From the NCBI GenBank assembly GCA_947649205.1, contig CANSQM010000013.1, positions 1 through 64,000 of the forward strand: 64,000 nucleotides of DNA, written 5' to 3'. Each line of letters begins with the position of its first letter. Position 1 is the first letter of the stretch. A model generated the notes under the pieces. The model had not been told where the DNA came from. It ran no database searches and worked only from the letters and a program-made list of their open reading frames with translations. This stretch comes from an uncultured Enterorhabdus sp. (GTDB lineage Bacteria; Actinomycetota; Coriobacteriia; Coriobacteriales; Eggerthellaceae). Below are positions 1 through 64,000 of this stretch, one piece after another. The position numbers and the translations under genes are program-made.

Positions 1-845
1 ACTACTTCGACCCGGCCACGGCCATGAGCCTGCGCTGGAGCCAGAAGCTGGGCGGCCGCTGGTATTACTTCAACTCGTCCTCGCAGATGGTGAAGGGGAT
101 CGTTACCTGGAAGGACGGCACCAAGAGCTACTACGATGCCCAGGGCCGCGAGACGGGCGGCTGGGTGCAGTCGGGCGGCGCCTGGTACTACTTCAATTGG
201 TCGGACGGGAAGGCCGTTCGCTGGCACCAGAAGATCGGCGGCCACTGGTACTACTTCGACTCCGATTACCAGATGCACACCGGTTGGCTAAAGTGGAGTG
301 GCGTGCAGAAGTGGTCCTATTTCTACGAGAGTGGCCGTCAGGCCTTTGGCTCCCAGGTGATCGGCGGTTATCGCTACACTTTCGACAGCAACGGCGAGAC
401 GAGCACGAAGCCCGTTGTGCTCCCGGCCGGCCAGCTGGCCATGTGGAACAAGGCCCAGAATTATTACAGCAACACTAACTACATCATCATGGTGAACAGC
501 AGCACCCACAAGGTGGGTGTGTTCCGCGGCAGCAGCTACAACTGGGAGCCGGTGTGGTATTGGAGCTGCACCACGGGTGCGCCCGGTTCGCCGACGGTGA
601 AGGGTACCTATACGGTGGGTTCTCGCGGTCTGTCGTTCGGCTCGGGCTACACCTGCTGGTACTGGACCCAGTTCTACGGCAATTACCTGTTCCACTCGGT
701 GCTGTATCAGCCGGGCAGCATGTCCCGTATCCAGGACGGCCGTTTGGGCATCTCGGCTTCCCACGGCTGCGTGCGCCTCGATATTGAATGCGCCCGTTGG
801 ATCTACAACAATATTCCCCGGGGCACGCGCGTGGTATCCTATTAG
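1..845 (+). CDS. L,D-transpeptidase with cell-wall-binding repeats (5' partial)
   Basis: The reading frame is open from base 3, so the gene begins outside the window; the ATG at 24 lies inside a repeat and is not the start. The visible part has about four aromatic-rich repeats (WYYF, SYYD, WSYF) like choline/wall-binding repeats, then a YkuD-type L,D-transpeptidase domain from about base 460. The catalytic motif SHGCVRL lies near the end, with its Cys codon at 768-770. The family makes 3-3 crosslinks in peptidoglycan or attaches proteins to it, outside the membrane. The first 57 bases match 7519-7575 in the downstream protease gene with one difference, which suggests shared or recombining repeats. 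A strong terminator follows the stop. The domain assignment is firm; the N-terminal end is not visible. Confidence 0.9.
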   Translation, partial: YFDPATAMSLRWSQKLGGRWYYFNSSSQMVKGIVTWKDGTKSYYDAQGRETGGWVQSGGAWYYFNWSDGKAVRWHQKIGGHWYYFDSDYQMHTGWLKWSGVQKWSYFYESGRQAFGSQVIGGYRYTFDSNGETSTKPVVLPAGQLAMWNKAQNYYSNTNYIIMVNSSTHKVGVFRGSSYNWEPVWYWSCTTGAPGSPTVKGTYTVGSRGLSFGSGYTCWYWTQFYGNYLFHSVLYQPGSMSRIQDGRLGISASHGCVRLDIECARWIYNNIPRGTRVVSY

Positions 846-881
846 GGATTCCCTCGGGAAGAGCAGCAAGGTCACTGCACT

Positions 882-916
882 CCGGGAGATCGACGCGATC
901 TCCCGGTTTCTTTTTG
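882..916 (+). terminator. Intrinsic terminator after the L,D-transpeptidase gene
   Basis: An 11-bp perfect stem (882-892 with 896-906) with a 3-nt loop is followed by a T-rich run to about 915. This is a textbook intrinsic terminator between the transpeptidase and the YfhO gene. Confidence 0.9.
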
Positions 917-949
917 TCAGGCGCCAGCAGGCGCGGAACGGATGAGTGT

Positions 950-3859
950 ATGGCACGGAAGACGACGGAGACGGAGGGCGCACCGAAGGCTCCCTTCGCC
1001 CGGTCCCTCTCGGAAACGGCGGGGAAGGGGCGCTACAGCCTGGGGCTCTTGGCTGCCTGCGCCGTGGCCTTCCTTGGGGTGGTACTGGTGCTCGTGGTGG
1101 CCGGTCGGTCCCTGATTTGGGAGACCGATGGGCGCTTGCTGTACTTCCCGTTCATGGTGGCGGAGGGGGAGTGGCTGCGCGGCATTGTCGCCTCGGTGCT
1201 TGCAGGGGAGCCCTCGGTGCCCCTGTACTCCTTCAACCTGGGTTTCGGGGCCGATTGGCTCGTCTCGGCCTCGGGCAATTCCAACGAGCCGCTCAACCTG
1301 CTCTCCGTGTTCTGCCCGCCGGCGCTGGCCGAGTACTTCTACGGCTTCCTCACGTTCCTGCGATTCTATTTGGCGGCGCTGACCTTCTCGCTGTACTGCT
1401 TCAGCCGCGGCAAGGGCAAGGGGCCCACTCTTGTGGGGGCGCTCTCCTATGTGCTCTGCGGTTACGTGCTGTTCTGGGGTGTGCTGCGCCACCCGAATTT
1501 CGTTGATTTCGCCGTGCTGCTGCCCCTTGTGTTCATGGGGGCCGACAAGCTGTTCGCGGGCAAGAACCCGCTGCTGTTCGTCGCGTCCATGGCGGGTATC
1601 TTCGTGTACTCCCTCTACTTCGGCTACATGGCCTGTCTCTTCCTGCTCTTCTACTGCCTGATTGCCTACTTTGCCTATCCCCGGGCGCGATCCGTGGCCG
1701 ATTTCGCTCGGCTCGTGGGGAGGTTCGCTCTGTGCCTGGTGGCCGCGTTCGCCGTGGTGGGTTTCTCTACCATCCCGATGTTCATCACGCTGACCTCCAT
1801 GGGACGCGTGGGCATTGTGCGCGAGATCCCCTTCTTCCAGACGCCGGATTTCTACGGAAGCTTCACCAGCGTGCTGTTGGGAAACCATACGGCCCAGAAT
1901 GCCTCGGTGCTGGGCGCCGTGCCGGTGATCGCCCTGCTGGCCCTGGCGGTGGCCCGCGGTGCCATGGACGAGCGCGAGCGGAGGGCCTGGGGCTGCGGTG
2001 CGGCCCTGTGCCTTGGGGGCGCGCTGCTCGCGAAGGTGGGCTCGGTCATGAACGGCTTCGGGTACCCGACGGACCGCTGGGAGCTGATCCTCGGCTTCTG
2101 TGCCGCCTATGCCGTGGTGCTCCTCGTGCCGGCGGTGCCGCGGCTCTCGGTGCGCCAGTGGAGGCGGCTCGGCATTCTGGCCGCCCTCGTGGCCGTGTGG
2201 GCCCTTGGATATGCCTGGGTCGAGCCCACGCTGCTCTCCCTGGCCGTGGTGGCCATGTTCGCGGTGATCTTCGGGGCCCTGGCGCTGTGGGCGGCCCGAT
2301 GCCGTCGCGCGGGGGTGGCTTTTGCCGATCGGGCACTGCCGCCCCTGCTGCGCTCCCGGTCCCTCTGCCTCCTGCTGGCCCTGGCCCTTGTGGCCAATGC
2401 CACGGTGCACGTGGGGCTGTTCCTGAGCCCGCTGGGGAGCTCCTATTACCAGGAGTTCCTTCGGGCGGGGCACGGGCTCTCCACCCGCGAGCAGCTCGAT
2501 CTAGCCCCGGTCCTGGAGACCGTGGACGGCGACTACCGCATCAATCGCACCGACACGACCCACGGGCGCAACGGGAGCTTCGTCCACGGCTACAAGGGCA
2601 TGGACTTCTACTCGAGCTTCTACAACCAGGCGGTAGACGACTTCCGCCAGTCCCTGGGGCTGTCCGATGACGTGAAGAGCACGATGTTCGACGGCACCCG
2701 TGAGCGGGCCGCCCTCGATTATGTGCTCGGGGCCAAGTACTACATCTCCTCCTCGGAGGCGGTCGATTTGCTGCCCGAGGGCTACGAGAAAGTGGCCGAT
2801 CTCGGCCGCGCCCACAACGGGCTCACCTACGCGCTCTATGAGACCGATCGAGCCCTCCCGTTGGCCTTCACCTACGACACGGCGGTCTCCCAGGCCGTCT
2901 ACGACGGCCTCGATCTCGTGCAGCGCCAGGAGCTGCTGACCCGGGCCCTCGTGCTGGGGGTGGACGAGGCCGAGGGGGAGGCACCGGCCCTGGAGACCCG
3001 GCGCGAGACCTTGACCCTGGCCGCCAGCGACGGGGTGACGGTTCAGGAGGGGCGCTTCCTTGCGGCGAAGAAGGGGGCTACGGCCACCTTCACCCTGGCG
3101 GGGTGCCCCGACTGCGAGACCTACCTCTGCTTCGAGGGGTTCCGCTTCCATTCCCTTTCCGCTGCGGCCGTGGGGCAGTTGACGGAAAACCCTGCCACTA
3201 CCGTGGACGACCTGCCAGAGGATCCCTCGTTCACGCCCGGCCGCACCGCTTGGGTAACCGTGGGCGACGGCGAGCGGGAGCGCTCCTTCGAGATGGTCAC
3301 GAGCGCGAGCCCCAAGTACGCGGGCAAGGAGGACTGGGCGGTGAACCTGGGTTTTGGCGCCGAGCCGGTGACGACGCTCACCGTGACTTTCGGGGCGGTG
3401 GGGGCCTATGAGTTCGCCGATTTCTATGCCGATACCCAGTCGGTGGCGGCCATGGCTGGCAATGCGGCGCAGCTTCAGGGCGAGAACGCCGCCGCCATCG
3501 CTTTCGAGGACAACGCCATGGACGTAACGCTGTCGGCCGCAGACGATGCCGTCGCCGATGAAAATCAGGGAAATTCCCGCTACGTCTTCGTATCCGTTCC
3601 CTATTCGGCAGGCTGGAGCGCTACAATGGACGGGAAGCCCGTTGAGATACTGAGGGCGAACGTCGGCTTCATGGCCGTCGAGGCCGATGGCGGGCGTCAC
3701 GAGATCCGGTTTTCGTACCGAACGCCGGGGCTCGATGCGGGGCTTCTGTGCTCAGGGGCCGCGCTGGCGTTCATTGCCGCGTTCGAGATAGGGTGGGCCC
3801 GTCGTCGAAAGGCGCGGTCGGGCCGAGAGGGTGTATCTGAAAAGGAGCTTGTCCGATGA
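950..3859 (+). CDS. YfhO-family polytopic membrane protein
   Basis: A 969-residue protein with a short basic N-terminus, about a dozen hydrophobic segments in the first half (from about residue 25), a large soluble part (about residues 530-930) and one C-terminal membrane segment before a basic tail. This is the layout of the YfhO family, GT-C-like membrane proteins implicated in glycosylation of teichoic-acid-type polymers. The frame is open upstream to 788, but that stretch crosses the preceding terminator, so the ATG at 950 (protein start MARKTTETEG) is chosen; its ribosome site is weak. Its stop overlaps the start of the sugar aminotransferase (ATGA), so the two are probably co-translated and act on the same surface glycan. 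The acceptor polymer is unknown. Confidence 0.8.
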   Translation: MARKTTETEGAPKAPFARSLSETAGKGRYSLGLLAACAVAFLGVVLVLVVAGRSLIWETDGRLLYFPFMVAEGEWLRGIVASVLAGEPSVPLYSFNLGFGADWLVSASGNSNEPLNLLSVFCPPALAEYFYGFLTFLRFYLAALTFSLYCFSRGKGKGPTLVGALSYVLCGYVLFWGVLRHPNFVDFAVLLPLVFMGADKLFAGKNPLLFVASMAGIFVYSLYFGYMACLFLLFYCLIAYFAYPRARSVADFARLVGRFALCLVAAFAVVGFSTIPMFITLTSMGRVGIVREIPFFQTPDFYGSFTSVLLGNHTAQNASVLGAVPVIALLALAVARGAMDERERRAWGCGAALCLGGALLAKVGSVMNGFGYPTDRWELILGFCAAYAVVLLVPAVPRLSVRQWRRLGILAALVAVWALGYAWVEPTLLSLAVVAMFAVIFGALALWAARCRRAGVAFADRALPPLLRSRSLCLLLALALVANATVHVGLFLSPLGSSYYQEFLRAGHGLSTREQLDLAPVLETVDGDYRINRTDTTHGRNGSFVHGYKGMDFYSSFYNQAVDDFRQSLGLSDDVKSTMFDGTRERAALDYVLGAKYYISSSEAVDLLPEGYEKVADLGRAHNGLTYALYETDRALPLAFTYDTAVSQAVYDGLDLVQRQELLTRALVLGVDEAEGEAPALETRRETLTLAASDGVTVQEGRFLAAKKGATATFTLAGCPDCETYLCFEGFRFHSLSAAAVGQLTENPATTVDDLPEDPSFTPGRTAWVTVGDGERERSFEMVTSASPKYAGKEDWAVNLGFGAEPVTTLTVTFGAVGAYEFADFYADTQSVAAMAGNAAQLQGENAAAIAFEDNAMDVTLSAADDAVADENQGNSRYVFVSVPYSAGWSATMDGKPVEILRANVGFMAVEADGGRHEIRFSYRTPGLDAGLLCSGAALAFIAAFEIGWARRRKARSGREGVSEKELVR

Positions 3860-4986
3860 TCGATTTTAACGTTCCTCCCTGCGTGGGCACCGAGATGGAA
3901 TACGTGCGCCAGGCAGCGGAGGTGAACCATAAGATATGCGGCGACGGCCCCTTCACCAAGCAGTGCCAGGCATGGCTCGAGGAACGCACCGGCGCCGAAA
4001 AGGTGCTGCTGACGACGAGCGGCACGACGGCCCTGGAGATGGCGGCCATGCTCTGCGACCTGCGGCCGGGCGACGAGGTCATTCTGCCGAGCTTCACCTT
4101 CTCTTCCACGGCGACGGCCTTCGTGCTCATGGGGGCCAGCCTCGTGTTCGTGGATATTCTGCCCGATACGAAGAACATCGATCCGGCCGCTATCGAGGCG
4201 GCCATCACCGAGCGGACCCGGGTCATCGTGCCGGTGCACTACGCTGGGGTGGGCTGCGACATGGACGCCATCATGGCCATTGCCCGCCGCCATAACCTGC
4301 TGGTGGTGGAAGATGCCGCCCAGGGTGTCATGAGCAGCTACAAGGGCCGTGCCCTCGGTACCATTGGCGATTTCGGCTGCTACTCCTTCCATGAGACGAA
4401 GAACTACTCCATGGGCGAGGGGGGCGCTGTGCTCGTCAACAACCCGGCCTATCGCGAGCGCGCCGACATCATCCGCGAGAAGGGCACCAACCGCTCTCGC
4501 TTCCTGCGCGGGCAGGTGGACAAGTACACCTGGGTGGACAAGGGCTCCAGCTATCTGCCCGGCGACCTGAATGCCGCCTACCTGTGGGGGCAGCTGGAAG
4601 CAGCCGATGCCATCTACGACGATCGCATGGCCACCTGGCGCGCCTACCACGAGGCCTTCGCGTCCTTGGAGGCGGCGGGCAAGGTGCAGCGCCCGGTCGT
4701 TCCCGAGGATTGCGTCCAGAACGCCCATATGTACTACTTGCTGTTGCCCTCGCTCACCGACCGCACTGCCTTCATCGCCTTCCTGAAGGATCGGGGCGTG
4801 CAGGCGTGCTTCCATTACGTGCCCCTGCACAGCGCTCCGGCCGGGGCGCGTTTCGGCCGCTTCGACGGCGAGGACGTGCACACGACCGAGGTGAGCGAGC
4901 GTTTGGTGCGCCTGCCCATGTACTACGCCATGGACGAGGCCGACCGCGCGAAGGTCATCGAGACGGTTCGGGCCTATTTCGCCTAG
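3856..4986 (+). CDS. wecE: dTDP-4-amino-4,6-dideoxygalactose transaminase
   Basis: A 376-residue DegT/DnrJ/EryC1-type PLP aminotransferase that matches WecE/RffA almost end to end: FNVPPCVGTE at the start, DAAQGVMSSYKGRALGTIG, and the PLP lysine in FHETKNY (K182). The enzyme transfers an amino group from glutamate to dTDP-4-keto-6-deoxyglucose, giving dTDP-Fuc4N for surface polysaccharides. It overlaps the YfhO gene by 4 bases. No other enterobacterial-common-antigen genes are nearby, so the product probably feeds a different glycan here. A small GTGCG/CGCAC hairpin just after the stop (4987-5002) may end transcription. Confidence 0.9.
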   Translation: MIDFNVPPCVGTEMEYVRQAAEVNHKICGDGPFTKQCQAWLEERTGAEKVLLTTSGTTALEMAAMLCDLRPGDEVILPSFTFSSTATAFVLMGASLVFVDILPDTKNIDPAAIEAAITERTRVIVPVHYAGVGCDMDAIMAIARRHNLLVVEDAAQGVMSSYKGRALGTIGDFGCYSFHETKNYSMGEGGAVLVNNPAYRERADIIREKGTNRSRFLRGQVDKYTWVDKGSSYLPGDLNAAYLWGQLEAADAIYDDRMATWRAYHEAFASLEAAGKVQRPVVPEDCVQNAHMYYLLLPSLTDRTAFIAFLKDRGVQACFHYVPLHSAPAGARFGRFDGEDVHTTEVSERLVRLPMYYAMDEADRAKVIETVRAYFA

Positions 4987-5165
4987 GTGCGTCCTGGCGC
5001 ACGTTTCCACCTGGGCACGAGATAAGGGTCCGTTGCCGCGGTATTTTCCCCGTGCATGCAGTAAAATGATGTCTTGAGGAGATCGGCTTCACGGGATGGG
5101 GCGATGGGGGATGTCCCGCACCGTTTGGTGCCGATGAGGCATGACGGGAGTGAGGAGAGCGTCCC

Positions 5166-8093
5166 ATGGAACGAAGCAGTTTCACCCTGGCGCGCGCGGC
5201 GCGCGCGGGATTGTCCTGTTTGCTGGCGGCAACGTTGGCGTGCAGCGTGCCGGGAGGTTGGGCCCTCGGGGCCGCTTCGGCCGCCGCCGATGAGCCACCG
5301 GTGACCATCGCCGAGAAGCGGGCCGCCGAAGAGGGGGCTGCAACGGAGGCCGTTCCCGACGAGGAGCGGGATGCCTCGCCGGTCGATGGCGCCGAGGGTG
5401 CCGAGGGCGAGGGTGCCGTTTCGGCTGATGGCGATTCCCCGACGGCTTCCGACGTGCCGGACGAGGCGGCGGTGGCGGATGAGGCCGACGGGCAGCCTGT
5501 CGCCGATGGCGACGCGATGGATCCCGCGGCGATTGTGGCCTCTGCCGATGGCGAGTCCTCGGATTTCCGCGCCGACCAGATCGTTGTCATGTACGAGCGC
5601 GGGGCCTCTGCGGGCCAGCGTGCGGCTGTGGCTGGGCTGCTCGGCGCCGATGGGGGCTCGGATGCGGTGTCCTTCGCCAGCGGCGAGGCGGTCCTCATCG
5701 AGATCGACGACGGCACCTCGGTAGAGGAGGCTGTGGCGGAGGTTCAGGCCCAGGAGGGCGTCAAATACGCAGTGCCCAATTACGTTGCCCGGCTCTTCGA
5801 GAAGGGCTCCGGCGTTGAAGAGGCCAATGCCGCTCCGGCCATGGCCAGCGCCAAGGATCCCTATGCCGCTGATCAGTGGTATCTCGATGCCGTCCGGGCC
5901 TCCGAGGCGTGGGAGGCGCTCCCGAACCGCGGTACGAATGCTCCGGTAAGGGTGGCAGTGCTCGATACGGGCGCGTCCCTGAGCCATCCCGATCTGGCGA
6001 ATACGGTCAACCGCTCCCTGAGCCGAGAGGTAGTATGGCTGGCGGCCGATCACAGCCGCTATGATCTCAGGCCCCTGCGTGGCGACGGCTACACGAACGG
6101 CAGTGCCTCTATGGCGATTCCGAGCACCCATGGCACCCACGTAGCCGGCATCATCGCCGCCCAGGCGAACAACGGCGGTTCCTTGGGGGTGGCGAGTGGT
6201 GGCGCGACGGCGAACGCCAACAAGCTCGTCGATCTGGTGGCGGTGGATATCTTCTCCGAGAACGTATATGTGAATGGGAGCTTGGAGCCCAACGCGACCC
6301 TCTACGACGTGCTCGTGGGCTTGGAATACGCTCGCGACATCGGGTGTCAAGTCGTGAATATGAGCTTGGGATTCATCGAGAGCACGGGAGATCTGGCCGA
6401 CTTCATGAACGAGGTGTGCACGGAGCTGACGCGCGATGAAGATATGGTGCTCGTGTGCGCAGCCGGTAACGAGGACACGGCTGTGCCGAGTTATCCGGCT
6501 GCCTGCGATGACGCCATCGGCGTCATCAGCGTGTCGAAGCGCGGATGCATTCCCCCCAACTCTCCGACCTATGGGAGCAAGACGTGGGAGACGGACGGCT
6601 ACATGCGCTCCGACTTCTCCAATTACGGTTCCTGGTGCGACATCGCGGCACCGGGCGAGCACATTCTCAGCACCGTTCTGGAAGACGACAAAGTGACGAA
6701 CGGCTATGGCTACCTGAGCGGCACCTCCATGGCCTGTCCTGTCGTGGCTGCGAGTGCCGCCCTCGTGCGCGCCGCTCGCCCCGACTTCTGCGCTGCGGAC
6801 GTGCGCACGGTGCTGTGCGAGACGGCGAAAGACGTGAACACTGCGGGCAAGGATGTCGAGTCCGGCTACGGTGTCGTCGATGCGGCCAAGGCCGTGGCTG
6901 CAGCTCGGGATAAGAAGTTCTCCGGGTGGCGCACCGACCGGGGCGTTACGCGCTATTACGGCGGCGATGGGCAGCCAGTGAAGTGGAGCCAGAAGATCGA
7001 CGACCAGTGGTACTACTTCGACGGTTCCGGCGCCATGCAGACCGGTTGGGTCACCTGGAAGAACGGCACCAAGAGCTACTTCGACTGGGATGGCCACGCC
7101 CTCACCGGCTGGCGCAGCTTCAACGGCGTGAAGTACTACTTCGACCCGGCCACGGCCATCTCCAAGCGCTGGAGCCAGAAGATCGACGGCCAGTGGTACT
7201 ACTTCGATGGCAAGAGCGTCATGCAGAAGGGCTGGGTCACCTGGAAGGACGGTACCAAGAGCTACTTCCACCCCGATGCTAAGGGCCATGCCGCCGCCCT
7301 TCTCGGCTGGCGCAGCTTCAACGGCGTGAAGTACTACTTCGATGAGGCGACGGGTATCTCCAAGCGCTGGAGCCAGAAGCTGGGCGGTCAGTGGTACTAC
7401 TTCGACAGCGCCTCCCGTATGAAGCGGGGCTGGGTCACCTGGGGCAACGGCTCGAAGAGCTACTTCGACTGGGACGGCCACGCCCTCACCGGCTGGCGCA
7501 GCTTCAACGGCGTGAAGTACTACTTCGACCCAGCCACGGCCATGAGCCTGCGCTGGAGCCAGAAGCTGGGCGGCCAGTGGTACTACTTCGACAGCGCCTC
7601 CCGCATGAAGCGGGGCTGGGTCACCTGGAGCAACGGCTCGAAGAGCTTCTTCGACTGGGACGGCCGCGCCCTCACCGGCTGGCGCAGCTTCAACGGCGTG
7701 AAGTACTACTTCAGCCCTTCGACCGCCCAGAGTCTGCGCTGGAGCCAGACCATTGGCGGCTACTGGTACTACTTCGACGGCAAGAGCGTCATGCAGAAGG
7801 GCTGGATTAGCTGGAAGGATGGTACGAAGAGCTACTTCGACGGCAACGGTCGCGCTCTGTCGGGCTGGCATGTCATCGGCGGGAAGCGCTATTATTTCGA
7901 TCCGACTACCTATAAGACCACCGGTCCCGTGAGCGCGGAGCGGCCCAACGTGGCCCGCACCGTTTACTGGGTGGCCGGCGGCGAGGTTTACCACACCACG
8001 AGGGATTGCGTCTCGCTCAAGCGCTCGAAGAGCATTCTCAGCGGCACTATTGCCCAGTCGGGCAAGAAGCGCGTGTGCAGCAACTGCGGGTAG
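5166..8093 (+). CDS. Secreted subtilisin-like (S8) protease with wall-binding repeats
   Basis: A 975-residue precursor. Residues 1-45 form a signal peptide with a cleavage-like ASAAADE. An acidic Ala/Asp/Glu-rich stretch and a propeptide-like region follow. The S8 catalytic triad is D267 (AVLDTG), H322 (HGTHVAG) and S521 (GTSMACP). From about residue 585 to 920 tandem WYYF/GWRSFNGVKYYF repeats probably bind the cell wall. The last 45 residues hold a His/Cys motif (GEVYHTTRDC ... RVCSNCG) resembling small putative metal-binding tails of secreted nucleases. GAGGAG nine bases upstream supports this start. The protein is probably exported and wall-attached; its substrate is unknown. Confidence 0.92.
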   Translation: MERSSFTLARAARAGLSCLLAATLACSVPGGWALGAASAAADEPPVTIAEKRAAEEGAATEAVPDEERDASPVDGAEGAEGEGAVSADGDSPTASDVPDEAAVADEADGQPVADGDAMDPAAIVASADGESSDFRADQIVVMYERGASAGQRAAVAGLLGADGGSDAVSFASGEAVLIEIDDGTSVEEAVAEVQAQEGVKYAVPNYVARLFEKGSGVEEANAAPAMASAKDPYAADQWYLDAVRASEAWEALPNRGTNAPVRVAVLDTGASLSHPDLANTVNRSLSREVVWLAADHSRYDLRPLRGDGYTNGSASMAIPSTHGTHVAGIIAAQANNGGSLGVASGGATANANKLVDLVAVDIFSENVYVNGSLEPNATLYDVLVGLEYARDIGCQVVNMSLGFIESTGDLADFMNEVCTELTRDEDMVLVCAAGNEDTAVPSYPAACDDAIGVISVSKRGCIPPNSPTYGSKTWETDGYMRSDFSNYGSWCDIAAPGEHILSTVLEDDKVTNGYGYLSGTSMACPVVAASAALVRAARPDFCAADVRTVLCETAKDVNTAGKDVESGYGVVDAAKAVAAARDKKFSGWRTDRGVTRYYGGDGQPVKWSQKIDDQWYYFDGSGAMQTGWVTWKNGTKSYFDWDGHALTGWRSFNGVKYYFDPATAISKRWSQKIDGQWYYFDGKSVMQKGWVTWKDGTKSYFHPDAKGHAAALLGWRSFNGVKYYFDEATGISKRWSQKLGGQWYYFDSASRMKRGWVTWGNGSKSYFDWDGHALTGWRSFNGVKYYFDPATAMSLRWSQKLGGQWYYFDSASRMKRGWVTWSNGSKSFFDWDGRALTGWRSFNGVKYYFSPSTAQSLRWSQTIGGYWYYFDGKSVMQKGWISWKDGTKSYFDGNGRALSGWHVIGGKRYYFDPTTYKTTGPVSAERPNVARTVYWVAGGEVYHTTRDCVSLKRSKSILSGTIAQSGKKRVCSNCG
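6924..7920 (+). repeat. Tandem wall-binding repeat region within the protease gene
   Basis: The segment encoding GWRSFNGVKYYF recurs four times (near 7108, 7306, 7492 and 7678), alternating with WSQK-type WYYFD units. Copies are nearly identical at the DNA level, including synonymous positions, which points to recent duplication or gene conversion. The same repeat sequence opens the window in the transpeptidase gene. Confidence 0.85.
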
Positions 8094-8107
8094 CGAATTC
8101 CCGTGCG

Positions 8108-8144
8108 ATTCGTTGGGGCGTTCTTGCGAGGCGCCCCAACGAAT
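8108..8144 (+). terminator. Hairpin terminator after the protease gene
   Basis: A 13-bp perfect stem (ATTCGTTGGGGCG at 8108-8120 with its complement at 8132-8144) lies 14 bases after the protease stop. There is no T-run, so it is a factor-assisted or weak terminator or an mRNA end stabiliser. Confidence 0.65.
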
Positions 8145-8238
8145 TGGCAACTGCCCCTATCTTCGGCGCACGGGCTGCGGGTCGTGACTTACAATGATTT
8201 CCGACACAGACCAGTGCGCCAGGGGGAAAGGAACTTCC

Positions 8239-8931
8239 ATGATTGATCGCAAGGCATTTCGCTCGTTGTCCTCGGGGTTGTACCTCATTACGGCTCGGGA
8301 GGGGGAGCGGCGCTGCGGCTGCGTGGTGAACACGCTCGTGCAGGTGGCCAGTGAGCCGCCGACGCTGGCGGTGTCCCTCAACAAGGAGAACGCCACCACG
8401 GCCGGCGTGATCGCCTCTGGACGCTTCGCCGCTACGGTGCTGGCCGAGGAGGCCCCTATGGAGCTCATCGGCGCCTTCGGGTTCCACAGCTCGCTCGATA
8501 CCGACAAGTTCTCGTTCTGTAGCTACCGCGAGGACGGCGCCGAGATTCCCTACGTGCTCGATCACGCTCTGGCCCGCTTCTCGGTGCGTCTCACTGAGAC
8601 CATCGACGTGGGCAGCCACTACTTGTTCGTGGGCGTGGTGGAAGAGGCCGACGTACTGGCCGAGGGCTCGGCGCTGACCTACGCCCACTACCATGCGGTG
8701 AAGGGCGGCAAGACGCCGCCGAAGGCTGCCACCTACAACGGCGGCGACGAGGTTCCGGCCACGCCCGCGACGGGGGAGGGTGCTGCTGGCGCCGAGGCCG
8801 GCAAGCGCGTCGCCTGGCGCTGCATGCTCTGCGGCTACGTGGAGGAGGGCTATCCCGACGGCCTGCCCGCCGACTACCGCTGCCCCATCTGCGGCGCCGG
8901 CCCCGACATGTTCGAGCGCGTGGAGCTGTAG
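8239..8931 (+). CDS. Flavin reductase-rubredoxin fusion protein
   Basis: A 230-residue two-domain protein. Residues 1-160 are a flavin-reductase-like, FMN-binding split-barrel domain (SSGLYLITAR ... ASEPPTLAVSLNK). After an Ala/Gly-rich linker, the last 40 residues are a rubredoxin with both CxxC knuckles (CMLCGY and CPICGA) for one Fe(Cys)4 centre. It probably moves electrons from FMN to the rubredoxin iron, as in the high-molecular-weight rubredoxins of anaerobes used in oxygen or peroxide detoxification. The frame opens at 8194, but AGGGGGAAAGGAAC before the ATG at 8239 fixes the start there. Flanking terminators suggest a single-gene unit. The physiological partner is unknown. Confidence 0.88.
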   Translation: MIDRKAFRSLSSGLYLITAREGERRCGCVVNTLVQVASEPPTLAVSLNKENATTAGVIASGRFAATVLAEEAPMELIGAFGFHSSLDTDKFSFCSYREDGAEIPYVLDHALARFSVRLTETIDVGSHYLFVGVVEEADVLAEGSALTYAHYHAVKGGKTPPKAATYNGGDEVPATPATGEGAAGAEAGKRVAWRCMLCGYVEEGYPDGLPADYRCPICGAGPDMFERVEL

Positions 8932-8952
8932 GGGAGAATTTCTCCCGCAACG

Positions 8953-8990
8953 CAAGAGGGGCCGGCGATTCGCTTCGCCGGCCCCTCTTG
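8953..8990. terminator. Bidirectional terminator hairpin
   Basis: A perfect 16-bp stem with a 6-nt loop lies between two converging genes, the flavin reductase-rubredoxin gene on + and the Hpt gene on -. It is flanked by short A/T-containing ends, so it can serve both strands. Confidence 0.8.
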
Positions 8991-9017
8991 ATTCTCGCGC
9001 TCTGTTCGCGAAACGGC

Positions 9018-9386
9018 TTACAGCTGGTTGTTCTGCCAGGCGGCGAGGCCCTTGATGACGAGCTCGTGGGTGCGCTCCACCTCGGGCATGTGCGCCGCGG
9101 CGGCCTCGTACTCGCCGGCGTAGAGAGCGTCGGACACCAGCGCCGCGCACTGGAACAGGTCCTTGAAGGAGAGGTTGCCGGCCACGCCCTTGAGCGCGTG
9201 GGCCTGGCTGTAGCCCTCGGAGTAGTCGGCGGCCTCCATGGCGGCCTTGAGGGCCACGAGGTGTTCGTCGTCCAGGTACTTCAGGGCCAGGCGCTCGTAG
9301 AGGTCGGCGTTGTCGCCGAAGCGGTCCATGGCGTCCACGTAGTCGATCCCGTAGGGGGCCAACTGATCGGCAAGCGTTGCGGTCAT
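9018..9386 (-). CDS. Stand-alone histidine phosphotransfer (Hpt) protein
   Basis: A 122-residue, mostly helical protein with the Hpt motif AHALKGVAGNL, whose first His is the predicted phosphorylation site. Hpt proteins relay phosphate between hybrid sensor kinases and response regulators in the cytoplasm. The frame could also start at an ATG at 9392 or TTG at 9395, but the AAAGGA ribosome site is better spaced for the ATG at 9386. No kinase or response regulator is adjacent, so the partners must be encoded elsewhere. The gene stands alone between a terminator and its own promoter. Confidence 0.8.
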   Translation of the reverse strand: MTATLADQLAPYGIDYVDAMDRFGDNADLYERLALKYLDDEHLVALKAAMEAADYSEGYSQAHALKGVAGNLSFKDLFQCAALVSDALYAGEYEAAAAHMPEVERTHELVIKGLAAWQNNQL

Positions 9387-9487
9387 AATCATCAAGTCCT
9401 TTCAGACTGCGTCGAAGGTCGTCGCCGCGGACCGCTGCCTGCTTCCCCTTCATCTCTGGCGGTGTGCGAGCCCGTGACATTGAGTTC

Positions 9488-9516
9488 AGTTTAACGTCTC
9501 GTAATGGGGCTGTCAG
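9488..9516 (-). promoter_or_regulatory. Probable promoter of the Hpt gene
   Basis: Reading the minus strand, a -35 box CTGACA (9511-9516) is separated by 17 bases from a -10 box TAAACT (9488-9493). This predicts a leader of about 95 nt before the Hpt start. Confidence 0.55.
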
Positions 9517-9624
9517 CGTTCGGCCGCACTCGTTTCCTTCCCGTGGGTACTTGTTGACAAGCTGTAACGAAACGGATGGAAAATCACGGCACCTCATTGA
9601 CGGAAAGGTGGTATAGAACGGAAT

Positions 9625-9660
9625 AGCGCCCCGTTTCCCGAGGTGGGGAAACGGGGTGCT
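9625..9660. terminator. Strong hairpin downstream of tgt
   Basis: A stem of about 15 bp (CGCCCCGTTTCCC side with GGGGAAACGGGGTG side) and a short loop lie about 200 bases beyond the tgt stop. No clear T-run follows on either strand, so termination is inferred from position. The rest of 9661-9859 shows nothing recognisable. Confidence 0.5.
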
Positions 9661-9859
9661 ATTGACGCTTGAGGAGCGGAATGGGTCGGGACGGTGGAAG
9701 ACCCTCCCTCGCGGTATCCCTGAGCGCAGCCGCGACTTCCGCGGTATGCTGATTGCGGACACCCTATTTCGCCCCCTGGTTGGCGGCGAAGCGGGAGTGG
9801 GGAAGGGGCGCGGGAGGCTGCCCGCAGGGGTGCAAATGCTTTCGGCCCTGCTACCCCGC

Positions 9860-11907
<2,048 letters not shown>

Positions 11908-11997
11908 GGGGGTTCCTTTCCGGGTGGGGCCTTGGGGGACGGGGCGCGGGCGCGAGCGGCCGCGCGGGCCGTCTGCGGGGCGCTCCCGCAGTCGTTT

Positions 11998-12020
11998 CAA
12001 GATCAACGTGGTAGTATACC
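11998..12020. promoter_or_regulatory. Possible overlapping divergent promoters for queA and HAD-tgt
   Basis: The near-palindrome GGTAGTATACC gives a -10-like TATACC on + (12015-12020) for queA and TATACT on - (12013-12018) for the HAD-tgt unit. No strong -35 box is visible on either strand, so this is a positional inference. Confidence 0.3.
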
Positions 12021-12049
12021 GCCGATGCAATTCTTAAGGAGCGCTTTTC

Positions 12050-13147
12050 ATGAGAACCGATGATTTCGACTACGCCCTGCCCGACGAGCTGATCGCCCAG
12101 GAGCCCGCCGCCGAGCGCGATGGCTGCCGCCTGCTCGTGATGGATCGCGCCACTGGCGCGGTGGAGGACCGCATCTTCCGCGATATCGCGGACTATCTGC
12201 GGCCGGGAGATCTGCTCGTGGCCAACGAGACCCGCGTCATGCCGGCGCGCCTTTTGGGCGCCAAACGCGCCACCGGCGGGGCGGCCGAGGTGTTTTTGCT
12301 GCGGGAGTGCGGCGGTCCCGAACCCCGGACCAACCGCGTGGCCTTCTGGGAGGTGCTCGTGCGCCCGGGCAAGCGCCTGAAGCCCGGCGCCGGAGCCGTG
12401 GTGGACTTCACCGACGCCGCGGGGAACGTGGTGCTGTCGGCCGAGATCATCGACTGGGCCCGGGACGGCCAGCGCGGCGAGCGCGTGGCGAAGCTGACCA
12501 CGCCGCTGCCCAGCCTGGACGAGGCCCTGCACGCCGTGGGCCACACGCCGCTGCCCCCCTACATCAAGGACTACGCCGGCGACGAGGAGCTCTATCAGAC
12601 CGTGTACTCCCGTCGCGAGAGCTCGGCGGCGGCCCCCACGGCCGGCCTGCACTTCACGCCCCAGCTCATCGAGCGTCTGCGCGAGCGGGGCATCGGCTGG
12701 GCCACGGTGGAGCTGGAAGTGGGCCTGGACACCTTCCGCATCGTAGATGAGGAAGACCCCGCCGACCATGTCATCCACACCGAGTTCTACACGGTGCCGC
12801 AGGCCACGGTGGATGCCGTGAACGCCGCCCACGCCGCCGGGGGCCGCGTGATCGCCGTGGGCACCACGAGCGTGCGCAGCCTGGAGAGCGCCTGGGACCC
12901 CGCGGCCAACGGGGGAGAGGGGGCGCTTAGGCCCCGCGACCGCGAGGCCACGAGCCTCTACATCCTGCCGGGCTACGAGTTCTCCGTGGTGGACGCGCTC
13001 ATCACCAACTTCCACGTGCCCCGAAGCACGCTCATGATGCTCGTGAGCGCCTTCAGCACCCGCGAGCATATCATGGCCGCCTACGAGCACGCCGTGGCCG
13101 AGCGCTACCGCCTCCTCTCCTTCGGCGACGCCATGTTCCTACACTAG
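12050..13147 (+). CDS. queA: S-adenosylmethionine:tRNA ribosyltransferase-isomerase
   Basis: A 365-residue QueA of normal length (FDYALPDELIAQEPAAERD at the start, VANETRVMPARLLG, PTAGLHFT and the C-terminal NFHVPRSTLMMLVSAF). It transfers and isomerises the ribosyl group of SAM onto preQ1-modified tRNA, giving epoxyqueuosine. AAGGAG at 12036 supports the start. It is transcribed away from tgt, so the two queuosine steps form a divergent pair. Confidence 0.96.
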   Translation: MRTDDFDYALPDELIAQEPAAERDGCRLLVMDRATGAVEDRIFRDIADYLRPGDLLVANETRVMPARLLGAKRATGGAAEVFLLRECGGPEPRTNRVAFWEVLVRPGKRLKPGAGAVVDFTDAAGNVVLSAEIIDWARDGQRGERVAKLTTPLPSLDEALHAVGHTPLPPYIKDYAGDEELYQTVYSRRESSAAAPTAGLHFTPQLIERLRERGIGWATVELEVGLDTFRIVDEEDPADHVIHTEFYTVPQATVDAVNAAHAAGGRVIAVGTTSVRSLESAWDPAANGGEGALRPRDREATSLYILPGYEFSVVDALITNFHVPRSTLMMLVSAFSTREHIMAAYEHAVAERYRLLSFGDAMFLH

Positions 13148-13263
13148 GAACGGGGCGGTGGCTGTCGGCCCGGCCGTCCGCTGGCCGGCTTCCCTGTGAA
13201 TCCCCGACCTGACCGATATGCCCTGGGAGATGTCGAGGCGGTTCTTGTCGCGCCCCGAGTTGT

Positions 13264-13425
13264 TTTTCGGCTTGAAAAGCACGACCTTGGAACCGTTTCG
13301 GAACTTGAAGGGGGAGGGGCGTATTACATTTTCGGAGTTTTCCCTCGTGGCGTAATACCGGGGGAGGCGATTTCCTCGATTTCGGGCAAAATCGGTTCCA
13401 AGGTCGTGCTTTCCAAGCCAGAAAA
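13264..13425. repeat. Long hairpin repeat, family C copy 1
   Basis: Outer arms (about 13267-13296 and 13392-13419) match as inverted repeats over 26 of 27 bases (GGCTTG...GGAACCG). Inside them an inner inverted pair GTATTAC (13321-13327) / GTAATAC (13352-13358) is spaced by 24 bases. The element covers the 3' end of the AbiEi-like gene and supplies its TAA stop. A second, diverged copy sits on the other side of that gene. Confidence 0.8.
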
Positions 13426-14547
13426 TGCTCTGGCGCCTGAAAGCGGCGAACATTCGGGCGCGGTGCGCGAATCGGCAGGTGTCGAGCACGGCAGGGCGGC
13501 TGCGACCGATTCGGGAGCGCCTTTCAGCCATTCGCGACGGTGGTATCGGCTGAGCGACCAGCCTGTGCGGAAGAGGACGCCCTGCTGCTGACGAAATGCG
13601 GCGCTTTGGGGTCTCAGTCGGGTACCCATGCGTCGCCGCGACTGTTCGGCGACTTTCCGCATTTCTTCCCGGCTGCCTATTTGCCGCGCGGTAACCGTGA
13701 TGACTTTGTACCCGTCGGCTTCAAGAGCCAGCCGTTTCTGGGCATCGCGCGTCAGCTGCGTCGCGCTTGCATGCTCGGTGTTGGAGTCGTACTCGATGTC
13801 GAGACGGCTGCTCTCGCAGAGGATGTCGGGGACGAGCGTGTTTCGGTGAGCGATGGCGCGGGCCTTGGAACTGGGCTTTACGCGGCGGTTGGCGGCGATA
13901 CCCGGCAGTTGGTAGCCCCCAAGGCGATAGGGAAGGCCCAAGGCCATGGCCAGAAACACCTCGGGAGGCGATGCGGCGCCGTCTACCATGAGGTCGAGGG
14001 CCCGGCGTGCCGGCTTCGCGCCGAGGATGCCCGGATTGCGCCCGACGAATGCTCCGATGCGCCGCACGCTGGTGAGCGGTCGGCGCTTTCCCAGGCCGTT
14101 GCGTGCTTTGGGATCGATGAAGAAGGTGCCGCACAGCGCGTTGCCCACCTTCACGAGTTCGTGGAGGTCCAGGCTGTTCGCGACTTGGACGAAGCACAGC
14201 TCGGGGCAGGGCGCGTATATTCCGCTGGCCACACGGCAGAACGGCTTGCCGGTAAGCTTGAACTGGGAGCGATGGGGCGCAACTCCGTCAGGGCATCGCT
14301 TCATGCGCGCGGAAACCGCAACATGGTAGGGCCGGGGGATTTGAGGGCAGCAGCGCGCGAGATATTGGATTGCCGCGTCGTTGGGCTTGCAGTTCCGCAG
14401 CGCATTTTGACCTACCCGGTTTCCTTCGCCGGGTGTGGCCGGGGCCGAAAGCCACCAGGAGAGCGCCGATATGCCGTATAGGAAAATTCGCATGGGCGTA
14501 TTGTAGGGGGTTCGCCGGCGTTCGGCATGCCCGGCCGCCGCTTTCAT
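13324..14547 (-). CDS. AbiEi/DUF559-like putative nuclease-fold protein
   Basis: About 407 codons from an ATG at 14547 (fair GCGGAACA ribosome site), or 389 from an ATG at 14493. IFLYGISALSWWL opens the conserved part, SGIYAPCPELCFVQVAN and ELVKVGNALCGTFF lie mid-protein, and PDILCESSRLDIEYDSNTEH ... DAQKRLALEADGYKVITV resembles the endonuclease-fold (PD-D/E-x-K, Vsr/DUF559-like) domain that ends many AbiEi-type proteins. Function is not established; an antitoxin- or defence-like role is possible. The last ~40 residues are encoded by a hairpin repeat and look unrelated to the domain. Base use is less GC-biased than in neighbours, suggesting transfer. The opposite strand also has a long open frame, judged a shadow. 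Confidence 0.6.
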   Translation of the reverse strand: MKAAAGHAERRRTPYNTPMRIFLYGISALSWWLSAPATPGEGNRVGQNALRNCKPNDAAIQYLARCCPQIPRPYHVAVSARMKRCPDGVAPHRSQFKLTGKPFCRVASGIYAPCPELCFVQVANSLDLHELVKVGNALCGTFFIDPKARNGLGKRRPLTSVRRIGAFVGRNPGILGAKPARRALDLMVDGAASPPEVFLAMALGLPYRLGGYQLPGIAANRRVKPSSKARAIAHRNTLVPDILCESSRLDIEYDSNTEHASATQLTRDAQKRLALEADGYKVITVTARQIGSREEMRKVAEQSRRRMGTRLRPQSAAFRQQQGVLFRTGWSLSRYHRREWLKGAPESVAAALPCSTPADSRTAPECSPLSGARAFSGLESTTLEPILPEIEEIASPGITPRGKTPKM

Positions 14548-14673
14548 GAATGTTCCGCTGTGGTAAGTCAGCGGCTCAGGGTTCGGGCGCGTGCGGAACC
14601 TTTTCGCCTGGTTTTGGCGTGCCGTCGGCAGTAAGGGGCCGCCCCGTCTCGGCGGGGATTTTCCGTGCCTGAA

Positions 14674-14843
14674 GCGTTTTCTGGCTTGAAAAGCACGAGT
14701 TTGGTCCCTTGGACTGTGATTTTGCTGGGAATGGTAATACATGACCTGGGGAAACAGAGGGAGATGTATTACAAACTGGCTTCTTTTGGACGCTTTTCGG
14801 ATCGATCGGGTTCCAAGGTCGTTGTTTGCAAGCCTGAAAACGC
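14674..14843. repeat. Long hairpin repeat, family C copy 2
   Basis: This element has the same design as the copy at 13264. Outer arms at 14674-14713 and 14803-14843 start GCGTTTTC and end GAAAACGC with several mismatches. An inner inverted pair GTAATAC (14734-14740) / GTATTAC (14766-14772) lies between them. It sits upstream of the AbiEi-like gene's start, so the gene is bracketed by the pair. Confidence 0.75.
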
Positions 14844-15287
14844 CCCAAGAACCGGAGAGACGCTCGTGTTGCAGGCATCTCGGGAGGAGAAAAGCATGTC
14901 GTGGCGCGAGGGACGGAGGAGTTTTCGCAAGCGGGAAGGGGTAGGGCTGTTGAAAGTTCTCCCAGTTCATTGCAAGGGTTTAGGGAAAAGTTTACGGGAA
15001 TAATCTTTTTCTGGTGCGTCTTCCGATGCGCTGGGCGCCGCCGGTGGTCATAGTGAGCACCGTCGCGAGGCGCGGTAGGGAAGGGCTCCGGCCCCCTGAG
15101 CGCCCTTTGCGGCCGAACAGTTAGGTGGGCGTGCGGTGCTCGCGGGAGCGCCGGGCCGCGGACGACGGTGCGCGGCGCGCCCGAGGAGGTTTTGCGGGGC
15201 CGATGGCAATGCGCCACCCGGAGCTCACGGGAGCGTCGGGCGCGCCTGCCCTCCGGATCCCGCACGAAAGAGAGAGAGGGAGTTGCC
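14844..15287. other. Intergenic stretch upstream of the flavoprotein gene
   Basis: No convincing gene lies here. Bases to about 15015 are AT-richer and continue the island composition; from about 15030 normal GC resumes. A purine-rich ribosome site (AGAGAGGGAG) precedes the flavoprotein. No clear -35/-10 pair was found. Confidence 0.5.
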
Positions 15288-16928
15288 ATGACTGCTACCA
15301 ACTTTACCCGTCGCGACCTGTTCAAGTTCGGCGGCATCGCCGCCCTGGGCGCTGCCGGAGCCGCCAGCCTTGCCGGCTGCGGTCAGCCCAAGACGCGCTC
15401 CGAGGCGGCCGCCGAGGCCGGCCTGGCCGAGACCGGCGCGGCCACGGGCCCGTCGTTTCTGGCCCCGCAGACCCCCATCACCGACTTCGTCGAGACCCAC
15501 GACTACGACGTGGTGGTCGTGGGCGCCGGCGAGTCGGGCCTGGCCGCGGTGCACACCGCCCTGGAGGCCGGGGCGCGGGTGGCCTGCGTGCAGAACATCA
15601 ACGCTGCCCAGACCACGGGCAACATGGCCGCGTCCATCGATCTGAGCAAGACCGACGAGGCGGCGGTGCAGGCCTGCGTGAGCTTCATCAACTGGAAGAG
15701 CGACTACCGTTCCGACCGCGATCTCGTGAACATCTGGGCCCATAACTCCCAGGAGGCTCTGGCCTGGTGGGCCGAGGAGGCGGCCAAGGGCGGCGTGGAA
15801 TCGAAGCCCCACGACGCGGTGCTCACCTACAACGGCTACGATATCCACCTGCACGCCAACACCTACTTCCACGTGGAGGGCAACCACAACGCCGCCGCCA
15901 CGGTGATCGCCGAGAACCTGGCCGCCGCCGGCGCCGAGTTCTTCTACAACACCCCCTGCGTGCAGCTGGCCGTCGATGAGTCCGGCGCGGTCACGGGCGC
16001 CATCTGCGAGGCCGAGGACGGCCACCACCTGTTCACGGCGGCCAGGGGCGTCATCCTGGCCTGCGGCGACTACTCCTCCAACCAGGAGATGCTCGACTAC
16101 TACGCCCCCGACACCAAGGGCTTCAGCCTGTTCACCGACTTCCGCGACGGCAGTGCTCTGGTGGCTGGCATGAACGCCGGCGCCATCATGACGCCCCACA
16201 CCCACACGAAGATGATCCACGGCGAGCCGGCCTTCGTGCGCCTGGAGATGCCCTTCCTCTTCGTGGACCAGGAGGGCAACCGCTTCATGGACGAGACCTG
16301 CTGCCGCATGGGCTACATGAACAACTTCGCCCGCCCCTATCTGGCCCGCGCTGGCTTCGAGGATTCCACGGCCGCCAAGTTCTTCAGCCTCGTGCCCGCC
16401 AACTGGGAGAGCTACTACGAGGACTGGAAGGCCGCCGCGCCCTACGACATCTCCCAGTACAACGGCGACAACAAGGTAAACCCCGAGAAGTGGATCAAGG
16501 CCGACACCGTGGAGGCCCTGGCCGAGGCCATGAACGCCTACGCCGCCGAGAACGATTGGAAGCTCACGGCGGTTGACCCGGCCCATCTCGCCGAGACCGT
16601 GGCCCGCTACAACGATCTGTGCGCCGCCGGCCGCGACGAGGACTTCGGCAAGTCCGCGAAGTACCTCGTGCCCATCGAGGGCGGCCCCTACTACGCCATT
16701 CCCCGCGGCTCCAACAAGCTGCCGGCCATCCTGGGCGGTCTGGTGGTCAACGGCGATCACCAGTGCCTGAACGAGGCCTTCGAGCCCATCGCCGGCCTGT
16801 TCGCCGTGGGCAACGCCTCGGGCCAGTTCTTCGGCGGCGTGGACTACCCCATGGACATCGAGGGCCTCTCCATCGGCCGCGCCATCACCTCCGGCTACTA
16901 TACCGGCAAGCTCGTCGCGAGCCGATAG
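15288..16928 (+). CDS. Tat-exported FAD-binding fumarate-reductase-like flavoprotein
   Basis: A 546-residue protein. A twin-arginine signal (TRRDLFKFGG, then a hydrophobic Ala/Gly stretch) ends in SLAGCG, so it may be a Tat lipoprotein. A Rossmann FAD motif (VVVVGAGESGLAA) starts near residue 70. The C-terminal half has the fumarate reductase/succinate dehydrogenase flavoprotein layout, ending in GGVDYPMDIEGLSIGRAITS. Such enzymes reduce C=C bonds of fumarate-like, cinnamate-like or other organic acids outside the membrane, fed by cytochromes or quinols. No electron-donor subunit is adjacent. The next gene, a membrane LuxR regulator, is a common neighbour and probable regulator. The substrate is not predictable here. 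Confidence 0.85.
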   Translation: MTATNFTRRDLFKFGGIAALGAAGAASLAGCGQPKTRSEAAAEAGLAETGAATGPSFLAPQTPITDFVETHDYDVVVVGAGESGLAAVHTALEAGARVACVQNINAAQTTGNMAASIDLSKTDEAAVQACVSFINWKSDYRSDRDLVNIWAHNSQEALAWWAEEAAKGGVESKPHDAVLTYNGYDIHLHANTYFHVEGNHNAAATVIAENLAAAGAEFFYNTPCVQLAVDESGAVTGAICEAEDGHHLFTAARGVILACGDYSSNQEMLDYYAPDTKGFSLFTDFRDGSALVAGMNAGAIMTPHTHTKMIHGEPAFVRLEMPFLFVDQEGNRFMDETCCRMGYMNNFARPYLARAGFEDSTAAKFFSLVPANWESYYEDWKAAAPYDISQYNGDNKVNPEKWIKADTVEALAEAMNAYAAENDWKLTAVDPAHLAETVARYNDLCAAGRDEDFGKSAKYLVPIEGGPYYAIPRGSNKLPAILGGLVVNGDHQCLNEAFEPIAGLFAVGNASGQFFGGVDYPMDIEGLSIGRAITSGYYTGKLVASR

Positions 16929-16992
16929 GCGCTCCGGTGGTCGCGGGTTCCGCGCCAGCGTTGCCGCTCCCATAAGCTATCTCCCTCCCTCA

Positions 16993-17026
16993 AGGCCCGG
17001 CCGCCTCCCTCCCTGCGGTCGGGCCT
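16993..17026 (+). terminator. Hairpin terminator after the flavoprotein gene
   Basis: AGGCCCGGCCGC (16993-17004) pairs with GCGGTCGGGCCT (17015-17026) around a 10-nt pyrimidine loop, allowing one wobble. Only a short CTGT tail follows. Confidence 0.6.
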
Positions 17027-17212
17027 CTGTGCGGGGGGGGGAGTAGCTGGAAGGGGGGCGGCACCAGGGGTTGCCGCGCTTGCGACGACTGCGGCCGCGG
17101 CGTTGGCGCCTCCCGAGGCGGCCGCCGGGGGCGCCCGCTTGCCGGTGATGCCGCCGCGGGATGCCTGCGCGGATGGCGAGTGCGACGGGTGCCCCGACAG
17201 CCCGCGACCTGC

Positions 17213-17218
17213 TATACT
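17213..17218 (+). promoter_or_regulatory. -10 box immediately before a LuxR gene start
   Basis: TATACT ends 6 bases before the ATG at 17225. No Shine-Dalgarno sequence is present, so transcription probably starts at or next to the start codon, giving a leaderless mRNA. No clear -35 box is visible. Confidence 0.5.
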
Positions 17219-17224
17219 GCCCCC

Positions 17225-18649
17225 ATGGGGAAGCTGCTGGCTGACATACGGAAGGGGAGGGAGGATCGCGCCCTCTACCTGGCGGGCATCCTGCCCTACT
17301 TGTTCGCGCTCGGCTGCGCCCGGGCCTGGGTGACCCTGGCCGTGGCGGCCCCGGCCCTGGCCCTGCCGGCCCCCTTTGATCTGCACGATGTCTTCGACTG
17401 CGCCATGGTCCTCATCTCCATCGCCGTGGCCCTCGCGGCCCGGCGCCTCGTGCCCCTGAACGCCACCGGTGCAGTGCGCGCGGTGTCCGCCGGCGCCATG
17501 GTGGCCGCCTCCCTTGCCCTCATTGCCGCGGGGGCGGCATCCCTTCCCGCAGGCGCACCGGCAGCTCTCGCCGTGCTCGGCGCGGCCCTTGGCGGCCTCG
17601 GCTTCGGGCTCTTCCTGGTGCTGTGGGCCGAGGTCCTCAGCTGCATCTCCCTCATCCGCGTCTTCCTGTACACCACGGCCTCGCAGCTTGCGGCCGTGGT
17701 CTTCGTGTTCTTCTGCGGCGGCCTCGACGGTCTGCGGGTGGCCTGCGCCATGGTGGCCCTGCCCGTGGCCGCCATCCTCTGTTTGCGGAGGGCCTTCCGC
17801 GCCCTGCCCCTGGCCGACCGCCCCTCGCCGGTGGTGCCGAAGTTCACCTACCCGTGGAAGATCTTCGCGCTGCTGGCTTTGTTTTCCTTCGCCTACGGCC
17901 TGCGCCAGCACCAGTTGGCCGCCGGGGCCGGTATGCACTCGTCCCTGTCCACGGCCATCGTCATGGCGGTGCTCTTCGCCGGCGCCTACTTCTTCTCGAG
18001 CCGGCTCAACATCGGCGCCCTGTACCGGTCGCCCTTCGTGCTCATCGTGTGCGGCTTTCTGCTCGTGCCGAGCGAGGGGGTCTTCGGGGCGGCGGCCTCC
18101 AGCTACCTCATCTCCATGAGCTACTCGCTCGTGGGCATCATCGTGGCGCTGCTGCTCTACGATATCGCGAAGCGCCTCGGCGTGACCGTGGTGGCCTTCG
18201 CCGCCGTCAAGGGGGCCGAGCAGATCTTCGTCATCGGGGGCAAGGGCGCCTCGGAGGCCCTGGGGGCCGCGGGTCTTCCCGCCGGTGTGCAGGATGCCCT
18301 CATCGCCGGGCTCGTGGTGGCCATGATGGTGGCGGCCATGCTCATCCTGCTCTCGGAGAAGGAGCTGGCCAGCCGCTGGGGCGTGCGCATCCTGGACGTG
18401 GGCGGCCTCGTGGAGAAGACCCCCGACGAGGAGCGCCGCGAGGCCCGGGTGGCCGAGCTGGCCGAGCATGCCCGCCTCACCCCGCGCGAGACCGAGATCC
18501 TGCACCTTATCGCCCAGGGGAAGAACGGCCCGGCCATCCGCAGCGAGCTCTTCATTGCCGAGGGCACTCTGAAGGCCCACACGAGCCACATCTACGAGAA
18601 ATGCGGCGTCGCCAACCGCCGCGAGCTCGCGGCCCTGCTGGGCCGCTAG
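17225..18649 (+). CDS. Membrane-bound LuxR-family regulator
   Basis: A 474-residue protein with about 12 hydrophobic segments (residues ~20-390) and a C-terminal LuxR/GerE helix-turn-helix (LTPRETEILHLIAQGKN ... TLKAHTSHIYEKCG). This is the MFS-like membrane sensor plus LuxR design that is greatly expanded in Eggerthellaceae, often beside respiratory-type flavoproteins. It probably senses a small molecule in the membrane and controls the adjacent Tat flavoprotein gene; that is inference from position. A frame extending to 17180 is ignored because the -10 box lies between. Confidence 0.85.
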   Translation: MGKLLADIRKGREDRALYLAGILPYLFALGCARAWVTLAVAAPALALPAPFDLHDVFDCAMVLISIAVALAARRLVPLNATGAVRAVSAGAMVAASLALIAAGAASLPAGAPAALAVLGAALGGLGFGLFLVLWAEVLSCISLIRVFLYTTASQLAAVVFVFFCGGLDGLRVACAMVALPVAAILCLRRAFRALPLADRPSPVVPKFTYPWKIFALLALFSFAYGLRQHQLAAGAGMHSSLSTAIVMAVLFAGAYFFSSRLNIGALYRSPFVLIVCGFLLVPSEGVFGAAASSYLISMSYSLVGIIVALLLYDIAKRLGVTVVAFAAVKGAEQIFVIGGKGASEALGAAGLPAGVQDALIAGLVVAMMVAAMLILLSEKELASRWGVRILDVGGLVEKTPDEERREARVAELAEHARLTPRETEILHLIAQGKNGPAIRSELFIAEGTLKAHTSHIYEKCGVANRRELAALLGR

Positions 18650-18869
18650 GGCGGGGCGGCCCGTCGGGCGGCGGATGCTCGGGGCGCGGTCGGGCGGTCC
18701 CGCTGCGGCTGCGACAGGGCACGGAGGTGGGGTAAGGGAAATAGCGGCTGTTCACGGCAGTTCTTTTATGGCACAATAGGCAAGTTAACGTGAATGCGCC
18801 GCGCTCGGGGAGGATGCGGCGCCGTTCGCTGAGAAGAGATTCGCGATACGGAAAGAAAAGGCAAGTCCC

Positions 18870-21557
18870 ATGGCACTGGAACGCAATGTCAAGAAGAAGC
18901 CGGCGCGCACGCACGATCGCCGCAACATCTGGCTGCTCATTCTCACTACGCTGCTCGTCGTCGTGTCGGCGGTGCTGTTCACGCCGCCCAACGAGAAGAT
19001 CAACCAGGGCCTCGATATCCAGGGCGGCCTGTCCGTGGTGCTGACGGCGAAGTCCACCGACGGCGAGCCGGTCACCCCCGAGGACATGGAGAAGTCCCGG
19101 GCCATCATCGAGAGCCGCGTGAATGCGCTCGGCGCCTCGGAGGCCACGGTGCAGGAGCAGGGCTCCGACCAGATCCTCGTGCAGATCCCGGGTCTGTCCG
19201 ACACCGAGCAGGCTCTGGCCACCATCGGCCGCACGGGCTCGCTGGAGTTCGCCCGCCTGGATTCCTTCACCGACGAGGAAGTGAAGGAAGCCATCGAGAA
19301 CGGCCAGTACGCCGGCGAGGGCACCGTGACCGACGAGTTCGGCAACGCCTTCCCCTCGGGCAAGACCGAGCATCTGAAGGTGGAGCCGGGCACCTACACC
19401 CCCATCGTCACCGGCGCCGACATCACCAACGTGCAGATCGGCAAGGAGCGGGAAGGTTCTGTCGACTATGCCGTGAACATCACCCTGAACAGCCAGGGCA
19501 CCAAGGCCTTCGCCGAGGCCTCTCGCGACCTGGTAGCCGACCACGGCCTCATCGTCATCATCCTGGACGGCGAGGTGCAGTCGGCCCCGGCCGTGCAGTC
19601 CGAGATTCCCAACGGCGAAGTGCAGATCACGGGCGGCTACACCCTGGACGAGGCCAAGAACCTCCAGACCATCCTGGAGTCCGGCTCGCTGCCCGTGTCC
19701 TTCGAGTACGCCCAGTCCCAGGTGGTCGGCCCCACCCTCGGCCAGGACGCTCTCGTCTCCGGCGTCGTCGTGGCCCTGATCGGCCTGGCGCTCGTGATGC
19801 TGTACCTGCTGTTCTTCTACAAGGGCCTCGGTCTCATCACCGCCGCGGCCATGGCCGTGTTCGCGGTGCTCTACCTGGGCATCCTGGCAGCCCTGTCTGC
19901 CTTCGGCCTGTTCAGCCTGTCGCTGGCCGGCATCGCCGGTATCGTGCTCACCATCGGCATGGCCGCCGACTCCTCCATCCTCACCGTGGAGCGCTTCCGC
20001 GAGGAGATTCGCATGGGCCGTTCGGTGAAGGCCGCCTCGCTCACCGGTGTGAAGCACGCTATCTTCACCTCCATCGACGCCGACCTGGTGACCATGGTCT
20101 CGGCGCTGTGCTTGTTCTTCCTGGCCGCCTCCTCGGTCAAGGGCTTCGGTATGACGCTGGCGCTCGGCATCATCTGCGACATCGTGATGATGGTCATCTT
20201 CAAGGCGCCGCTCATCCGCCTGCTGGCCCCGAAGGTCATCGCCCGCCATCCCGGCTTCTGGGGCATCAAGGATTCCATCGAGGCCTCCAAGGGCTACGCC
20301 GAGCTGGCCGCGGCCGAGGGTGTATCTGAGCGCGACGCCGAGACCGGTTCCCAGATGAACGCCGCCGAGACCCGCGCCATCGTGGAAGAGGACGACCCGG
20401 CCGGCGCCTCCCAGACGGTGAGGGCCGTGCGCAAGATCAAGGGCCGCTTCATCAAGCACGACATCAACTTCCTCGGCTACCGCAAGATCTTCCTGACCGC
20501 CGCCGCCATCGCCATGGCCCTGTGCTTTGTCGTGGTGGGCGTGCGCGGCCTGAACTTCGGCATCGAGTTCGTGGGCGGCACCTCCGTGGCCTTCCACGGC
20601 ACGGGCGACGTGACCATCGAGCAGATGCGCGACGCCTTCAACGAGGCCGGCGAGCCCGACGCGGTCATCCAGACCACCGAGACGGGCGGCGAGTCCGGCT
20701 TCCTCGTGCGCACCACCACCACGTCGGCCGAGGACGCCACGGCCCGCGCCAACCAGGTGGCCGACAAGCTCGGCCTGGAGTCCAGCGACTTCGAGGTGAC
20801 CACCATCGGCCCAGACTGGGGCGCCAGCGTCATCCAGAGCTCGGTCATCGCCTTCCTCGTGTCCATCCTGCTCATCATCGTCTACATCGCCATCCGCTTC
20901 GAGTACAAGATGGGCGTCATGGCCATCGTGGCGCTGTTGCACGACCTCATTCTGGTGGTGGGCATCTACGCTTTGGTGGGCCGGGAAGTGAACCCGAACA
21001 CCATCGCGGCCCTGCTGACCATCTTGGGCTACTCGCTCTACGACACCGTGGTCGTGTTCCACCGCATCAACGACAACATGAAGGGCGAGGACATCCGCTG
21101 CACCTTCATGACCATGGCCAACCACTCCATGAACCAGGTGTTCATCCGCACCATCAACACGACGCTCACCTCGTTCATCCCCGTGTTCGCCATGCTGCTG
21201 TTCGGCGGCGAGACCCTGAAGGACTTCGCCTTCGCCATGGCCATCGGCCTCATCGCCGGCTCCTACTCGTCCATCGCCATCGCGTGTCCGCTGTACTGCC
21301 TGTGGAAGACCCGCGAGCCGAAGTTCGCGAAGCTGCAGAAGAAGTACGGCACCGAGATCGGCCGCTTCGAGTTCGATCACTCGGCCTCCACCGGCATCGC
21401 CCAGGTGCCCCTGGCCCGTTTGGAGGCCCAGCGCGCCGAGGCTCCCGTGGCCGAGGCTGCCGGCGAGGTGACGCCGACGGGCAAGCACGCCGCCCCGGCC
21501 AAGCCGAAGTCAGCGAGCAACAAGAAGAAAAAGCACCGCCACGGACGGGCCCAATAG
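18870..21557 (+). CDS. secDF: Fused protein translocase subunit SecDF
   Basis: An 895-residue fusion. The SecD half has an N-terminal membrane segment, GLDIQGGLSVVL and the large extracytoplasmic P1 domain, then five membrane segments to about residue 450. A linker of about 70 residues leads to the SecF half (GLNFGIEFVGGTSVAF) with its own six segments. The C-terminus is a Lys-rich tail. SecDF uses the proton gradient to pull secreted proteins through SecYEG. An A/G-rich ribosome site precedes the ATG. The gene stands alone, with an antisense-oriented family A repeat immediately after it. Confidence 0.95.
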   Translation: MALERNVKKKPARTHDRRNIWLLILTTLLVVVSAVLFTPPNEKINQGLDIQGGLSVVLTAKSTDGEPVTPEDMEKSRAIIESRVNALGASEATVQEQGSDQILVQIPGLSDTEQALATIGRTGSLEFARLDSFTDEEVKEAIENGQYAGEGTVTDEFGNAFPSGKTEHLKVEPGTYTPIVTGADITNVQIGKEREGSVDYAVNITLNSQGTKAFAEASRDLVADHGLIVIILDGEVQSAPAVQSEIPNGEVQITGGYTLDEAKNLQTILESGSLPVSFEYAQSQVVGPTLGQDALVSGVVVALIGLALVMLYLLFFYKGLGLITAAAMAVFAVLYLGILAALSAFGLFSLSLAGIAGIVLTIGMAADSSILTVERFREEIRMGRSVKAASLTGVKHAIFTSIDADLVTMVSALCLFFLAASSVKGFGMTLALGIICDIVMMVIFKAPLIRLLAPKVIARHPGFWGIKDSIEASKGYAELAAAEGVSERDAETGSQMNAAETRAIVEEDDPAGASQTVRAVRKIKGRFIKHDINFLGYRKIFLTAAAIAMALCFVVVGVRGLNFGIEFVGGTSVAFHGTGDVTIEQMRDAFNEAGEPDAVIQTTETGGESGFLVRTTTTSAEDATARANQVADKLGLESSDFEVTTIGPDWGASVIQSSVIAFLVSILLIIVYIAIRFEYKMGVMAIVALLHDLILVVGIYALVGREVNPNTIAALLTILGYSLYDTVVVFHRINDNMKGEDIRCTFMTMANHSMNQVFIRTINTTLTSFIPVFAMLLFGGETLKDFAFAMAIGLIAGSYSSIAIACPLYCLWKTREPKFAKLQKKYGTEIGRFEFDHSASTGIAQVPLARLEAQRAEAPVAEAAGEVTPTGKHAAPAKPKSASNKKKKHRHGRAQ

Positions 21558-21572
21558 CGGCCTGTGCCGGTC

Positions 21573-21683
21573 GGGGCCACGGGGTATTCTGATTCGCTCT
21601 ACAGTCCTCGCTTGGGGGAACAGGACATTTAGTTCTGTTCCCGTCGCTGCGGAACTCGCTCGGTCAGAACACCCCGTGTCCCC
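21573..21683 (-). repeat. Structured repeat family A, copy 1 (reverse orientation)
   Basis: Outer stem 21573-21592 with 21664-21683 (18 of 20 pairs, one more as G-U on the minus-strand RNA). Inner stem 21616-21623 with 21635-21642. On the minus strand the loops carry GAGCGAGTTCCGCAGCGAC and CAAGCGAGGACTG. It starts 15 bases after secDF, antisense to it. Confidence 0.85.
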
Positions 21684-21720
21684 TCTGGGCTTTTCCGTAG
21701 TTGAGACGAAAGAGGTTTTC

Positions 21721-22044
21721 ATGGTACGCGAAGGTTCCGCCCCCAATTTCTGCCCGCCGACCGAGGAGGGCATCACCATCACCTTGGTGGACGAGAAGGG
21801 CGAGCAGGTCGAGCTGGAGTTCCTCGGCCTGGTGCTGAAGGGGGAGAGCTCGTTCGGGTTCTTCTTCCCTATCGACGACGAGCATCCGGCCACGTCCTCG
21901 GGCGAGGTCGTGGTGCTGGAGGTGACCGAGGTGGATGACGAGGGCCAGCCGGTCTCCTTCGAGCTGGTGGATGACGAGGTCATCGCCGCCGAGGCCTACG
22001 CCGACTTCCAGGAGGCCGCAAAGGACCTCTACGACTTCGCCTAG
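21721..22044 (+). CDS. DUF1292-family small acidic protein
   Basis: A 107-residue, strongly acidic protein (ITITLVDEKGEQVELEFLG ... YFVF-like core as GFFFPIDDE) matching the DUF1292 family of unknown function, common in Firmicutes and Actinobacteria. The AAAGAGG ribosome site supports the ATG at 21721 rather than 21676, which lies in the repeat. It is followed after 27 bases by a small LuxR-type gene. Confidence 0.75.
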   Translation: MVREGSAPNFCPPTEEGITITLVDEKGEQVELEFLGLVLKGESSFGFFFPIDDEHPATSSGEVVVLEVTEVDDEGQPVSFELVDDEVIAAEAYADFQEAAKDLYDFA

Positions 22045-22071
22045 GCCCCGGCCTTCAGCGCCCCGCTTCCC

Positions 22072-22296
22072 ATGATTCTCGTCACCGATCCCGATCACGG
22101 GCTGACGCTGCGCGAGCAGCAGATCCTCTACTACATCGCCGGCGGTCTCTCCAATAAGGAGATTGCCGGCCGCTTAGTGCTTTCCGAGCAGACCGTGAAG
22201 GCCCACCTCTCCCACATGACCGCCAAGTCGGGCCGCGCCAACCGCGCGGCGCTCGTGGCCTACGGCTTCGAGACCGGCCTGCTGCGCCGCTGCTAG
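22072..22296 (+). CDS. Minimal LuxR/GerE-type DNA-binding protein
   Basis: A 74-residue protein that is almost only a LuxR helix-turn-helix (LTLREQQILYYIAGGLSNKE ... VKAHLSHMTAKSGR). It has no receiver or membrane domain. No clear ribosome site is visible, so translation may be coupled to the DUF1292 gene. It lies just upstream of the tetrapyrrole genes and could act there, but this is inferred from position only. Confidence 0.65.
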   Translation: MILVTDPDHGLTLREQQILYYIAGGLSNKEIAGRLVLSEQTVKAHLSHMTAKSGRANRAALVAYGFETGLLRRC

Positions 22297-22401
22297 GAAG
22301 CTGGGCGATCACGGCACCGGCGCGTTCGGCGCCTCCGGCGGCCCGTAGGCGCCGCAACGCGGTTGCTCGGTCGGCCGGTGATGGGGCCCGGGGCGTTTAG
22401 C

Positions 22402-22442
22402 CCGTTCGGGTGATGCCGGGCGCGAGGGCGGCGCGCTATCAT
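22402..22442 (+). promoter_or_regulatory. Shared regulatory motif and promoter before the HemX-like gene
   Basis: CCGTTCGGGTGATGCCG (22402-22418) is followed by exactly 18 bases and a -10-like TATCAT (22437-22442). The same 17 bases, again 18 bases before TATCCT, occur upstream of ahbD. The transcript would begin after the in-frame ATG at 22441, so the ATG at 22474 is the likelier start. Confidence 0.55.
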
Positions 22443-22473
22443 GGGCCTCGACGAGAGAGGAAACGCCCGACCC

Positions 22474-23307
22474 ATGGTCGTCTTCTGTTTGGACATACTC
22501 TGCATCCTGCTCTACGGCACGGCGAGCGCCTGCGCGGCCGTCGGCGTCCTGCGCGACTGGCATCGCAGCGCGTGGTGGGGCCGAGGGCTGTTCTTCGGGG
22601 CCGCGGCCTTGCACTCCGCCATCGTCGGCATCGAGTCGACAGCGGCCGGGGGCACCCTGCTGTCGGGTCCCAACATCGCTATGCTGGCCTCCTGGGTGCT
22701 CGCGGCGGTCACCGTCGTGGGGCTCATCATCACGAAGCGCGGCCTCGCCATCGCCGCCGTCACGGCCCCGGTCATCGCCCTGCTTATGGTGGCCTCCCAG
22801 TGGCTGCGCATCCTCGATCCCGTGAGCGCGAGCAATCGGGCCTTCTACGAGTGGCCCCTCCTCGTGCCCCATATCGTGCTCGTGTTCATCGCCTGCGCCT
22901 GCTTTGCCGTGAGCGCCGCCGCCTCGCTCTTGCTGCTGTACCAGCGCCGTCTCATGCGCCGTCGGAGCGCCCAGGTGCTCGTCATGGCCACCCCTGCCCT
23001 CGATACCCTGGGGAAGATCGCCCGCTGGGCGGCTCTGGCAGGACTGCTCGTGTTCACCGGCGCCATGCTCATCGGGTTCACCCACATGGTGGCCCAGTTC
23101 GCCGCCATGGCCCATGCCCGGTGCGCGGGGAATTTGGCCTATCTGGCCCCGCGGGTCGCCCTGTCGCTTGCGGTGTCGGTGATCTGGGCCCTGTACGCCG
23201 GGCTCTCCTTCCTGGCGCCCGGCGTCGCGGGGACGCGCACGCGGGCCCTGCTGTCCCTCGGCGGTTTCGCGGCCATGCTCGTGCTCATCGCCGTCTCGGC
23301 CGGGTGA
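22474..23307 (+). CDS. HemX/CcsA-like cytochrome c assembly-type membrane protein
   Basis: A 277-residue integral membrane protein with about eight hydrophobic segments, a His-containing ALHSAIVGIES, and a FTGAMLIGFTH segment typical of the CcsA/HemX family. Family members handle heme in cytochrome c maturation (CcsA) or influence glutamyl-tRNA reductase levels (HemX). The next gene, 4 bases away, is a HemA-like protein, which is the classic hemX-hemA order and favours the HemX reading. The start is chosen from the promoter position; the ribosome site is distant (AGAGAGGAAA). Confidence 0.7.
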   Translation: MVVFCLDILCILLYGTASACAAVGVLRDWHRSAWWGRGLFFGAAALHSAIVGIESTAAGGTLLSGPNIAMLASWVLAAVTVVGLIITKRGLAIAAVTAPVIALLMVASQWLRILDPVSASNRAFYEWPLLVPHIVLVFIACACFAVSAAASLLLLYQRRLMRRRSAQVLVMATPALDTLGKIARWAALAGLLVFTGAMLIGFTHMVAQFAAMAHARCAGNLAYLAPRVALSLAVSVIWALYAGLSFLAPGVAGTRTRALLSLGGFAAMLVLIAVSAG

Positions 23308-23311
23308 CGCC

Positions 23312-24304
23312 ATGACCCTCGTCATGGTCGGTGCCAACCCCCGCCGCGCCCCCTTCTTTTCTCTGCGCCGCTCTCTGGGCCCCGGGGCCGCGGGCGATCT
23401 GGCCGCGGCCGTCGCCGGTCGGCGCGGGGTGAGCGAGGCATTCGTGCTCGTGGGCGCGGAGCGTCTGGAAGCCTATGCCGTGCTGGAGGAGGGCGTTGAC
23501 GGCTACGAACTTCTGTCCTCGTTGTGGGGCGCCCCCGGAGTTGCCGCACCGGCCGATGGGGCCGCCCATGGGTACTTCGCCGAGGGCATCGATGCGGCGT
23601 CGCACCTGTTTGCTGCCGTGGCGGGTGCCGATGAGTTCGCCGGGGCCGACGAGGACGGGGTCGCGGTTCTGGATGCGGCGGTGGGTGCCGCGCGGCAGCG
23701 GGGGACGGTGGGCTCGCAGTTGGAAGCCCTCGCCGACGGCGCCCGGGCCCTCGCGGCGCGGTTGGCGGCCGCGGGCGCCGAGGAGTCGGCGGCGGCCTTG
23801 GGCGAGACCGTGGCCGCCCTGGCCCAGCGCGTGTTCGATCACCTCGATCGGCGCCAGGTTCTGCTCGTGGGGGACGACTCGCTGCTGGGAGCCGCCGCCG
23901 CGGCCCTCACCCGGGCCGGCGTGACCCAGTTCGCCCTCATCGGGGACGGTCCTGCGGTCAGGTGCGCGGGCGGGGTGCGCGTCTCGCCCGAGGCGCTGCC
24001 CGTGGCCCTCGGCAACGCCGATGTGGTGGTGGCCGCGCCGGGCACGGTGCCCGTGCTGGACAAGCGCCTCGTGCGCACCGCCGTGCGGGCGCGGCGGGGG
24101 AGGCCCATGCTCCTCGTGGACGCCTCGGATCGGGGCGGCGCTATCGACCCGCGCGTGGCCGGGGTAGACGATGCCTTCCTCTACAACCGCGATGACCTGG
24201 CTCGCCTCACCCAGGATGCCCCCTGGGCCCGGGCCGGGGGCGTCCGGTCCCGCGAGGCGCTCGTGGCCGCCGCGGTGCGGGATTTCTCCTACCAGTTAGC
24301 TTAA
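23312..24304 (+). CDS. Degenerate glutamyl-tRNA reductase (HemA)-like protein
   Basis: A 330-residue protein that follows HemA from its start (MVGANPRRAPFFSLRRSL), through ASHLFAAVAGAD in place of HLFRVASGLDS, to a Rossmann-type LLVGDDSLLGAAAAAL. Where HemA has the catalytic STCNRTE-IYAV, this protein has LVGAERLEAYAV, so the nucleophilic Cys is missing. HemA normally reduces Glu-tRNA to glutamate-1-semialdehyde, the first step of tetrapyrrole synthesis. Without the Cys this copy is unlikely to do so and may be a regulatory or scaffold paralogue, with an active HemA elsewhere. It is translationally coupled to the HemX-like gene. Confidence 0.7.
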   Translation: MTLVMVGANPRRAPFFSLRRSLGPGAAGDLAAAVAGRRGVSEAFVLVGAERLEAYAVLEEGVDGYELLSSLWGAPGVAAPADGAAHGYFAEGIDAASHLFAAVAGADEFAGADEDGVAVLDAAVGAARQRGTVGSQLEALADGARALAARLAAAGAEESAAALGETVAALAQRVFDHLDRRQVLLVGDDSLLGAAAAALTRAGVTQFALIGDGPAVRCAGGVRVSPEALPVALGNADVVVAAPGTVPVLDKRLVRTAVRARRGRPMLLVDASDRGGAIDPRVAGVDDAFLYNRDDLARLTQDAPWARAGGVRSREALVAAAVRDFSYQLA

Positions 24305-24331
24305 GGATACTTTTTCGGCGGCCAACCTAGG

Positions 24332-24372
24332 CCGTTCGGGTGATGCCGCGTGGGGGTGCGGACGGCTATCCT
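24332..24372 (+). promoter_or_regulatory. Shared regulatory motif and promoter before ahbD
   Basis: CCGTTCGGGTGATGCCG (24332-24348) lies 18 bases before a -10-like TATCCT (24367-24372), exactly the arrangement found before the HemX-like gene. Confidence 0.55.
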
Positions 24373-24406
24373 TCCTATCGTTGGGAACGAGAAGAAGGAG
24401 AGCCCC

Positions 24407-25396
24407 ATGATCGTATCGTGGATGACCACGAACCAATGCAACCTGAAGTGCGTGCACTGCTACCAGGATGCCGAGGAGGCCGACGAGCGCGAGCTGTCCA
24501 CCGCCGAGGCGAAGAAGATGATCGACGAGATTGCCCGGGCCGGGTTCAAGATCATGATCTTCTCCGGTGGCGAGCCGCTTCTGCGCCCCGATATCTACGA
24601 GCTGGTGGCCCATGCCGCCTCCTGCGGCCTGCGCCCGGTGTTCGGCACCAACGGCACCCTCATCACCCCTGAGGTGGCCGCCCGCCTGAAGGAGGCCGGT
24701 GCGGCCGCCATGGGCATCTCGGTGGATAGCCTGGATCCCGCCCGTCACGACAAGTTCCGCGGCCTGGCCAACGCCTACGACCTCACCATGGCCGGCATTG
24801 AGGCCTGCAAGGAAGCGGGGCTACCCTTCCAGCTGCACACCACGGTGGTGGACTGGAACCGCGACGAGGTGTGCGCCATCACCGATTTCGCCGAACAGAT
24901 CGGGGCGCAGGCCCACTACATCTTCTTCCTCATCCCCGTGGGCCGCGGCGAGTACATCCAGGAGACGAGCCTGGAAGTGCTGGAGAACGAGGCGCTGCTG
25001 CGGGAGATCATGGCGAAGTCGGCCGAGGTGTCCATCGACGTGAAGCCCACCTGCGCCCCGCAGTTCACCCGCGTGGCCAAGCAGCTCGGCGTGGATACCC
25101 GCTTCAGTCGCGGTTGTTTGGCCGGGCTCACCTACTGCGTCGTGGGCAGCGAGGGCATCGTGCGCCCCTGCGCCTACATGACCGAGGAGGCCGGCGACGT
25201 GCGCGAGACCCCCTTCGACGAGATTTGGAAGACGAGCCCCGTCTTCGAGCGCCTGCGCACCCAGGCCTACTCCGGCGCCTGCGGCACCTGCGACTACAAG
25301 GACGGCTGCGGCGGCTGCCGGGCCCGTGCCGCCTACTACCACGACGGCGATATCCTGGCCCAGGATGACTACTGCGCCCACGGCCAACAACTTTAA
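24407..25396 (+). CDS. ahbD: Radical SAM heme synthase of the siroheme pathway (AhbD/NirJ2-like)
   Basis: A 329-residue radical SAM protein. CNLKCVHC (CxxxCxxC) near residue 12 binds the SAM cluster; IFSGGEPLLRPDI follows. A C-terminal SPASM-like Cys set (CLAGLTYC, CAYM, CGTCDYKDGCGGC, DYC) binds further clusters. The full sequence resembles the NirJ2/AhbD group, which oxidatively decarboxylates Fe-coproporphyrin III to heme b in anaerobes. AAGAAGGAGA directly upstream fixes the start. A shared promoter motif links it to the HemX/HemA-like genes. AhbC (deacetylase) is a related family and cannot be fully excluded. No other ahb genes lie in the window. Confidence 0.8.
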   Translation: MIVSWMTTNQCNLKCVHCYQDAEEADERELSTAEAKKMIDEIARAGFKIMIFSGGEPLLRPDIYELVAHAASCGLRPVFGTNGTLITPEVAARLKEAGAAAMGISVDSLDPARHDKFRGLANAYDLTMAGIEACKEAGLPFQLHTTVVDWNRDEVCAITDFAEQIGAQAHYIFFLIPVGRGEYIQETSLEVLENEALLREIMAKSAEVSIDVKPTCAPQFTRVAKQLGVDTRFSRGCLAGLTYCVVGSEGIVRPCAYMTEEAGDVRETPFDEIWKTSPVFERLRTQAYSGACGTCDYKDGCGGCRARAAYYHDGDILAQDDYCAHGQQL

Positions 25397-25561
25397 CTTT
25401 CATCCGTCTTGCGCCGAATGAAAGTTCTGACGCTGCGGTTCCGACGGGCACCTGGCCTTGCGCTTCACCGCTTTCCTTCGCGGCGCAAAGGCCGCTCAGC
25501 CGCGGTTCAGCACAATGCCAGGCACCGGTCGGAACCTCGCTGATTTCCTTGGGCGAACCAG
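25395..25561 (+). repeat. Structured repeat family B, copy 1
   Basis: This 167-bp element begins at the ahbD stop with a hairpin (AACTTTCAT ... ATGAAAGTT). An outer stem (GGTTCCGAC ... GTCGGAACC) encloses GGCGCAAAGGCCGCTCAGCC (25482-25501), and GGGCGAACCAG ends it. The copy at 50001 has the same order, spacing and conserved blocks, with different but self-pairing stems. It lies 28 bases before an ABC importer gene. Confidence 0.75.
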
Positions 25562-25589
25562 TGCCTCACGAATAAGAAGGGAAGTTTGA

Positions 25590-26627
25590 ATGAAAAAAAT
25601 CACCCTGACCCTGAGCGCGGCTCTGCTGGCGCTCGCGCTTGTTGGCTGCGCGGCCCAAGAGGCGCCGGCGACAGGCGGGGCCGAGACGGCCCCCGCTGCG
25701 GCGTCCACCTCGGCCGCATCCCCCGAGCCGGCAGCCGATGGGGCCGCCGGCGCCGAGACCGCGGGCCCGGTCACCTTCACCGACGACCTCGGCCATGAGG
25801 TGACCGTGGACAATCCCCAGCGGGTGGTGGCCTGCATGGGCAGCTTCGCCAATGCCTGGGAGTTGGCCGGCGGCACGCTCGTGGGCGTGTCCGACGACGC
25901 GCTCACGGCCGAGGGCTGGACCATCGCAAGCCCCGATGTGGCCACGGTGGGCGATTTCGCCAGCGTGAACCTGGAGGCCATCATCGCGCTTGACCCCGAC
26001 TTCGTCATCATGACGAGCGGCACGGGCGGCCGCGGCGGCGATTCCAGCCAGGCCGATCTGCGGGAGGCCCTCGTGGCCTCGAGCATCCCCGTGGCCTACT
26101 TCGAAGTGACCACCTTCGACGACTATAAGCGCCTTATGGAGACCTTCACCGCCATCACCGGACGGGAAGACCTCTACGAGAAGAACACTGGGGCCGTGGC
26201 TGCGGCCATCGAGGATGTGAAGGGCCAGGCGCCCGCTGGCGAAGCGCCGACGGCCCTCGTGCTCACCACCTTCTCGGGCGGCACGCGCGTGCAGAGCTCG
26301 GGCACCCAGACCGGCGCCATGCTGGCCGATCTGGGCGTGCGCAACCTGGCCGACGAGAACCGCAGCCTGCTGAAGGATTTCAGCCTGGAGGCGATTATCG
26401 AGATGAACCCCGATTTCATCTTCGTCATCCCCATGGGCAACGACGCCGAGGCGGCCACGCGCAACCTGGAGGAGGCCACGGCGGCCAATCCCGCCTGGGC
26501 CACGCTGGACGCGGTGCAGAACGGCCGCTACGTCACGCTGGATCCCACCCTGTACCTCTCTAAGCCCAATGCCCGCTGGGCGCAGGCCTACGAGGGGCTG
26601 GCCGACACCCTCTACGGACAGCGCTAG
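25590..26627 (+). CDS. ABC-transporter substrate-binding lipoprotein (iron-chelate/corrinoid class)
   Basis: A 345-residue lipoprotein with a lipobox (LALVGCAAQ), an Ala/Pro/Glu-rich linker and a class III (BtuF/FepB/FhuD-like) binding fold. VTFTDDLGHEVTVDNPQRVV opens the domain and ALDPDFVIMTSG and EMNPDFIFVI are its two typical lobes' motifs. It captures an Fe-siderophore, heme or corrinoid outside the membrane and passes it to the permease encoded next. AGAAGGGAAG gives a good ribosome site. The position behind ahbD makes heme or iron attractive, but the sequence does not settle the ligand. Confidence 0.85.
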   Translation: MKKITLTLSAALLALALVGCAAQEAPATGGAETAPAAASTSAASPEPAADGAAGAETAGPVTFTDDLGHEVTVDNPQRVVACMGSFANAWELAGGTLVGVSDDALTAEGWTIASPDVATVGDFASVNLEAIIALDPDFVIMTSGTGGRGGDSSQADLREALVASSIPVAYFEVTTFDDYKRLMETFTAITGREDLYEKNTGAVAAAIEDVKGQAPAGEAPTALVLTTFSGGTRVQSSGTQTGAMLADLGVRNLADENRSLLKDFSLEAIIEMNPDFIFVIPMGNDAEAATRNLEEATAANPAWATLDAVQNGRYVTLDPTLYLSKPNARWAQAYEGLADTLYGQR

Positions 26628-26630
26628 GCC

Positions 26631-27647
26631 GTGGAAGCCCAGTCGTGCCCGGGGCGCATTCCCCGCAACGTCATTGTCGTCGCCGTGACCGTCGCCCTGC
26701 TGGCGGTGGTCACGGCCCTCGGCTTCATGCTCGGCGCCTCGTCGGTGAGCCTGCCGGAGCTGCTGACGTGGCTCTCCGGCGGCCCGGTGAGCGCCACGGC
26801 GCAGAACATCCTGGAGAACGTGCGCACCCCGCGGGTGCTGGCGGCCCTGTTGGCCGGGGCCGCCCTGGCCACGTCCGGCGCGCTCATCCAGGCCGCGCTG
26901 GACAACCCCTTGGCCAGCCCCAACGTCATCGGCGTGAATTCCGGTGCCGGGCTGTTCGTCCTGCTGGCCGCGTCGTTGGCGCCGGGGGCCCTGTGGCTGA
27001 CGCCCTTGGCCGCCTTCGCCGGCGCGCTTGCCACGGCGCTCATCATCTTTGCGCTCTCCCTTGGCGCCGGCATAAGCCGCCTGACCGTGGTGCTCGCCGG
27101 CATCGCCATCACCACGGTGTTCGGCGCGGGTATGAACACCATCCTCATCGTCGATCCGGATGCCTACGTCGGTTCGTCCACCTTCTTGGTGGGCGGCCTG
27201 TCCGGCGTGCTCATGCGCGATCTGGGGTGGCCGGCCCTCTACATCGCCGTGGGACTTCTGCTGGCGGTAGCCGGAGCGGCGAAGCTGAACATCCTCGCCC
27301 TGGGCGACGAGGCGGCCCACGGCCTGGGGCTTCATGTGCGCACCGTGCGCCTGGGCATGCTCGCCGTGGCCGCCGTCCTGGCCGGCGCGGCCGTGAGCTT
27401 TGCGGGGCTGCTCGGGTTCGTGGGACTGGTGATCCCGCATCTCATGCGGTTTTTCGTGGGCCACGACAATCGCTGGGTGGTGCCCGTGTCGGCCCTGGCC
27501 GGGGCGGCCTTCGTCGTCGGGTGCGACGGCCTGGCCCGGGTGCTGTTCGCCCCCTATGAGCTGCCTGTGGGCATTCTCATGGCGTTCATCGGCGGGCCCT
27601 TCTTCATCTATCTCATCCTGAAGAACAAGGGAGGCGGCCTTGACTGA
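26631..27647 (+). CDS. FecCD/BtuC-type ABC permease
   Basis: A 338-residue, ten-segment membrane protein of the FecCD family (VRTPRVLAALLAGAALATSG, NPLASPNVIGVNSGA, GFVGLVIPHLMR). A GTG start 3 bases after the lipoprotein stop indicates coupling. It forms the channel of the importer as a homodimer with the ATPase encoded next. Confidence 0.9.
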   Translation: MEAQSCPGRIPRNVIVVAVTVALLAVVTALGFMLGASSVSLPELLTWLSGGPVSATAQNILENVRTPRVLAALLAGAALATSGALIQAALDNPLASPNVIGVNSGAGLFVLLAASLAPGALWLTPLAAFAGALATALIIFALSLGAGISRLTVVLAGIAITTVFGAGMNTILIVDPDAYVGSSTFLVGGLSGVLMRDLGWPALYIAVGLLLAVAGAAKLNILALGDEAAHGLGLHVRTVRLGMLAVAAVLAGAAVSFAGLLGFVGLVIPHLMRFFVGHDNRWVVPVSALAGAAFVVGCDGLARVLFAPYELPVGILMAFIGGPFFIYLILKNKGGGLD

Positions 27648-28491
27648 TCTGTGCGATACCGCCGGTGTCGGGTCCGGGGGAGTGCCGGCCATCGAGTACC
27701 GCAACGTCGTGTTCTCCTACCGGACGGGCGAGCCGTTCATGGAGGGGCTGTCGGCCGTGGTGGAGCCGGGCTGCGTGACCAGCATCGTGGGGCCCAACGG
27801 CAGCGGGAAGTCCACTCTGGTGAAGCTGGCGCTGGGCCTGGTGTGCCCCCAGGCGGGCAGCGTGCGGGTGGCCGGCCAGGAGAGCCGCTCGCTCTCGCCG
27901 CGGCAGCGGGCCCGCACCATGGCGGTGCTCGCCCAGTCCTCCCGGGTGCCTCCCATGACGGTGGAGGCGCTCGTGGGCTGCGGGCGCCATCCGCATCTGG
28001 GGCACGCCGGCCGCCTCGGTCCGCAGGACCGCGAGCAGGTGGAGGCGGCCATGGAGCGGGCAGGCGTGGCGCGGTTTCGCGGCCAAGACGTGCGCCGGCT
28101 CTCCGGCGGCGAGCGCCAGCGGGTCTTTCTGGCCATGACCCTGGCCCAGGACACCGACCTCATCGTGCTGGACGAGCCCACCACCTACCTGGATATCAGC
28201 GCCTGCCACGACCTTATGGTCCTCGTGCGCGATCTGAACCGCCGGGAGGGCAAGACCGTGGCCATGGTCATCCACGACCTCGATCTGGCCCTGCGCTACT
28301 CCGATCGCCTCGTGGTGATGGAGCGCGGGCGCGCAGTGGCCCAGGGGACGGTGCCGGCCGTGCTGGCCTCGGGGGCGGTGGGCGATGCCTTCGCCATGGA
28401 CATCTGCGCCCACGAGCGCTGTCGGCGCGACGCCTCTTCGGGCTCCTGCGCCCCCGCCGAGCGCGGCTACGTGCTGTACCCGCGCTCTTAG
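27640..28491 (+). CDS. ABC importer ATP-binding protein (FecE/BtuD-type)
   Basis: A 283-residue ATPase with Walker A GPNGSGKST, signature LSGGERQRV, Walker B LIVLDEPTTYLD and switch His in VIHDLDLAL. It starts at TTG inside the permease gene (8-base overlap), so the three importer genes form one operon. The C-terminus ends in a Cys-containing tail typical of no known domain. Confidence 0.9.
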   Translation: MTDLCDTAGVGSGGVPAIEYRNVVFSYRTGEPFMEGLSAVVEPGCVTSIVGPNGSGKSTLVKLALGLVCPQAGSVRVAGQESRSLSPRQRARTMAVLAQSSRVPPMTVEALVGCGRHPHLGHAGRLGPQDREQVEAAMERAGVARFRGQDVRRLSGGERQRVFLAMTLAQDTDLIVLDEPTTYLDISACHDLMVLVRDLNRREGKTVAMVIHDLDLALRYSDRLVVMERGRAVAQGTVPAVLASGAVGDAFAMDICAHERCRRDASSGSCAPAERGYVLYPRS

Positions 28492-28623
28492 GGGCTTGCG
28501 CGGGCGCGTGGTCGGCTCGCGCGACAGGTCGCCCGCGTGGGAAAGGAGGCGCGCCGCCCCGCCCCCGGCGCCGCACCTATCGCCGGGGCCTATGGAGCCT
28601 GCGATCATGCCGATGGCTTGGGG

Positions 28624-28653
28624 CTTGCGCGGGCGGCACGCCTGGCCTACAAT
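28624..28653 (+). promoter_or_regulatory. Promoter of the riboflavin transport operon
   Basis: TTGCGC (28624-28629) and TACAAT (28648-28653) with an 18-base spacer lie about 20 bases before the FMN riboswitch. The preceding 130 bases after the ABC importer show nothing else. Confidence 0.6.
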
Positions 28654-28671
28654 GCAAGGCATGAATTCTGT

Positions 28672-28814
28672 TTCAGGGCGAGGTGGAAATCCTCACTGGC
28701 GGTAAGCGGCACGGGATGCGCATCCCTTCCGCAAGCCCGCGACCCTGCGCCTGCGCAGGCTGACCCGGTGAAAATCCGGGGCCAACGGTCACAGTCCGGA
28801 TGGAAGAGGCAGAT
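28672..28814 (+). ncRNA. FMN riboswitch (RFN element)
   Basis: The conserved FMN aptamer blocks occur in order: TTCAGGGCGAGGTGGAAATC, CTGGCGGTAAG, AAGCCCGCGA, GGTGAAAATCCGGGGCC, AACGGTCACAGTCCGGATGG and AAGAGGCA. It senses FMN and, with the terminator at 28870, should turn off the downstream ribU-ecf operon when flavin is plentiful. Confidence 0.95.
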
Positions 28815-28869
28815 GTTCGCGCACCGGCCCCGAAGGGCCGGTACCTCCCGCGGGAGGGCGCGAACCCTA

Positions 28870-28912
28870 CGAGGCCTGTATGAACCGAATTCATACGGGC
28901 TCGTTTTCTTTC
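28870..28912 (+). terminator. Riboswitch expression-platform terminator
   Basis: A hairpin (CGAGGCCTGTATGAA at 28870-28884 with TTCATACGGGCTCG at 28890-28903) runs into TTTTCTTTCT, about 60 bases before ribU. It is the expected transcription-attenuation platform of the FMN aptamer. Confidence 0.85.
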
Positions 28913-28971
28913 TGGCGAGGGGAAGGCGAATCCGCACCCAGAGGCTCCCTCGCCGAAAGAAGGTGACGATC

Positions 28972-29613
28972 ATGGCCGAGAAGCCCACGATCCATCCCGC
29001 TGCCGCCGGCAGCCCCGTCCGTCCCGCGAAGGCCCCTACGGCCCAGAAGTCGCTGGCCAACACCAACCTGTGGTCCACGCGCGTACTGGTGACCATCGCG
29101 CTGATGTGCGCCATCTCCATCCTGCTCACGTTCGTTGAGTTCCCGCTGCTGCCCGGCGTGGCGTGGCTGTCCTACGACGCCTCGTTCATGCCCGCCATGG
29201 TGTGCGGCTTCGCCTACGGCCCGGCGGCCGGTCTTGCCTGCGGCATCATCTCCGTGGTGGCCCACGGCATCCTGTTCGCCGACTTCACTGGCGCGCTCAT
29301 GAACTTCGTCGTGGTCATCGGCTATATTCTCCCGGCGGCCCTCGTGTACAAGCGCATCCACTCCTTCAAGGGCGCCGTTATCGGTCTGGCCTTGGGCGTC
29401 GTGGTGGCCGTGGTCATGGCCGTGCTCGGCAACCTGGTGGTCACTCCCGCCTGGCTCGGCGTGCCGGTGGATGCCGTGGTGGCCATGATCGTGCCCATCC
29501 TCATTCCCTTCAACCTTTTGAAGGGCATCTTGAACTCGGTGCTCACGCTCATCGTGTACAAGGCCATCTCCAACCTGATCACGCCGAAGAAAGACCAAGT
29601 AAAGGGCTTGTAA
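28972..29613 (+). CDS. ribU: Riboflavin-specific ECF transporter S component
   Basis: A 213-residue membrane protein with a soluble, Pro/Ala-rich N-terminal tail of about 35 residues and six hydrophobic segments. The segment FVEFPLLPGVAWLSYDASFM fits the RibU riboflavin-binding family, and the FMN riboswitch upstream confirms the ligand class. It binds riboflavin in the membrane and works with the EcfA-EcfA'-EcfT module encoded directly downstream. An AAGAAGGTGA ribosome site precedes the ATG. Confidence 0.9.
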   Translation: MAEKPTIHPAAAGSPVRPAKAPTAQKSLANTNLWSTRVLVTIALMCAISILLTFVEFPLLPGVAWLSYDASFMPAMVCGFAYGPAAGLACGIISVVAHGILFADFTGALMNFVVVIGYILPAALVYKRIHSFKGAVIGLALGVVVAVVMAVLGNLVVTPAWLGVPVDAVVAMIVPILIPFNLLKGILNSVLTLIVYKAISNLITPKKDQVKGL

Positions 29614-30447
29614 GTGACTGAGACGTTCATCGACTTCGGCGACGCCGGCTTCACCTACGACGGCGAGCGCTTCGTTTTCCGCCACTTGAACCTCACGGTG
29701 CCCCAGGGGCAGTTCCTCTGCCTTCTGGGCGGCAACGGGTCGGGGAAATCGACCCTGGCCAAGCATATCAACGCGCTGCTCGTGCCCGATGAGGGGCGGG
29801 TGGACGTGTTCGGCCAGGACACCCGCGATCCGGAGGCCACCTACTTCATCCGCTCCAATGCTGGTTTGGTGTTTCAGAACCCCGATGATCAGATCGTGGC
29901 GAGCCTCATTGAGAACGACGTGGCCTTCGGCCCCGAGAATTTGGGCGTGCCCAACCCCGAGCTGCGCGAGCGCGTGACCCGGGCCTTGGAAGAGGTGGGT
30001 CTCATGGGCTTCGAGAAGCACGAGACCAACGCGCTGTCGGGCGGCCAGAAGCAGCGGGTGGCCATCGCCGGCGTGCTCGCCATGGACCCGGCCATCCTCA
30101 TTCTGGACGAGGCCACGGCCATGTTGGACCCCCGGGGCCGCGCCGGTCTTCTGCGGGTGGTGCGCGAGCTGCACGGCGCCGGCATGACCGTGGTGATGAT
30201 CACCCATTACATGGAAGAGGCGGCCCAGGCCGAGCGGGTGGTGGTGCTCGATCGGGGCACCGTGATGCTCGACGGGACGCCCGCCGAGGTGCTCACCCGG
30301 GCCGACGAGTTGGAGGCGCTCTCCCTAGAGGTACCCTTCGCCTGCCGGCTGTCCCGCCAGCTCCAGGCCCGCGGCGTGCCCGTGGCCACCTGCATCACCG
30401 AAGACGAGCTGAAGGAGGAGCTATGCGCCTTGCGTTCGACGATGTGA
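29614..30447 (+). CDS. ecfA1: ECF transporter ATPase A1
   Basis: A 277-residue ABC ATPase (Walker A GGNGSGKST, LSGGQKQRV, Walker B ILILDEATAMLD, MITHYMEEA) of the cobalt/ECF type. The GTG start directly follows the ribU stop. It forms the heterodimeric motor with EcfA2. Its 3' end overlaps ecfA2 by 25 bases. Confidence 0.92.
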   Translation: MTETFIDFGDAGFTYDGERFVFRHLNLTVPQGQFLCLLGGNGSGKSTLAKHINALLVPDEGRVDVFGQDTRDPEATYFIRSNAGLVFQNPDDQIVASLIENDVAFGPENLGVPNPELRERVTRALEEVGLMGFEKHETNALSGGQKQRVAIAGVLAMDPAILILDEATAMLDPRGRAGLLRVVRELHGAGMTVVMITHYMEEAAQAERVVVLDRGTVMLDGTPAEVLTRADELEALSLEVPFACRLSRQLQARGVPVATCITEDELKEELCALRSTM

Positions 30448-31361
30448 GCTACTCCTACGACGGGGCGAAGGCCGCCGAGAAGAAAGGGCGCCGCGGAAAG
30501 GGCGCCCAGCGGGAGGCTGCCTGGGGCAACGCCCCGGACGCGGCTTGGGCCCTGCGAAACGTGACCTTCGCGGTGGAGCCGGGGGAGTTCTTCGGCGTGG
30601 CCGGGCACACCGGCAGCGGGAAGTCCACGCTTATCCAGCACATGAACGGGCTGGTGCATCCCACCTGCGGCCGCGTGACGGCCGACGGGGAGGACCTGGC
30701 CGAGAAGGGCGTGGGCGCCCGGGTGCGCCAGCGGGTGGGGCTCGTGTTCCAGTATCCCGAGAATCAGCTGTTCGCCGCCACGGTCTACGACGATGTGGCC
30801 TTCGGTCCCCGCAATATGAAGCTGGGCGCCGACGAGGTGGACCGCCGCGTGCGGGAGGCCATGGCGCTGGTGGGCCTCTCCTTCGACGACCTGGCCGAGC
30901 GCAGCCCCTTCGACCTGTCCGGCGGCCAGCAGCGCCGCGTGGCCTTCGCCGGCGTGCTGGCCATGGAGCCGGAGATGCTCGTGCTCGACGAGCCCGTGGC
31001 CGGTCTCGACCCGCTTTCCCGCACCGACTTCCTCGCCCTCATCGCGTCGTTTCACACCCGGGGCATGACGGTGGTCATGGTGTCCCACTCTATGGAGGAT
31101 CTGGCGGCCCTGGCCGATCGCATCCTCGTGCTCTCCGAGGGCCGCGTGTTCGCCCTGGGCACCCCCGAGGAGGTGTTCGCCGACGGGGCCGGGCTGCGCT
31201 CAGTGGGCCTGGGGGCGCCGGCCCCCGAGGCCTTCGCCGCCTCGCTGCGGGAGGCGGGTTTCTCGCTGCCGGCGGCCCTCTACGACGAGGCGACCCTGGC
31301 TGCCGATATTGCCGCCCAGCTGGGCGCGGCGGGGGAGCAGGGAGGCGAGGGCCGTGGGTGA
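30423..31361 (+). CDS. ecfA2: ECF transporter ATPase A2
   Basis: A 312-residue ABC ATPase with Walker A GHTGSGKST, the ECF-typical QYPENQLF, LSGGQQRRV and MLVLDEPVAGLD. A basic insert of about 30 residues (KKGRRGKGAQ ...) near residue 20 is unusual for EcfA. It starts within ecfA1 at AGGAGCT-ATG and ends within ecfT, so translation is coupled. Confidence 0.92.
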   Translation: MRLAFDDVSYSYDGAKAAEKKGRRGKGAQREAAWGNAPDAAWALRNVTFAVEPGEFFGVAGHTGSGKSTLIQHMNGLVHPTCGRVTADGEDLAEKGVGARVRQRVGLVFQYPENQLFAATVYDDVAFGPRNMKLGADEVDRRVREAMALVGLSFDDLAERSPFDLSGGQQRRVAFAGVLAMEPEMLVLDEPVAGLDPLSRTDFLALIASFHTRGMTVVMVSHSMEDLAALADRILVLSEGRVFALGTPEEVFADGAGLRSVGLGAPAPEAFAASLREAGFSLPAALYDEATLAADIAAQLGAAGEQGGEGRG

Positions 31362-32154
31362 TCGCGCCATCATCGGCCAGTACTGGCCCGCCGAGTCGCT
31401 GGTGCACGCCATGGACCCGCGGGTGAAGTTCCTGCTGTCCCTCGGTCTCATGGCCGCGGTGTTCTGCGCGGCCACCCCGGCTTCCCTGGCCGTGGCGGCC
31501 CTGTTCGTGGCGGCCTTCTACGCCGCGAGTCGCATTCCGCTGCTCCAGGCGGTGCGGGCCCTGGCACCCCTGCTCGTGCTCGTGGTGCTGACGGCGCTGC
31601 TGAACGTGCTGTTCGTCCAGGGCGGCACGGTGTACTTCGAGTTCGGCATTATCTGCATCAGCGAGAAGGGCATCCAGTCGGCGGCGTTCATCGGCTGCCG
31701 CTTGCTGCTGCTGCTCATGGGCATGAGCCTGCTCACCCTGACCACCACGACCCTCGACATCACGGCGGCCTTCGAGCGCCTGCTCGCCCCGGCGGCCCGC
31801 ATCGGTGTGCCCGCCCACGAGCTGGGCATGATCCTCGGCATCGCCCTGCGCTTTTTGCCCCAGTTCATGACCGAGCTCGGCGTTATCTACCGGGCTCAGG
31901 TCAGCCGTGGGGCCCATTTCAACGTGAACCCCTTCAAGGGGGGCGTGAGCACGCTGACGGCCCTCATGGTGCCGCTGTTCGCGAGCGCCTTCCGCCACGC
32001 GGAGACCCTCTCGGCCGCCATGGAGGCCCGCTGCTACCATGGGGGCGCGGGGCGCACGCGCCTGGTGCCCCTGCGCCTCACCTGGCGCGACGGGGTGGGC
32101 ACGGCCGCTGTCCTGGCCATGGCCGCCGCCATCATCATCGTGAACTTCCTCTAG
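31354..32154 (+). CDS. ecfT: ECF transporter transmembrane subunit T
   Basis: A 266-residue EcfT with about five membrane segments and the coupling-helix motifs MEARCYHGG and the related ARIGVPAHELG segment. The GTG start at 31354 overlaps the ecfA2 stop; the longer frame from 31309 is inside ecfA2. EcfT couples the ATPases to S components. Confidence 0.9.
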   Translation: MGDRAIIGQYWPAESLVHAMDPRVKFLLSLGLMAAVFCAATPASLAVAALFVAAFYAASRIPLLQAVRALAPLLVLVVLTALLNVLFVQGGTVYFEFGIICISEKGIQSAAFIGCRLLLLLMGMSLLTLTTTTLDITAAFERLLAPAARIGVPAHELGMILGIALRFLPQFMTELGVIYRAQVSRGAHFNVNPFKGGVSTLTALMVPLFASAFRHAETLSAAMEARCYHGGAGRTRLVPLRLTWRDGVGTAAVLAMAAAIIIVNFL

Positions 32155-32166
32155 AAAGGAACCGCT

Positions 32167-32595
32167 ATGTCCCAAGGAAAAGAGACCATCGTCAGCTACC
32201 TGACCAGCATTCCCGCCTGGTACCTGGCCACGGTGGAGGAGACCCCCGAGGGCGCCAGGCCCCACGTGCGCCCCTTCAGCTTCGCCATCATGCAGGACGG
32301 CGACATCCAGTTCTGCACCGCCACCACCAAGGACTGCTACCGCGAGATGGCTGCGAACCCTCATGTGGAGCTGACCGCCTGGAAGCCCGGTGCCGGCTGG
32401 GTGATCCTGCGCGGGAAGGCGAACCTGACCGACACTGCCGACGCCCATACCCGCGAGGAGGGCTTCAAGCACATGGTGGCCCTCGGCGAGACCTGGGAGA
32501 GCGCCGATGATGAGGCCCTCACGTTCTTCACCATCGAAGAGGCCGAGGCCTGGCTCTGCGACATCGACGGCTCCTGGAACCCCGTGGAGCTGTAA
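32167..32595 (+). CDS. Pyridoxamine 5'-phosphate oxidase-family FMN-binding protein
   Basis: A 142-residue split-barrel protein (WYLATVEETPEGARPHVRPF, DIQFCTATTKDCYREM, ILRGKANLT) of the small PPOX/Nim-like group. Such proteins bind FMN or a related flavin and reduce or bind small molecules; the exact substrate is unknown. It lies 12 bases after ecfT behind AGAAAGGAACC, so it appears to be the last gene of the FMN-riboswitch operon, consistent with flavin use. Confidence 0.82.
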   Translation: MSQGKETIVSYLTSIPAWYLATVEETPEGARPHVRPFSFAIMQDGDIQFCTATTKDCYREMAANPHVELTAWKPGAGWVILRGKANLTDTADAHTREEGFKHMVALGETWESADDEALTFFTIEEAEAWLCDIDGSWNPVEL

Positions 32596-32683
32596 CGATC
32601 TCGTTTACCGAGGCAGGGAAGGGCAGCTGAATTGTTCTGAACTGCGGCAATGCTAAGTGAGAAGCCCATTTTCGTGGGAGTAG

Positions 32684-32811
32684 CCGAGCGGGGGCGGGAG
32701 GGCCCCGCGCGCAGATTCCGCAGTCTCGGAAATAATGGTGTAAAATTTTCCCACCATTATTTCCGAAAGCGAGGACTTGTTTGAGCACGGGGCCCTCCCG
32801 CCCCCGCTCGG
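32684..32811 (+). repeat. Structured repeat family A, copy 2
   Basis: A perfect 24-bp outer stem (32684-32707 with 32788-32811) encloses GCGCGCAGATTCCGCAG, a perfect 15-bp inner hairpin (32726-32740 with 32752-32766) and CGAAAGCGAGGACTTG. It lies between the PPOX-type gene and an AGCS symporter gene. Confidence 0.9.
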
Positions 32812-32868
32812 CGGTCGGGGCATGGAGTTCTGGCTCCTTTGCCCGACAGGCAAGTCCCTAAGGACCTC

Positions 32869-34299
32869 ATGACTGAAATTCTCACAACGATCGATTCATT
32901 CGTGTGGGGGCCGGCGATGATCGCGCTCCTTCTGGGCACCCACGTCTACCTCACCTTCCGCACCGGCTTCATCCAGCGCAAGCTGCCGGCGGCCATCCGC
33001 ATGTCGGTAAAGAGCGACCCGGACGGCAAGGGCGACATCTCCAGCTTCGGGGCCCTGGCCACGGCGCTCGCGGCCACCATCGGCACCGGCTCCATCGTGG
33101 GCGTGGCCACGGCTCTGCTCGCGGGCGGCCCGGGCGCCATCTTCTGGATGTGGATCGCCGGCATCTTCGGCATCGCCACCAAGTACGTGGAAACCTACGC
33201 CGCGGTGAAGTACCGCGTGCGCGACCGGCGCGGCCAGATGATGGGCGGCGCCATGTTCGTGTGGAGGCGGGCCTTCGCCCGGCCCGACGGCACGGTGCCC
33301 TGGTGGGCGACGCTGGGGGCCGTGGCCTTCGCCGGCTTCGCCGTCATCGCCACCATCGGCACCGGCTCGGCGGTGCAGGCGGCGGCCATCTCCGGCATCG
33401 TGACCTCCTCGGTGCCCGCCATTCCGGCCGTGGCCGTGGGCGTGGTCATCGTAGTGGCCGTGGCGGCGGTCATCTTCGGCGGCGTGAACTCCATCGCCCG
33501 GGTGTGCGAGTGGCTCGTGCCCGTCATGGCCGGGGCCTACGCCCTGGGCTGCCTCGTCATCATGGCCATGAACGCCCCGGTGCTGGGCCAGGCCGTGGGG
33601 CTCATCCTGGAGTGCGCCTTCACGGCGAAGGCCGCCTTCGGCGGGGCCGTGGGCTCGGGCATGATCATGGCCCTGCAATTCGGCTGCGCCCGCGGGCTGT
33701 TCTCCAACGAGAGCGGCCTGGGCACGGCCCCCATCGTGGCGGCCGCCGCCAAGACGCGCAACCCGGCCGACCAGGCGCTCATCTCCATGACCGGCGCCTT
33801 CTGGTCCACCGGCGTCATCTGCCTGCTCACGGGGCTCGTGCTCGTGTCCACCATGATCGCCCATCCCGAGATCGGCCAGGAGATCCTCGCCGACCCCTCC
33901 ATCGCCACCGGCGCGGCCCTTGCCAGTGCCGCCTTCGCCGAGATTCCCTACTTCGGCACACCCATCCTCGTGCTCGGCATGTGCTCGTTCGCCTATTCCA
34001 CCATTCTGGGCTGGTCCTACTACGGGAACCGCTGCGTGGCCTACCTGTTCGGGCCCAAGGGCATCAAGCCCTACCAGATTGTGTACGTGGCCGTGGCCTT
34101 CTTCGGGGCCATCGGGGTGGGGGACGTAGTGTGGACCATCTCGGACATCGGCAACGCCCTCATGGCCATCCCCAACATCATCGTGGTGCTGCTGCTGTCG
34201 GGTATGATCGCCCGGGAGACGAAGCACTTCGTCTACGAGGGGCATCTGGATGAGGAATACGCCGAGCCCGTGCCCACGGTGGACAAGGCCCAGCTGTAG
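32869..34299 (+). CDS. Alanine/glycine:cation symporter (AGCS), first copy
   Basis: A 476-residue protein with about ten membrane segments and AGCS family motifs (TFRTGFIQRKLP, ALAATIGTGSIVGVATAL, GAIFWMWIAG, FGCARGLFSNESGLGTAPI). It imports alanine or glycine with Na+ or H+. AAGGACCTC precedes the ATG; the 32839 frame start lies before it. The second gene downstream encodes a close paralogue of the same length, so substrates may be split between them. Confidence 0.92.
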   Translation: MTEILTTIDSFVWGPAMIALLLGTHVYLTFRTGFIQRKLPAAIRMSVKSDPDGKGDISSFGALATALAATIGTGSIVGVATALLAGGPGAIFWMWIAGIFGIATKYVETYAAVKYRVRDRRGQMMGGAMFVWRRAFARPDGTVPWWATLGAVAFAGFAVIATIGTGSAVQAAAISGIVTSSVPAIPAVAVGVVIVVAVAAVIFGGVNSIARVCEWLVPVMAGAYALGCLVIMAMNAPVLGQAVGLILECAFTAKAAFGGAVGSGMIMALQFGCARGLFSNESGLGTAPIVAAAAKTRNPADQALISMTGAFWSTGVICLLTGLVLVSTMIAHPEIGQEILADPSIATGAALASAAFAEIPYFGTPILVLGMCSFAYSTILGWSYYGNRCVAYLFGPKGIKPYQIVYVAVAFFGAIGVGDVVWTISDIGNALMAIPNIIVVLLLSGMIARETKHFVYEGHLDEEYAEPVPTVDKAQL

Positions 34300-34457
34300 A
34301 AGGTGCGCCGCTCGGGGGCGGTGTCCCGCCATAGCGGCCTCCTGGCCGGGGTGTCGGCGACCGCAGCCGCGGCGATGGGCGACCGCGGGGCATCGGGCCG
34401 CTGACGGCGTGCGCGGGACGTACCGTTGCCGTTCGCTGGTAATTCTCCCATTGTTAA

Positions 34458-34486
34458 CATTGCCGCTCAACTTCTCTGCCTATAAT
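34458..34486 (+). promoter_or_regulatory. Promoter of the second AGCS gene
   Basis: A consensus -10 TATAAT (34481-34486) follows CATTGC (34458-34463) at 17 bases. This AT-rich patch stands out in the GC-rich 312-base gap between the two symporter genes. Confidence 0.7.
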
Positions 34487-34492
34487 GCGGGT

Positions 34493-34510
34493 ACTTTAGC
34501 GCGTTAAAGT
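34493..34510 (+). promoter_or_regulatory. 18-bp palindromic operator-like site
   Basis: ACTTTAGCGCGTTAAAGT is a near-perfect palindrome placed at about +1 to +18 of the predicted transcript of the second AGCS gene. The position suits a repressor site. The rest of the leader to 34611 shows nothing specific apart from AGGAGAGGAG before the start. Confidence 0.5.
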
Positions 34511-34611
34511 GCCCGGGTCGCTCTGGCGGCGGCTCGGACCGCGATGGGGCTTGGGGGCCTTACGCTCGCGGGCCTCGTGCCAACGCGCCCGTAGGAGAGG
34601 AGAAGCGATTC

Positions 34612-36042
34612 ATGGATATGATCGTGAACGCCATCAACGCCATCGACGGCTTCGTGTGGGGGCCGCCGATGCTCGTGCTGCTGCTGGGCAGCCACATCTT
34701 CCTGACCTTCCGAACCGGGTTCATCCAGCGGAAGCTGCCGACGGCCATCAAGCTGTCGGTGACCAAGGACCCCGACGCCCCCGGTGACATCAGCCAGTTC
34801 GGCGCCTTGTGCACGGCCCTGTCGGCCACCATCGGCACCGGCAACATCGTCGGCGTGGGCACGGCCATCATCGCCGGCGGCCCGGGCGCGGTGTTCTGGA
34901 TGTGGATCACCGGCGTCTTCGGCATCGCCACGAAGTACTCCGAGACCTTCGCCGCGGTGAAGTACCGCGTCAAGGACCACAACGGCGACATGCTCGGCGG
35001 CGCCATGTACGCCTGGAAGCGCGGATTTACCGACAAGAACGGTCATACTCCCTGGTGGGCCCTGCTCGGCGCCGGTGCCTTCGCCCTGTTCGCGGGCATC
35101 GCGTCCTTCGGCATCGGAAGCGCGGTACAGTCCTCCGCCATGACCGAGGTCATCGCCACGAATCTGCCCGGCGTGCCGGCCTGGGGCATCGGCCTAGCCA
35201 TCGTCATCATGGTGTCCATCGTCATCTTCGGCGGCGTGAAGGTCATCTCGAACGTATGCGAGAAGCTCGTGCCCTTCATGGCCATCGCCTACATCTGGGG
35301 CTGCGTCGTTATCTTGGGCATGAACTGGGAGTTCGTCTGGCCGGCCCTGTGCCTCATCGTGGAGAGCGCCTTCACGGCCAAAGCGGCCTTCGGCGGCGCG
35401 TTGGGCAGCGGCCTCATGCTGGCCCTCCAGTTCGGCTGCGCCCGCGGCCTGTTCTCCAATGAGTCGGGCCTCGGCTCGGCGCCCATCGTGGCGTCGGCGG
35501 CCGCCACGCGCAACCCGGCCCGCCAGGCCCTCGTGTCCATGACCGGCACCTTCTGGGACACGGTCATCATCTGCCTGCTCACGGGCCTCGTGCTCGTGTC
35601 CACCATGCTCGGCAACGCCGATTTGCAGGCCGAGGTCATGGCCGGCAACATCAGCGCTGGCGCCCAGCTGTCCAGCGCCGCCTTCGCGAGTATTCCCTAC
35701 ATCGGCACGCCCATCCTCATCTTCGGCATGATCCTGTTCGCCTACTCCACCATCCTGGGCTGGAGCTACTACGGCAACCGCTGCGTCACCTACCTGTTCG
35801 GCAAGCGCGCCATCCGCCCCTACCAGGTGCTCTACGTGCTCGTGGCCTTCCTCGGCGCCATCGGCGTGGGCGAGGTGGTCTGGACGGTCTCCGACATCAC
35901 CAACGCGCTCATGGCCATTCCCAACATCATCATGGTGCTGCTGCTCTCGGGCCTGATCGCCAAAGAGACGCGCCACTACGTCTACGAGAAGAACCTCGAC
36001 GAGCGCGACGAGACTCCCATTCCCCAGTTGGACAGCAAGTAA
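34612..36042 (+). CDS. Alanine/glycine:cation symporter (AGCS), second copy
   Basis: A 476-residue AGCS protein with the same layout and motifs as its neighbour (TFRTGFIQRKLPTAIKLSV, FGCARGLFSNESGLGSAPI, SYYGNRCVTYLFG). AGGAGAGGAGAAG gives a strong ribosome site. Unlike the first copy it has its own consensus promoter and palindromic site, so the tandem pair is probably separately controlled. Confidence 0.92.
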   Translation: MDMIVNAINAIDGFVWGPPMLVLLLGSHIFLTFRTGFIQRKLPTAIKLSVTKDPDAPGDISQFGALCTALSATIGTGNIVGVGTAIIAGGPGAVFWMWITGVFGIATKYSETFAAVKYRVKDHNGDMLGGAMYAWKRGFTDKNGHTPWWALLGAGAFALFAGIASFGIGSAVQSSAMTEVIATNLPGVPAWGIGLAIVIMVSIVIFGGVKVISNVCEKLVPFMAIAYIWGCVVILGMNWEFVWPALCLIVESAFTAKAAFGGALGSGLMLALQFGCARGLFSNESGLGSAPIVASAAATRNPARQALVSMTGTFWDTVIICLLTGLVLVSTMLGNADLQAEVMAGNISAGAQLSSAAFASIPYIGTPILIFGMILFAYSTILGWSYYGNRCVTYLFGKRAIRPYQVLYVLVAFLGAIGVGEVVWTVSDITNALMAIPNIIMVLLLSGLIAKETRHYVYEKNLDERDETPIPQLDSK

Positions 36043-36068
36043 TCATTCTGCAAAATATGGTGTGACGG

Positions 36069-36098
36069 ACGAGCGCTCTGCCATGCAGGGCGCTCGTG
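36069..36098 (+). terminator. Hairpin after the second AGCS gene
   Basis: ACGAGCGC and GCGCTCGT with inner CTGC/GCAG pairs form a strong stem 26 bases after the stop. No T-run follows; a TAGAAT (36100-36105) just behind could be a -10 box for the small gene downstream. Confidence 0.5.
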
Positions 36099-36177
36099 TT
36101 AGAATGGCCAGATGGTCGACGGGCCGTAAGTCCTGAGCGCCAGGCGGTGCCTTCTTTTTCGAGAGGAGGTGAATCGC

Positions 36178-36291
36178 TTGGACGTCTTCGTTTTCATCGT
36201 GCGCCTGGTGACAGCTGTTGTCGGGTTGCTGAGGGAGGCGGTTGCGTTCTCCGAGACGCTCAGGAGGGGCCAACATGGGAAGGACCGCTAG
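36178..36291 (+). CDS. Small hydrophobic peptide, 37 residues (possible toxin-like)
   Basis: A TTG start lies 5 bases behind the near-perfect ribosome site GAGAGGAGGTGA. The peptide reads MDVFVFIVRLVTAVVGLLRE, then an amphipathic stretch and a basic tail GQHGKDR. One hydrophobic helix plus a charged tail resembles small holin-like or type I toxin peptides, but I recognise no family. Its stop lies in the arm of a strong hairpin. It sits alone in the 360-base gap between the symporter and flavoprotein genes. The strong ribosome site is the main support. Confidence 0.5.
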   Translation: MDVFVFIVRLVTAVVGLLREAVAFSETLRRGQHGKDR

Positions 36292-36307
36292 TTCGTGCTA
36301 GCGGTCC
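36282..36307 (+). terminator. Hairpin at the end of the small peptide gene
   Basis: A perfect 10-bp stem GGACCGCTAG / CTAGCGGTCC with a 6-nt loop contains the peptide's TAG stop. No T-run follows. Confidence 0.55.
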
Positions 36308-36404
36308 CAACTAAACGACGGTGCCGCCTGCACATCACCTCAGGCTGGTCCGTTGGCCTCATTCTAGCATAAGTTGCATGGGAAGGCGAACGGGCGGAAG
36401 CGGT

Positions 36405-37829
36405 ATGCGCGAGGCGAAGACGGTGGCAATCATAGGCGGCGGCGCGGCGGGGCTTGCAGCAGCGGTGGCGGCGGCAGAGGCCGCCCGCGCGCCCGGGGCG
36501 GCAGAGGCCGTCGTGGTGTACGAGGCGTCCGACCGGGTGGGCCGCTCCATTCTGGCCACGGGCAACGGGCGCTGCAACTTCTCGAACGCACGGCCCGACG
36601 CGGCCCTCTACCGCCACGGCGATTTCGTGGCTGCGGCTTGGGAGGCCCTGGAGGCGAAGGGCACCGGCGCGGAAGGCGACGGAGCCGCCGGCCCCGGTTC
36701 CGCCAATGTGGTGCTGCGATTCTTCGCCGAGCACGGCCTGCTGTGGCGCGAAGAGGGGGAGGGGCGCCTGTATCCCCTTGCGAACAAGGCCACCTCGGTG
36801 CTCGATTGCCTGCGGGCGTCCTGCGCCGCCTTGGGTGTGGAAGAGCGCTGCGAGAGCGCCGTGGCCGCCGTAGAGCCGCCGCGCGGGCCGGGGCGCCCCT
36901 TCGCCCTGCGCCTGGCCGATGGGCGCTTCGAGCGGGCCGACGCGGTCATCGTCGCCGTCGGCGGCACCGTTGCACGCATCCTTCTGCCGGAAGGGCTGCC
37001 CTTCGTCGAGCCCACGCCCACGCTGGGGCCCCTTGCCACCGAGACCCGCTGGTGCCGCCCCCTCGATAATATCCGCGTGCGCGGGGCCCTGGAACTGCGC
37101 CGTGGGGGAGCCGTCATGGCGCGGGAGGTGGGGGAGGTGATGTTCCGCAAGTACGGCGTGTCGGGCATCGCCGCCTTCAACCTGAGCCGTCTGGCCGAAC
37201 CGGGCGACGTATTGGCCGTGGACTTCCTCCCGGCCCTGGCCGCCGACCGTACCGAGGCGTTCCTGCGTGACCGCCGAAAGGCCCTACGGGCCGCCCTCGG
37301 CCGGGAAGTAACGTGGGACGATATGCTGCGCGGCATGGTGCTGGCCCCCGTGGCCGACGTGCTGCTGGCCGCCGCGGGGCTCAAGGGGAAGGCCCCGGCG
37401 GCCGTGGCCGAGGTTGCCCTGGTGGCCGCCGTGCTCAAGGGGCTCACGCTGCCGGTGACGGGTCTCGGTGATGTGCGCCAGTGCCAGGTGCACCGCGGCG
37501 GCGTGGCCGTAGAGGCCGTGGATGCCGCCTCCTGCGCGCTGCGCGCCGTGCCGGGGCTCTACGTGGTGGGCGAGGCCCTGGACGTGGACGCCCCCTGCGG
37601 CGGCTACAACCTGCACTGGGCCTGGGCCTCGGGCCTGCTCGCCGGCGCGAGTGCTGCGGAAGGGCTGGCAGTCTCCTCCGGCTCCGAGCGGGGCGAGGGG
37701 GCGCCGTGCTCAGACAGTCCTCGCTTGGTGCGACAGTCCCCAGGACTGTCGCAGTCGCTGCGGAACTGCGCGCGGACCCCCTCGCCCCGCTCGGAGCCTG
37801 CTGGTTCGGGAAAGCGGGGGCGGCGATGA
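36405..37829 (+). CDS. HI0933/BaiN-like flavoprotein with a repeat-encoded C-terminus
   Basis: A 474-residue FAD protein. The Rossmann motif VAIIGGGAAGLAAAV opens it, ATGNGRCNFSN and GEVMFRKYGVSGIAAFNLSR are family hallmarks, and GGYNLHWAWASGLLAG is the usual end. The family is of uncertain function (NAD(P)/FAD-dependent oxidoreductases, BaiN-like). The normal protein would stop soon after ASAAEGLAV; the last ~45 residues, rich in Ser, Arg and Pro, are encoded by a family A repeat. GGAAG before the ATG at 36405 supports this start over 36378. The stop overlaps the next gene (ATGA). Confidence 0.85.
   Translation: MREAKTVAIIGGGAAGLAAAVAAAEAARAPGAAEAVVVYEASDRVGRSILATGNGRCNFSNARPDAALYRHGDFVAAAWEALEAKGTGAEGDGAAGPGSANVVLRFFAEHGLLWREEGEGRLYPLANKATSVLDCLRASCAALGVEERCESAVAAVEPPRGPGRPFALRLADGRFERADAVIVAVGGTVARILLPEGLPFVEPTPTLGPLATETRWCRPLDNIRVRGALELRRGGAVMAREVGEVMFRKYGVSGIAAFNLSRLAEPGDVLAVDFLPALAADRTEAFLRDRRKALRAALGREVTWDDMLRGMVLAPVADVLLAAAGLKGKAPAAVAEVALVAAVLKGLTLPVTGLGDVRQCQVHRGGVAVEAVDAASCALRAVPGLYVVGEALDVDAPCGGYNLHWAWASGLLAGASAAEGLAVSSGSERGEGAPCSDSPRLVRQSPGLSQSLRNCARTPSPRSEPAGSGKRGRR
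37680..37798 (-). repeat. Structured repeat family A, copy 3 (reverse, inside a coding sequence)
   Basis: A perfect 22-bp outer stem (37680-37701 with 37777-37798) encloses a perfect 11-bp inner stem (37729-37739 with 37743-37753). On the minus strand it carries GCGCGCAGTTCCGCAGCGAC and CAAGCGAGGACTGTCTGAGC, mixing features of both subtypes. It lies wholly inside the 3' end of the HI0933-type gene and is read in frame. Confidence 0.88.
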
Positions 37830-39460
37830 TCCAGGCATCGAACATTCCCGTATCCCTTGACGCGCTGCTTCCCGCAAACGAAGGTCTCTTCCGTCGGGAA
37901 GTGGCCCGGGCCCTTGGGGTAAAGGCGACGGCCCTTGCCGAGGTACGGCTGCTCAAGCGCTCCATCGATGCGCGCAAGAAGGCGAACGTGCACGGGGTGG
38001 TGACCGTGGCCGCGGCCCTGGCCGACGGGGCAGTGCCCGCGCCGGCGAAGGGCGTGGCCGTGCGCCCCTTCGAGCCGACGCCGCCTCTGGCCGTGGCCGC
38101 CGTTGCCGGCGGCGAGACGCGCCCTATCGTCGTGGGCACGGGGCCGGCGGGGCTGTTCTGCGCTCTGTACCTGGCCCGGGCCGGTCTGGCGCCGCTCGTG
38201 GTGGAGCGCGGGGCCGCCGTGGACGAGCGCGTGGCCATCGTGGAAGCCTTCAATACGGGCGCTCCCCTCGACGAGCGCACGAACATCCAGTTCGGCGAAG
38301 GGGGTGCCGGCACGTTCTCCGACGGCAAGCTGAACACGGGCATCAGGAGCCCGCACATCCGCCATGTGCTGGAGGCCTTCGTGGAGGCCGGGGCTCCAGC
38401 GGACATCCTCGTGGACGCGAAGCCCCATATCGGCACCGATCTTCTGACGGGCGTGGTGCGCAACCTGCGCCGGGCCATCGAGGCGGCCGGCGGCGAGGTG
38501 CGCTTCCTCACGCGCCTGGCCGACGTGGCGGTAGAAGACGGGCGCGTGACTGGCGCCGTTCTCGTCGATGAGCCCACGGGGCGCACCGAGACGGTTCCGA
38601 CCGACCGTATTGTGGTGGCCTGCGGCCATTCGGCCCGGGACACTTTCGATCTGCTCGGCCGCCTCGGCGCGAGCCTTGCCCGCAAGCCCTTCGCCGTGGG
38701 CGTGCGCATCGAGCACCCCCAGGCCCTCGTGAACGAGGCCCAGTACGGCCCGGCCGCGGCCCATCCGGCCCTCGGGACGGCCGACTACAAGCTGGCCGTG
38801 AAGACCGATGATGGGCGCGGGGTCTACAGCTTCTGCATGTGCCCGGGCGGGGATGTGGTGGCCGCGGCCAGCGAGGCGGGGCATCTGTGCGTGAACGGCA
38901 TGAGCCGCCACGCCCGCGCCGGCGTCAACGCCAACGCCGCCCTGCTCGTGGAGGTGCGTCCCGACGATCTGCCTGGCGACGATCCCCTGGCCGGCATTGC
39001 CTTCCAGCGCGCCCTGGAGCGGGCCGCCTTCGAGATCGGATGCGTGGGGGGTACTGCGCCCTACACGGCCCCGGCCCAGACCGTCGGCAGCTTCCTGGCT
39101 GGCTCGGCGTCGGCAGGGCCGTCTGCCACGGTGCGTCCCACCTACCCGCGGGGCGTGGCCTGGACCGACCTGCGCCGGTGCCTGCCGCCCTTCGTGGCCG
39201 ATGCCCTGGTCGAGGCTCTGCCGGCCCTCGACCGCAAGCTGCGGGGCTTCGCGAGCCCCGAGGCGGTCATGACCGCCGTGGAGGCCCGCAGCTCGAGCCC
39301 CGTGCGCGTCGAGCGCGACGGGGGCTTCCAATCGAACATCGCCGGCCTCTACCCCTGCGGGGAGGGGGCTGGCTACGCTGGCGGCATCATGAGCGCCGCC
39401 GTGGACGGCCTGCGCGTGGCCGAGGCCATCGTCTCAGAATGCGAGGTGATCCCATCGTGA
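37826..39460 (+). CDS. FAD-dependent dehydrogenase, COG2509-type
   Basis: A 544-residue flavoprotein. An N-terminal region of about 100 residues (SLDALLPANEG ... LKRSIDARKKANVHGVV) precedes a Rossmann motif PIVVGTGPAGLFCALYLARA. FGEGGAGTFSDGKLNTGI and the closing CGEGAGYAGGIMSAAVDGLR are hallmarks of this uncharacterised dehydrogenase family. The frame is open from 37481, but the ATG at 37826 overlaps the upstream stop and starts the conserved protein. It is in a run of overlapping genes, so co-translation is likely. Confidence 0.85.
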   Translation: MIQASNIPVSLDALLPANEGLFRREVARALGVKATALAEVRLLKRSIDARKKANVHGVVTVAAALADGAVPAPAKGVAVRPFEPTPPLAVAAVAGGETRPIVVGTGPAGLFCALYLARAGLAPLVVERGAAVDERVAIVEAFNTGAPLDERTNIQFGEGGAGTFSDGKLNTGIRSPHIRHVLEAFVEAGAPADILVDAKPHIGTDLLTGVVRNLRRAIEAAGGEVRFLTRLADVAVEDGRVTGAVLVDEPTGRTETVPTDRIVVACGHSARDTFDLLGRLGASLARKPFAVGVRIEHPQALVNEAQYGPAAAHPALGTADYKLAVKTDDGRGVYSFCMCPGGDVVAAASEAGHLCVNGMSRHARAGVNANAALLVEVRPDDLPGDDPLAGIAFQRALERAAFEIGCVGGTAPYTAPAQTVGSFLAGSASAGPSATVRPTYPRGVAWTDLRRCLPPFVADALVEALPALDRKLRGFASPEAVMTAVEARSSSPVRVERDGGFQSNIAGLYPCGEGAGYAGGIMSAAVDGLRVAEAIVSECEVIPS

Positions 39461-40065
39461 AGTTCCTGACCGTGGATGAGGCTGCGGGCGCCCTGGCCGC
39501 CGGCGAGGCGGTGGTCATGCCCACCGACACCGTGTACGGGGTGGGGGTGGCCGTGGATGCCGTGGATGATCCCGGCGTGCTCTTCCGCCTGAAGGGGCGC
39601 CCCGCCGGCAAGGCCGTGGCGTGGCTCGTGGAAGGCCCGGCGGCCCTCGACCGCTACGGTACGGCCGTGCATCCCTGGGTGCACCGGCTGGCCCGGCGCT
39701 TCTGGCCCGGCGGCCTCACCCTGGTGGTGCCGGCCTCCGAGGCGGTGCCGGCCCCCTTCCGCTCGCCGGAGGGCACCATCGGCCTGCGCATGCCGGCCTC
39801 TCCGGAGGTGCTCGCCCTCATTCGGGCCGTGGGTTGCCCCTTGGCTGTTACCTCGGCGAACCTGTCGGGCGCTCCCGCGGCCGCCTTGCCCGAGCTGCTC
39901 GATGGCGATCTGGTTTCCCGCACAGCCGGCGTCCTTGGGGGCGCGTGCGGCGTCAGTGGCGGCGGATTGGCCTCGACGGTGATCGATTGCACGACCGTCA
40001 AGCCGAGCGTGCTGCGATGCGGCCCCATCAGTTCCCGCGATTTGGAGGAGTGCTCCCATGACTAA
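39457..40065 (+). CDS. Threonylcarbamoyl-AMP synthase (YrdC/Sua5 domain)
   Basis: A 202-residue YrdC-domain protein (VVMPTDTVYGVGV, KGRPAGKAVAWLV, TIGLRMPASPEV, VTSANLSGAPA). It makes threonylcarbamoyl-AMP from Thr, bicarbonate and ATP for the t6A37 tRNA modification. The GTG start at 39457 overlaps the previous stop; the upstream open frame is an overlap artefact. It also overlaps the hydrolase gene by 8 bases. It is short and lacks the Sua5 C-terminal domain, so it is TsaC-like. Confidence 0.88.
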   Translation: MKFLTVDEAAGALAAGEAVVMPTDTVYGVGVAVDAVDDPGVLFRLKGRPAGKAVAWLVEGPAALDRYGTAVHPWVHRLARRFWPGGLTLVVPASEAVPAPFRSPEGTIGLRMPASPEVLALIRAVGCPLAVTSANLSGAPAAALPELLDGDLVSRTAGVLGGACGVSGGGLASTVIDCTTVKPSVLRCGPISSRDLEECSHD

Positions 40066-41164
40066 TTCCGTAACCGGCGATTCGCCGATCAGCGAGACCG
40101 GCGAGCCGGCGGCTGCCGCGATCGGGTCCGCTGTCGTTGCTGCCGGCGCCCCACCCGATAGCGCCATGGCCTCTCTCGACCCCATCGACTTCACGTTCGA
40201 CTCCGCCGATGGGGAGAGCGCGGTGCACGCCGTGCTGTGGCTGCCCGCCTCCTTGCAGGAGGATCGCGCCCAGGGGGCGGGGAAGAGCCTCGGCACCTTC
40301 CGCCCCCGGGGCGTGGTGCAGCTCATCCACGGCATGGCCGAGCATATCGGCCGTTATGACGACTTCGCCCGCTGCCTCGCCGATGCCGGCTACCTGGTGT
40401 GCGGCCACGACCACGTGGGCCATGGCGACACGGCTCCCACTGCGGCCCATCGCGGACGCATGCACCCGGTGCGCGGCGGTGACGCGCTCGTGGCCGATGT
40501 GCAGTCGCTGCGCCTGCTCGTGAGCCAGCAGGTGGCGGTCGAGGTGCCCTATTTCATGTTCGGCCACTCCATGGGCTCCCTCGTGCTGCGCAACTACCTG
40601 CCGCGCTTCGGGAAGGGGCTTGCCGGTGCCGTCCTCTGCGGCACGGCCAACCAGCCTGAGGTCGTGGCTGCGGCGGGCAACGTGCTCGCTCGCGCCATCG
40701 TCAGGATGCGCGGGGCCGACTACAAAAGCAAGCTTCTGCACAGCCTGGCCGACGGCGCCTACAGCCATCAGGTGAAGGATGCGCGCACGCCCTTCGACTG
40801 GCTCTCCCGCGACCCGGCGGTCGTGGATGCCTTTATCGCCGACGAGCGCGCGGGCTTCATGTTCTCGGCCGGCGCCTACGCCACCTTGACCGAGCTGGCC
40901 GCTCGCGCTAACAGCCCCGCGGCCTACCGGGCCACGCCTCACGAGGTGCCCCTGCTCTTCGTGGCCGGCGATGCCGACCCGGTAGGGAACTGCGGCCGCG
41001 GCGTGGCCCGGGCCGCCGAGTCCATGGAGGCCGCCGGCGCCGAGGACGTGACCCTGAAGCTCTTCCCTGGCATGCGCCACGAGATCCTCAACGAGCTCGG
41101 CAAAGAAGAAGTGTACGACTATATCCTGGAATGGATAAACGCCCACAGCGAAGGCCGAGCGTAG
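40058..41164 (+). CDS. Alpha/beta hydrolase, lysophospholipase-like
   Basis: A 368-residue serine hydrolase. VVQLIHGMAEHIGRYDDFAR and GHDHVGHGDT lead to the nucleophile elbow GHSMGS; FVAGDADPVG and the His in FPGMRHEILNE complete a catalytic triad. This is the Hydrolase_4/monoacylglycerol-lipase-like group. The first ~45 residues are a low-complexity Ala/Gly tail. GGAGGAG precedes the ATG. It ends the overlapping gene run, and a family A repeat follows at once. The substrate is unknown. Confidence 0.85.
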   Translation: MTNSVTGDSPISETGEPAAAAIGSAVVAAGAPPDSAMASLDPIDFTFDSADGESAVHAVLWLPASLQEDRAQGAGKSLGTFRPRGVVQLIHGMAEHIGRYDDFARCLADAGYLVCGHDHVGHGDTAPTAAHRGRMHPVRGGDALVADVQSLRLLVSQQVAVEVPYFMFGHSMGSLVLRNYLPRFGKGLAGAVLCGTANQPEVVAAAGNVLARAIVRMRGADYKSKLLHSLADGAYSHQVKDARTPFDWLSRDPAVVDAFIADERAGFMFSAGAYATLTELAARANSPAAYRATPHEVPLLFVAGDADPVGNCGRGVARAAESMEAAGAEDVTLKLFPGMRHEILNELGKEEVYDYILEWINAHSEGRA

Positions 41165-41165
41165 A

Positions 41166-41275
41166 GGAGACGTCGGGTGTTCCGACCGAGCGAGTTCCGC
41201 AGCGACGAGAACAGCCCGGTGGGCTGTTCTCCAAAGCGAGGACTGTCTGAGCGAATCGGAATACCCGGCGGCTCC
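41166..41275 (+). repeat. Structured repeat family A, copy 4
   Basis: Outer stem CGGGTGTTCCGA (41174-41185) with TCGGAATACCCG (41256-41267), including one G-U pair, plus an extra GGAG/CTCC. Inner stem GAGAACAGCCC (41207-41217) with 41221-41231. The loops carry GAGCGAGTTCCGCAGCGAC and CAAAGCGAGGACTGTCTGAG. It lies between the hydrolase gene and glpK. Confidence 0.88.
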
Positions 41276-41310
41276 GATTGGCGGTGAGCCGCAAGTAGCA
41301 ACAGGAGGAG

Positions 41311-42807
41311 ATGTCCGTGAAGAAATACGTCATCGCGCTCGATCAGGGCACCACATCGTCCCGGGCCATGCTCATCGATCGCGGCGGACGGGCCGTGGGC
41401 AGCGTGCAGCGGCCCTTTCCGCAGCTGTACCCCCAGCCGGGTTGGGTGGAGCACGACCCTCACGACATCCTGTCGTCCCAGCTGGGCGCCTTGACCGAGC
41501 TCTTGCTCACCTACAGTGTGAGCCCGGCCGAGATCGATTCGGTCGGCATCACCAACCAGCGCGAGACCACGGTGGTGTGGGACCGCGCCACCGGCGAGCC
41601 CATCGCGAACGCCATCGTGTGGCAGTGCCGGCGCACGGCCCCCATGGTGGAGGCCCTCGCGAGCGACCCGGTTGTGGCCGCCGAGATCACCGCGCGCACG
41701 GGCCTTGTGCCCGACGCCTACTTCTCGGCGAGCAAGATCGCCTGGATCCTGGGGGAGGTGCCCGGGGCCCGCGCTAAGGCTGAGGCCGGCGAGCTCGCCT
41801 TCGGCACCGTCGACAGCTGGCTCATCTGGAAGCTCACCTACGGGGCCGTGCATGCCACCGACGTGACCAATGCGAGCCGCACCATGCTCTACAACATCCA
41901 CGAGGGCTGCTGGGATCCCTACTTGCTGGAGCTCTTCGGCATTCCCGCCTCCCTCATGCCCGAGGTGCGCCCCTCGGCCGGCGACTTCGGCGTGACGGCG
42001 AACCCCGGTCTCGTGCAGGGCATTCCCATTCGGGGCGTGGCCGGCGACCAGCAGGCGGCCCTGTTCGGCCAGTGCTGCTTCGAGCCGGGCCAGGCGAAGA
42101 ACACCTACGGCACCGGCTGCTTTCTGCTCATGCACACGGGGAAGGAGGCCTGCGCGAGCACCAAGGGCCTCATCACCACCGTGGCCGCCTCGGCCCCGGG
42201 CACGAAGGGCACCGAGTACGCCCTGGAGGGCAGCGTGTTCATGGCCGGCGCCCTCATCCAGTGGCTGCGCGACGAGCTCGGCATCATCGACAGCGTGGCC
42301 GAGGTCGATGCCATCGCCCGCAGCGTGCCGAGCACCGAGGGCGTGGTCGTGGTGCCGGCCTTCACGGGTCTGGGGGCGCCCTGGTGGGACGCTGATGCCC
42401 GCGGCGCCATCCTGGGGCTTACCCGCGGGGCCGGTCGCGCCCACATCGTGCGGGCGGCCTTGGAATCCCTCGCCTACCAGGTGTGCGACCTGGTACAGGC
42501 CATGACCGAGGATGCGCGCTTGCCGCTGTCGGTGCTGAACGTTGACGGGGGCGCTGCGGCCAACGACTTCCTCATGCAGTTCCAGGCCGACATGCTGGGG
42601 GTGTCACTGCGCCGCCCGGCCAACGCCGAGACCACGGCTCTGGGAGCGGCGTTTCTGGCCGGTCTGGCCACGGGTTTCTGGCCCGATACGGCGGCGCTTT
42701 CGGCTTTGCGGGAAGGGGAGGAGCGCTTCCTGCCCACCTTCGACGAGGCTGCCCGCGCCGTCCGCCTCGCTCGCTGGCGCGACGCCGTGGTCCGGGTACG
42801 CAGCTAG
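41311..42807 (+). CDS. glpK: Glycerol kinase
   Basis: A 498-residue FGGY kinase of normal GlpK length (IALDQGTTSSRAMLIDR, GITNQRETTVVWDR, AGDQQAALFGQCCFEPG, YGTGCFLLMHTG). It phosphorylates glycerol to sn-glycerol-3-phosphate with ATP in the cytoplasm. AGGAGGAG precedes the start. No glpF or glpD gene is adjacent. Confidence 0.95.
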   Translation: MSVKKYVIALDQGTTSSRAMLIDRGGRAVGSVQRPFPQLYPQPGWVEHDPHDILSSQLGALTELLLTYSVSPAEIDSVGITNQRETTVVWDRATGEPIANAIVWQCRRTAPMVEALASDPVVAAEITARTGLVPDAYFSASKIAWILGEVPGARAKAEAGELAFGTVDSWLIWKLTYGAVHATDVTNASRTMLYNIHEGCWDPYLLELFGIPASLMPEVRPSAGDFGVTANPGLVQGIPIRGVAGDQQAALFGQCCFEPGQAKNTYGTGCFLLMHTGKEACASTKGLITTVAASAPGTKGTEYALEGSVFMAGALIQWLRDELGIIDSVAEVDAIARSVPSTEGVVVVPAFTGLGAPWWDADARGAILGLTRGAGRAHIVRAALESLAYQVCDLVQAMTEDARLPLSVLNVDGGAAANDFLMQFQADMLGVSLRRPANAETTALGAAFLAGLATGFWPDTAALSALREGEERFLPTFDEAARAVRLARWRDAVVRVRS

Positions 42808-42846
42808 GGCGGCGAAAGGGCCACGGCGGGTTGAACCGCTCGGCGC

Positions 42847-43752
42847 CTACACCCCCAGGCCCACGGTCAGGTGGGCCAGATAGAAGCAGAACCGCATGAC
42901 GAAGATGGCCGCCAGGCCGAGGGCCGCCGCCGTGCAGAGGCGCCCCACGAGCTGGTAGCGGATTGCGCCTTCGGGCGGGGTGCCGTCGGCCGGAAGGTTC
43001 CGCGTCGCCCGCCAGGCGATGACGATGCCGCCGGCACCCAGCAGGGCGAAGGCTGCGACGGCCGCCCCATAGGCGGGCACGAGGTCGGTCACGGAGGCCA
43101 CGGCGTTGCCCACGCTCCCGAGATCGACCCCCTGCAACCCGTACACCGCAACGCTCGCCGCTAGAGCCCCGGCCGCGAGCGCGGCGAGGCCCTTGGCCCG
43201 GCGCGCTGTCAGAGAGGTGCAGCGTCCCACGGCATAGCTGGCCAGGGCCACCAGCGGGCCGCCCATGAGGGCGTTGGCCGCAATGGCCACGGGCACTTCC
43301 CACAGGTTCCAGGAGATGATGGTACGGGCGGAGTAGGCCAGGCCCACGGCGGCGATGAACGCCAGGGCCGCCAGATCGATGGCGCCGATCCACAGGCGCA
43401 GCAGGCGGGGGCTGGGGGCGCGGCGGAACGAGTAGAGCCAGTAGAGGCCGCCGAGCATGAGGAAGATGACGGCGCAGAGCACTTCGTTGGACAGCGGGGA
43501 GGAGCCCACGGCCGCGAAGACGTAGAGGGCGTTGGCGGGACTGCCCAGATGGGTGGCCGAGGCCACGAGCCCCACCATGGACACGATGAGCGGCAGGCAC
43601 AGGTAGGTGCTGATGCGCCGCACCTCGGCCCAGGAAGCCCGGCCGCTCAGAATGGGCAGCCCCATGAGCAGCAGGGCCATGGCCCCGGCTGGCGCGAGGG
43701 TGGTGAACAGGACGAGGGTTATCTCGCCGAGGGCGGTGTCGAGTCCGATCAC
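42847..43752 (-). CDS. dmsC: DmsC-type membrane anchor subunit
   Basis: A 301-residue protein with eight hydrophobic segments and the DmsC start LGEITLVLFTTLAPAGAMAL. It anchors a DMSO-reductase-type complex in the membrane and takes electrons from menaquinol. The GTG at 43752 is chosen because it lies 8 bases behind the preceding iron-sulfur gene; the frame is open far upstream only because it overlaps that gene. It is the last gene of the four-gene set. Confidence 0.85.
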   Translation of the reverse strand: MIGLDTALGEITLVLFTTLAPAGAMALLLMGLPILSGRASWAEVRRISTYLCLPLIVSMVGLVASATHLGSPANALYVFAAVGSSPLSNEVLCAVIFLMLGGLYWLYSFRRAPSPRLLRLWIGAIDLAALAFIAAVGLAYSARTIISWNLWEVPVAIAANALMGGPLVALASYAVGRCTSLTARRAKGLAALAAGALAASVAVYGLQGVDLGSVGNAVASVTDLVPAYGAAVAAFALLGAGGIVIAWRATRNLPADGTPPEGAIRYQLVGRLCTAAALGLAAIFVMRFCFYLAHLTVGLGV

Positions 43753-43760
43753 GGGGCGTC

Positions 43761-44378
43761 CTAACGGGTTTCGGCGACGTTGCCGATGGCCACGCCGTCG
43801 CCGGCGGCCCGGCCGTCGCGGCTGGGCTTGATATAGAGGTTCGGACAGGTCTCCTCGGCCGGCGGCAGGGGAGGGGTGGCCGCCCTCTCTCCCCGAGCGG
43901 CCATGGCCTCGGCGGTGCCGAACCCGAGGGCCCGGGCGGGGCAGGCCAGCACGCAGAGGGGCGCCTCGCCGGCGGCGAGACGGTCGGGACAGCCCTCGCA
44001 CTTCACCGAGTGGCCCCGGCTCTTGTCCACCTGAGGGGCGTTGTAGGGGCAGGCGAGGTGGCAGTAGCCGCAGCCGATGCACTTCCGGGTGTTCACGGCC
44101 ACCAGCCCCGTGGCCTCGTCCTTGGCCATGGCCTGGGTGGGGCATACCTCGATGCAGACGGGGCGGGAGCAGTGGTTGCAGCCGAGAGAGAGGTAGAAGA
44201 CGCGGCAGGTGGTGGAGCAGATGCCCGCCCCGTCCTTCTCGGTGCGGCCCTCCACACACTCGTAGACGCGGCGAAACGCCACGCCGACTCCCAGGTCGAA
44301 ACCGTCCTTGCAGGCGACGACGCAGGTCTTGCAGCCGGTGCAGCGGGAGCCGTCGAAGAAGAACCCGAGCTGGGCCAT
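43761..44378 (-). CDS. DmsB-type four-cluster ferredoxin subunit, second copy
   Basis: A 205-residue protein with four Cys groups for 4Fe-4S clusters (CTGCKTCVVAC, CNHCSRPVCIEVCP, CIGCGYCHLACP, CEGCPDRLAAG...CVLAC). It passes electrons between anchor and molybdenum subunits. GAGGAGGTG precedes the ATG at 44378. It is a paralogue of the iron-sulfur protein encoded just upstream, separated from it by a terminator, and is tightly linked to dmsC. Confidence 0.88.
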   Translation of the reverse strand: MAQLGFFFDGSRCTGCKTCVVACKDGFDLGVGVAFRRVYECVEGRTEKDGAGICSTTCRVFYLSLGCNHCSRPVCIEVCPTQAMAKDEATGLVAVNTRKCIGCGYCHLACPYNAPQVDKSRGHSVKCEGCPDRLAAGEAPLCVLACPARALGFGTAEAMAARGERAATPPLPPAEETCPNLYIKPSRDGRAAGDGVAIGNVAETR

Positions 44379-44428
44379 GGGGTGCGCACCTCCTCTCGCG
44401 AAGCCGCGCGCCTTAGGGCCGCGCGGCG

Positions 44429-44470
44429 GAAAAACGGGGCGGGGGCGCCCATGGTAGCGCACCCCCGCCC
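44429..44470 (-). terminator. Intrinsic terminator inside the dms gene set
   Basis: On the minus strand a GC-rich stem of at least 12 bp (GGGCGGGGGTGCGC side with GCGCCCCCGCCC side) runs into GTTTTTCC. It lies between the two dmsB-like genes and should reduce expression of the second dmsB and dmsC. Confidence 0.75.
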
Positions 44471-44537
44471 GAAAAGCGCCTGAAAGACGTCGTTGCGGCG
44501 CCCGGCCGTTCGTTTCCCTCGGTCGGGGTCGCGGCCC

Positions 44538-45158
44538 TTAGGCCACTTCGAGGGGATTGCCGATGAAGCCCTCGTCGGAGCCGGCGGCGCGGGCATCGGC
44601 CGTCGGGGTCATGAAGTAGTTCGGCTCGGTCTCGGCCGGATCGGGCAGCGGGGCCACCGCTCCGCGCTCGCCGAGGGCCGCCATGGCCCCGGCGTCGCCG
44701 AACTTCAGGGCCCGGGCCGGACAGGCCATGACGCAGGCGGGCAGCTCGCCGGCGGCCACCAGGTCGGCGCAGCCGTCGCAGCGCACGGCCTTCACCGTCT
44801 CGGGATCCACCTTCGGGGCGCCGTAGGGGCAGGCGTTCACGCAGGTGCCGCAGCCGATGCAGGACTCGGCGTCCACGGCCATGAGCCCGGTCTCGTCGTC
44901 CTTGCTGATGGCGCCCTGGGGACAGTTCGCCATGCAGATGGGCTTGTCGCAGTGGTTGCAGCTGACCGAGGTGTAGTAGCTGAAGCAGGAGGTGGTGCAG
45001 GTGCCGTCGGCGCCCTTCTCGGTGGTGCCGCCGGTGTACTCCCAGACGCGGCGGTAGGCCAGCCCCGTGTCCAGGTTGTTCTTATCCTTGCAGGCGAACA
45101 CGCAGGTCTTGCAGCCGGTGCAGCGCGTGCCGTCGAAGTAGAAAGCAAGTTGTGCCAT
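44538..45158 (-). CDS. dmsB: DmsB-type four-cluster ferredoxin subunit, first copy
   Basis: A 206-residue protein with the four-cluster pattern CTGCKTCVFAC, CNHCDKPICMANCP, CIGCGTCVNACP and CDGCADLVAAG...CVMAC. It lies 29 bases after dmsA with a GGAAAGGATGAG ribosome site and is presumably the main electron-transfer subunit of that enzyme. Its C-terminus (EPNYFMTP) is the usual DmsB ending. Confidence 0.92.
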   Translation of the reverse strand: MAQLAFYFDGTRCTGCKTCVFACKDKNNLDTGLAYRRVWEYTGGTTEKGADGTCTTSCFSYYTSVSCNHCDKPICMANCPQGAISKDDETGLMAVDAESCIGCGTCVNACPYGAPKVDPETVKAVRCDGCADLVAAGELPACVMACPARALKFGDAGAMAALGERGAVAPLPDPAETEPNYFMTPTADARAAGSDEGFIGNPLEVA

Positions 45159-45187
45159 GATGTCTCATCCTTTCCGTGCGCGCGGCC

Positions 45188-47605
45188 CTAGGCCTTGGTG
45201 ACCTGGCAGATGTTGGTGTGCTGGGGGTTGCCCTTGGCGAAGGGCGAGGGGCGATGGGTGGTCAGGGTGTTGATGCAGCCGCCCTTGTCCACGCGGTCGC
45301 CGTTCATGTCGGCGTCGTGCCAGGCGCCCTGGGCGCAGGCCACGGTGCCGGGGATGACGCGGGGCGTCACCTTGGCCAGCAGCTCCATGGCGCCGAACTG
45401 GTTCTCCACGCGGACGGTATCGCCCTGCTCGATGCCGCGCTCGGCGGCGTCGGCCGGGTTGATCCAGGCCTCCTGGGGGTTCAGCTCCTTCAGGATCTCC
45501 ACGCCGCCCCAGGACGAGTGCAGGCGGCCCCGGTAGTGGAAGCCGGACAGCTGGAGGGGGAACTCGTCGGTGACGGTCTCGGCGCCGTACCACTCGGGGG
45601 CGTAGACCGGGATGGGGGCCACGAAGTCGTCGTCGGCGAACTCGTGGGCCGCGATGTAGTCGGCCAGGGCCTCGGAGTAGATCTCGATCTTGCCCGAGGG
45701 GGTGTCCAGGGGGTTGGCCACGGGGTCGGCGCGGAACTCGGCCATGGCGATGACGGCGCCGGCCGGGTTCTTGCGGGTGTAGACGCCCATTTCCATGGCC
45801 TCTTCGTAGGTGGGCAGCTCGGGATCCTTCTCACGGGAGGTCTCGTAGCACTCCCGGAGCCAGTCCTCCTGGGTCTTGCCTTCGGTGAAGGCCTCCTCCT
45901 TGCCGAGCGCCGCGGCGATGAGAGCGGCGGCGTCGTAGGCGCTCTTGCGCTCGAACTTCGGCGCGTAGGGCTCGGAGCCGGCGAGCATGTAGCCGCCGTC
46001 GCCGCCCGTGCCGATCATGGAGGGCTGCTCGAGGCGGAACAGGTCGGGGAGGATGACGTCGGAGTACTTGAGCGAGTCGGTCATGAGGATGTCGGAGCCG
46101 AGCACGAACTGGCACTTGCTCTCGTCGGACATCACGTCGTGGACCCAGTTGATGTCGGAGTTCTGGTTCGTGATGCAGTTGCCTGCGTAGTTGATGACGA
46201 ACTTGATGTCGCAGGGCAGCTGGTCGACGCCGGTCACGCCGTCGGCCTTCTCGGTCATCTCGTGGCCGCGGTCGATGGCGTCCACCATGGAGAACACCGA
46301 GATCTTCGCCTTCACGGGGTTCTCGCCGTCGGGCATGCTGGTGAGGTTGACGCTGTAGGAGCCCTCGCGCAGGCCGTTGCTCGTGCCCGGCAGGCCGATG
46401 TTGCCCGTGAGGATGGGCAGCATGCAGATGGACCAGCCGGTCATCTCACCGTTGCTGCGGCGCTGCGGGCCCCAGCCCTGGTCGACGAACAGGGCCTCTG
46501 CCGCGGCGATCTCGCCGGCCAGGGCGCGGATCTTGTCGGCGGCGATGCCGGTGATGGGGGCGGCCCATTCCGGCGTCTTCTCCACCTTGTCGTAGCCGGT
46601 GCCCATGATGTAGTCCTGGTAGGACTTATGCTGGCCCTGGGCCGAGGCAGGCAGGGTGGCCTCGTCGAAGCCGACGCAGTAGGTGTCCAGGAATTCCTTG
46701 TCCACCTGGTTGTTCGCGATGAGCTCATGGGCGATGGCCGCCACGAGGGCCGCGTCGGTGCCGGGGTTGATGGGCAGCCACTCGTCGGAGCGGCCGGCCA
46801 GGGAGTCGTTGAAGCGGGGATCGATCACGTAGATCTTACCCTTGGTCATCTCGCGCATGGCCACGTAGTCGTGGTGGGACACCGCGCCGCCCTGGCGCGT
46901 CTCCACGGGGCTCGTGCCGAACATGAGCACCAGGTCGGAATCGCGGGCGGCCGACAGGGACGAGCCCGCGCCCACGCTGGCGCCGAAGATGTAGGGGGTG
47001 ATCCACATGAGCTGGGCCAGGGAGTAGTTGCCGTAGAAGGCCAGGTACCCGTTGCCGAGCGAGTTCAGCAGGCGGAACCACGGGCGGGCGGTCACGCCGT
47101 AGTTGCCGGTGCAGTAGTTCATGTACACGGCCTCGGGCCCGTAGTTGTCGATGACCTCCTGGTAGTTGCGGGCGATGATCTCGATGGCCTCGTCCCAGGT
47201 GATCTGCTCGTACTTGCCCTCGCCGCGCTTGGAGCCCTCGGCTCGCTTCATGGGGTAGTTGATGCGGTCGGGGTGGTTCACCCAGGCGCGATAGGCGCGG
47301 CCGCGCAGGCAGGCACGGGGCTGGATGTCGTCCATGTCGTCGCTGTCGGCGGCGTAGGTCTCCACGCGCACGATCTCGTCGTCGACGACGTGGAGCTTGA
47401 GCGCGCAGCGGCCCGGGCAGTTGATGGCGCAGTGGTTCCAGACGATCTTCTCCTCCACCGGCGCCGGCTCGGCCTTCCCATCGGCTCCCGTCTCGGCGAG
47501 CTCGGACGAGCAGCCGAACAGCGTGGCGCCACCGAGGGTGGCGGCACCGAGGCCGGCCAGGGCGGAACCCTGGACGAAGGTGCGGCGACTCAGTTCCTTA
47601 GACAT
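45188..47605 (-). CDS. dmsA: Tat-exported DMSO-reductase-type molybdopterin oxidoreductase
   Basis: An 805-residue catalytic subunit. A Tat signal (SRRTFVQGSALAGLG) leads to the FS0 cluster motif CAINCPGRC with a fourth Cys in PRACLRGRA. YGNYSLAQLMW carries the Ser expected to ligate molybdenum, as in E. coli DmsA. The molybdopterin-binding C-terminal domain closes with PFAKGNPQHTNICQVTK. It reduces an S- or N-oxide or another respiratory acceptor outside the membrane; the actual substrate is not predictable, because this family is hugely expanded in Eggerthellaceae. GGAGGG precedes the ATG. Confidence 0.9.
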   Translation of the reverse strand: MSKELSRRTFVQGSALAGLGAATLGGATLFGCSSELAETGADGKAEPAPVEEKIVWNHCAINCPGRCALKLHVVDDEIVRVETYAADSDDMDDIQPRACLRGRAYRAWVNHPDRINYPMKRAEGSKRGEGKYEQITWDEAIEIIARNYQEVIDNYGPEAVYMNYCTGNYGVTARPWFRLLNSLGNGYLAFYGNYSLAQLMWITPYIFGASVGAGSSLSAARDSDLVLMFGTSPVETRQGGAVSHHDYVAMREMTKGKIYVIDPRFNDSLAGRSDEWLPINPGTDAALVAAIAHELIANNQVDKEFLDTYCVGFDEATLPASAQGQHKSYQDYIMGTGYDKVEKTPEWAAPITGIAADKIRALAGEIAAAEALFVDQGWGPQRRSNGEMTGWSICMLPILTGNIGLPGTSNGLREGSYSVNLTSMPDGENPVKAKISVFSMVDAIDRGHEMTEKADGVTGVDQLPCDIKFVINYAGNCITNQNSDINWVHDVMSDESKCQFVLGSDILMTDSLKYSDVILPDLFRLEQPSMIGTGGDGGYMLAGSEPYAPKFERKSAYDAAALIAAALGKEEAFTEGKTQEDWLRECYETSREKDPELPTYEEAMEMGVYTRKNPAGAVIAMAEFRADPVANPLDTPSGKIEIYSEALADYIAAHEFADDDFVAPIPVYAPEWYGAETVTDEFPLQLSGFHYRGRLHSSWGGVEILKELNPQEAWINPADAAERGIEQGDTVRVENQFGAMELLAKVTPRVIPGTVACAQGAWHDADMNGDRVDKGGCINTLTTHRPSPFAKGNPQHTNICQVTKA

Positions 47606-47867
47606 TGCGTCCCTCCTCTTTCTCTTCCTCGTGGGTACGGCGGCCGCGCTCTCCCGCGGCCGTGAGAACCTTCCCGCCCGCGCGCCCCCTCAAGAGCGGC
47701 CGCGCGGTGCCGGGAATGGCGAAATCCTAGTCCACGGAGGTTCATCCCTTGTCGCATAATGTATGTGAATTCCAGAAAAAACCTGGTCAGAAGGGGGTTG
47801 GTCGGTCCCATTTCCTCGGGCACTTGCTTTACAATGACAGGGTCGGCACCGGGGTGGGGAGGAAGTC
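47606..47867. other. Divergent control region between dmsA and its LuxR-type regulator
   Basis: The region holds a perfect 8-bp inverted repeat (47641-47648 with 47655-47662), an AT-rich patch (about 47750-47785) and a -10-like TACAAT (47830-47835) ahead of the LuxR gene. No convincing -35 boxes are visible. Binding sites for the regulator are expected here. Confidence 0.45.
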
Positions 47868-49451
47868 ATGGAACGCGGGAACGGCAGCGGGGGAGGGCCG
47901 ATCACCGGCAGCCTGCTCTATCGATTGCTCAAGCCCAATGCGGCTTCCCTGGGCTACGGGCTCTTCCTTGCCATCAACGCGGCCAGCGTCTGGGGCGGCG
48001 TGTTCCCCTTCCTGCCCCTGGAGTTCCAGACCCGCGGCATCATCTTCTGGTTCTTCCTGTGCCAGTCCCTCGTGTTCTCCTTGAGCTATCTCGCCAGCCT
48101 GCTGGGATCCTACTTCCTGCCCCGGGCCACGCGGAGCTTCCTCGTGCAGTTCACCATCGCCCCCTACTTCCTCGGGTGGTGCTGCCTCATCGGGGCCATC
48201 TACTTCGACGACTGGGCCCTTCGGCTCGTGGCCGTCGGCGGCGCGCTGCTGGGCCTGGGCTCGGCGGGGTTCTACATGCTCTGGCAGCGCCTCTTCGCCT
48301 CCATGGCCTCGGAGGAGGGGGATCGCAACCTCATCGGCGGCACCGTGTGGGGCGCGGTGTTCTACTTCGCCCTCTACCTCATTCCCGTGGCGGTGACCGC
48401 CTTCCTCATCCCGCTCGTGTTCCTGCCCCTGTTCGCTTTGGCCATCGTCCTCAAGAGCCGCGACATCAACCGGGATCAGCCGATGTTCGAGGATGTGCCC
48501 CGGGAGCACCCCCAGGTGTACCGCCGCGTCATCGGCGACTACTGGCGCAGCGCCCTGTGCGTGGGGGCGCTCGGGTTCTGCACGGGCATCATGCGCTCCC
48601 TGGCCGTGGGCAACCCCTCCGTGGGCTCGCTCGTCAACGTGCTGTCCATGGCCGCGACCCTCGTGGCGGCCCTCGCCCTGCTCATCGCCTGGCGCCACCA
48701 GGACCTCCACATGGACGTTGTCGGGGCCTACCAGGCGTTCTTTCCCTTCGTCATCACGTCGTTTCTGCTGCTGCCCTTTCTCGCGCCCGAGTACGAGCGG
48801 TGGCTCGCGGCGGTGCTCTACGCGGTGTACAGCGTGGCCATCGTGCTCATGATGATCCAGTGCGCCCAGGCCTCGCGCAACCGCGGTATCAACCCCGTCT
48901 TCATCTACGGCTTCTTCGGCTGCATCGTCTACATGCTCCATGACGTGGGCTTTCTCGGAGGCACCTTCGCCGAGGGCATTCGCTACGCCGGCATCGCCCC
49001 CTTGGCGGGCATCGCCCTGGCGGCGGTGTACCTGCTCGGGCTCATGTACTTCGTGGGCCAGGGCGGCTTCCGGCGCCTGTTCTCGCGCCGCGCCGCCGAG
49101 GAGCCGGCCGACCGCAGCGCCCGGTCCACGGGCATCGAGCTGGTGGCCCTCCAGCCCCGGGCCCCGAAGCCCCGGCCGGGCCAGGCGGCGCCGGTCTGGC
49201 AGGACCGCATGTCGAAGCAGGCGGCCCTCGTGCAGCGCCACTACCGCCTGAGCGCCCGGGAGACCGAGGTCATGGAGCTGATCGCCCGGGGCAACACCGT
49301 CACCCGCATCGCCGAGGACCTCGTGGTGTCCGAGAACACCATCCGCACCCACTGCCGGCGGCTCTACGCCAAGCTCGGCGTCCACAAGAAGCAGGAGTTC
49401 TTGGATCTCGTCCGCTCCTTCGATCCGGCGGAATTGGGGGAAGAGGGCTAG
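47868..49451 (+). CDS. Membrane-bound LuxR-family regulator of the dms genes
   Basis: A 527-residue protein with about 12 membrane segments (residues ~25-400) and a C-terminal LuxR helix-turn-helix (YRLSARETEVMELIARGNTV ... RTHCRRLYAKLGVHKKQE). It has the same architecture as the regulator at 17225. It faces the dms operon and probably controls it in response to a membrane-sensed signal. GGGGAGGAAG gives a clear ribosome site, unlike the leaderless 17225 gene. Confidence 0.87.
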   Translation: MERGNGSGGGPITGSLLYRLLKPNAASLGYGLFLAINAASVWGGVFPFLPLEFQTRGIIFWFFLCQSLVFSLSYLASLLGSYFLPRATRSFLVQFTIAPYFLGWCCLIGAIYFDDWALRLVAVGGALLGLGSAGFYMLWQRLFASMASEEGDRNLIGGTVWGAVFYFALYLIPVAVTAFLIPLVFLPLFALAIVLKSRDINRDQPMFEDVPREHPQVYRRVIGDYWRSALCVGALGFCTGIMRSLAVGNPSVGSLVNVLSMAATLVAALALLIAWRHQDLHMDVVGAYQAFFPFVITSFLLLPFLAPEYERWLAAVLYAVYSVAIVLMMIQCAQASRNRGINPVFIYGFFGCIVYMLHDVGFLGGTFAEGIRYAGIAPLAGIALAAVYLLGLMYFVGQGGFRRLFSRRAAEEPADRSARSTGIELVALQPRAPKPRPGQAAPVWQDRMSKQAALVQRHYRLSARETEVMELIARGNTVTRIAEDLVVSENTIRTHCRRLYAKLGVHKKQEFLDLVRSFDPAELGEEG

Positions 49452-49569
49452 GGCGTTCCGTGTCCGATTTCCGATTCTTTTCTCGGTTGGGGAATTCCGC
49501 CCGGCGGCGCGGGGCCCGAGCGCATACAATAGGAGCGTTGTGCCCCAGCGTTGGAAAGGACGGACGCCC

Positions 49570-50031
49570 ATGCGCGTGAGCATCGGAAGCGACCACGCCG
49601 GCTTCGAGCAGAAACAGGCCCTCGTTGATTACCTGAAGGGGAAGGGCATCGAGGTCATCGACCGCGGTCCCGCCAACGACGATCGGGTGGATTATCCCGA
49701 CTACGCCGCGCCCGTGGCCCACGATGTGGCCGACGGCGCCGCCGACTTCGGCGTGCTCGTGTGCGGCACCGGCATCGGCATGGCCGTGGCGGCCAACAAG
49801 GTCCGCGGCGTGCGGGCGGTGAACATCATCAACACCGAGTTCGCCGCGCTCTCCCGCGAGCACAACGACGCGAACCTCATCACCCTGTCGGGCCGCTTCG
49901 TGCCCCTGGCCGAGAACGAGCGCATTCTGGACACCTTCTTCGCCACCCCCTTCGGCGAGGGTCGCCACGCGGGACGGGTCGAGAAGATCATGGCTCTTGA
50001 GTCCGTTCGTCCTGGCGGACAAACGGACTAG
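49570..50031 (+). CDS. rpiB: Ribose-5-phosphate isomerase B
   Basis: A 153-residue RpiB (RVSIGSDHAGFEQK, DYPDYAAPVA, the catalytic-Cys loop VLVCGTGIGMAVAANK, NIINTEFAALSREHN). It interconverts ribose-5-P and ribulose-5-P in the pentose phosphate pathway. A modest AAAGGACGG site precedes the ATG at 49570. The last ~10 codons (SVRPGGQTD) overlap the first hairpin of a family B repeat, so the C-terminus may have been replaced by it. A TACAAT box at about 49524 may be its -10. Confidence 0.93.
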   Translation: MRVSIGSDHAGFEQKQALVDYLKGKGIEVIDRGPANDDRVDYPDYAAPVAHDVADGAADFGVLVCGTGIGMAVAANKVRGVRAVNIINTEFAALSREHNDANLITLSGRFVPLAENERILDTFFATPFGEGRHAGRVEKIMALESVRPGGQTD

Positions 50032-50166
50032 CCGACGCCGCGGCTCCGACAGGCACCTGCCTCTGCACTTCAGGGCTTGCCCTCACGGCGCAAAGGCCGC
50101 TCGGCCGCCCTTCAGCACCGATGCAGGCACCTGCCGAGCCCTCGCTGACTTCCTGGGGCGAACCAG
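50001..50166 (+). repeat. Structured repeat family B, copy 2
   Basis: This 166-bp element has the same layout as the copy at 25395: a first hairpin (GTCCGTT ... AACGGAC, overlapping rpiB), an outer stem (GGCTC ... GAGCC), GGCGCAAAGGCCGCTCGGCC (50087-50106), TTCAGCAC, ATGCAGGCACC, and GGGCGAACCAG at the end. Stem sequences differ between copies but still pair. It lies upstream of glyA. Confidence 0.75.
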
Positions 50167-50240
50167 GGAGAACGTATGATGCTGGAATACTGAGATACCT
50201 GTTGGATGCGTAGGTACCTATAAAGGGAAGGAACGGTTTT

Positions 50241-51497
50241 ATGGCTTTGGAATTTCTCGCGGGGGAAGACCCTCAGGTAGCGGAGTGTCTGCGGGCTGAG
50301 TTGGCCCGTCAGCGCGGAAGCGTGGAGCTCATCGCGTCGGAGAACTTCACCTCCCGCGCGGTTATGGAAGCCGTGGGCAGCGTGCTCACTAACAAGTACG
50401 CCGAGGGCTACCCGGGCAAGCGCTATTACGGCGGCTGCGAGAAGGTCGATATGGTGGAGGATCTGGCCCGCGACCGTGCCTGCGAGCTGTACGGCGCCAA
50501 GTACGCCAACGTGCAGCCCCATTCCGGCGCCAGCGCGAACTTCGGCGCCTACCTGTCCATCGTCGAGCCCGGCGACACGGTGCTCGGCATGAGCCTCGAT
50601 CACGGCGGCCACCTTACCCACGGCAGCCCGGTGAACTTCTCGGGGCTTCTGTACAACATCGTCTCCTACGGCGTGGACCCCGAGACCGAGGTCATCGACT
50701 ACGACGAGGTGGAGCGCATCGCCAAGGAATGCCGTCCGAAGGTGATCGTGGCCGGCGCCTCGGCCTACCCGCGCTTCATCGACTTCGAGCGCATGGCCGA
50801 GATCGCCCACGGCGTAGGTGCCTACCTCATGGTGGACATGGCCCACATCGCCGGCCTCGTGGCCGCGGGCCTGCACCCGAGCCCGGTGCCCCATGCCGAT
50901 ATCGTCACTTCCACGAGCCATAAGACCCTGCGCGGACCGCGCGGCGGCTTCATCCTCACTAACTCCGACGAGCTGGGGGCCAAGATCAACAAGGCCATCT
51001 TCCCCGGTGCCCAGGGCGGCCCGCTCATGCACGTCATCGCCGGCAAGGCCGTGGCCTTCGGCGAGGCGCTGCGCCCGGCGTACCGCACCTATATGGAGTC
51101 TGTGGTGGAGAACTGCCGCACCCTCGGCCAGGGCATGATCGACGGCGGCCTGCGCCTCGTGTCCGGCGGCACCGACAACCACCTGTGCCTCGTAGACCTC
51201 ACCGCTTCCGACATCACCGGCAAGGATGCCGAGAAGCTGCTGGAGAGCGTGGGGCTCACGGCGAACAAGAACTCCATCCCCAACGAGCAGCGCTCGCCCT
51301 TCGTGACGAGCGGCATCCGCGTGGGAAGCGCCGCGGCCACCACCCGCGGATTTACCGCCGAGGACTTCTACGAGGTGGGCCAGCTCATCGCCACCACGGT
51401 GTTCAACGCCGCCGATGAGGCCAAGCTCGCCGACGTCCGCCGCCGCGTGAACGCCCTGCTGGACGCCCACCCGCTGTACCCGGGGCTGGAGTACTAG
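50241..51497 (+). CDS. glyA: Serine hydroxymethyltransferase
   Basis: A 418-residue GlyA with [20 protein letters not shown], the cofactor-lysine motif [14 protein letters not shown] and [14 protein letters not shown]. It converts serine and tetrahydrofolate to glycine and methylene-tetrahydrofolate, using PLP. AAAGGGAAGGAAC precedes the ATG. The 209-base gap before it holds family B copy 2 and an AT-rich stretch (about 50172-50225) likely to contain the promoter. Confidence 0.96.
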
Positions 51498-51514
51498 GCA
51501 ATAAAGTGAGGGCA

Positions 51515-51642
51515 GGGGAAGGGCCCGGCGACGGTTTGCGCGCAGATTCCGCAGACTCGGAAATATTGGGGTAAAATCCCTACACCAATATTTCCGAAAG
51601 CGAGGACTTGCCCGAGCACGAGCCGCCGCCGGGCCCTTCCCC
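51515..51642 (+). repeat. Structured repeat family A, copy 5
   Basis: Outer stem 51515-51530 with 51627-51642 (16 bp, perfect). The inner stem CGGAAATATTGG (51558-51569) with 51585-51596 is perfect. The loops carry GCAGATTCCGCAGACT and CGAAAGCGAGGACTTG. It lies between glyA and upp. Confidence 0.9.
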
Positions 51643-51683
51643 GGTGGGACTGCCTTCTCGATCCACACGAAAGGAAGCGCGTT

Positions 51684-52322
51684 ATGGAGTACAACGACCG
51701 CGTCGTCGTCATCGATCATCCCATGGTGCAGCACAAGCTGTCGAAGCTGCGCAACAAGAACACCTCCTCCAAGGACTTCCGCCAGCTCGTGCGCGAGTTG
51801 GCCCTGTTCGAGGGCTACGAGGCCACCCGCGACCTGGCCCTGGAGGACGTGAAGGTGGAGACCCCCATCTGCACGGCCGACTGCAAGCAGGTGGCGGGCA
51901 AGAAGATGGTGATCGTGCCCATCCTGCGCGCCGGTTTGGGCATGGTGGACGGCCTGCAGGAACTCATGCCCTCCACCTTCGTGGGCCATCTGGGCATGTA
52001 CCGCGACCCCGAGACCCACGAGCCCCACGAGTACTACGCCAAGCTGCCCGACAGCATCGACCAGCGCGACGTGCTCGTGGTGGACCCGATGCTCGCCACC
52101 GGCGGCTCGGCCGTGGCGGCTATCCAGTACCTGCGTAAGCAGGGCGTGAAGAACATCAAGCTCATGGTGCTCGTGGCCGCCCCCGAGGGCATCGAGGCAG
52201 TGCTCGCCGCCGATCCCGACGTGCGCATCTACACCTGCTCCATCGACGAGGGACTGAACGACCGCGCCTACATCGTGCCCGGCCTCGGCGACGCCGGCGA
52301 CCGCATCTTCGGCACGAAGTAA
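51684..52322 (+). CDS. upp: Uracil phosphoribosyltransferase
   Basis: A 212-residue Upp ([33 protein letters not shown], and the PRPP-binding [15 protein letters not shown]). It salvages uracil to UMP with PRPP. AAAGGAAGCG precedes the ATG. Family A repeats lie on both sides, and the next gene is a dCMP deaminase, so this is a pyrimidine-salvage pair. Confidence 0.96.
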
Positions 52323-52346
52323 GTTTTATTGAGCTAGCGCAGGCGA

Positions 52347-52464
52347 AAGACCCGGCGGCTGTCCGCGCGCAGATTCCGCAGACTCGGAAATTCTGGTGTA
52401 GAATTCCCACACCAATATTTCCGAAAGCGAGGACGTGCCCGAGCACGGGCAGCCGCCGGGTCTT
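52347..52464 (+). repeat. Structured repeat family A, copy 6
   Basis: Outer stem 52347-52365 with 52446-52464 (18 Watson-Crick pairs plus one G-U). Inner stem 52385-52399 with 52409-52423 (two mismatches). The same subtype loops as copies 2 and 5 are present (GCAGATTCCGCAGACT, CGAAAGCGAGGACGTG). It lies between upp and the dCMP deaminase gene. Confidence 0.9.
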
Positions 52465-52555
52465 CCGCCGGAGGGATCGGCGCCGAAGGCGAACAGCGGA
52501 GCGGGGCGTGCCTGCGGAGTGCGGGCACCCCGTCCCGAGATGGGAAGGAGCACCA

Positions 52556-53014
52556 ATGTCAGTGGATAACCGCCCCAGTTGGGACGAGTACTTCATGGGC
52601 CTGGCCAACCAGGTGGCCGAGCGCACCACATGTTTGCGCCGCGGGGTGGGGGCTATCATTGTGAAGGACCGCCGCATCCTGGCCACGGGCTACAACGGCG
52701 TGCCCACCGGGCTCGCCCATTGCTCCGAGACCGGGTGTCTGCGCCAGCAGCTCGGCGTGCCGAGCGGCCAGCGCCACGAGATCTGCCGCGGCCTGCACGC
52801 TGAGCAGAACGCCATCATCCAGGCGGCCCGCTTCGGCACCGATATCGACGGCGCTACCATCTATGTGAACACCCAGCCCTGCGTCGTGTGCGCCAAGATG
52901 CTCATCAACGCCGGCATCAAGGAGATCGTGTACCAGAACCCGTACCCCGACGAGCTCTCCCAACAGCTCCTCGCCGAATCCGGCATCCTCGTCCGCGAGT
53001 ACACGGGCGAGTAG
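52556..53014 (+). CDS. dCMP deaminase-family (ComE-like) protein
   Basis: A 152-residue zinc deaminase. [11 protein letters not shown] supplies the zinc His and catalytic Glu, and PCVVCAKM the two zinc Cys; CSETGCLR is typical of the dCMP deaminase/ComEB group. It converts dCMP to dUMP for thymidylate synthesis. GGGAAGGAGC precedes the ATG at 52556. It follows upp in a pyrimidine context. Confidence 0.9.
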
Positions 53015-53059
53015 GGAAGTAGAGCGCGCTCTTCTCCTCAACTAAAGGTTGAGTATAGA

Positions 53060-53169
53060 GGAGGAGGCGGGTGTCCCAACCGAGCGAGTTCCACAGCGAC
53101 GGGAAGTGTCCAGTGGACACTTCCCCAAAGCGAGGACTGTCTGAGCGAATTGGGATACCCGCCTCCTCC
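53060..53169 (+). repeat. Structured repeat family A, copy 7
   Basis: A 20-bp outer stem (53060-53079 with 53150-53169, one G-U pair) and an inner stem GGAAGTGTCC (53102-53111) with 53115-53124. The loops carry GAGCGAGTTCCACAGCGAC and CAAAGCGAGGACTGTCTGAG, the same subtype as copies 1 and 4. It lies after the dCMP deaminase gene, before the ATP synthase operon. Confidence 0.9.
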
Positions 53170-53361
53170 GACTGAGGGGAGCCGCAACCAAGTTTCGTGC
53201 ACGTGCACAATTTTCCCAGATCACAGGGCCGCCCGACCACGCGAACTTTTCACCGCTCACCAATTAAAGGGTTGTTTCGGGTGCCATTTGTTAGGGAGCC
53301 GTTATCATACGTTACGGTTTATTGGGTTTTCAGCGCGTAGGCGCCCAAACGGAAGCAGGGT
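53170..53361 (+). other. Leader region of the ATP synthase operon
   Basis: The stretch is AT-richer than its surroundings and holds GTGCACGTGCAC near 53197 and a -10-like TATCAT (53303-53308). No -35 box with normal spacing was found, so the operon promoter is only inferred to lie here. Confidence 0.4.
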
Positions 53362-53643
53362 ATGGCACTGGCAATCGCACTCGGCGTGGCAACGGGCATA
53401 GTGGGGTTCTCCCCGCTTGTGTTCGGTTTGTACCGGGTGAGGCACATGACGGACTCGGGCAATTTCGGACATATGGGCGTGCTCATGGTCTGCCTTCTCA
53501 TCTCGTTCATCCTCATGTTCGCCGCCGCTCTTCTCTGCATCTCGCTGGCCCGCGATCTCGCGCTGCCCTTCGTCCTGTCGGAAGCCGTGGCGCTTTCGCT
53601 CACCGCCATCGTTTTCGGTGTGAGCAAGCTGGTCCGGAAATAG
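53362..53643 (+). CDS. Small membrane protein at the head of the atp operon (AtpI-like position)
   Basis: A 93-residue protein with three hydrophobic segments (from MALAIALGVATGIVGFSPLV). Size, topology and position directly before atpB fit AtpI-like accessory proteins involved in c-ring assembly or Mg2+ handling, but sequence similarity to AtpI is not obvious. It lies 18 bases before atpB. Confidence 0.6.
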   Translation: MALAIALGVATGIVGFSPLVFGLYRVRHMTDSGNFGHMGVLMVCLLISFILMFAAALLCISLARDLALPFVLSEAVALSLTAIVFGVSKLVRK

Positions 53644-53661
53644 CATAGGAAAGGTTGATAC

Positions 53662-54435
53662 GTGGACGCTCTTTCAACTCTCTCGGCTGAGGTGCCCCAT
53701 CTCCAGGCATCCTTCGATCCCACCGTCGTGTTCGGCGGGGTCACCCAGTACATTGTCTGGATGGTCATCTGCTGGATCATCACCTGCGCTATCGTGCTCG
53801 TGGTGGCCAAGAAGCTCACCCTCATCCCCACGAACAAGTTCGTGAACACCGTGGAGTACGGCTACCAGTTCGTGCGCAACGACATGGGCGAGGGCATCAT
53901 CGGCCACGGCTTCAAGAAGCACGTGCCGTTTCTGGCCACGATGTTCTTCTTCATTCTCGTGTCGAACTTCGTGGGCCTCATCCCCGGCTGCAAGACCCCG
54001 ACGGGCACCATCTCGGTGACCTGGGCGCTGGCCACCATCTCGTTTATCTACTTCAATGTCTGGGGCATCAAGGCCAAGGGCGGTTTGGGCTACCTGAAGT
54101 CCTTCGCTCCGGCCGGGCTGCCCAAGCCCATGGTGCCGGTCATCTGGTTTTTGGAGCTCATCTCCACCTGCATCCGCTGGCTGACCCTGGCCGTCCGACT
54201 CTACGGCAACATGTTCGCCGGCCACATGGTCCTCGGCATCTTCGCCCTGGCCTCCAGCGTGTTCCTCACCGTGGGCATCCAGGCGCTCGACCCCGTTTCC
54301 AGCGTGCTGTCGCTGCCCTGGTTCCTGCTGCTCATCGCCATGTACGCCCTGGAGACGCTCGTCGCCTTCCTGCAGGCCTACGTGTTCACGGTGCTCTCCG
54401 CGGTCTACATCCAGATCGCCACGTCGGCCCACTAG
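53662..54435 (+). CDS. atpB: ATP synthase Fo subunit a
   Basis: A 257-residue membrane protein. LAVRLYGNMFAGH holds the essential Arg of the proton path, and the last segment (LETLVAFLQAYVFTVLSAVY) is typical. It forms the stator half-channels beside the c-ring. The GTG start follows AGGAAAGG. Confidence 0.95.
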   Translation: MDALSTLSAEVPHLQASFDPTVVFGGVTQYIVWMVICWIITCAIVLVVAKKLTLIPTNKFVNTVEYGYQFVRNDMGEGIIGHGFKKHVPFLATMFFFILVSNFVGLIPGCKTPTGTISVTWALATISFIYFNVWGIKAKGGLGYLKSFAPAGLPKPMVPVIWFLELISTCIRWLTLAVRLYGNMFAGHMVLGIFALASSVFLTVGIQALDPVSSVLSLPWFLLLIAMYALETLVAFLQAYVFTVLSAVYIQIATSAH

Positions 54436-54592
54436 GCCGCAAAGGGCCTGCGGGTCCCAAGCGCCCTCGGCGCCGGGAGGTTGGAAGGCCTCCGCACCCC
54501 ATTGGGTTAAGCCGGCTCCTCCAAAGCCGGAGACCATATCCGTTAAGTGTTTTTGGGAAACAGGCTCAAAAACGACCTTTAAGGAGGAAATT

Positions 54593-54811
54593 GTGGAAAC
54601 TGTTTTCGTCATCGCTGCGCTGAAGCTCGTCGGCTACGGCCTGGCCACCATCGGCCCTGGCCTGGGCATCGGCATCGCCTGCTACGGCTGCTGCGTGGGC
54701 ACCGCCCGCCAGCCCGAGGTGGGTGGCCGTCTGTTCACCAACTTCATCATCGGCGCCGCTCTGGCCGAGGCCCTGGCCCTCATCGGCTTCGTGCTCGCGT
54801 TCATCCTCTAA
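54593..54811 (+). CDS. atpE: ATP synthase Fo subunit c
   Basis: A 72-residue hairpin of two membrane helices with TARQPE in the loop and the ion-binding Glu in AALAEALALIGF. The residue after Glu is Ala, not Ser/Thr, so proton rather than sodium coupling is likely. Helix 1 carries three Cys (ACYGCCVG), which is unusual. AAGGAGGAAATT gives an excellent ribosome site for the GTG start. The 157-base gap before it contains a CCGGCT/AGCCGG hairpin (54512-54530) that could affect c-subunit expression. Confidence 0.95.
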   Translation: METVFVIAALKLVGYGLATIGPGLGIGIACYGCCVGTARQPEVGGRLFTNFIIGAALAEALALIGFVLAFIL

Positions 54812-54862
54812 ATCCGGCACGTATTCAATTCGGAAAAGCCTACGTATAGGCAAGAAAGAGGT

Positions 54863-55477
54863 ATGCACGTGAAGACAAGAGCGAACAAAGCAGTTGCCCA
54901 GGCCGCCTTCGGTGCCCTGGCTCTGAACGCTGCTTTCCCTGCGCTCGCGTTTGCTAGCGAAGAGGAGTCCGGCGGCCTGTCCGCCATTCTCCCCGACATG
55001 GCGGAGTTCATCCCCATGCTCATCGCCTTCATCATCCTGTGGATCATTCTCGCGAAGTTCGGCTGGCCCATGTTCGCCGGCATGCTCGAGAAGCGCGAGA
55101 ACACCATCCGCGAGGCTCTGAAGAAGTCCGAGGAGGCTCAGATTGAGAGCGAGCGCGTGCTTGCGGAGTACCAGCAGCAGCTGGCCGACGCCAAGACCCA
55201 GTCGGCCCAGATCATCGCTGATGCCCGCGCGGTGGGCGAGGCCGTGAAGGCCGACATCACCGCCCAGGCCCAGACCGAGGCGGCCGACATGATCGCCAAG
55301 GCCAAGGCCGCCATCGAGGCTGAGAAGAAGGCCGCCGTGGCCGAGCTCCAGTCTTCGATCGCCGACACGTCCGTGGACGTGGCCGCCCGCCTCATCGGCG
55401 AGGATCTCACCGAGGGCGAGCATCGCGCGATCATCGAGCGCTACGTCAAAGAGGCTGGGAGCTTCAATGGCAACTAA
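54863..55477 (+). CDS. atpF: ATP synthase Fo subunit b with signal-like N-terminus
   Basis: A 204-residue subunit b. Its membrane anchor (FIPMLIAFIILWIILAKFGW) starts near residue 50 and is followed by a long charged helix (KREN TIREAL ... AKTQSAQIIADA). The first ~35 residues resemble a cleavable signal peptide (FPALAFAS), an addition absent from short b subunits. It forms the peripheral stalk. It overlaps atpH by 11 bases. Confidence 0.93.
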   Translation: MHVKTRANKAVAQAAFGALALNAAFPALAFASEEESGGLSAILPDMAEFIPMLIAFIILWIILAKFGWPMFAGMLEKRENTIREALKKSEEAQIESERVLAEYQQQLADAKTQSAQIIADARAVGEAVKADITAQAQTEAADMIAKAKAAIEAEKKAAVAELQSSIADTSVDVAARLIGEDLTEGEHRAIIERYVKEAGSFNGN

Positions 55478-56044
55478 TCGTCTCGTCGTCAAAGAGGAAG
55501 TCGCCGTCTTCGCGTCGGTGCTCTTCGACAGCGCCAACGGGGCCGGCGGCCAGGAGGCCGTGCTTCAGGTGCGCGAGCAGATGGCCGAGGTCATCCGCCT
55601 CATGCGCTCCGATCTGGACCTCACCATGGCGCTCTCGAACCCGGATTTCACCCCCGAGGCGCGCCGGGCGCTGGTGGAGAACGTCTTCGCCGAGTGCCAC
55701 CTGGCGTTTCGCGAGGTGCTGGCGGTCATGGCCGAGCGTGGCCAGGCCGACCTGCTGCCCCGGGTGAACGACGAGTTCCGCGCCCTGCTGGGCGAGCGAT
55801 TGGGAATCTGCGTGGTCGACGTGACCACCGCGGTGCCCCTTGACGACGGGCTGCGCCAGCTTATTACGGAAAAAGCCGAAGCCGATCTGGGGAAGAAGGC
55901 GGTGCTGCGCGAGCGCATCGACAAGTCTATCTTGGGCGGCATCATCATGGACGTGGACGGGAACTACATCGATGCGAGCATGATCTCGCAGCTGAACCGC
56001 GCCCGCAACGTCCTCAAAGACACAACAGATGGAGGTGAATGCTA

Positions 56045-56045
<1 letters not shown>
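55467..56045 (+). CDS. atpH: ATP synthase F1 subunit delta
   Basis: A 192-residue OSCP/delta subunit ([38 protein letters not shown] at the conserved C-terminal domain). It links the b stalk to the alpha3beta3 head. Its start lies in atpF and its stop overlaps the atpA GTG by one base. Confidence 0.93.
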
Positions 56046-57610
<1,565 letters not shown>

Positions 57611-57622
57611 GGTAGGTAGACC

Positions 57623-58552
57623 ATGCCCAACCTACACGACATCGAACGGCGAATCAAATCCGTCACCTCGACGAAGCAGATCACGCGCACCATGGAAATG
57701 GTCGCCGCTGCCAAGATTCGCCGCGCTTCCGAGCGCGTGGACAACGCGCTCCCTTGGGCGGTCGCCATCTCAGACATGCTCATCAGCACGGCAAAGTACG
57801 CTCATCTGGATACGGAGCCGCTGCTGCAGGTCCACGACGAGGTGAAGCGGGTGCTCATCGTAGCCGTCACCTCCGACCGCGGCCTTGCCGGCGGCTTCAA
57901 CACCAACGTGCTTCGCTATGTGGAGAAGCTCACGAAGGAAAAGCAGCGCGAAGGTGCCGAGGTGGAGGTGGCTGCCTGTGGCAAGAAGGCCATCGGGTAC
58001 TTCACCTACCGCGGCATCGAGCCGGTGTTCTCCTTCGCGGGATACTCGGCCGACCCTGAGTTCGCCCAGGCCGCCGAGCTGTCCGGCTACGTGATGCAGG
58101 CCTATGCCGAGGGCAAGCTCGACGAGGTGTTCATCGTGTACAACCACGCGAAGAACGCTGCCGAGCAGTCCTTGGTGGAGCAGCAGGTGCTGCCGGTGAA
58201 GGAGGAGTCCTACGCGGACCTTCTTGGCCTGAAGGCCAAGGAGGAGGACGTGTTCAAGTCCTTCCGCGAGCGGGACGACTCCTCGATCCCGGGCGACATC
58301 GACTTCGAGCCGAGCACGGAGTCGGTCATGTCCTACATGATGAACGCCTACCTGAACAACGCGTTTTACTACGCGATGCTCGATTCCGCAGCGGGCGAAC
58401 AAGGTGCCCGCCGCAACGCGATGAAGTCGGCCACCGACAACGCGAACGAGATGGTCTCCACCCTGGAGCGCGTGTACAACACCGTGCGCCAGGGCGCCAT
58501 TACCACGGAGATCACCGAGATCGTGGGCGGTGCCGCAGCTTTGGAGGATTAA
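57623..58552 (+). CDS. atpG: ATP synthase F1 subunit gamma
   Basis: A 309-residue rotor shaft subunit (IERRIKSVTSTKQITRTMEM, TSDRGLAGGFNTNV, RNAMKSATDNANEM, ITTEITEIVGGA). It rotates inside the F1 head. It begins 12 bases after atpA and ends directly at the atpD start. Confidence 0.96.
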   Translation: MPNLHDIERRIKSVTSTKQITRTMEMVAAAKIRRASERVDNALPWAVAISDMLISTAKYAHLDTEPLLQVHDEVKRVLIVAVTSDRGLAGGFNTNVLRYVEKLTKEKQREGAEVEVAACGKKAIGYFTYRGIEPVFSFAGYSADPEFAQAAELSGYVMQAYAEGKLDEVFIVYNHAKNAAEQSLVEQQVLPVKEESYADLLGLKAKEEDVFKSFRERDDSSIPGDIDFEPSTESVMSYMMNAYLNNAFYYAMLDSAAGEQGARRNAMKSATDNANEMVSTLERVYNTVRQGAITTEITEIVGGAAALED

Positions 58553-59997
<1,445 letters not shown>

Positions 59998-59998
<1 letters not shown>

Positions 59999-60435
59999 TG
60001 GCCGTTATGCGCTGCACGGTGGCCCTTCCCGATCGCGCCCTGTACCAGGGTGAGATCTCCTATGCCAGCATCCCCGGATGCGACGGCTACTTCGGCGTTC
60101 TGCCCGGTCACGAGCTGTCCGTCTCGCTCAACCGCGAGGGCGGCCTGGTGACGCTGACCGTGGGCGAGAACGAGCAGGAGAAGAAGGAGTTCCTGGTCAT
60201 GGGCGGCGCGACGTCGGTTCTGGACGACAAGGTGACGGTGCTCGCCCGTTTCGGAACCGCCGTGGAGGACATCGACGCCGAGGCCGTGAAGGCCGAGGCC
60301 GATGAGTGCCGCGCGATCATCGCCGAGCTGGAGAAGGCCGACGATGCGCAGGATCAGGCCACCCTCGTCACCAACCAGAAGAAGCTGGAGTGGTGCGAGG
60401 CGCAGCTGAAGCACGTGAGCGGCGCTGCCGCCTAG
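59998..60435 (+). CDS. atpC: ATP synthase F1 subunit epsilon
   Basis: A 145-residue epsilon subunit. The N-terminal beta-barrel (VALPDRALYQGEISYASIPG, GYFGVLPGHE) and C-terminal helices (ADECRAIIAELEKADDA) match the family. It couples gamma to the c-ring and can inhibit hydrolysis. Its start overlaps the atpD stop. Confidence 0.95.
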
Positions 60436-60442
60436 GGAAGCC

Positions 60443-60532
60443 CACGACCCTTTAAGGTCGTGCGGAGCCCTGAGGCAGCCCGCAGCATTTGAGCCTGTTT
60501 TGAGAGGGCGTCCCATCCGGGGCGCCCTTTCT
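60443..60532 (+). terminator. Terminator region of the ATP synthase operon
   Basis: A CACGACC/GGTCGTG hairpin (60443-60462) is followed by a second, stronger hairpin (GAGAGGGCG ... CGCCCTTTCTC, about 60503-60532) with a T-containing arm. Together they probably end atp transcription. Confidence 0.65.
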
Positions 60533-60803
60533 CGTTGTGGAGGGAGGAGAGTCGAGGCCGTGTGGCCGCCCCGTGGCAATCCATGCAAATCTCACGGTTT
60601 GTTCGCACGGGAGGGGGCGGCGGGCTGGTATCATGGCACCCGAGCAATAACGGAACTTGAGAGCGGCCGGAAGGGAAGCGGCGCGGCGGGACAACGCCCG
60701 CAGCTGCCATGTTCTCTCGGCCCAGCATTTCAGACACAGCGCGCATAGCCACACCACAATCGAACCCGTGCGCCGCCGACCTTATCGAAGGGGCTGACAC
60801 CCT
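60533..60803 (+). other. Gap between the atp operon and dnaE
   Basis: No gene is evident. A GGTATCATGG near 60626-60635 could contain a -10 box, without a clear -35. AAGGGGCT near 60788 is the probable ribosome site for dnaE. Confidence 0.4.
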
Positions 60804-63800
60804 ATGGCATTTGTCCATCTGCACAACCATACCGAGTATTCCCTGCTCGACGGCTTGACCCATGTGAAGGATATGGTGCGCCGCGCCGCCGAACTGGGCA
60901 TGCCGGCCGTGGCCATCTCCGACCACGGCGTCATGTCCGGCGTGGTGGAGCTCTCCGATGCCTGCGACGCCGTGGAGAAGGAGACCGGCGTCCGCGTGAA
61001 GCCCATCTTCGGCTGCGAGGTGTACTTCACCGCCGACGAGTCGCTGCGCAAGGACGTGAAGCCGAAGCTGTACCATCTGCTGCTGCTGGCCAAGACCAAC
61101 GAGGGCTACCACAACCTGCTGAAGCTGGTCAGCGAGTCCCATGTGGACAACTTCTACTACAAGCCCCGCACCACCTTCTCCATGCTGCAGAAGTACGGCC
61201 GCGGCATCATCGGCACCTCGGCCTGCATCGGCGGCATCATTCCGAAGCTGCTGGACGACCGCCGCTTCGAGGACGCCGTGGAGTGGGCGAAGAAGTTCGC
61301 CAGCTGCTTCGATGACGGCGATTTCTACATCGAGCTGCAGAACCAGGGCGTGCGCACCGACGCTGGCTTCACCCAGACCGAACTGAACCACCAGCTGACC
61401 GAGGTGGCCAAAGCGGCGGGCTTGAAGACCATCGCCACCAACGACTTCCACTACCTGCTTCAGGAAGATGCTCGCGCTCAGGACATCATGCTGTGCATCG
61501 GCACCGGTGCCATGGTGAACGAAGAGAAGCGCATGAAGTTCGAGAACGACCAGTTCTACATGAAGACCGAGGCCGAGATGCGCGAGGCCCTGGCCGACTT
61601 CCCCGAGGCCTGCGACAACACCGTGGAAGTGGCCGAGAAGTGCAACGTAGTGCTCGAGCGCGACTCCATCCTGCCGCGCTTCCCCCTGCCCGAGGGCGAG
61701 ACCGAGGAATCCTGGTTCCGCAAGCGCGTGCAGGAGGGCCTGGAGAAGCGCTACGGCACGCCGGTGCCCGCCGACGCCCAGGAGCGCGCCGACTACGAGA
61801 TGGGCATCATCATCCAGCAGGGCTTCCCGGCCTACTTCCTCATCGTGCAGGAGTACATCGAGTGGGCCCGTTCCCAGGGCATCGGCGTGGGGCCGGGCCG
61901 TGGTTCGGCCGCTGGCGCCATTGTGGCCTACGCCATGGGCATCACCGACCTGGACCCGCTCACCAACGGCCTGCTGTTCGAGCGATTCCTCTCGCCCGAG
62001 CGCGTGGAGATGCCCGATATCGACGTCGACTTCGAGCAGGGCCGCCGCGAAGAGGTCATCAACCACATCAAGGAGGTCTACGGCGAGGACCACGTGTCCC
62101 AGGTCATCACCTTCGGCACCCTGCAGGCGAAGAACGCCGTGCGCGACACGGCCCGCGTGCTGTCGGGCACGCTGAAGCTGGGCCAGGGGCTCGATGCCGA
62201 CATGGCCCGCAAAGCGGCCTACGGCCTGGGCGACCGCATCTGCAAGATGATCGGCGACGAGCTCGGCATCACCATCGACAAGGCTCTGGACACCAACCCC
62301 GACCTGAAGAAGGCCTACGACACCGACGAGGACGTCAAGACCATCATCGATGCGGCCCGTTCCATCGAGGGCCACGTGCGCGGCGAGGGCGTGCACGCCT
62401 GCGCCACCATCATCTGCCGCGACCCCATGAGCGATCACGTGCCCATGAAGCGCGACACCAAGGGCGGCGGCATCATCACCCAGTACGACGGCCACTATAC
62501 GCCCGACCTGGGCCTGCTGAAGATGGACTTCCTCGGTCTGCGCACCTTGGACGTGCTGTCCATTGCCTGCAAGAACATCCTGGAGCGCACCGGCGAGAAG
62601 ATCATCCCCGAGGAGATTCCCACCGACGACGCCCTGGCCTTCAAGCTCATGCAGTCCGGCAACATGGACGGCCTGTTCCAGGTGGAGGGCAGCCTGTACG
62701 TGAGCTTGTTCAAGCGCCTGCCCCCCACGCGCTTCTCCGACGTCGTGGCCTCCATTGCCCTGAACCGCCCGGGCCCGTTGGAGTCCGGCATGGTGGAGGA
62801 CTACATCAAGGTGGCCTCGGGCAAGACCCCGGCCCACTACTATGATGAGCGCCTGCGGCCCATCCTTGAGGAGACCTTCGGCACCATGGTCTACCAAGAG
62901 CAGATCATGCAGGTGTCCATGGCCATGTCCGGCTTCTCCGCCGGCAAGGCCGATAAGCTGCGCAAGGCCATGGGCAAGAAGAAGCTCGACGTCATGCGCC
63001 AACTCCAGGCCGACTGGAACTCCGGCGCCGTGGAGAACGGCTATGCCCTGGAGATCGCCGAGAAGATTTGGGAAGACGCCGAGAAGTTCGCTAAGTACGC
63101 CTTCAACAAGTCGCACTCGGCGGCCTACGCCATCCTCGTGATGCGCACGGCCTACCTGAAGGCGCACTACCCGAACGACTTCATGGCCGCCGTGCTCACC
63201 AGCTACATGGGCAACACCGACCGGCTCATCCGCTATATCGCCAGCTGCAACCACAACGGCACGCCGGTGCTGCCGCCGGACATCAACTCGTCTCGCGCGG
63301 AGTTCACCCCCGTTGCCGAGGGCATCCGCTTCGGTCTGGTGGGCGTGCGCGGCGTGGGCAAGAACGTGGCCGACGCCATCATCGAGGAGCGCGAGGCCAA
63401 CGGCCCGTTCTCGTCGCTGCACGACTTCGTGAACCGCGTGGATGCGAAGGCCTACAACCGCAAGACGCTCGAGGCTCTCGTGAAGGGCGGTGCCTTCGAC
63501 TCCACCGGCTACACCCGCAAGCAGATGATGCACTTCATCGAGGAGACGCCGATGCTCGAGGGCGCGGCGAAGCGCCAGAAGGACCGCGACCGCGGCCAGG
63601 TGTCCATGTTCGACCTGTTTGCCGACGACGCCGACTCCGGCTTCCAGGAAGACGTGCCCGAGCCCGACGGCGTGGAGTGGGACAAGCGCACGAAGCTCGC
63701 CTACGAGAAGGAGATCATGGGTATCTATGTGTCCGAGCATCCCCTGGCCCCCTACGAGGGGGCGCTCTCCCGCATGACGAAGTTCTCCCTGGGCGATCTG

Positions 63801-64000
63801 GCCGAGCGCACCACCGAGATCCGCAACGCCATCTTCGTGGGCATGGTGTCCAACGTTGTGGTGAAGCTGACCAAGCGCCAGACGAAGATGGCCACGTTCA
63901 CTCTGGAGGACACCACGGGCCACGTGGAGTGCATCTGCTTCAAGTACGACGAGAACGCCGAGGCCATCCGCGACGATGCCATCGTGAAGGTGAAGGGCAA
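60804..64000 (+). CDS. dnaE: DNA polymerase III alpha subunit (3' partial)
   Basis: An open frame of 1065 complete codons runs off the window, out of a usual total near 1150-1200. The PHP domain opens it (LHNHTEYSLLDG, AISDHGVMSG). GVGPGRGSAAGA and the catalytic acidic motif MPDIDVDFEQGRREEV form the polymerase core, NKSHSAAYAILVMRTAYLKA follows, then a helix-hairpin-helix (GLVGVRGVGKNVADAI) and the beginning of the OB fold (ATFTLEDTTGHVECICF). It is the replicative polymerase of DnaE type, with no PolC-style exonuclease insertion. AAGGGGCT precedes the ATG. Confidence 0.95.
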   Translation, partial: MAFVHLHNHTEYSLLDGLTHVKDMVRRAAELGMPAVAISDHGVMSGVVELSDACDAVEKETGVRVKPIFGCEVYFTADESLRKDVKPKLYHLLLLAKTNEGYHNLLKLVSESHVDNFYYKPRTTFSMLQKYGRGIIGTSACIGGIIPKLLDDRRFEDAVEWAKKFASCFDDGDFYIELQNQGVRTDAGFTQTELNHQLTEVAKAAGLKTIATNDFHYLLQEDARAQDIMLCIGTGAMVNEEKRMKFENDQFYMKTEAEMREALADFPEACDNTVEVAEKCNVVLERDSILPRFPLPEGETEESWFRKRVQEGLEKRYGTPVPADAQERADYEMGIIIQQGFPAYFLIVQEYIEWARSQGIGVGPGRGSAAGAIVAYAMGITDLDPLTNGLLFERFLSPERVEMPDIDVDFEQGRREEVINHIKEVYGEDHVSQVITFGTLQAKNAVRDTARVLSGTLKLGQGLDADMARKAAYGLGDRICKMIGDELGITIDKALDTNPDLKKAYDTDEDVKTIIDAARSIEGHVRGEGVHACATIICRDPMSDHVPMKRDTKGGGIITQYDGHYTPDLGLLKMDFLGLRTLDVLSIACKNILERTGEKIIPEEIPTDDALAFKLMQSGNMDGLFQVEGSLYVSLFKRLPPTRFSDVVASIALNRPGPLESGMVEDYIKVASGKTPAHYYDERLRPILEETFGTMVYQEQIMQVSMAMSGFSAGKADKLRKAMGKKKLDVMRQLQADWNSGAVENGYALEIAEKIWEDAEKFAKYAFNKSHSAAYAILVMRTAYLKAHYPNDFMAAVLTSYMGNTDRLIRYIASCNHNGTPVLPPDINSSRAEFTPVAEGIRFGLVGVRGVGKNVADAIIEEREANGPFSSLHDFVNRVDAKAYNRKTLEALVKGGAFDSTGYTRKQMMHFIEETPMLEGAAKRQKDRDRGQVSMFDLFADDADSGFQEDVPEPDGVEWDKRTKLAYEKEIMGIYVSEHPLAPYEGALSRMTKFSLGDLAERTTEIRNAIFVGMVSNVVVKLTKRQTKMATFTLEDTTGHVECICFKYDENAEAIRDDAIVKVKG

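Follow-up and report, generated by a model that had tools for sequence, protein, structure and literature searches.

The locus described here raises the question of whether a single gene and the two long palindromes on either side of it belong together and, if so, as what kind of system. It lies in a window of 64 kb, by which we mean the whole stretch of DNA that was analysed. The original prediction proposed a compact mobile or selfish unit, composed of a nuclease-fold protein together with a pair of structured ends as its possible recognition sites, or else a defence or antitoxin gene with operator-like hairpins.

One gene between two palindromic elements

As predicted, two palindromic elements of about 165 bp were found to bracket one gene. 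The features of the locus are listed below; strand does not apply to the palindromes and their inner sites.

13263-13425, strand not applicable: palindromic element copy 1, with arms at 13263-13298 and 13390-13425 facing inward
13321-13327, strand not applicable: inner GTATTAC site of copy 1, with its partner GTAATAC at 13352-13358
13324-14493, minus strand: gene for a protein with a putative Vsr/EDxHD-like nuclease domain; read as 389 codons, with 13530-14493 as the part conserved in the family
13337-13344, plus strand: central core GTTTTCCC of copy 1, degenerate, with CCCTCG where other copies have CCCTGG
14673-14844 (approximate), strand not applicable: palindromic element copy 2, with arms at 14673-14704 and about 14813-14844
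14734-14740, strand not applicable: inner GTAATAC site of copy 2, with its partner GTATTAC at 14766-14772
14742-14749, minus strand: central core CCAGGTCA of copy 2, read on the plus strand as TGACCTGG

The arms of copy 1 (36 nt each, 91 nt apart) are 89% complementary, with an inner stretch matched at 26 of 27 nucleotides. The near-perfect arms that had been claimed for this copy are thus borne out, as are the greater divergence of copy 2 and the presence of the inner GTATTAC/GTAATAC pair in both; the inner sites were also found in further copies of the same element family. From anchor to anchor, the arms are 150 bp apart in copy 1 and 151 bp apart in copy 2. When folded as single-stranded DNA and compared with dinucleotide shuffles, copy 1 gave a z of -3.8 (0 of 200 shuffles as good) and copy 2 a z of -3.1 (2 of 200). 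An Rfam scan of the elements returned a single match, to a miRNA family and far under the gathering score, which was dismissed as a hairpin artefact. A scan of the entire 64 kb recorded six further inverted repeats with a score of at least 34. Those at 32683-32812, 37680-37798, 51515-51642, 52342-52469, and 53060-53169 are G+C-rich, have arm separations of 68-88 bp, and have no homologue of the gene family nearby.

The gene lies between genes and not within one. Its neighbours are a queA-like and a flavoprotein-like gene (named from their translations), and no second gene was seen between the two elements. The reading frame stops at 13324, within copy 1, and its last 65 or so codons consist of intervening DNA and element, so the element provides the stop codon. 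A run-on of about 65 codons into the downstream element (13324-13530 on the minus strand of the window; also at loci L104 and L118) was seen in three species.

The C-terminal half of the protein appears to be a Vsr/EDxHD-like nuclease domain. Pfam scans detected only MTES_1575 and DUF559, both under the gathering cut-offs, with no HUH/Y1 transposase domain and no AbiEi domain in 28 family members. Of the AbiEi/DUF559-like label first given to the gene, the DUF559 part is retained on these sub-threshold matches and the AbiEi part is not. The NCBIfam and PADLOC scans of the gene family gave nothing credible, PADLOC leaving the window protein unmatched and giving no more than marginal restriction-enzyme matches for two relatives. 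In the alignment of the 28 members (25-57% identical to the window protein), residues S175, E178, G192, G193, N202, D223, E234, H241, and D250 are invariant. The best match of the profile among solved structures was PDB 3r3p, annotated as a "mobile intron protein" (E = 0.0014, with an alignment spanning profile positions 231-285 only), followed by PvuRts1I; 3r3p is I-Bth0305I, an EDxHD endonuclease. Profile-profile comparison with hhalign linked the family to actinomycete DUF559/AbiEi-like proteins with a probability of 99.7 over 209 columns, and two of these relatives have AbiEi matches under the curated cut-offs. Since AlphaFold reached a pLDDT of only 36 on a 4-sequence alignment, the fold assignment rests on sequence profiles.

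Recurrent pairing of gene and palindromes, and anatomy of the elements

Seven homologues of the gene were found in the window genome, and 27 of the 36 genomes searched harbor members of the family. Among 100 genomes sampled across the phylum, strong and near full-length matches were confined to the same family and order, and the more distant actinomycetes gave weak, partial matches only.

The paralogues on contigs C7, C6, C1, and C2 of the window genome are each flanked by palindromes, every time with a different arm sequence. When the upstream flank was compared with the downstream one, the similarity score was at least 41 at 31 of 71 homologues, against a median of 26 and a 99th percentile of 38 for swapped-flank controls. 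Inverted repeats were then scanned within 600 bp of the gene (arms 25-260 bp apart). A score of at least 30 was obtained beside 63 of 90 Coriobacteriia homologues, as compared to 3 of 90 stretches further out (a control that is largely coding), 1 of 90 shuffles, and 1 of 20 actinomycete relatives; with a threshold of 35 or more, the counts were 54 of 90 against 3 of 90, 0 of 90, and 0 of 20, respectively. The other inverted repeats of the window (score at least 34) served as a second yardstick, and their density of about 0.1 per kb is far under that of the homologue flanks. After clustering at 50% protein identity, 37 of the 59 representatives were positive, versus 2 controls, and positive homologues were present in 16 of 16 genomes. 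Both flanks were positive in 25 of the 90 homologues, one-sided cases were common, and about 30% of homologues had no detectable flanking palindrome. The closest homologue in genome G005 (L235) is not bracketed, though that genome has solo copies of the element. Protein similarity and arm similarity are correlated across 58 loci (Mantel r = 0.24, p = 0.001), a correlation to which shared ancestry contributes. The pairing of a nuclease-fold protein with two ends that it might recognise is therefore strongly supported: it recurs with different palindromes at independent homologues, the arm sequence tracks the protein, and several of the families have solo copies.

Element arms are about 25-35 nt long, face inward, and have a sequence specific to one gene family. 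The position weight matrix of the arm, built from about 60 loci, reads TGGCTTGrAAwnnACGrttttggg; the consensus (TGGCTTGnAAnnnACG..) has no GTAG or CGTC tag at its foot, and the elements measure 130-165 bp. Arm pairs are invariably inward-facing, with zero back-to-back pairs within 300 bp. The distances between facing arms cluster at 55, 65, 118, 127, 139/140, 150, 160, 171, 190, 200, and 242 bp. They recur every 10.4 bp, a regularity that random placements attain with P about 4e-4 once neighbouring distances are collapsed to 11 clusters, and some loci have additional nested arms 50, 61, or 72 bp outward. As this is the period of B-DNA, we infer that proteins sit on one face of a looped duplex rather than that the element acts as an RNA hairpin; the 10.4-bp steps give the arms the appearance of protein-binding sites that share one face of the DNA.

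Elements with unrelated arms have in common a central motif, roughly GAAAACnCCAGGTCAC, that is usually located mid-element. Its core CCAGGTCA is present in 11 of 65 non-redundant element centres, where 0.2 would be expected from mononucleotide shuffles, and its orientation relative to the gene follows no clear rule. The core includes CCAGG, which fits the CCWGG context known from Vsr repair. Its occurrence alongside a Vsr-like protein is suggestive and may be coincidence.

Dispersed copies and concerted evolution of the arms

In the window genome, the arm pattern GGCTTGNAANNNACG matched 15 times and its reversed control 0 times. The eight further Adlercreutzia genomes gave 3-25 matches each, and the 51 remaining genomes from the family and order 0-4. 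A stricter pattern was run against one genome per species (84,980 species) and matched repeatedly only in Adlercreutzia; the element family of the window is essentially confined to this genus. Among viral contigs, we found no relatives of the protein and three isolated matches to the arm pattern.

The window genome has elements of this family at eight places: besides the two bracketing copies, there are six solo copies, on contigs C1, C6, C28, C31, C37, and C49. The solo copies are essentially intergenic (one extends a few bases into a reading-frame end), no homologue of the gene was found near any of them, and the genes flanking solo elements are unrelated to one another. Palindromes without the gene, which had been named as an outcome that would speak against the original prediction, thus occur at six of the eight places. 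They do not refute the pairing, because dispersed copies of a bracketing element are the pattern seen in REPtrons. A search with concatenated elements also detected solo copies of the C7, C2, C6, and C1 families in the window genome. The single 3.38-Mb contig of G011 contains about 18 copies of the L270 family, mostly 75-83% identical over the whole length, and 3-9 copies or none of other families. The arm-to-arm distance was exactly 130 bp in 12 of the 12 L270 copies measured.

Further features were observed in G011. In elements of the L270 family (L323-L342), a conserved extension adjoins one of the arms on its outer side (..TATATGACTTGCAGCATCA before TGGACA), so that the unit that moves or functions is possibly asymmetric. 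This genome also has 126 places within 1 mismatch of the 16-mer parS consensus TGTTTCACGTGAAACA (reversed control 0), chromosome-wide and including loci L494-L503, a count that far exceeds the usual handful. Four L270-family solo copies have such a near-parS site about 20 bp outside the same arm, and some solo copies of the L274 family lie within about 250 bp of one. A second dispersed palindrome, near-perfect and about 57 bp long (TCTTCGCTCCAAAAACACGCCTC..GAGGCGTGTTTTTGGAGCGAAGA; for example L370-L375), is present in roughly 30 copies.

All Adlercreutzia species have the same inner arm half, TGGCTTGnAA. Their outer arm halves differ from one species to the next and are rather uniform within each:

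Genomes G000, G002, and G004: ACG-ACCTTGGAAC or GTTTTGG
Genome G001: ACG-AAACATCGG
Genome G005: ACG-GTTTnGGGGA
Genome G006: ACG-ATTCTTTGAC

Over the outer 10 bases, mean mismatches were 3.1 within a genome versus 6.5 between genomes, and in the inner half 1.1 versus 1.2. At two orthologous loci, "MNFVQGHK" and ABC-F, arms compared between species are mismatched at 7.0-8.9 of 10 positions, the identical arms of G000 and G002 being the exception, and compared with the other loci of their own genome the same arms have 1.8-4.2 mismatches in 10. By these computations the arms undergo concerted evolution, being homogeneous within species and diverging between species in step.

The search for empty sites in relatives, suggested with the original prediction, revealed presence/absence differences: G000 and G005 have the element at ispH, which G001-G004 lack, G007 lacks the "MNFVQGHK" element, and G002 lacks the ABC-F element (ispH and ABC-F are names assigned by reading translations). 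No clean target-site duplication was seen at three empty sites, which differ by more than the element. Some solo elements are kept at orthologous positions across species. The gene unit of the window lies at the queA locus in G000, G001, G002, and G004, and homologues with related arms in G003 and G008 (L151 and L131) are at other places, indicating that the unit moved or rearranged. The ispH elements of G000 (L137, contig C37) and G005 (L128, contig C11) both have G005-type arms, with 1.7 mismatches to G005 and 5.4 to the own genome for the G000 copy, which is consistent with a possible transfer between species. A candidate second unit in A. caecimuris (L103, G002:C1:137836-139275), with facing arms 1.44 kb apart, was rejected as it holds no relative of the gene. 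It is a window-family element split by an insertion of about 1.3 kb whose frame looks like an IS helix-turn-helix protein, and its interior looks like an IS insertion into the element.

Competing explanations and relation to known systems

An explanation of the locus has to accommodate the recurrent and specific pairing of gene and palindrome, the dispersed copies, the helical architecture, the shared core, and the concerted evolution established above. On balance, we favour, with modest confidence, that the unit is one member of an undescribed Coriobacteriia family in which a nuclease gene is accompanied by cognate dispersed palindromes, as a selfish, REPtron-like entity. Judging from the sequences, the protein most likely binds the arms and acts on the core, and would thereby spread or homogenise the elements. 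A dimer or higher oligomer would read the arms, probably via its variable N-terminal part, and loop the DNA; the C-terminal Vsr/EDxHD-like domain would nick or cut at or near the core; and repair or copying from another element would, hypothetically, spread elements to new sites and overwrite old ones. No classical transposase would be needed for gene and elements to propagate together in this way. To our knowledge, no nuclease of the Vsr/EDxHD type mobilises short palindromes. The concerted evolution could alternatively proceed via protein-independent gene conversion or turnover, or via selection on operator sites.

The last of these routes belongs to a different reading, in which the family is a domesticated regulator or chromosome-architecture system: the protein would loop DNA, the nuclease fold would serve for binding or rare cutting, the solo elements would be operators or anchors, and elements would co-evolve by selection. 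DNA looping typically involves helical phasing of the kind seen in the arms, the six solo copies of the window genome are intergenic with some orthologous positions retained across species, and the AbiEi antitoxins, remote relatives of the protein, bind inverted repeats (PMC7319586). However, the conserved catalytic-type residues argue for cleavage, the genes flanking the elements are unrelated to one another, elements are found downstream of the gene too, and about ten sites changing in step would be hard to obtain by selection alone. We consider this reading less likely, though as the main rival it deserves to be kept in mind. The defence alternative of the original prediction, in the form of a type IV toxin-antitoxin or other AbiEi-kind gene with operator palindromes in its own promoter, fares worse. 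Autoregulation of AbiEi through inverted repeats (PMC7319586) and the hhalign link to actinomycete DUF559/AbiEi-like proteins would fit it, but 0 of 28 members have an AbiEi match, PADLOC gives nothing for the window protein and marginal restriction-enzyme matches for two relatives, no partner gene is seen between the elements, the actinomycete relatives are without palindromes, and the elements stand downstream as well as upstream and solo elsewhere. We regard it as highly improbable.

Terminal inverted repeats, dispersal, and presence/absence polymorphism would equally be expected of MITEs or of the ends of an unrelated transposon, with the gene as a passenger or hot-spot neighbour. This is improbable in view of the different palindrome families each paired with a member of the same gene family, arms that track the protein, the helical-register spacing with nested extra arms, and a core common to several families; moreover, no transposase was seen beside the elements, and the lone IS-like frame (L103) interrupts its element. 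Finally, the elements are able to fold as single strands and might be RNA-level hairpins (terminators or leaders) unlinked to the protein. With arms up to 160 bp apart, a B-DNA period, multimeric arrays, weak pairing at the centre, and a single Rfam match far under the gathering score, this is hardly credible, and it leaves the link to one protein family without a reason.

The nearest analogy to the selfish gene-palindrome unit that we favour is the REPtron (tnpA-REP/RAYT with REP/BIME/REPIN), whose gene is bordered by and matched to dispersed palindromes (PMC8266576). Similar to the REPtron, the window system has cognate bordering palindromes that are also dispersed genome-wide, and several distinct gene-palindrome pairs, in which gene and palindrome co-vary, are found across related genomes. 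It is nevertheless not a member, as protein, element size, and anatomy differ: the protein is a Vsr-like nuclease by its profile in place of an HUH/Y1 transposase, and instead of GTAG-tagged single hairpins of 20-40 nt there are elements of about 130-165 bp, in which a shared core lies between two distant arms that keep helical register. The EDxHD homing endonuclease I-Bth0305I, a dimer that binds a long target of nearly 60 bp (PMC3943268), appears by profile to belong to the same nuclease superfamily and to have the same catalytic-type order E, D, E, H, D. The window gene, in contrast, is outside any intron or intein, differs in its N-terminal part, and is bracketed by putative target sites present in many copies. 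Actinobacterial AbiEi/DUF559/MTES_1575-type proteins are homologous over about 209 columns, but have little N-terminal similarity, and the 20 examined are without flanking palindromes clearly above background. Type IV AbiE systems differ in that no AbiEi domain was found in the 28 members and no AbiEii nucleotidyltransferase gene was seen adjacent. Vsr endonuclease appears to share the nuclease superfamily, and CCWGG, its sequence context, is matched by the CCAGG of the element core, whereas the role of Vsr is to act on T:G mismatches in repair.

In the open-licence papers, we found no account of DUF559/AbiEi-like genes with palindromes, nor any such repeats described in Eggerthella or Adlercreutzia. 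Judged on this incomplete literature, no known family covers the system, and we set it apart as a new kind because each known kind considered fails a tested defining feature. Its parts, a nuclease superfamily and dispersed palindromes, are already known. We tentatively put forward, as plausible rather than probable, that mobile DNA of a new class is at work here: in place of a transposase or recombinase, a nuclease of the Vsr/EDxHD type would spread the many palindromic elements that it recognises through bacterial chromosomes and rewrite them, with an arm specificity that diverges fast between species, a core that stays fixed, and several independent, non-cross-reacting families per genome.

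Genomes throughout Coriobacteriia, those of gut genera among them, have several copies of the gene family, which is without an assigned function; its cognate, dispersed, and fast co-evolving elements make it a testable protein-DNA system. If the nuclease does spread or homogenise the elements, it would be a second, independent solution to the problem posed by REP/RAYT, the multiplication of short palindromes in bacterial genomes, and the divergent protein-arm pairs would constitute a natural set of long-site DNA-recognition modules.
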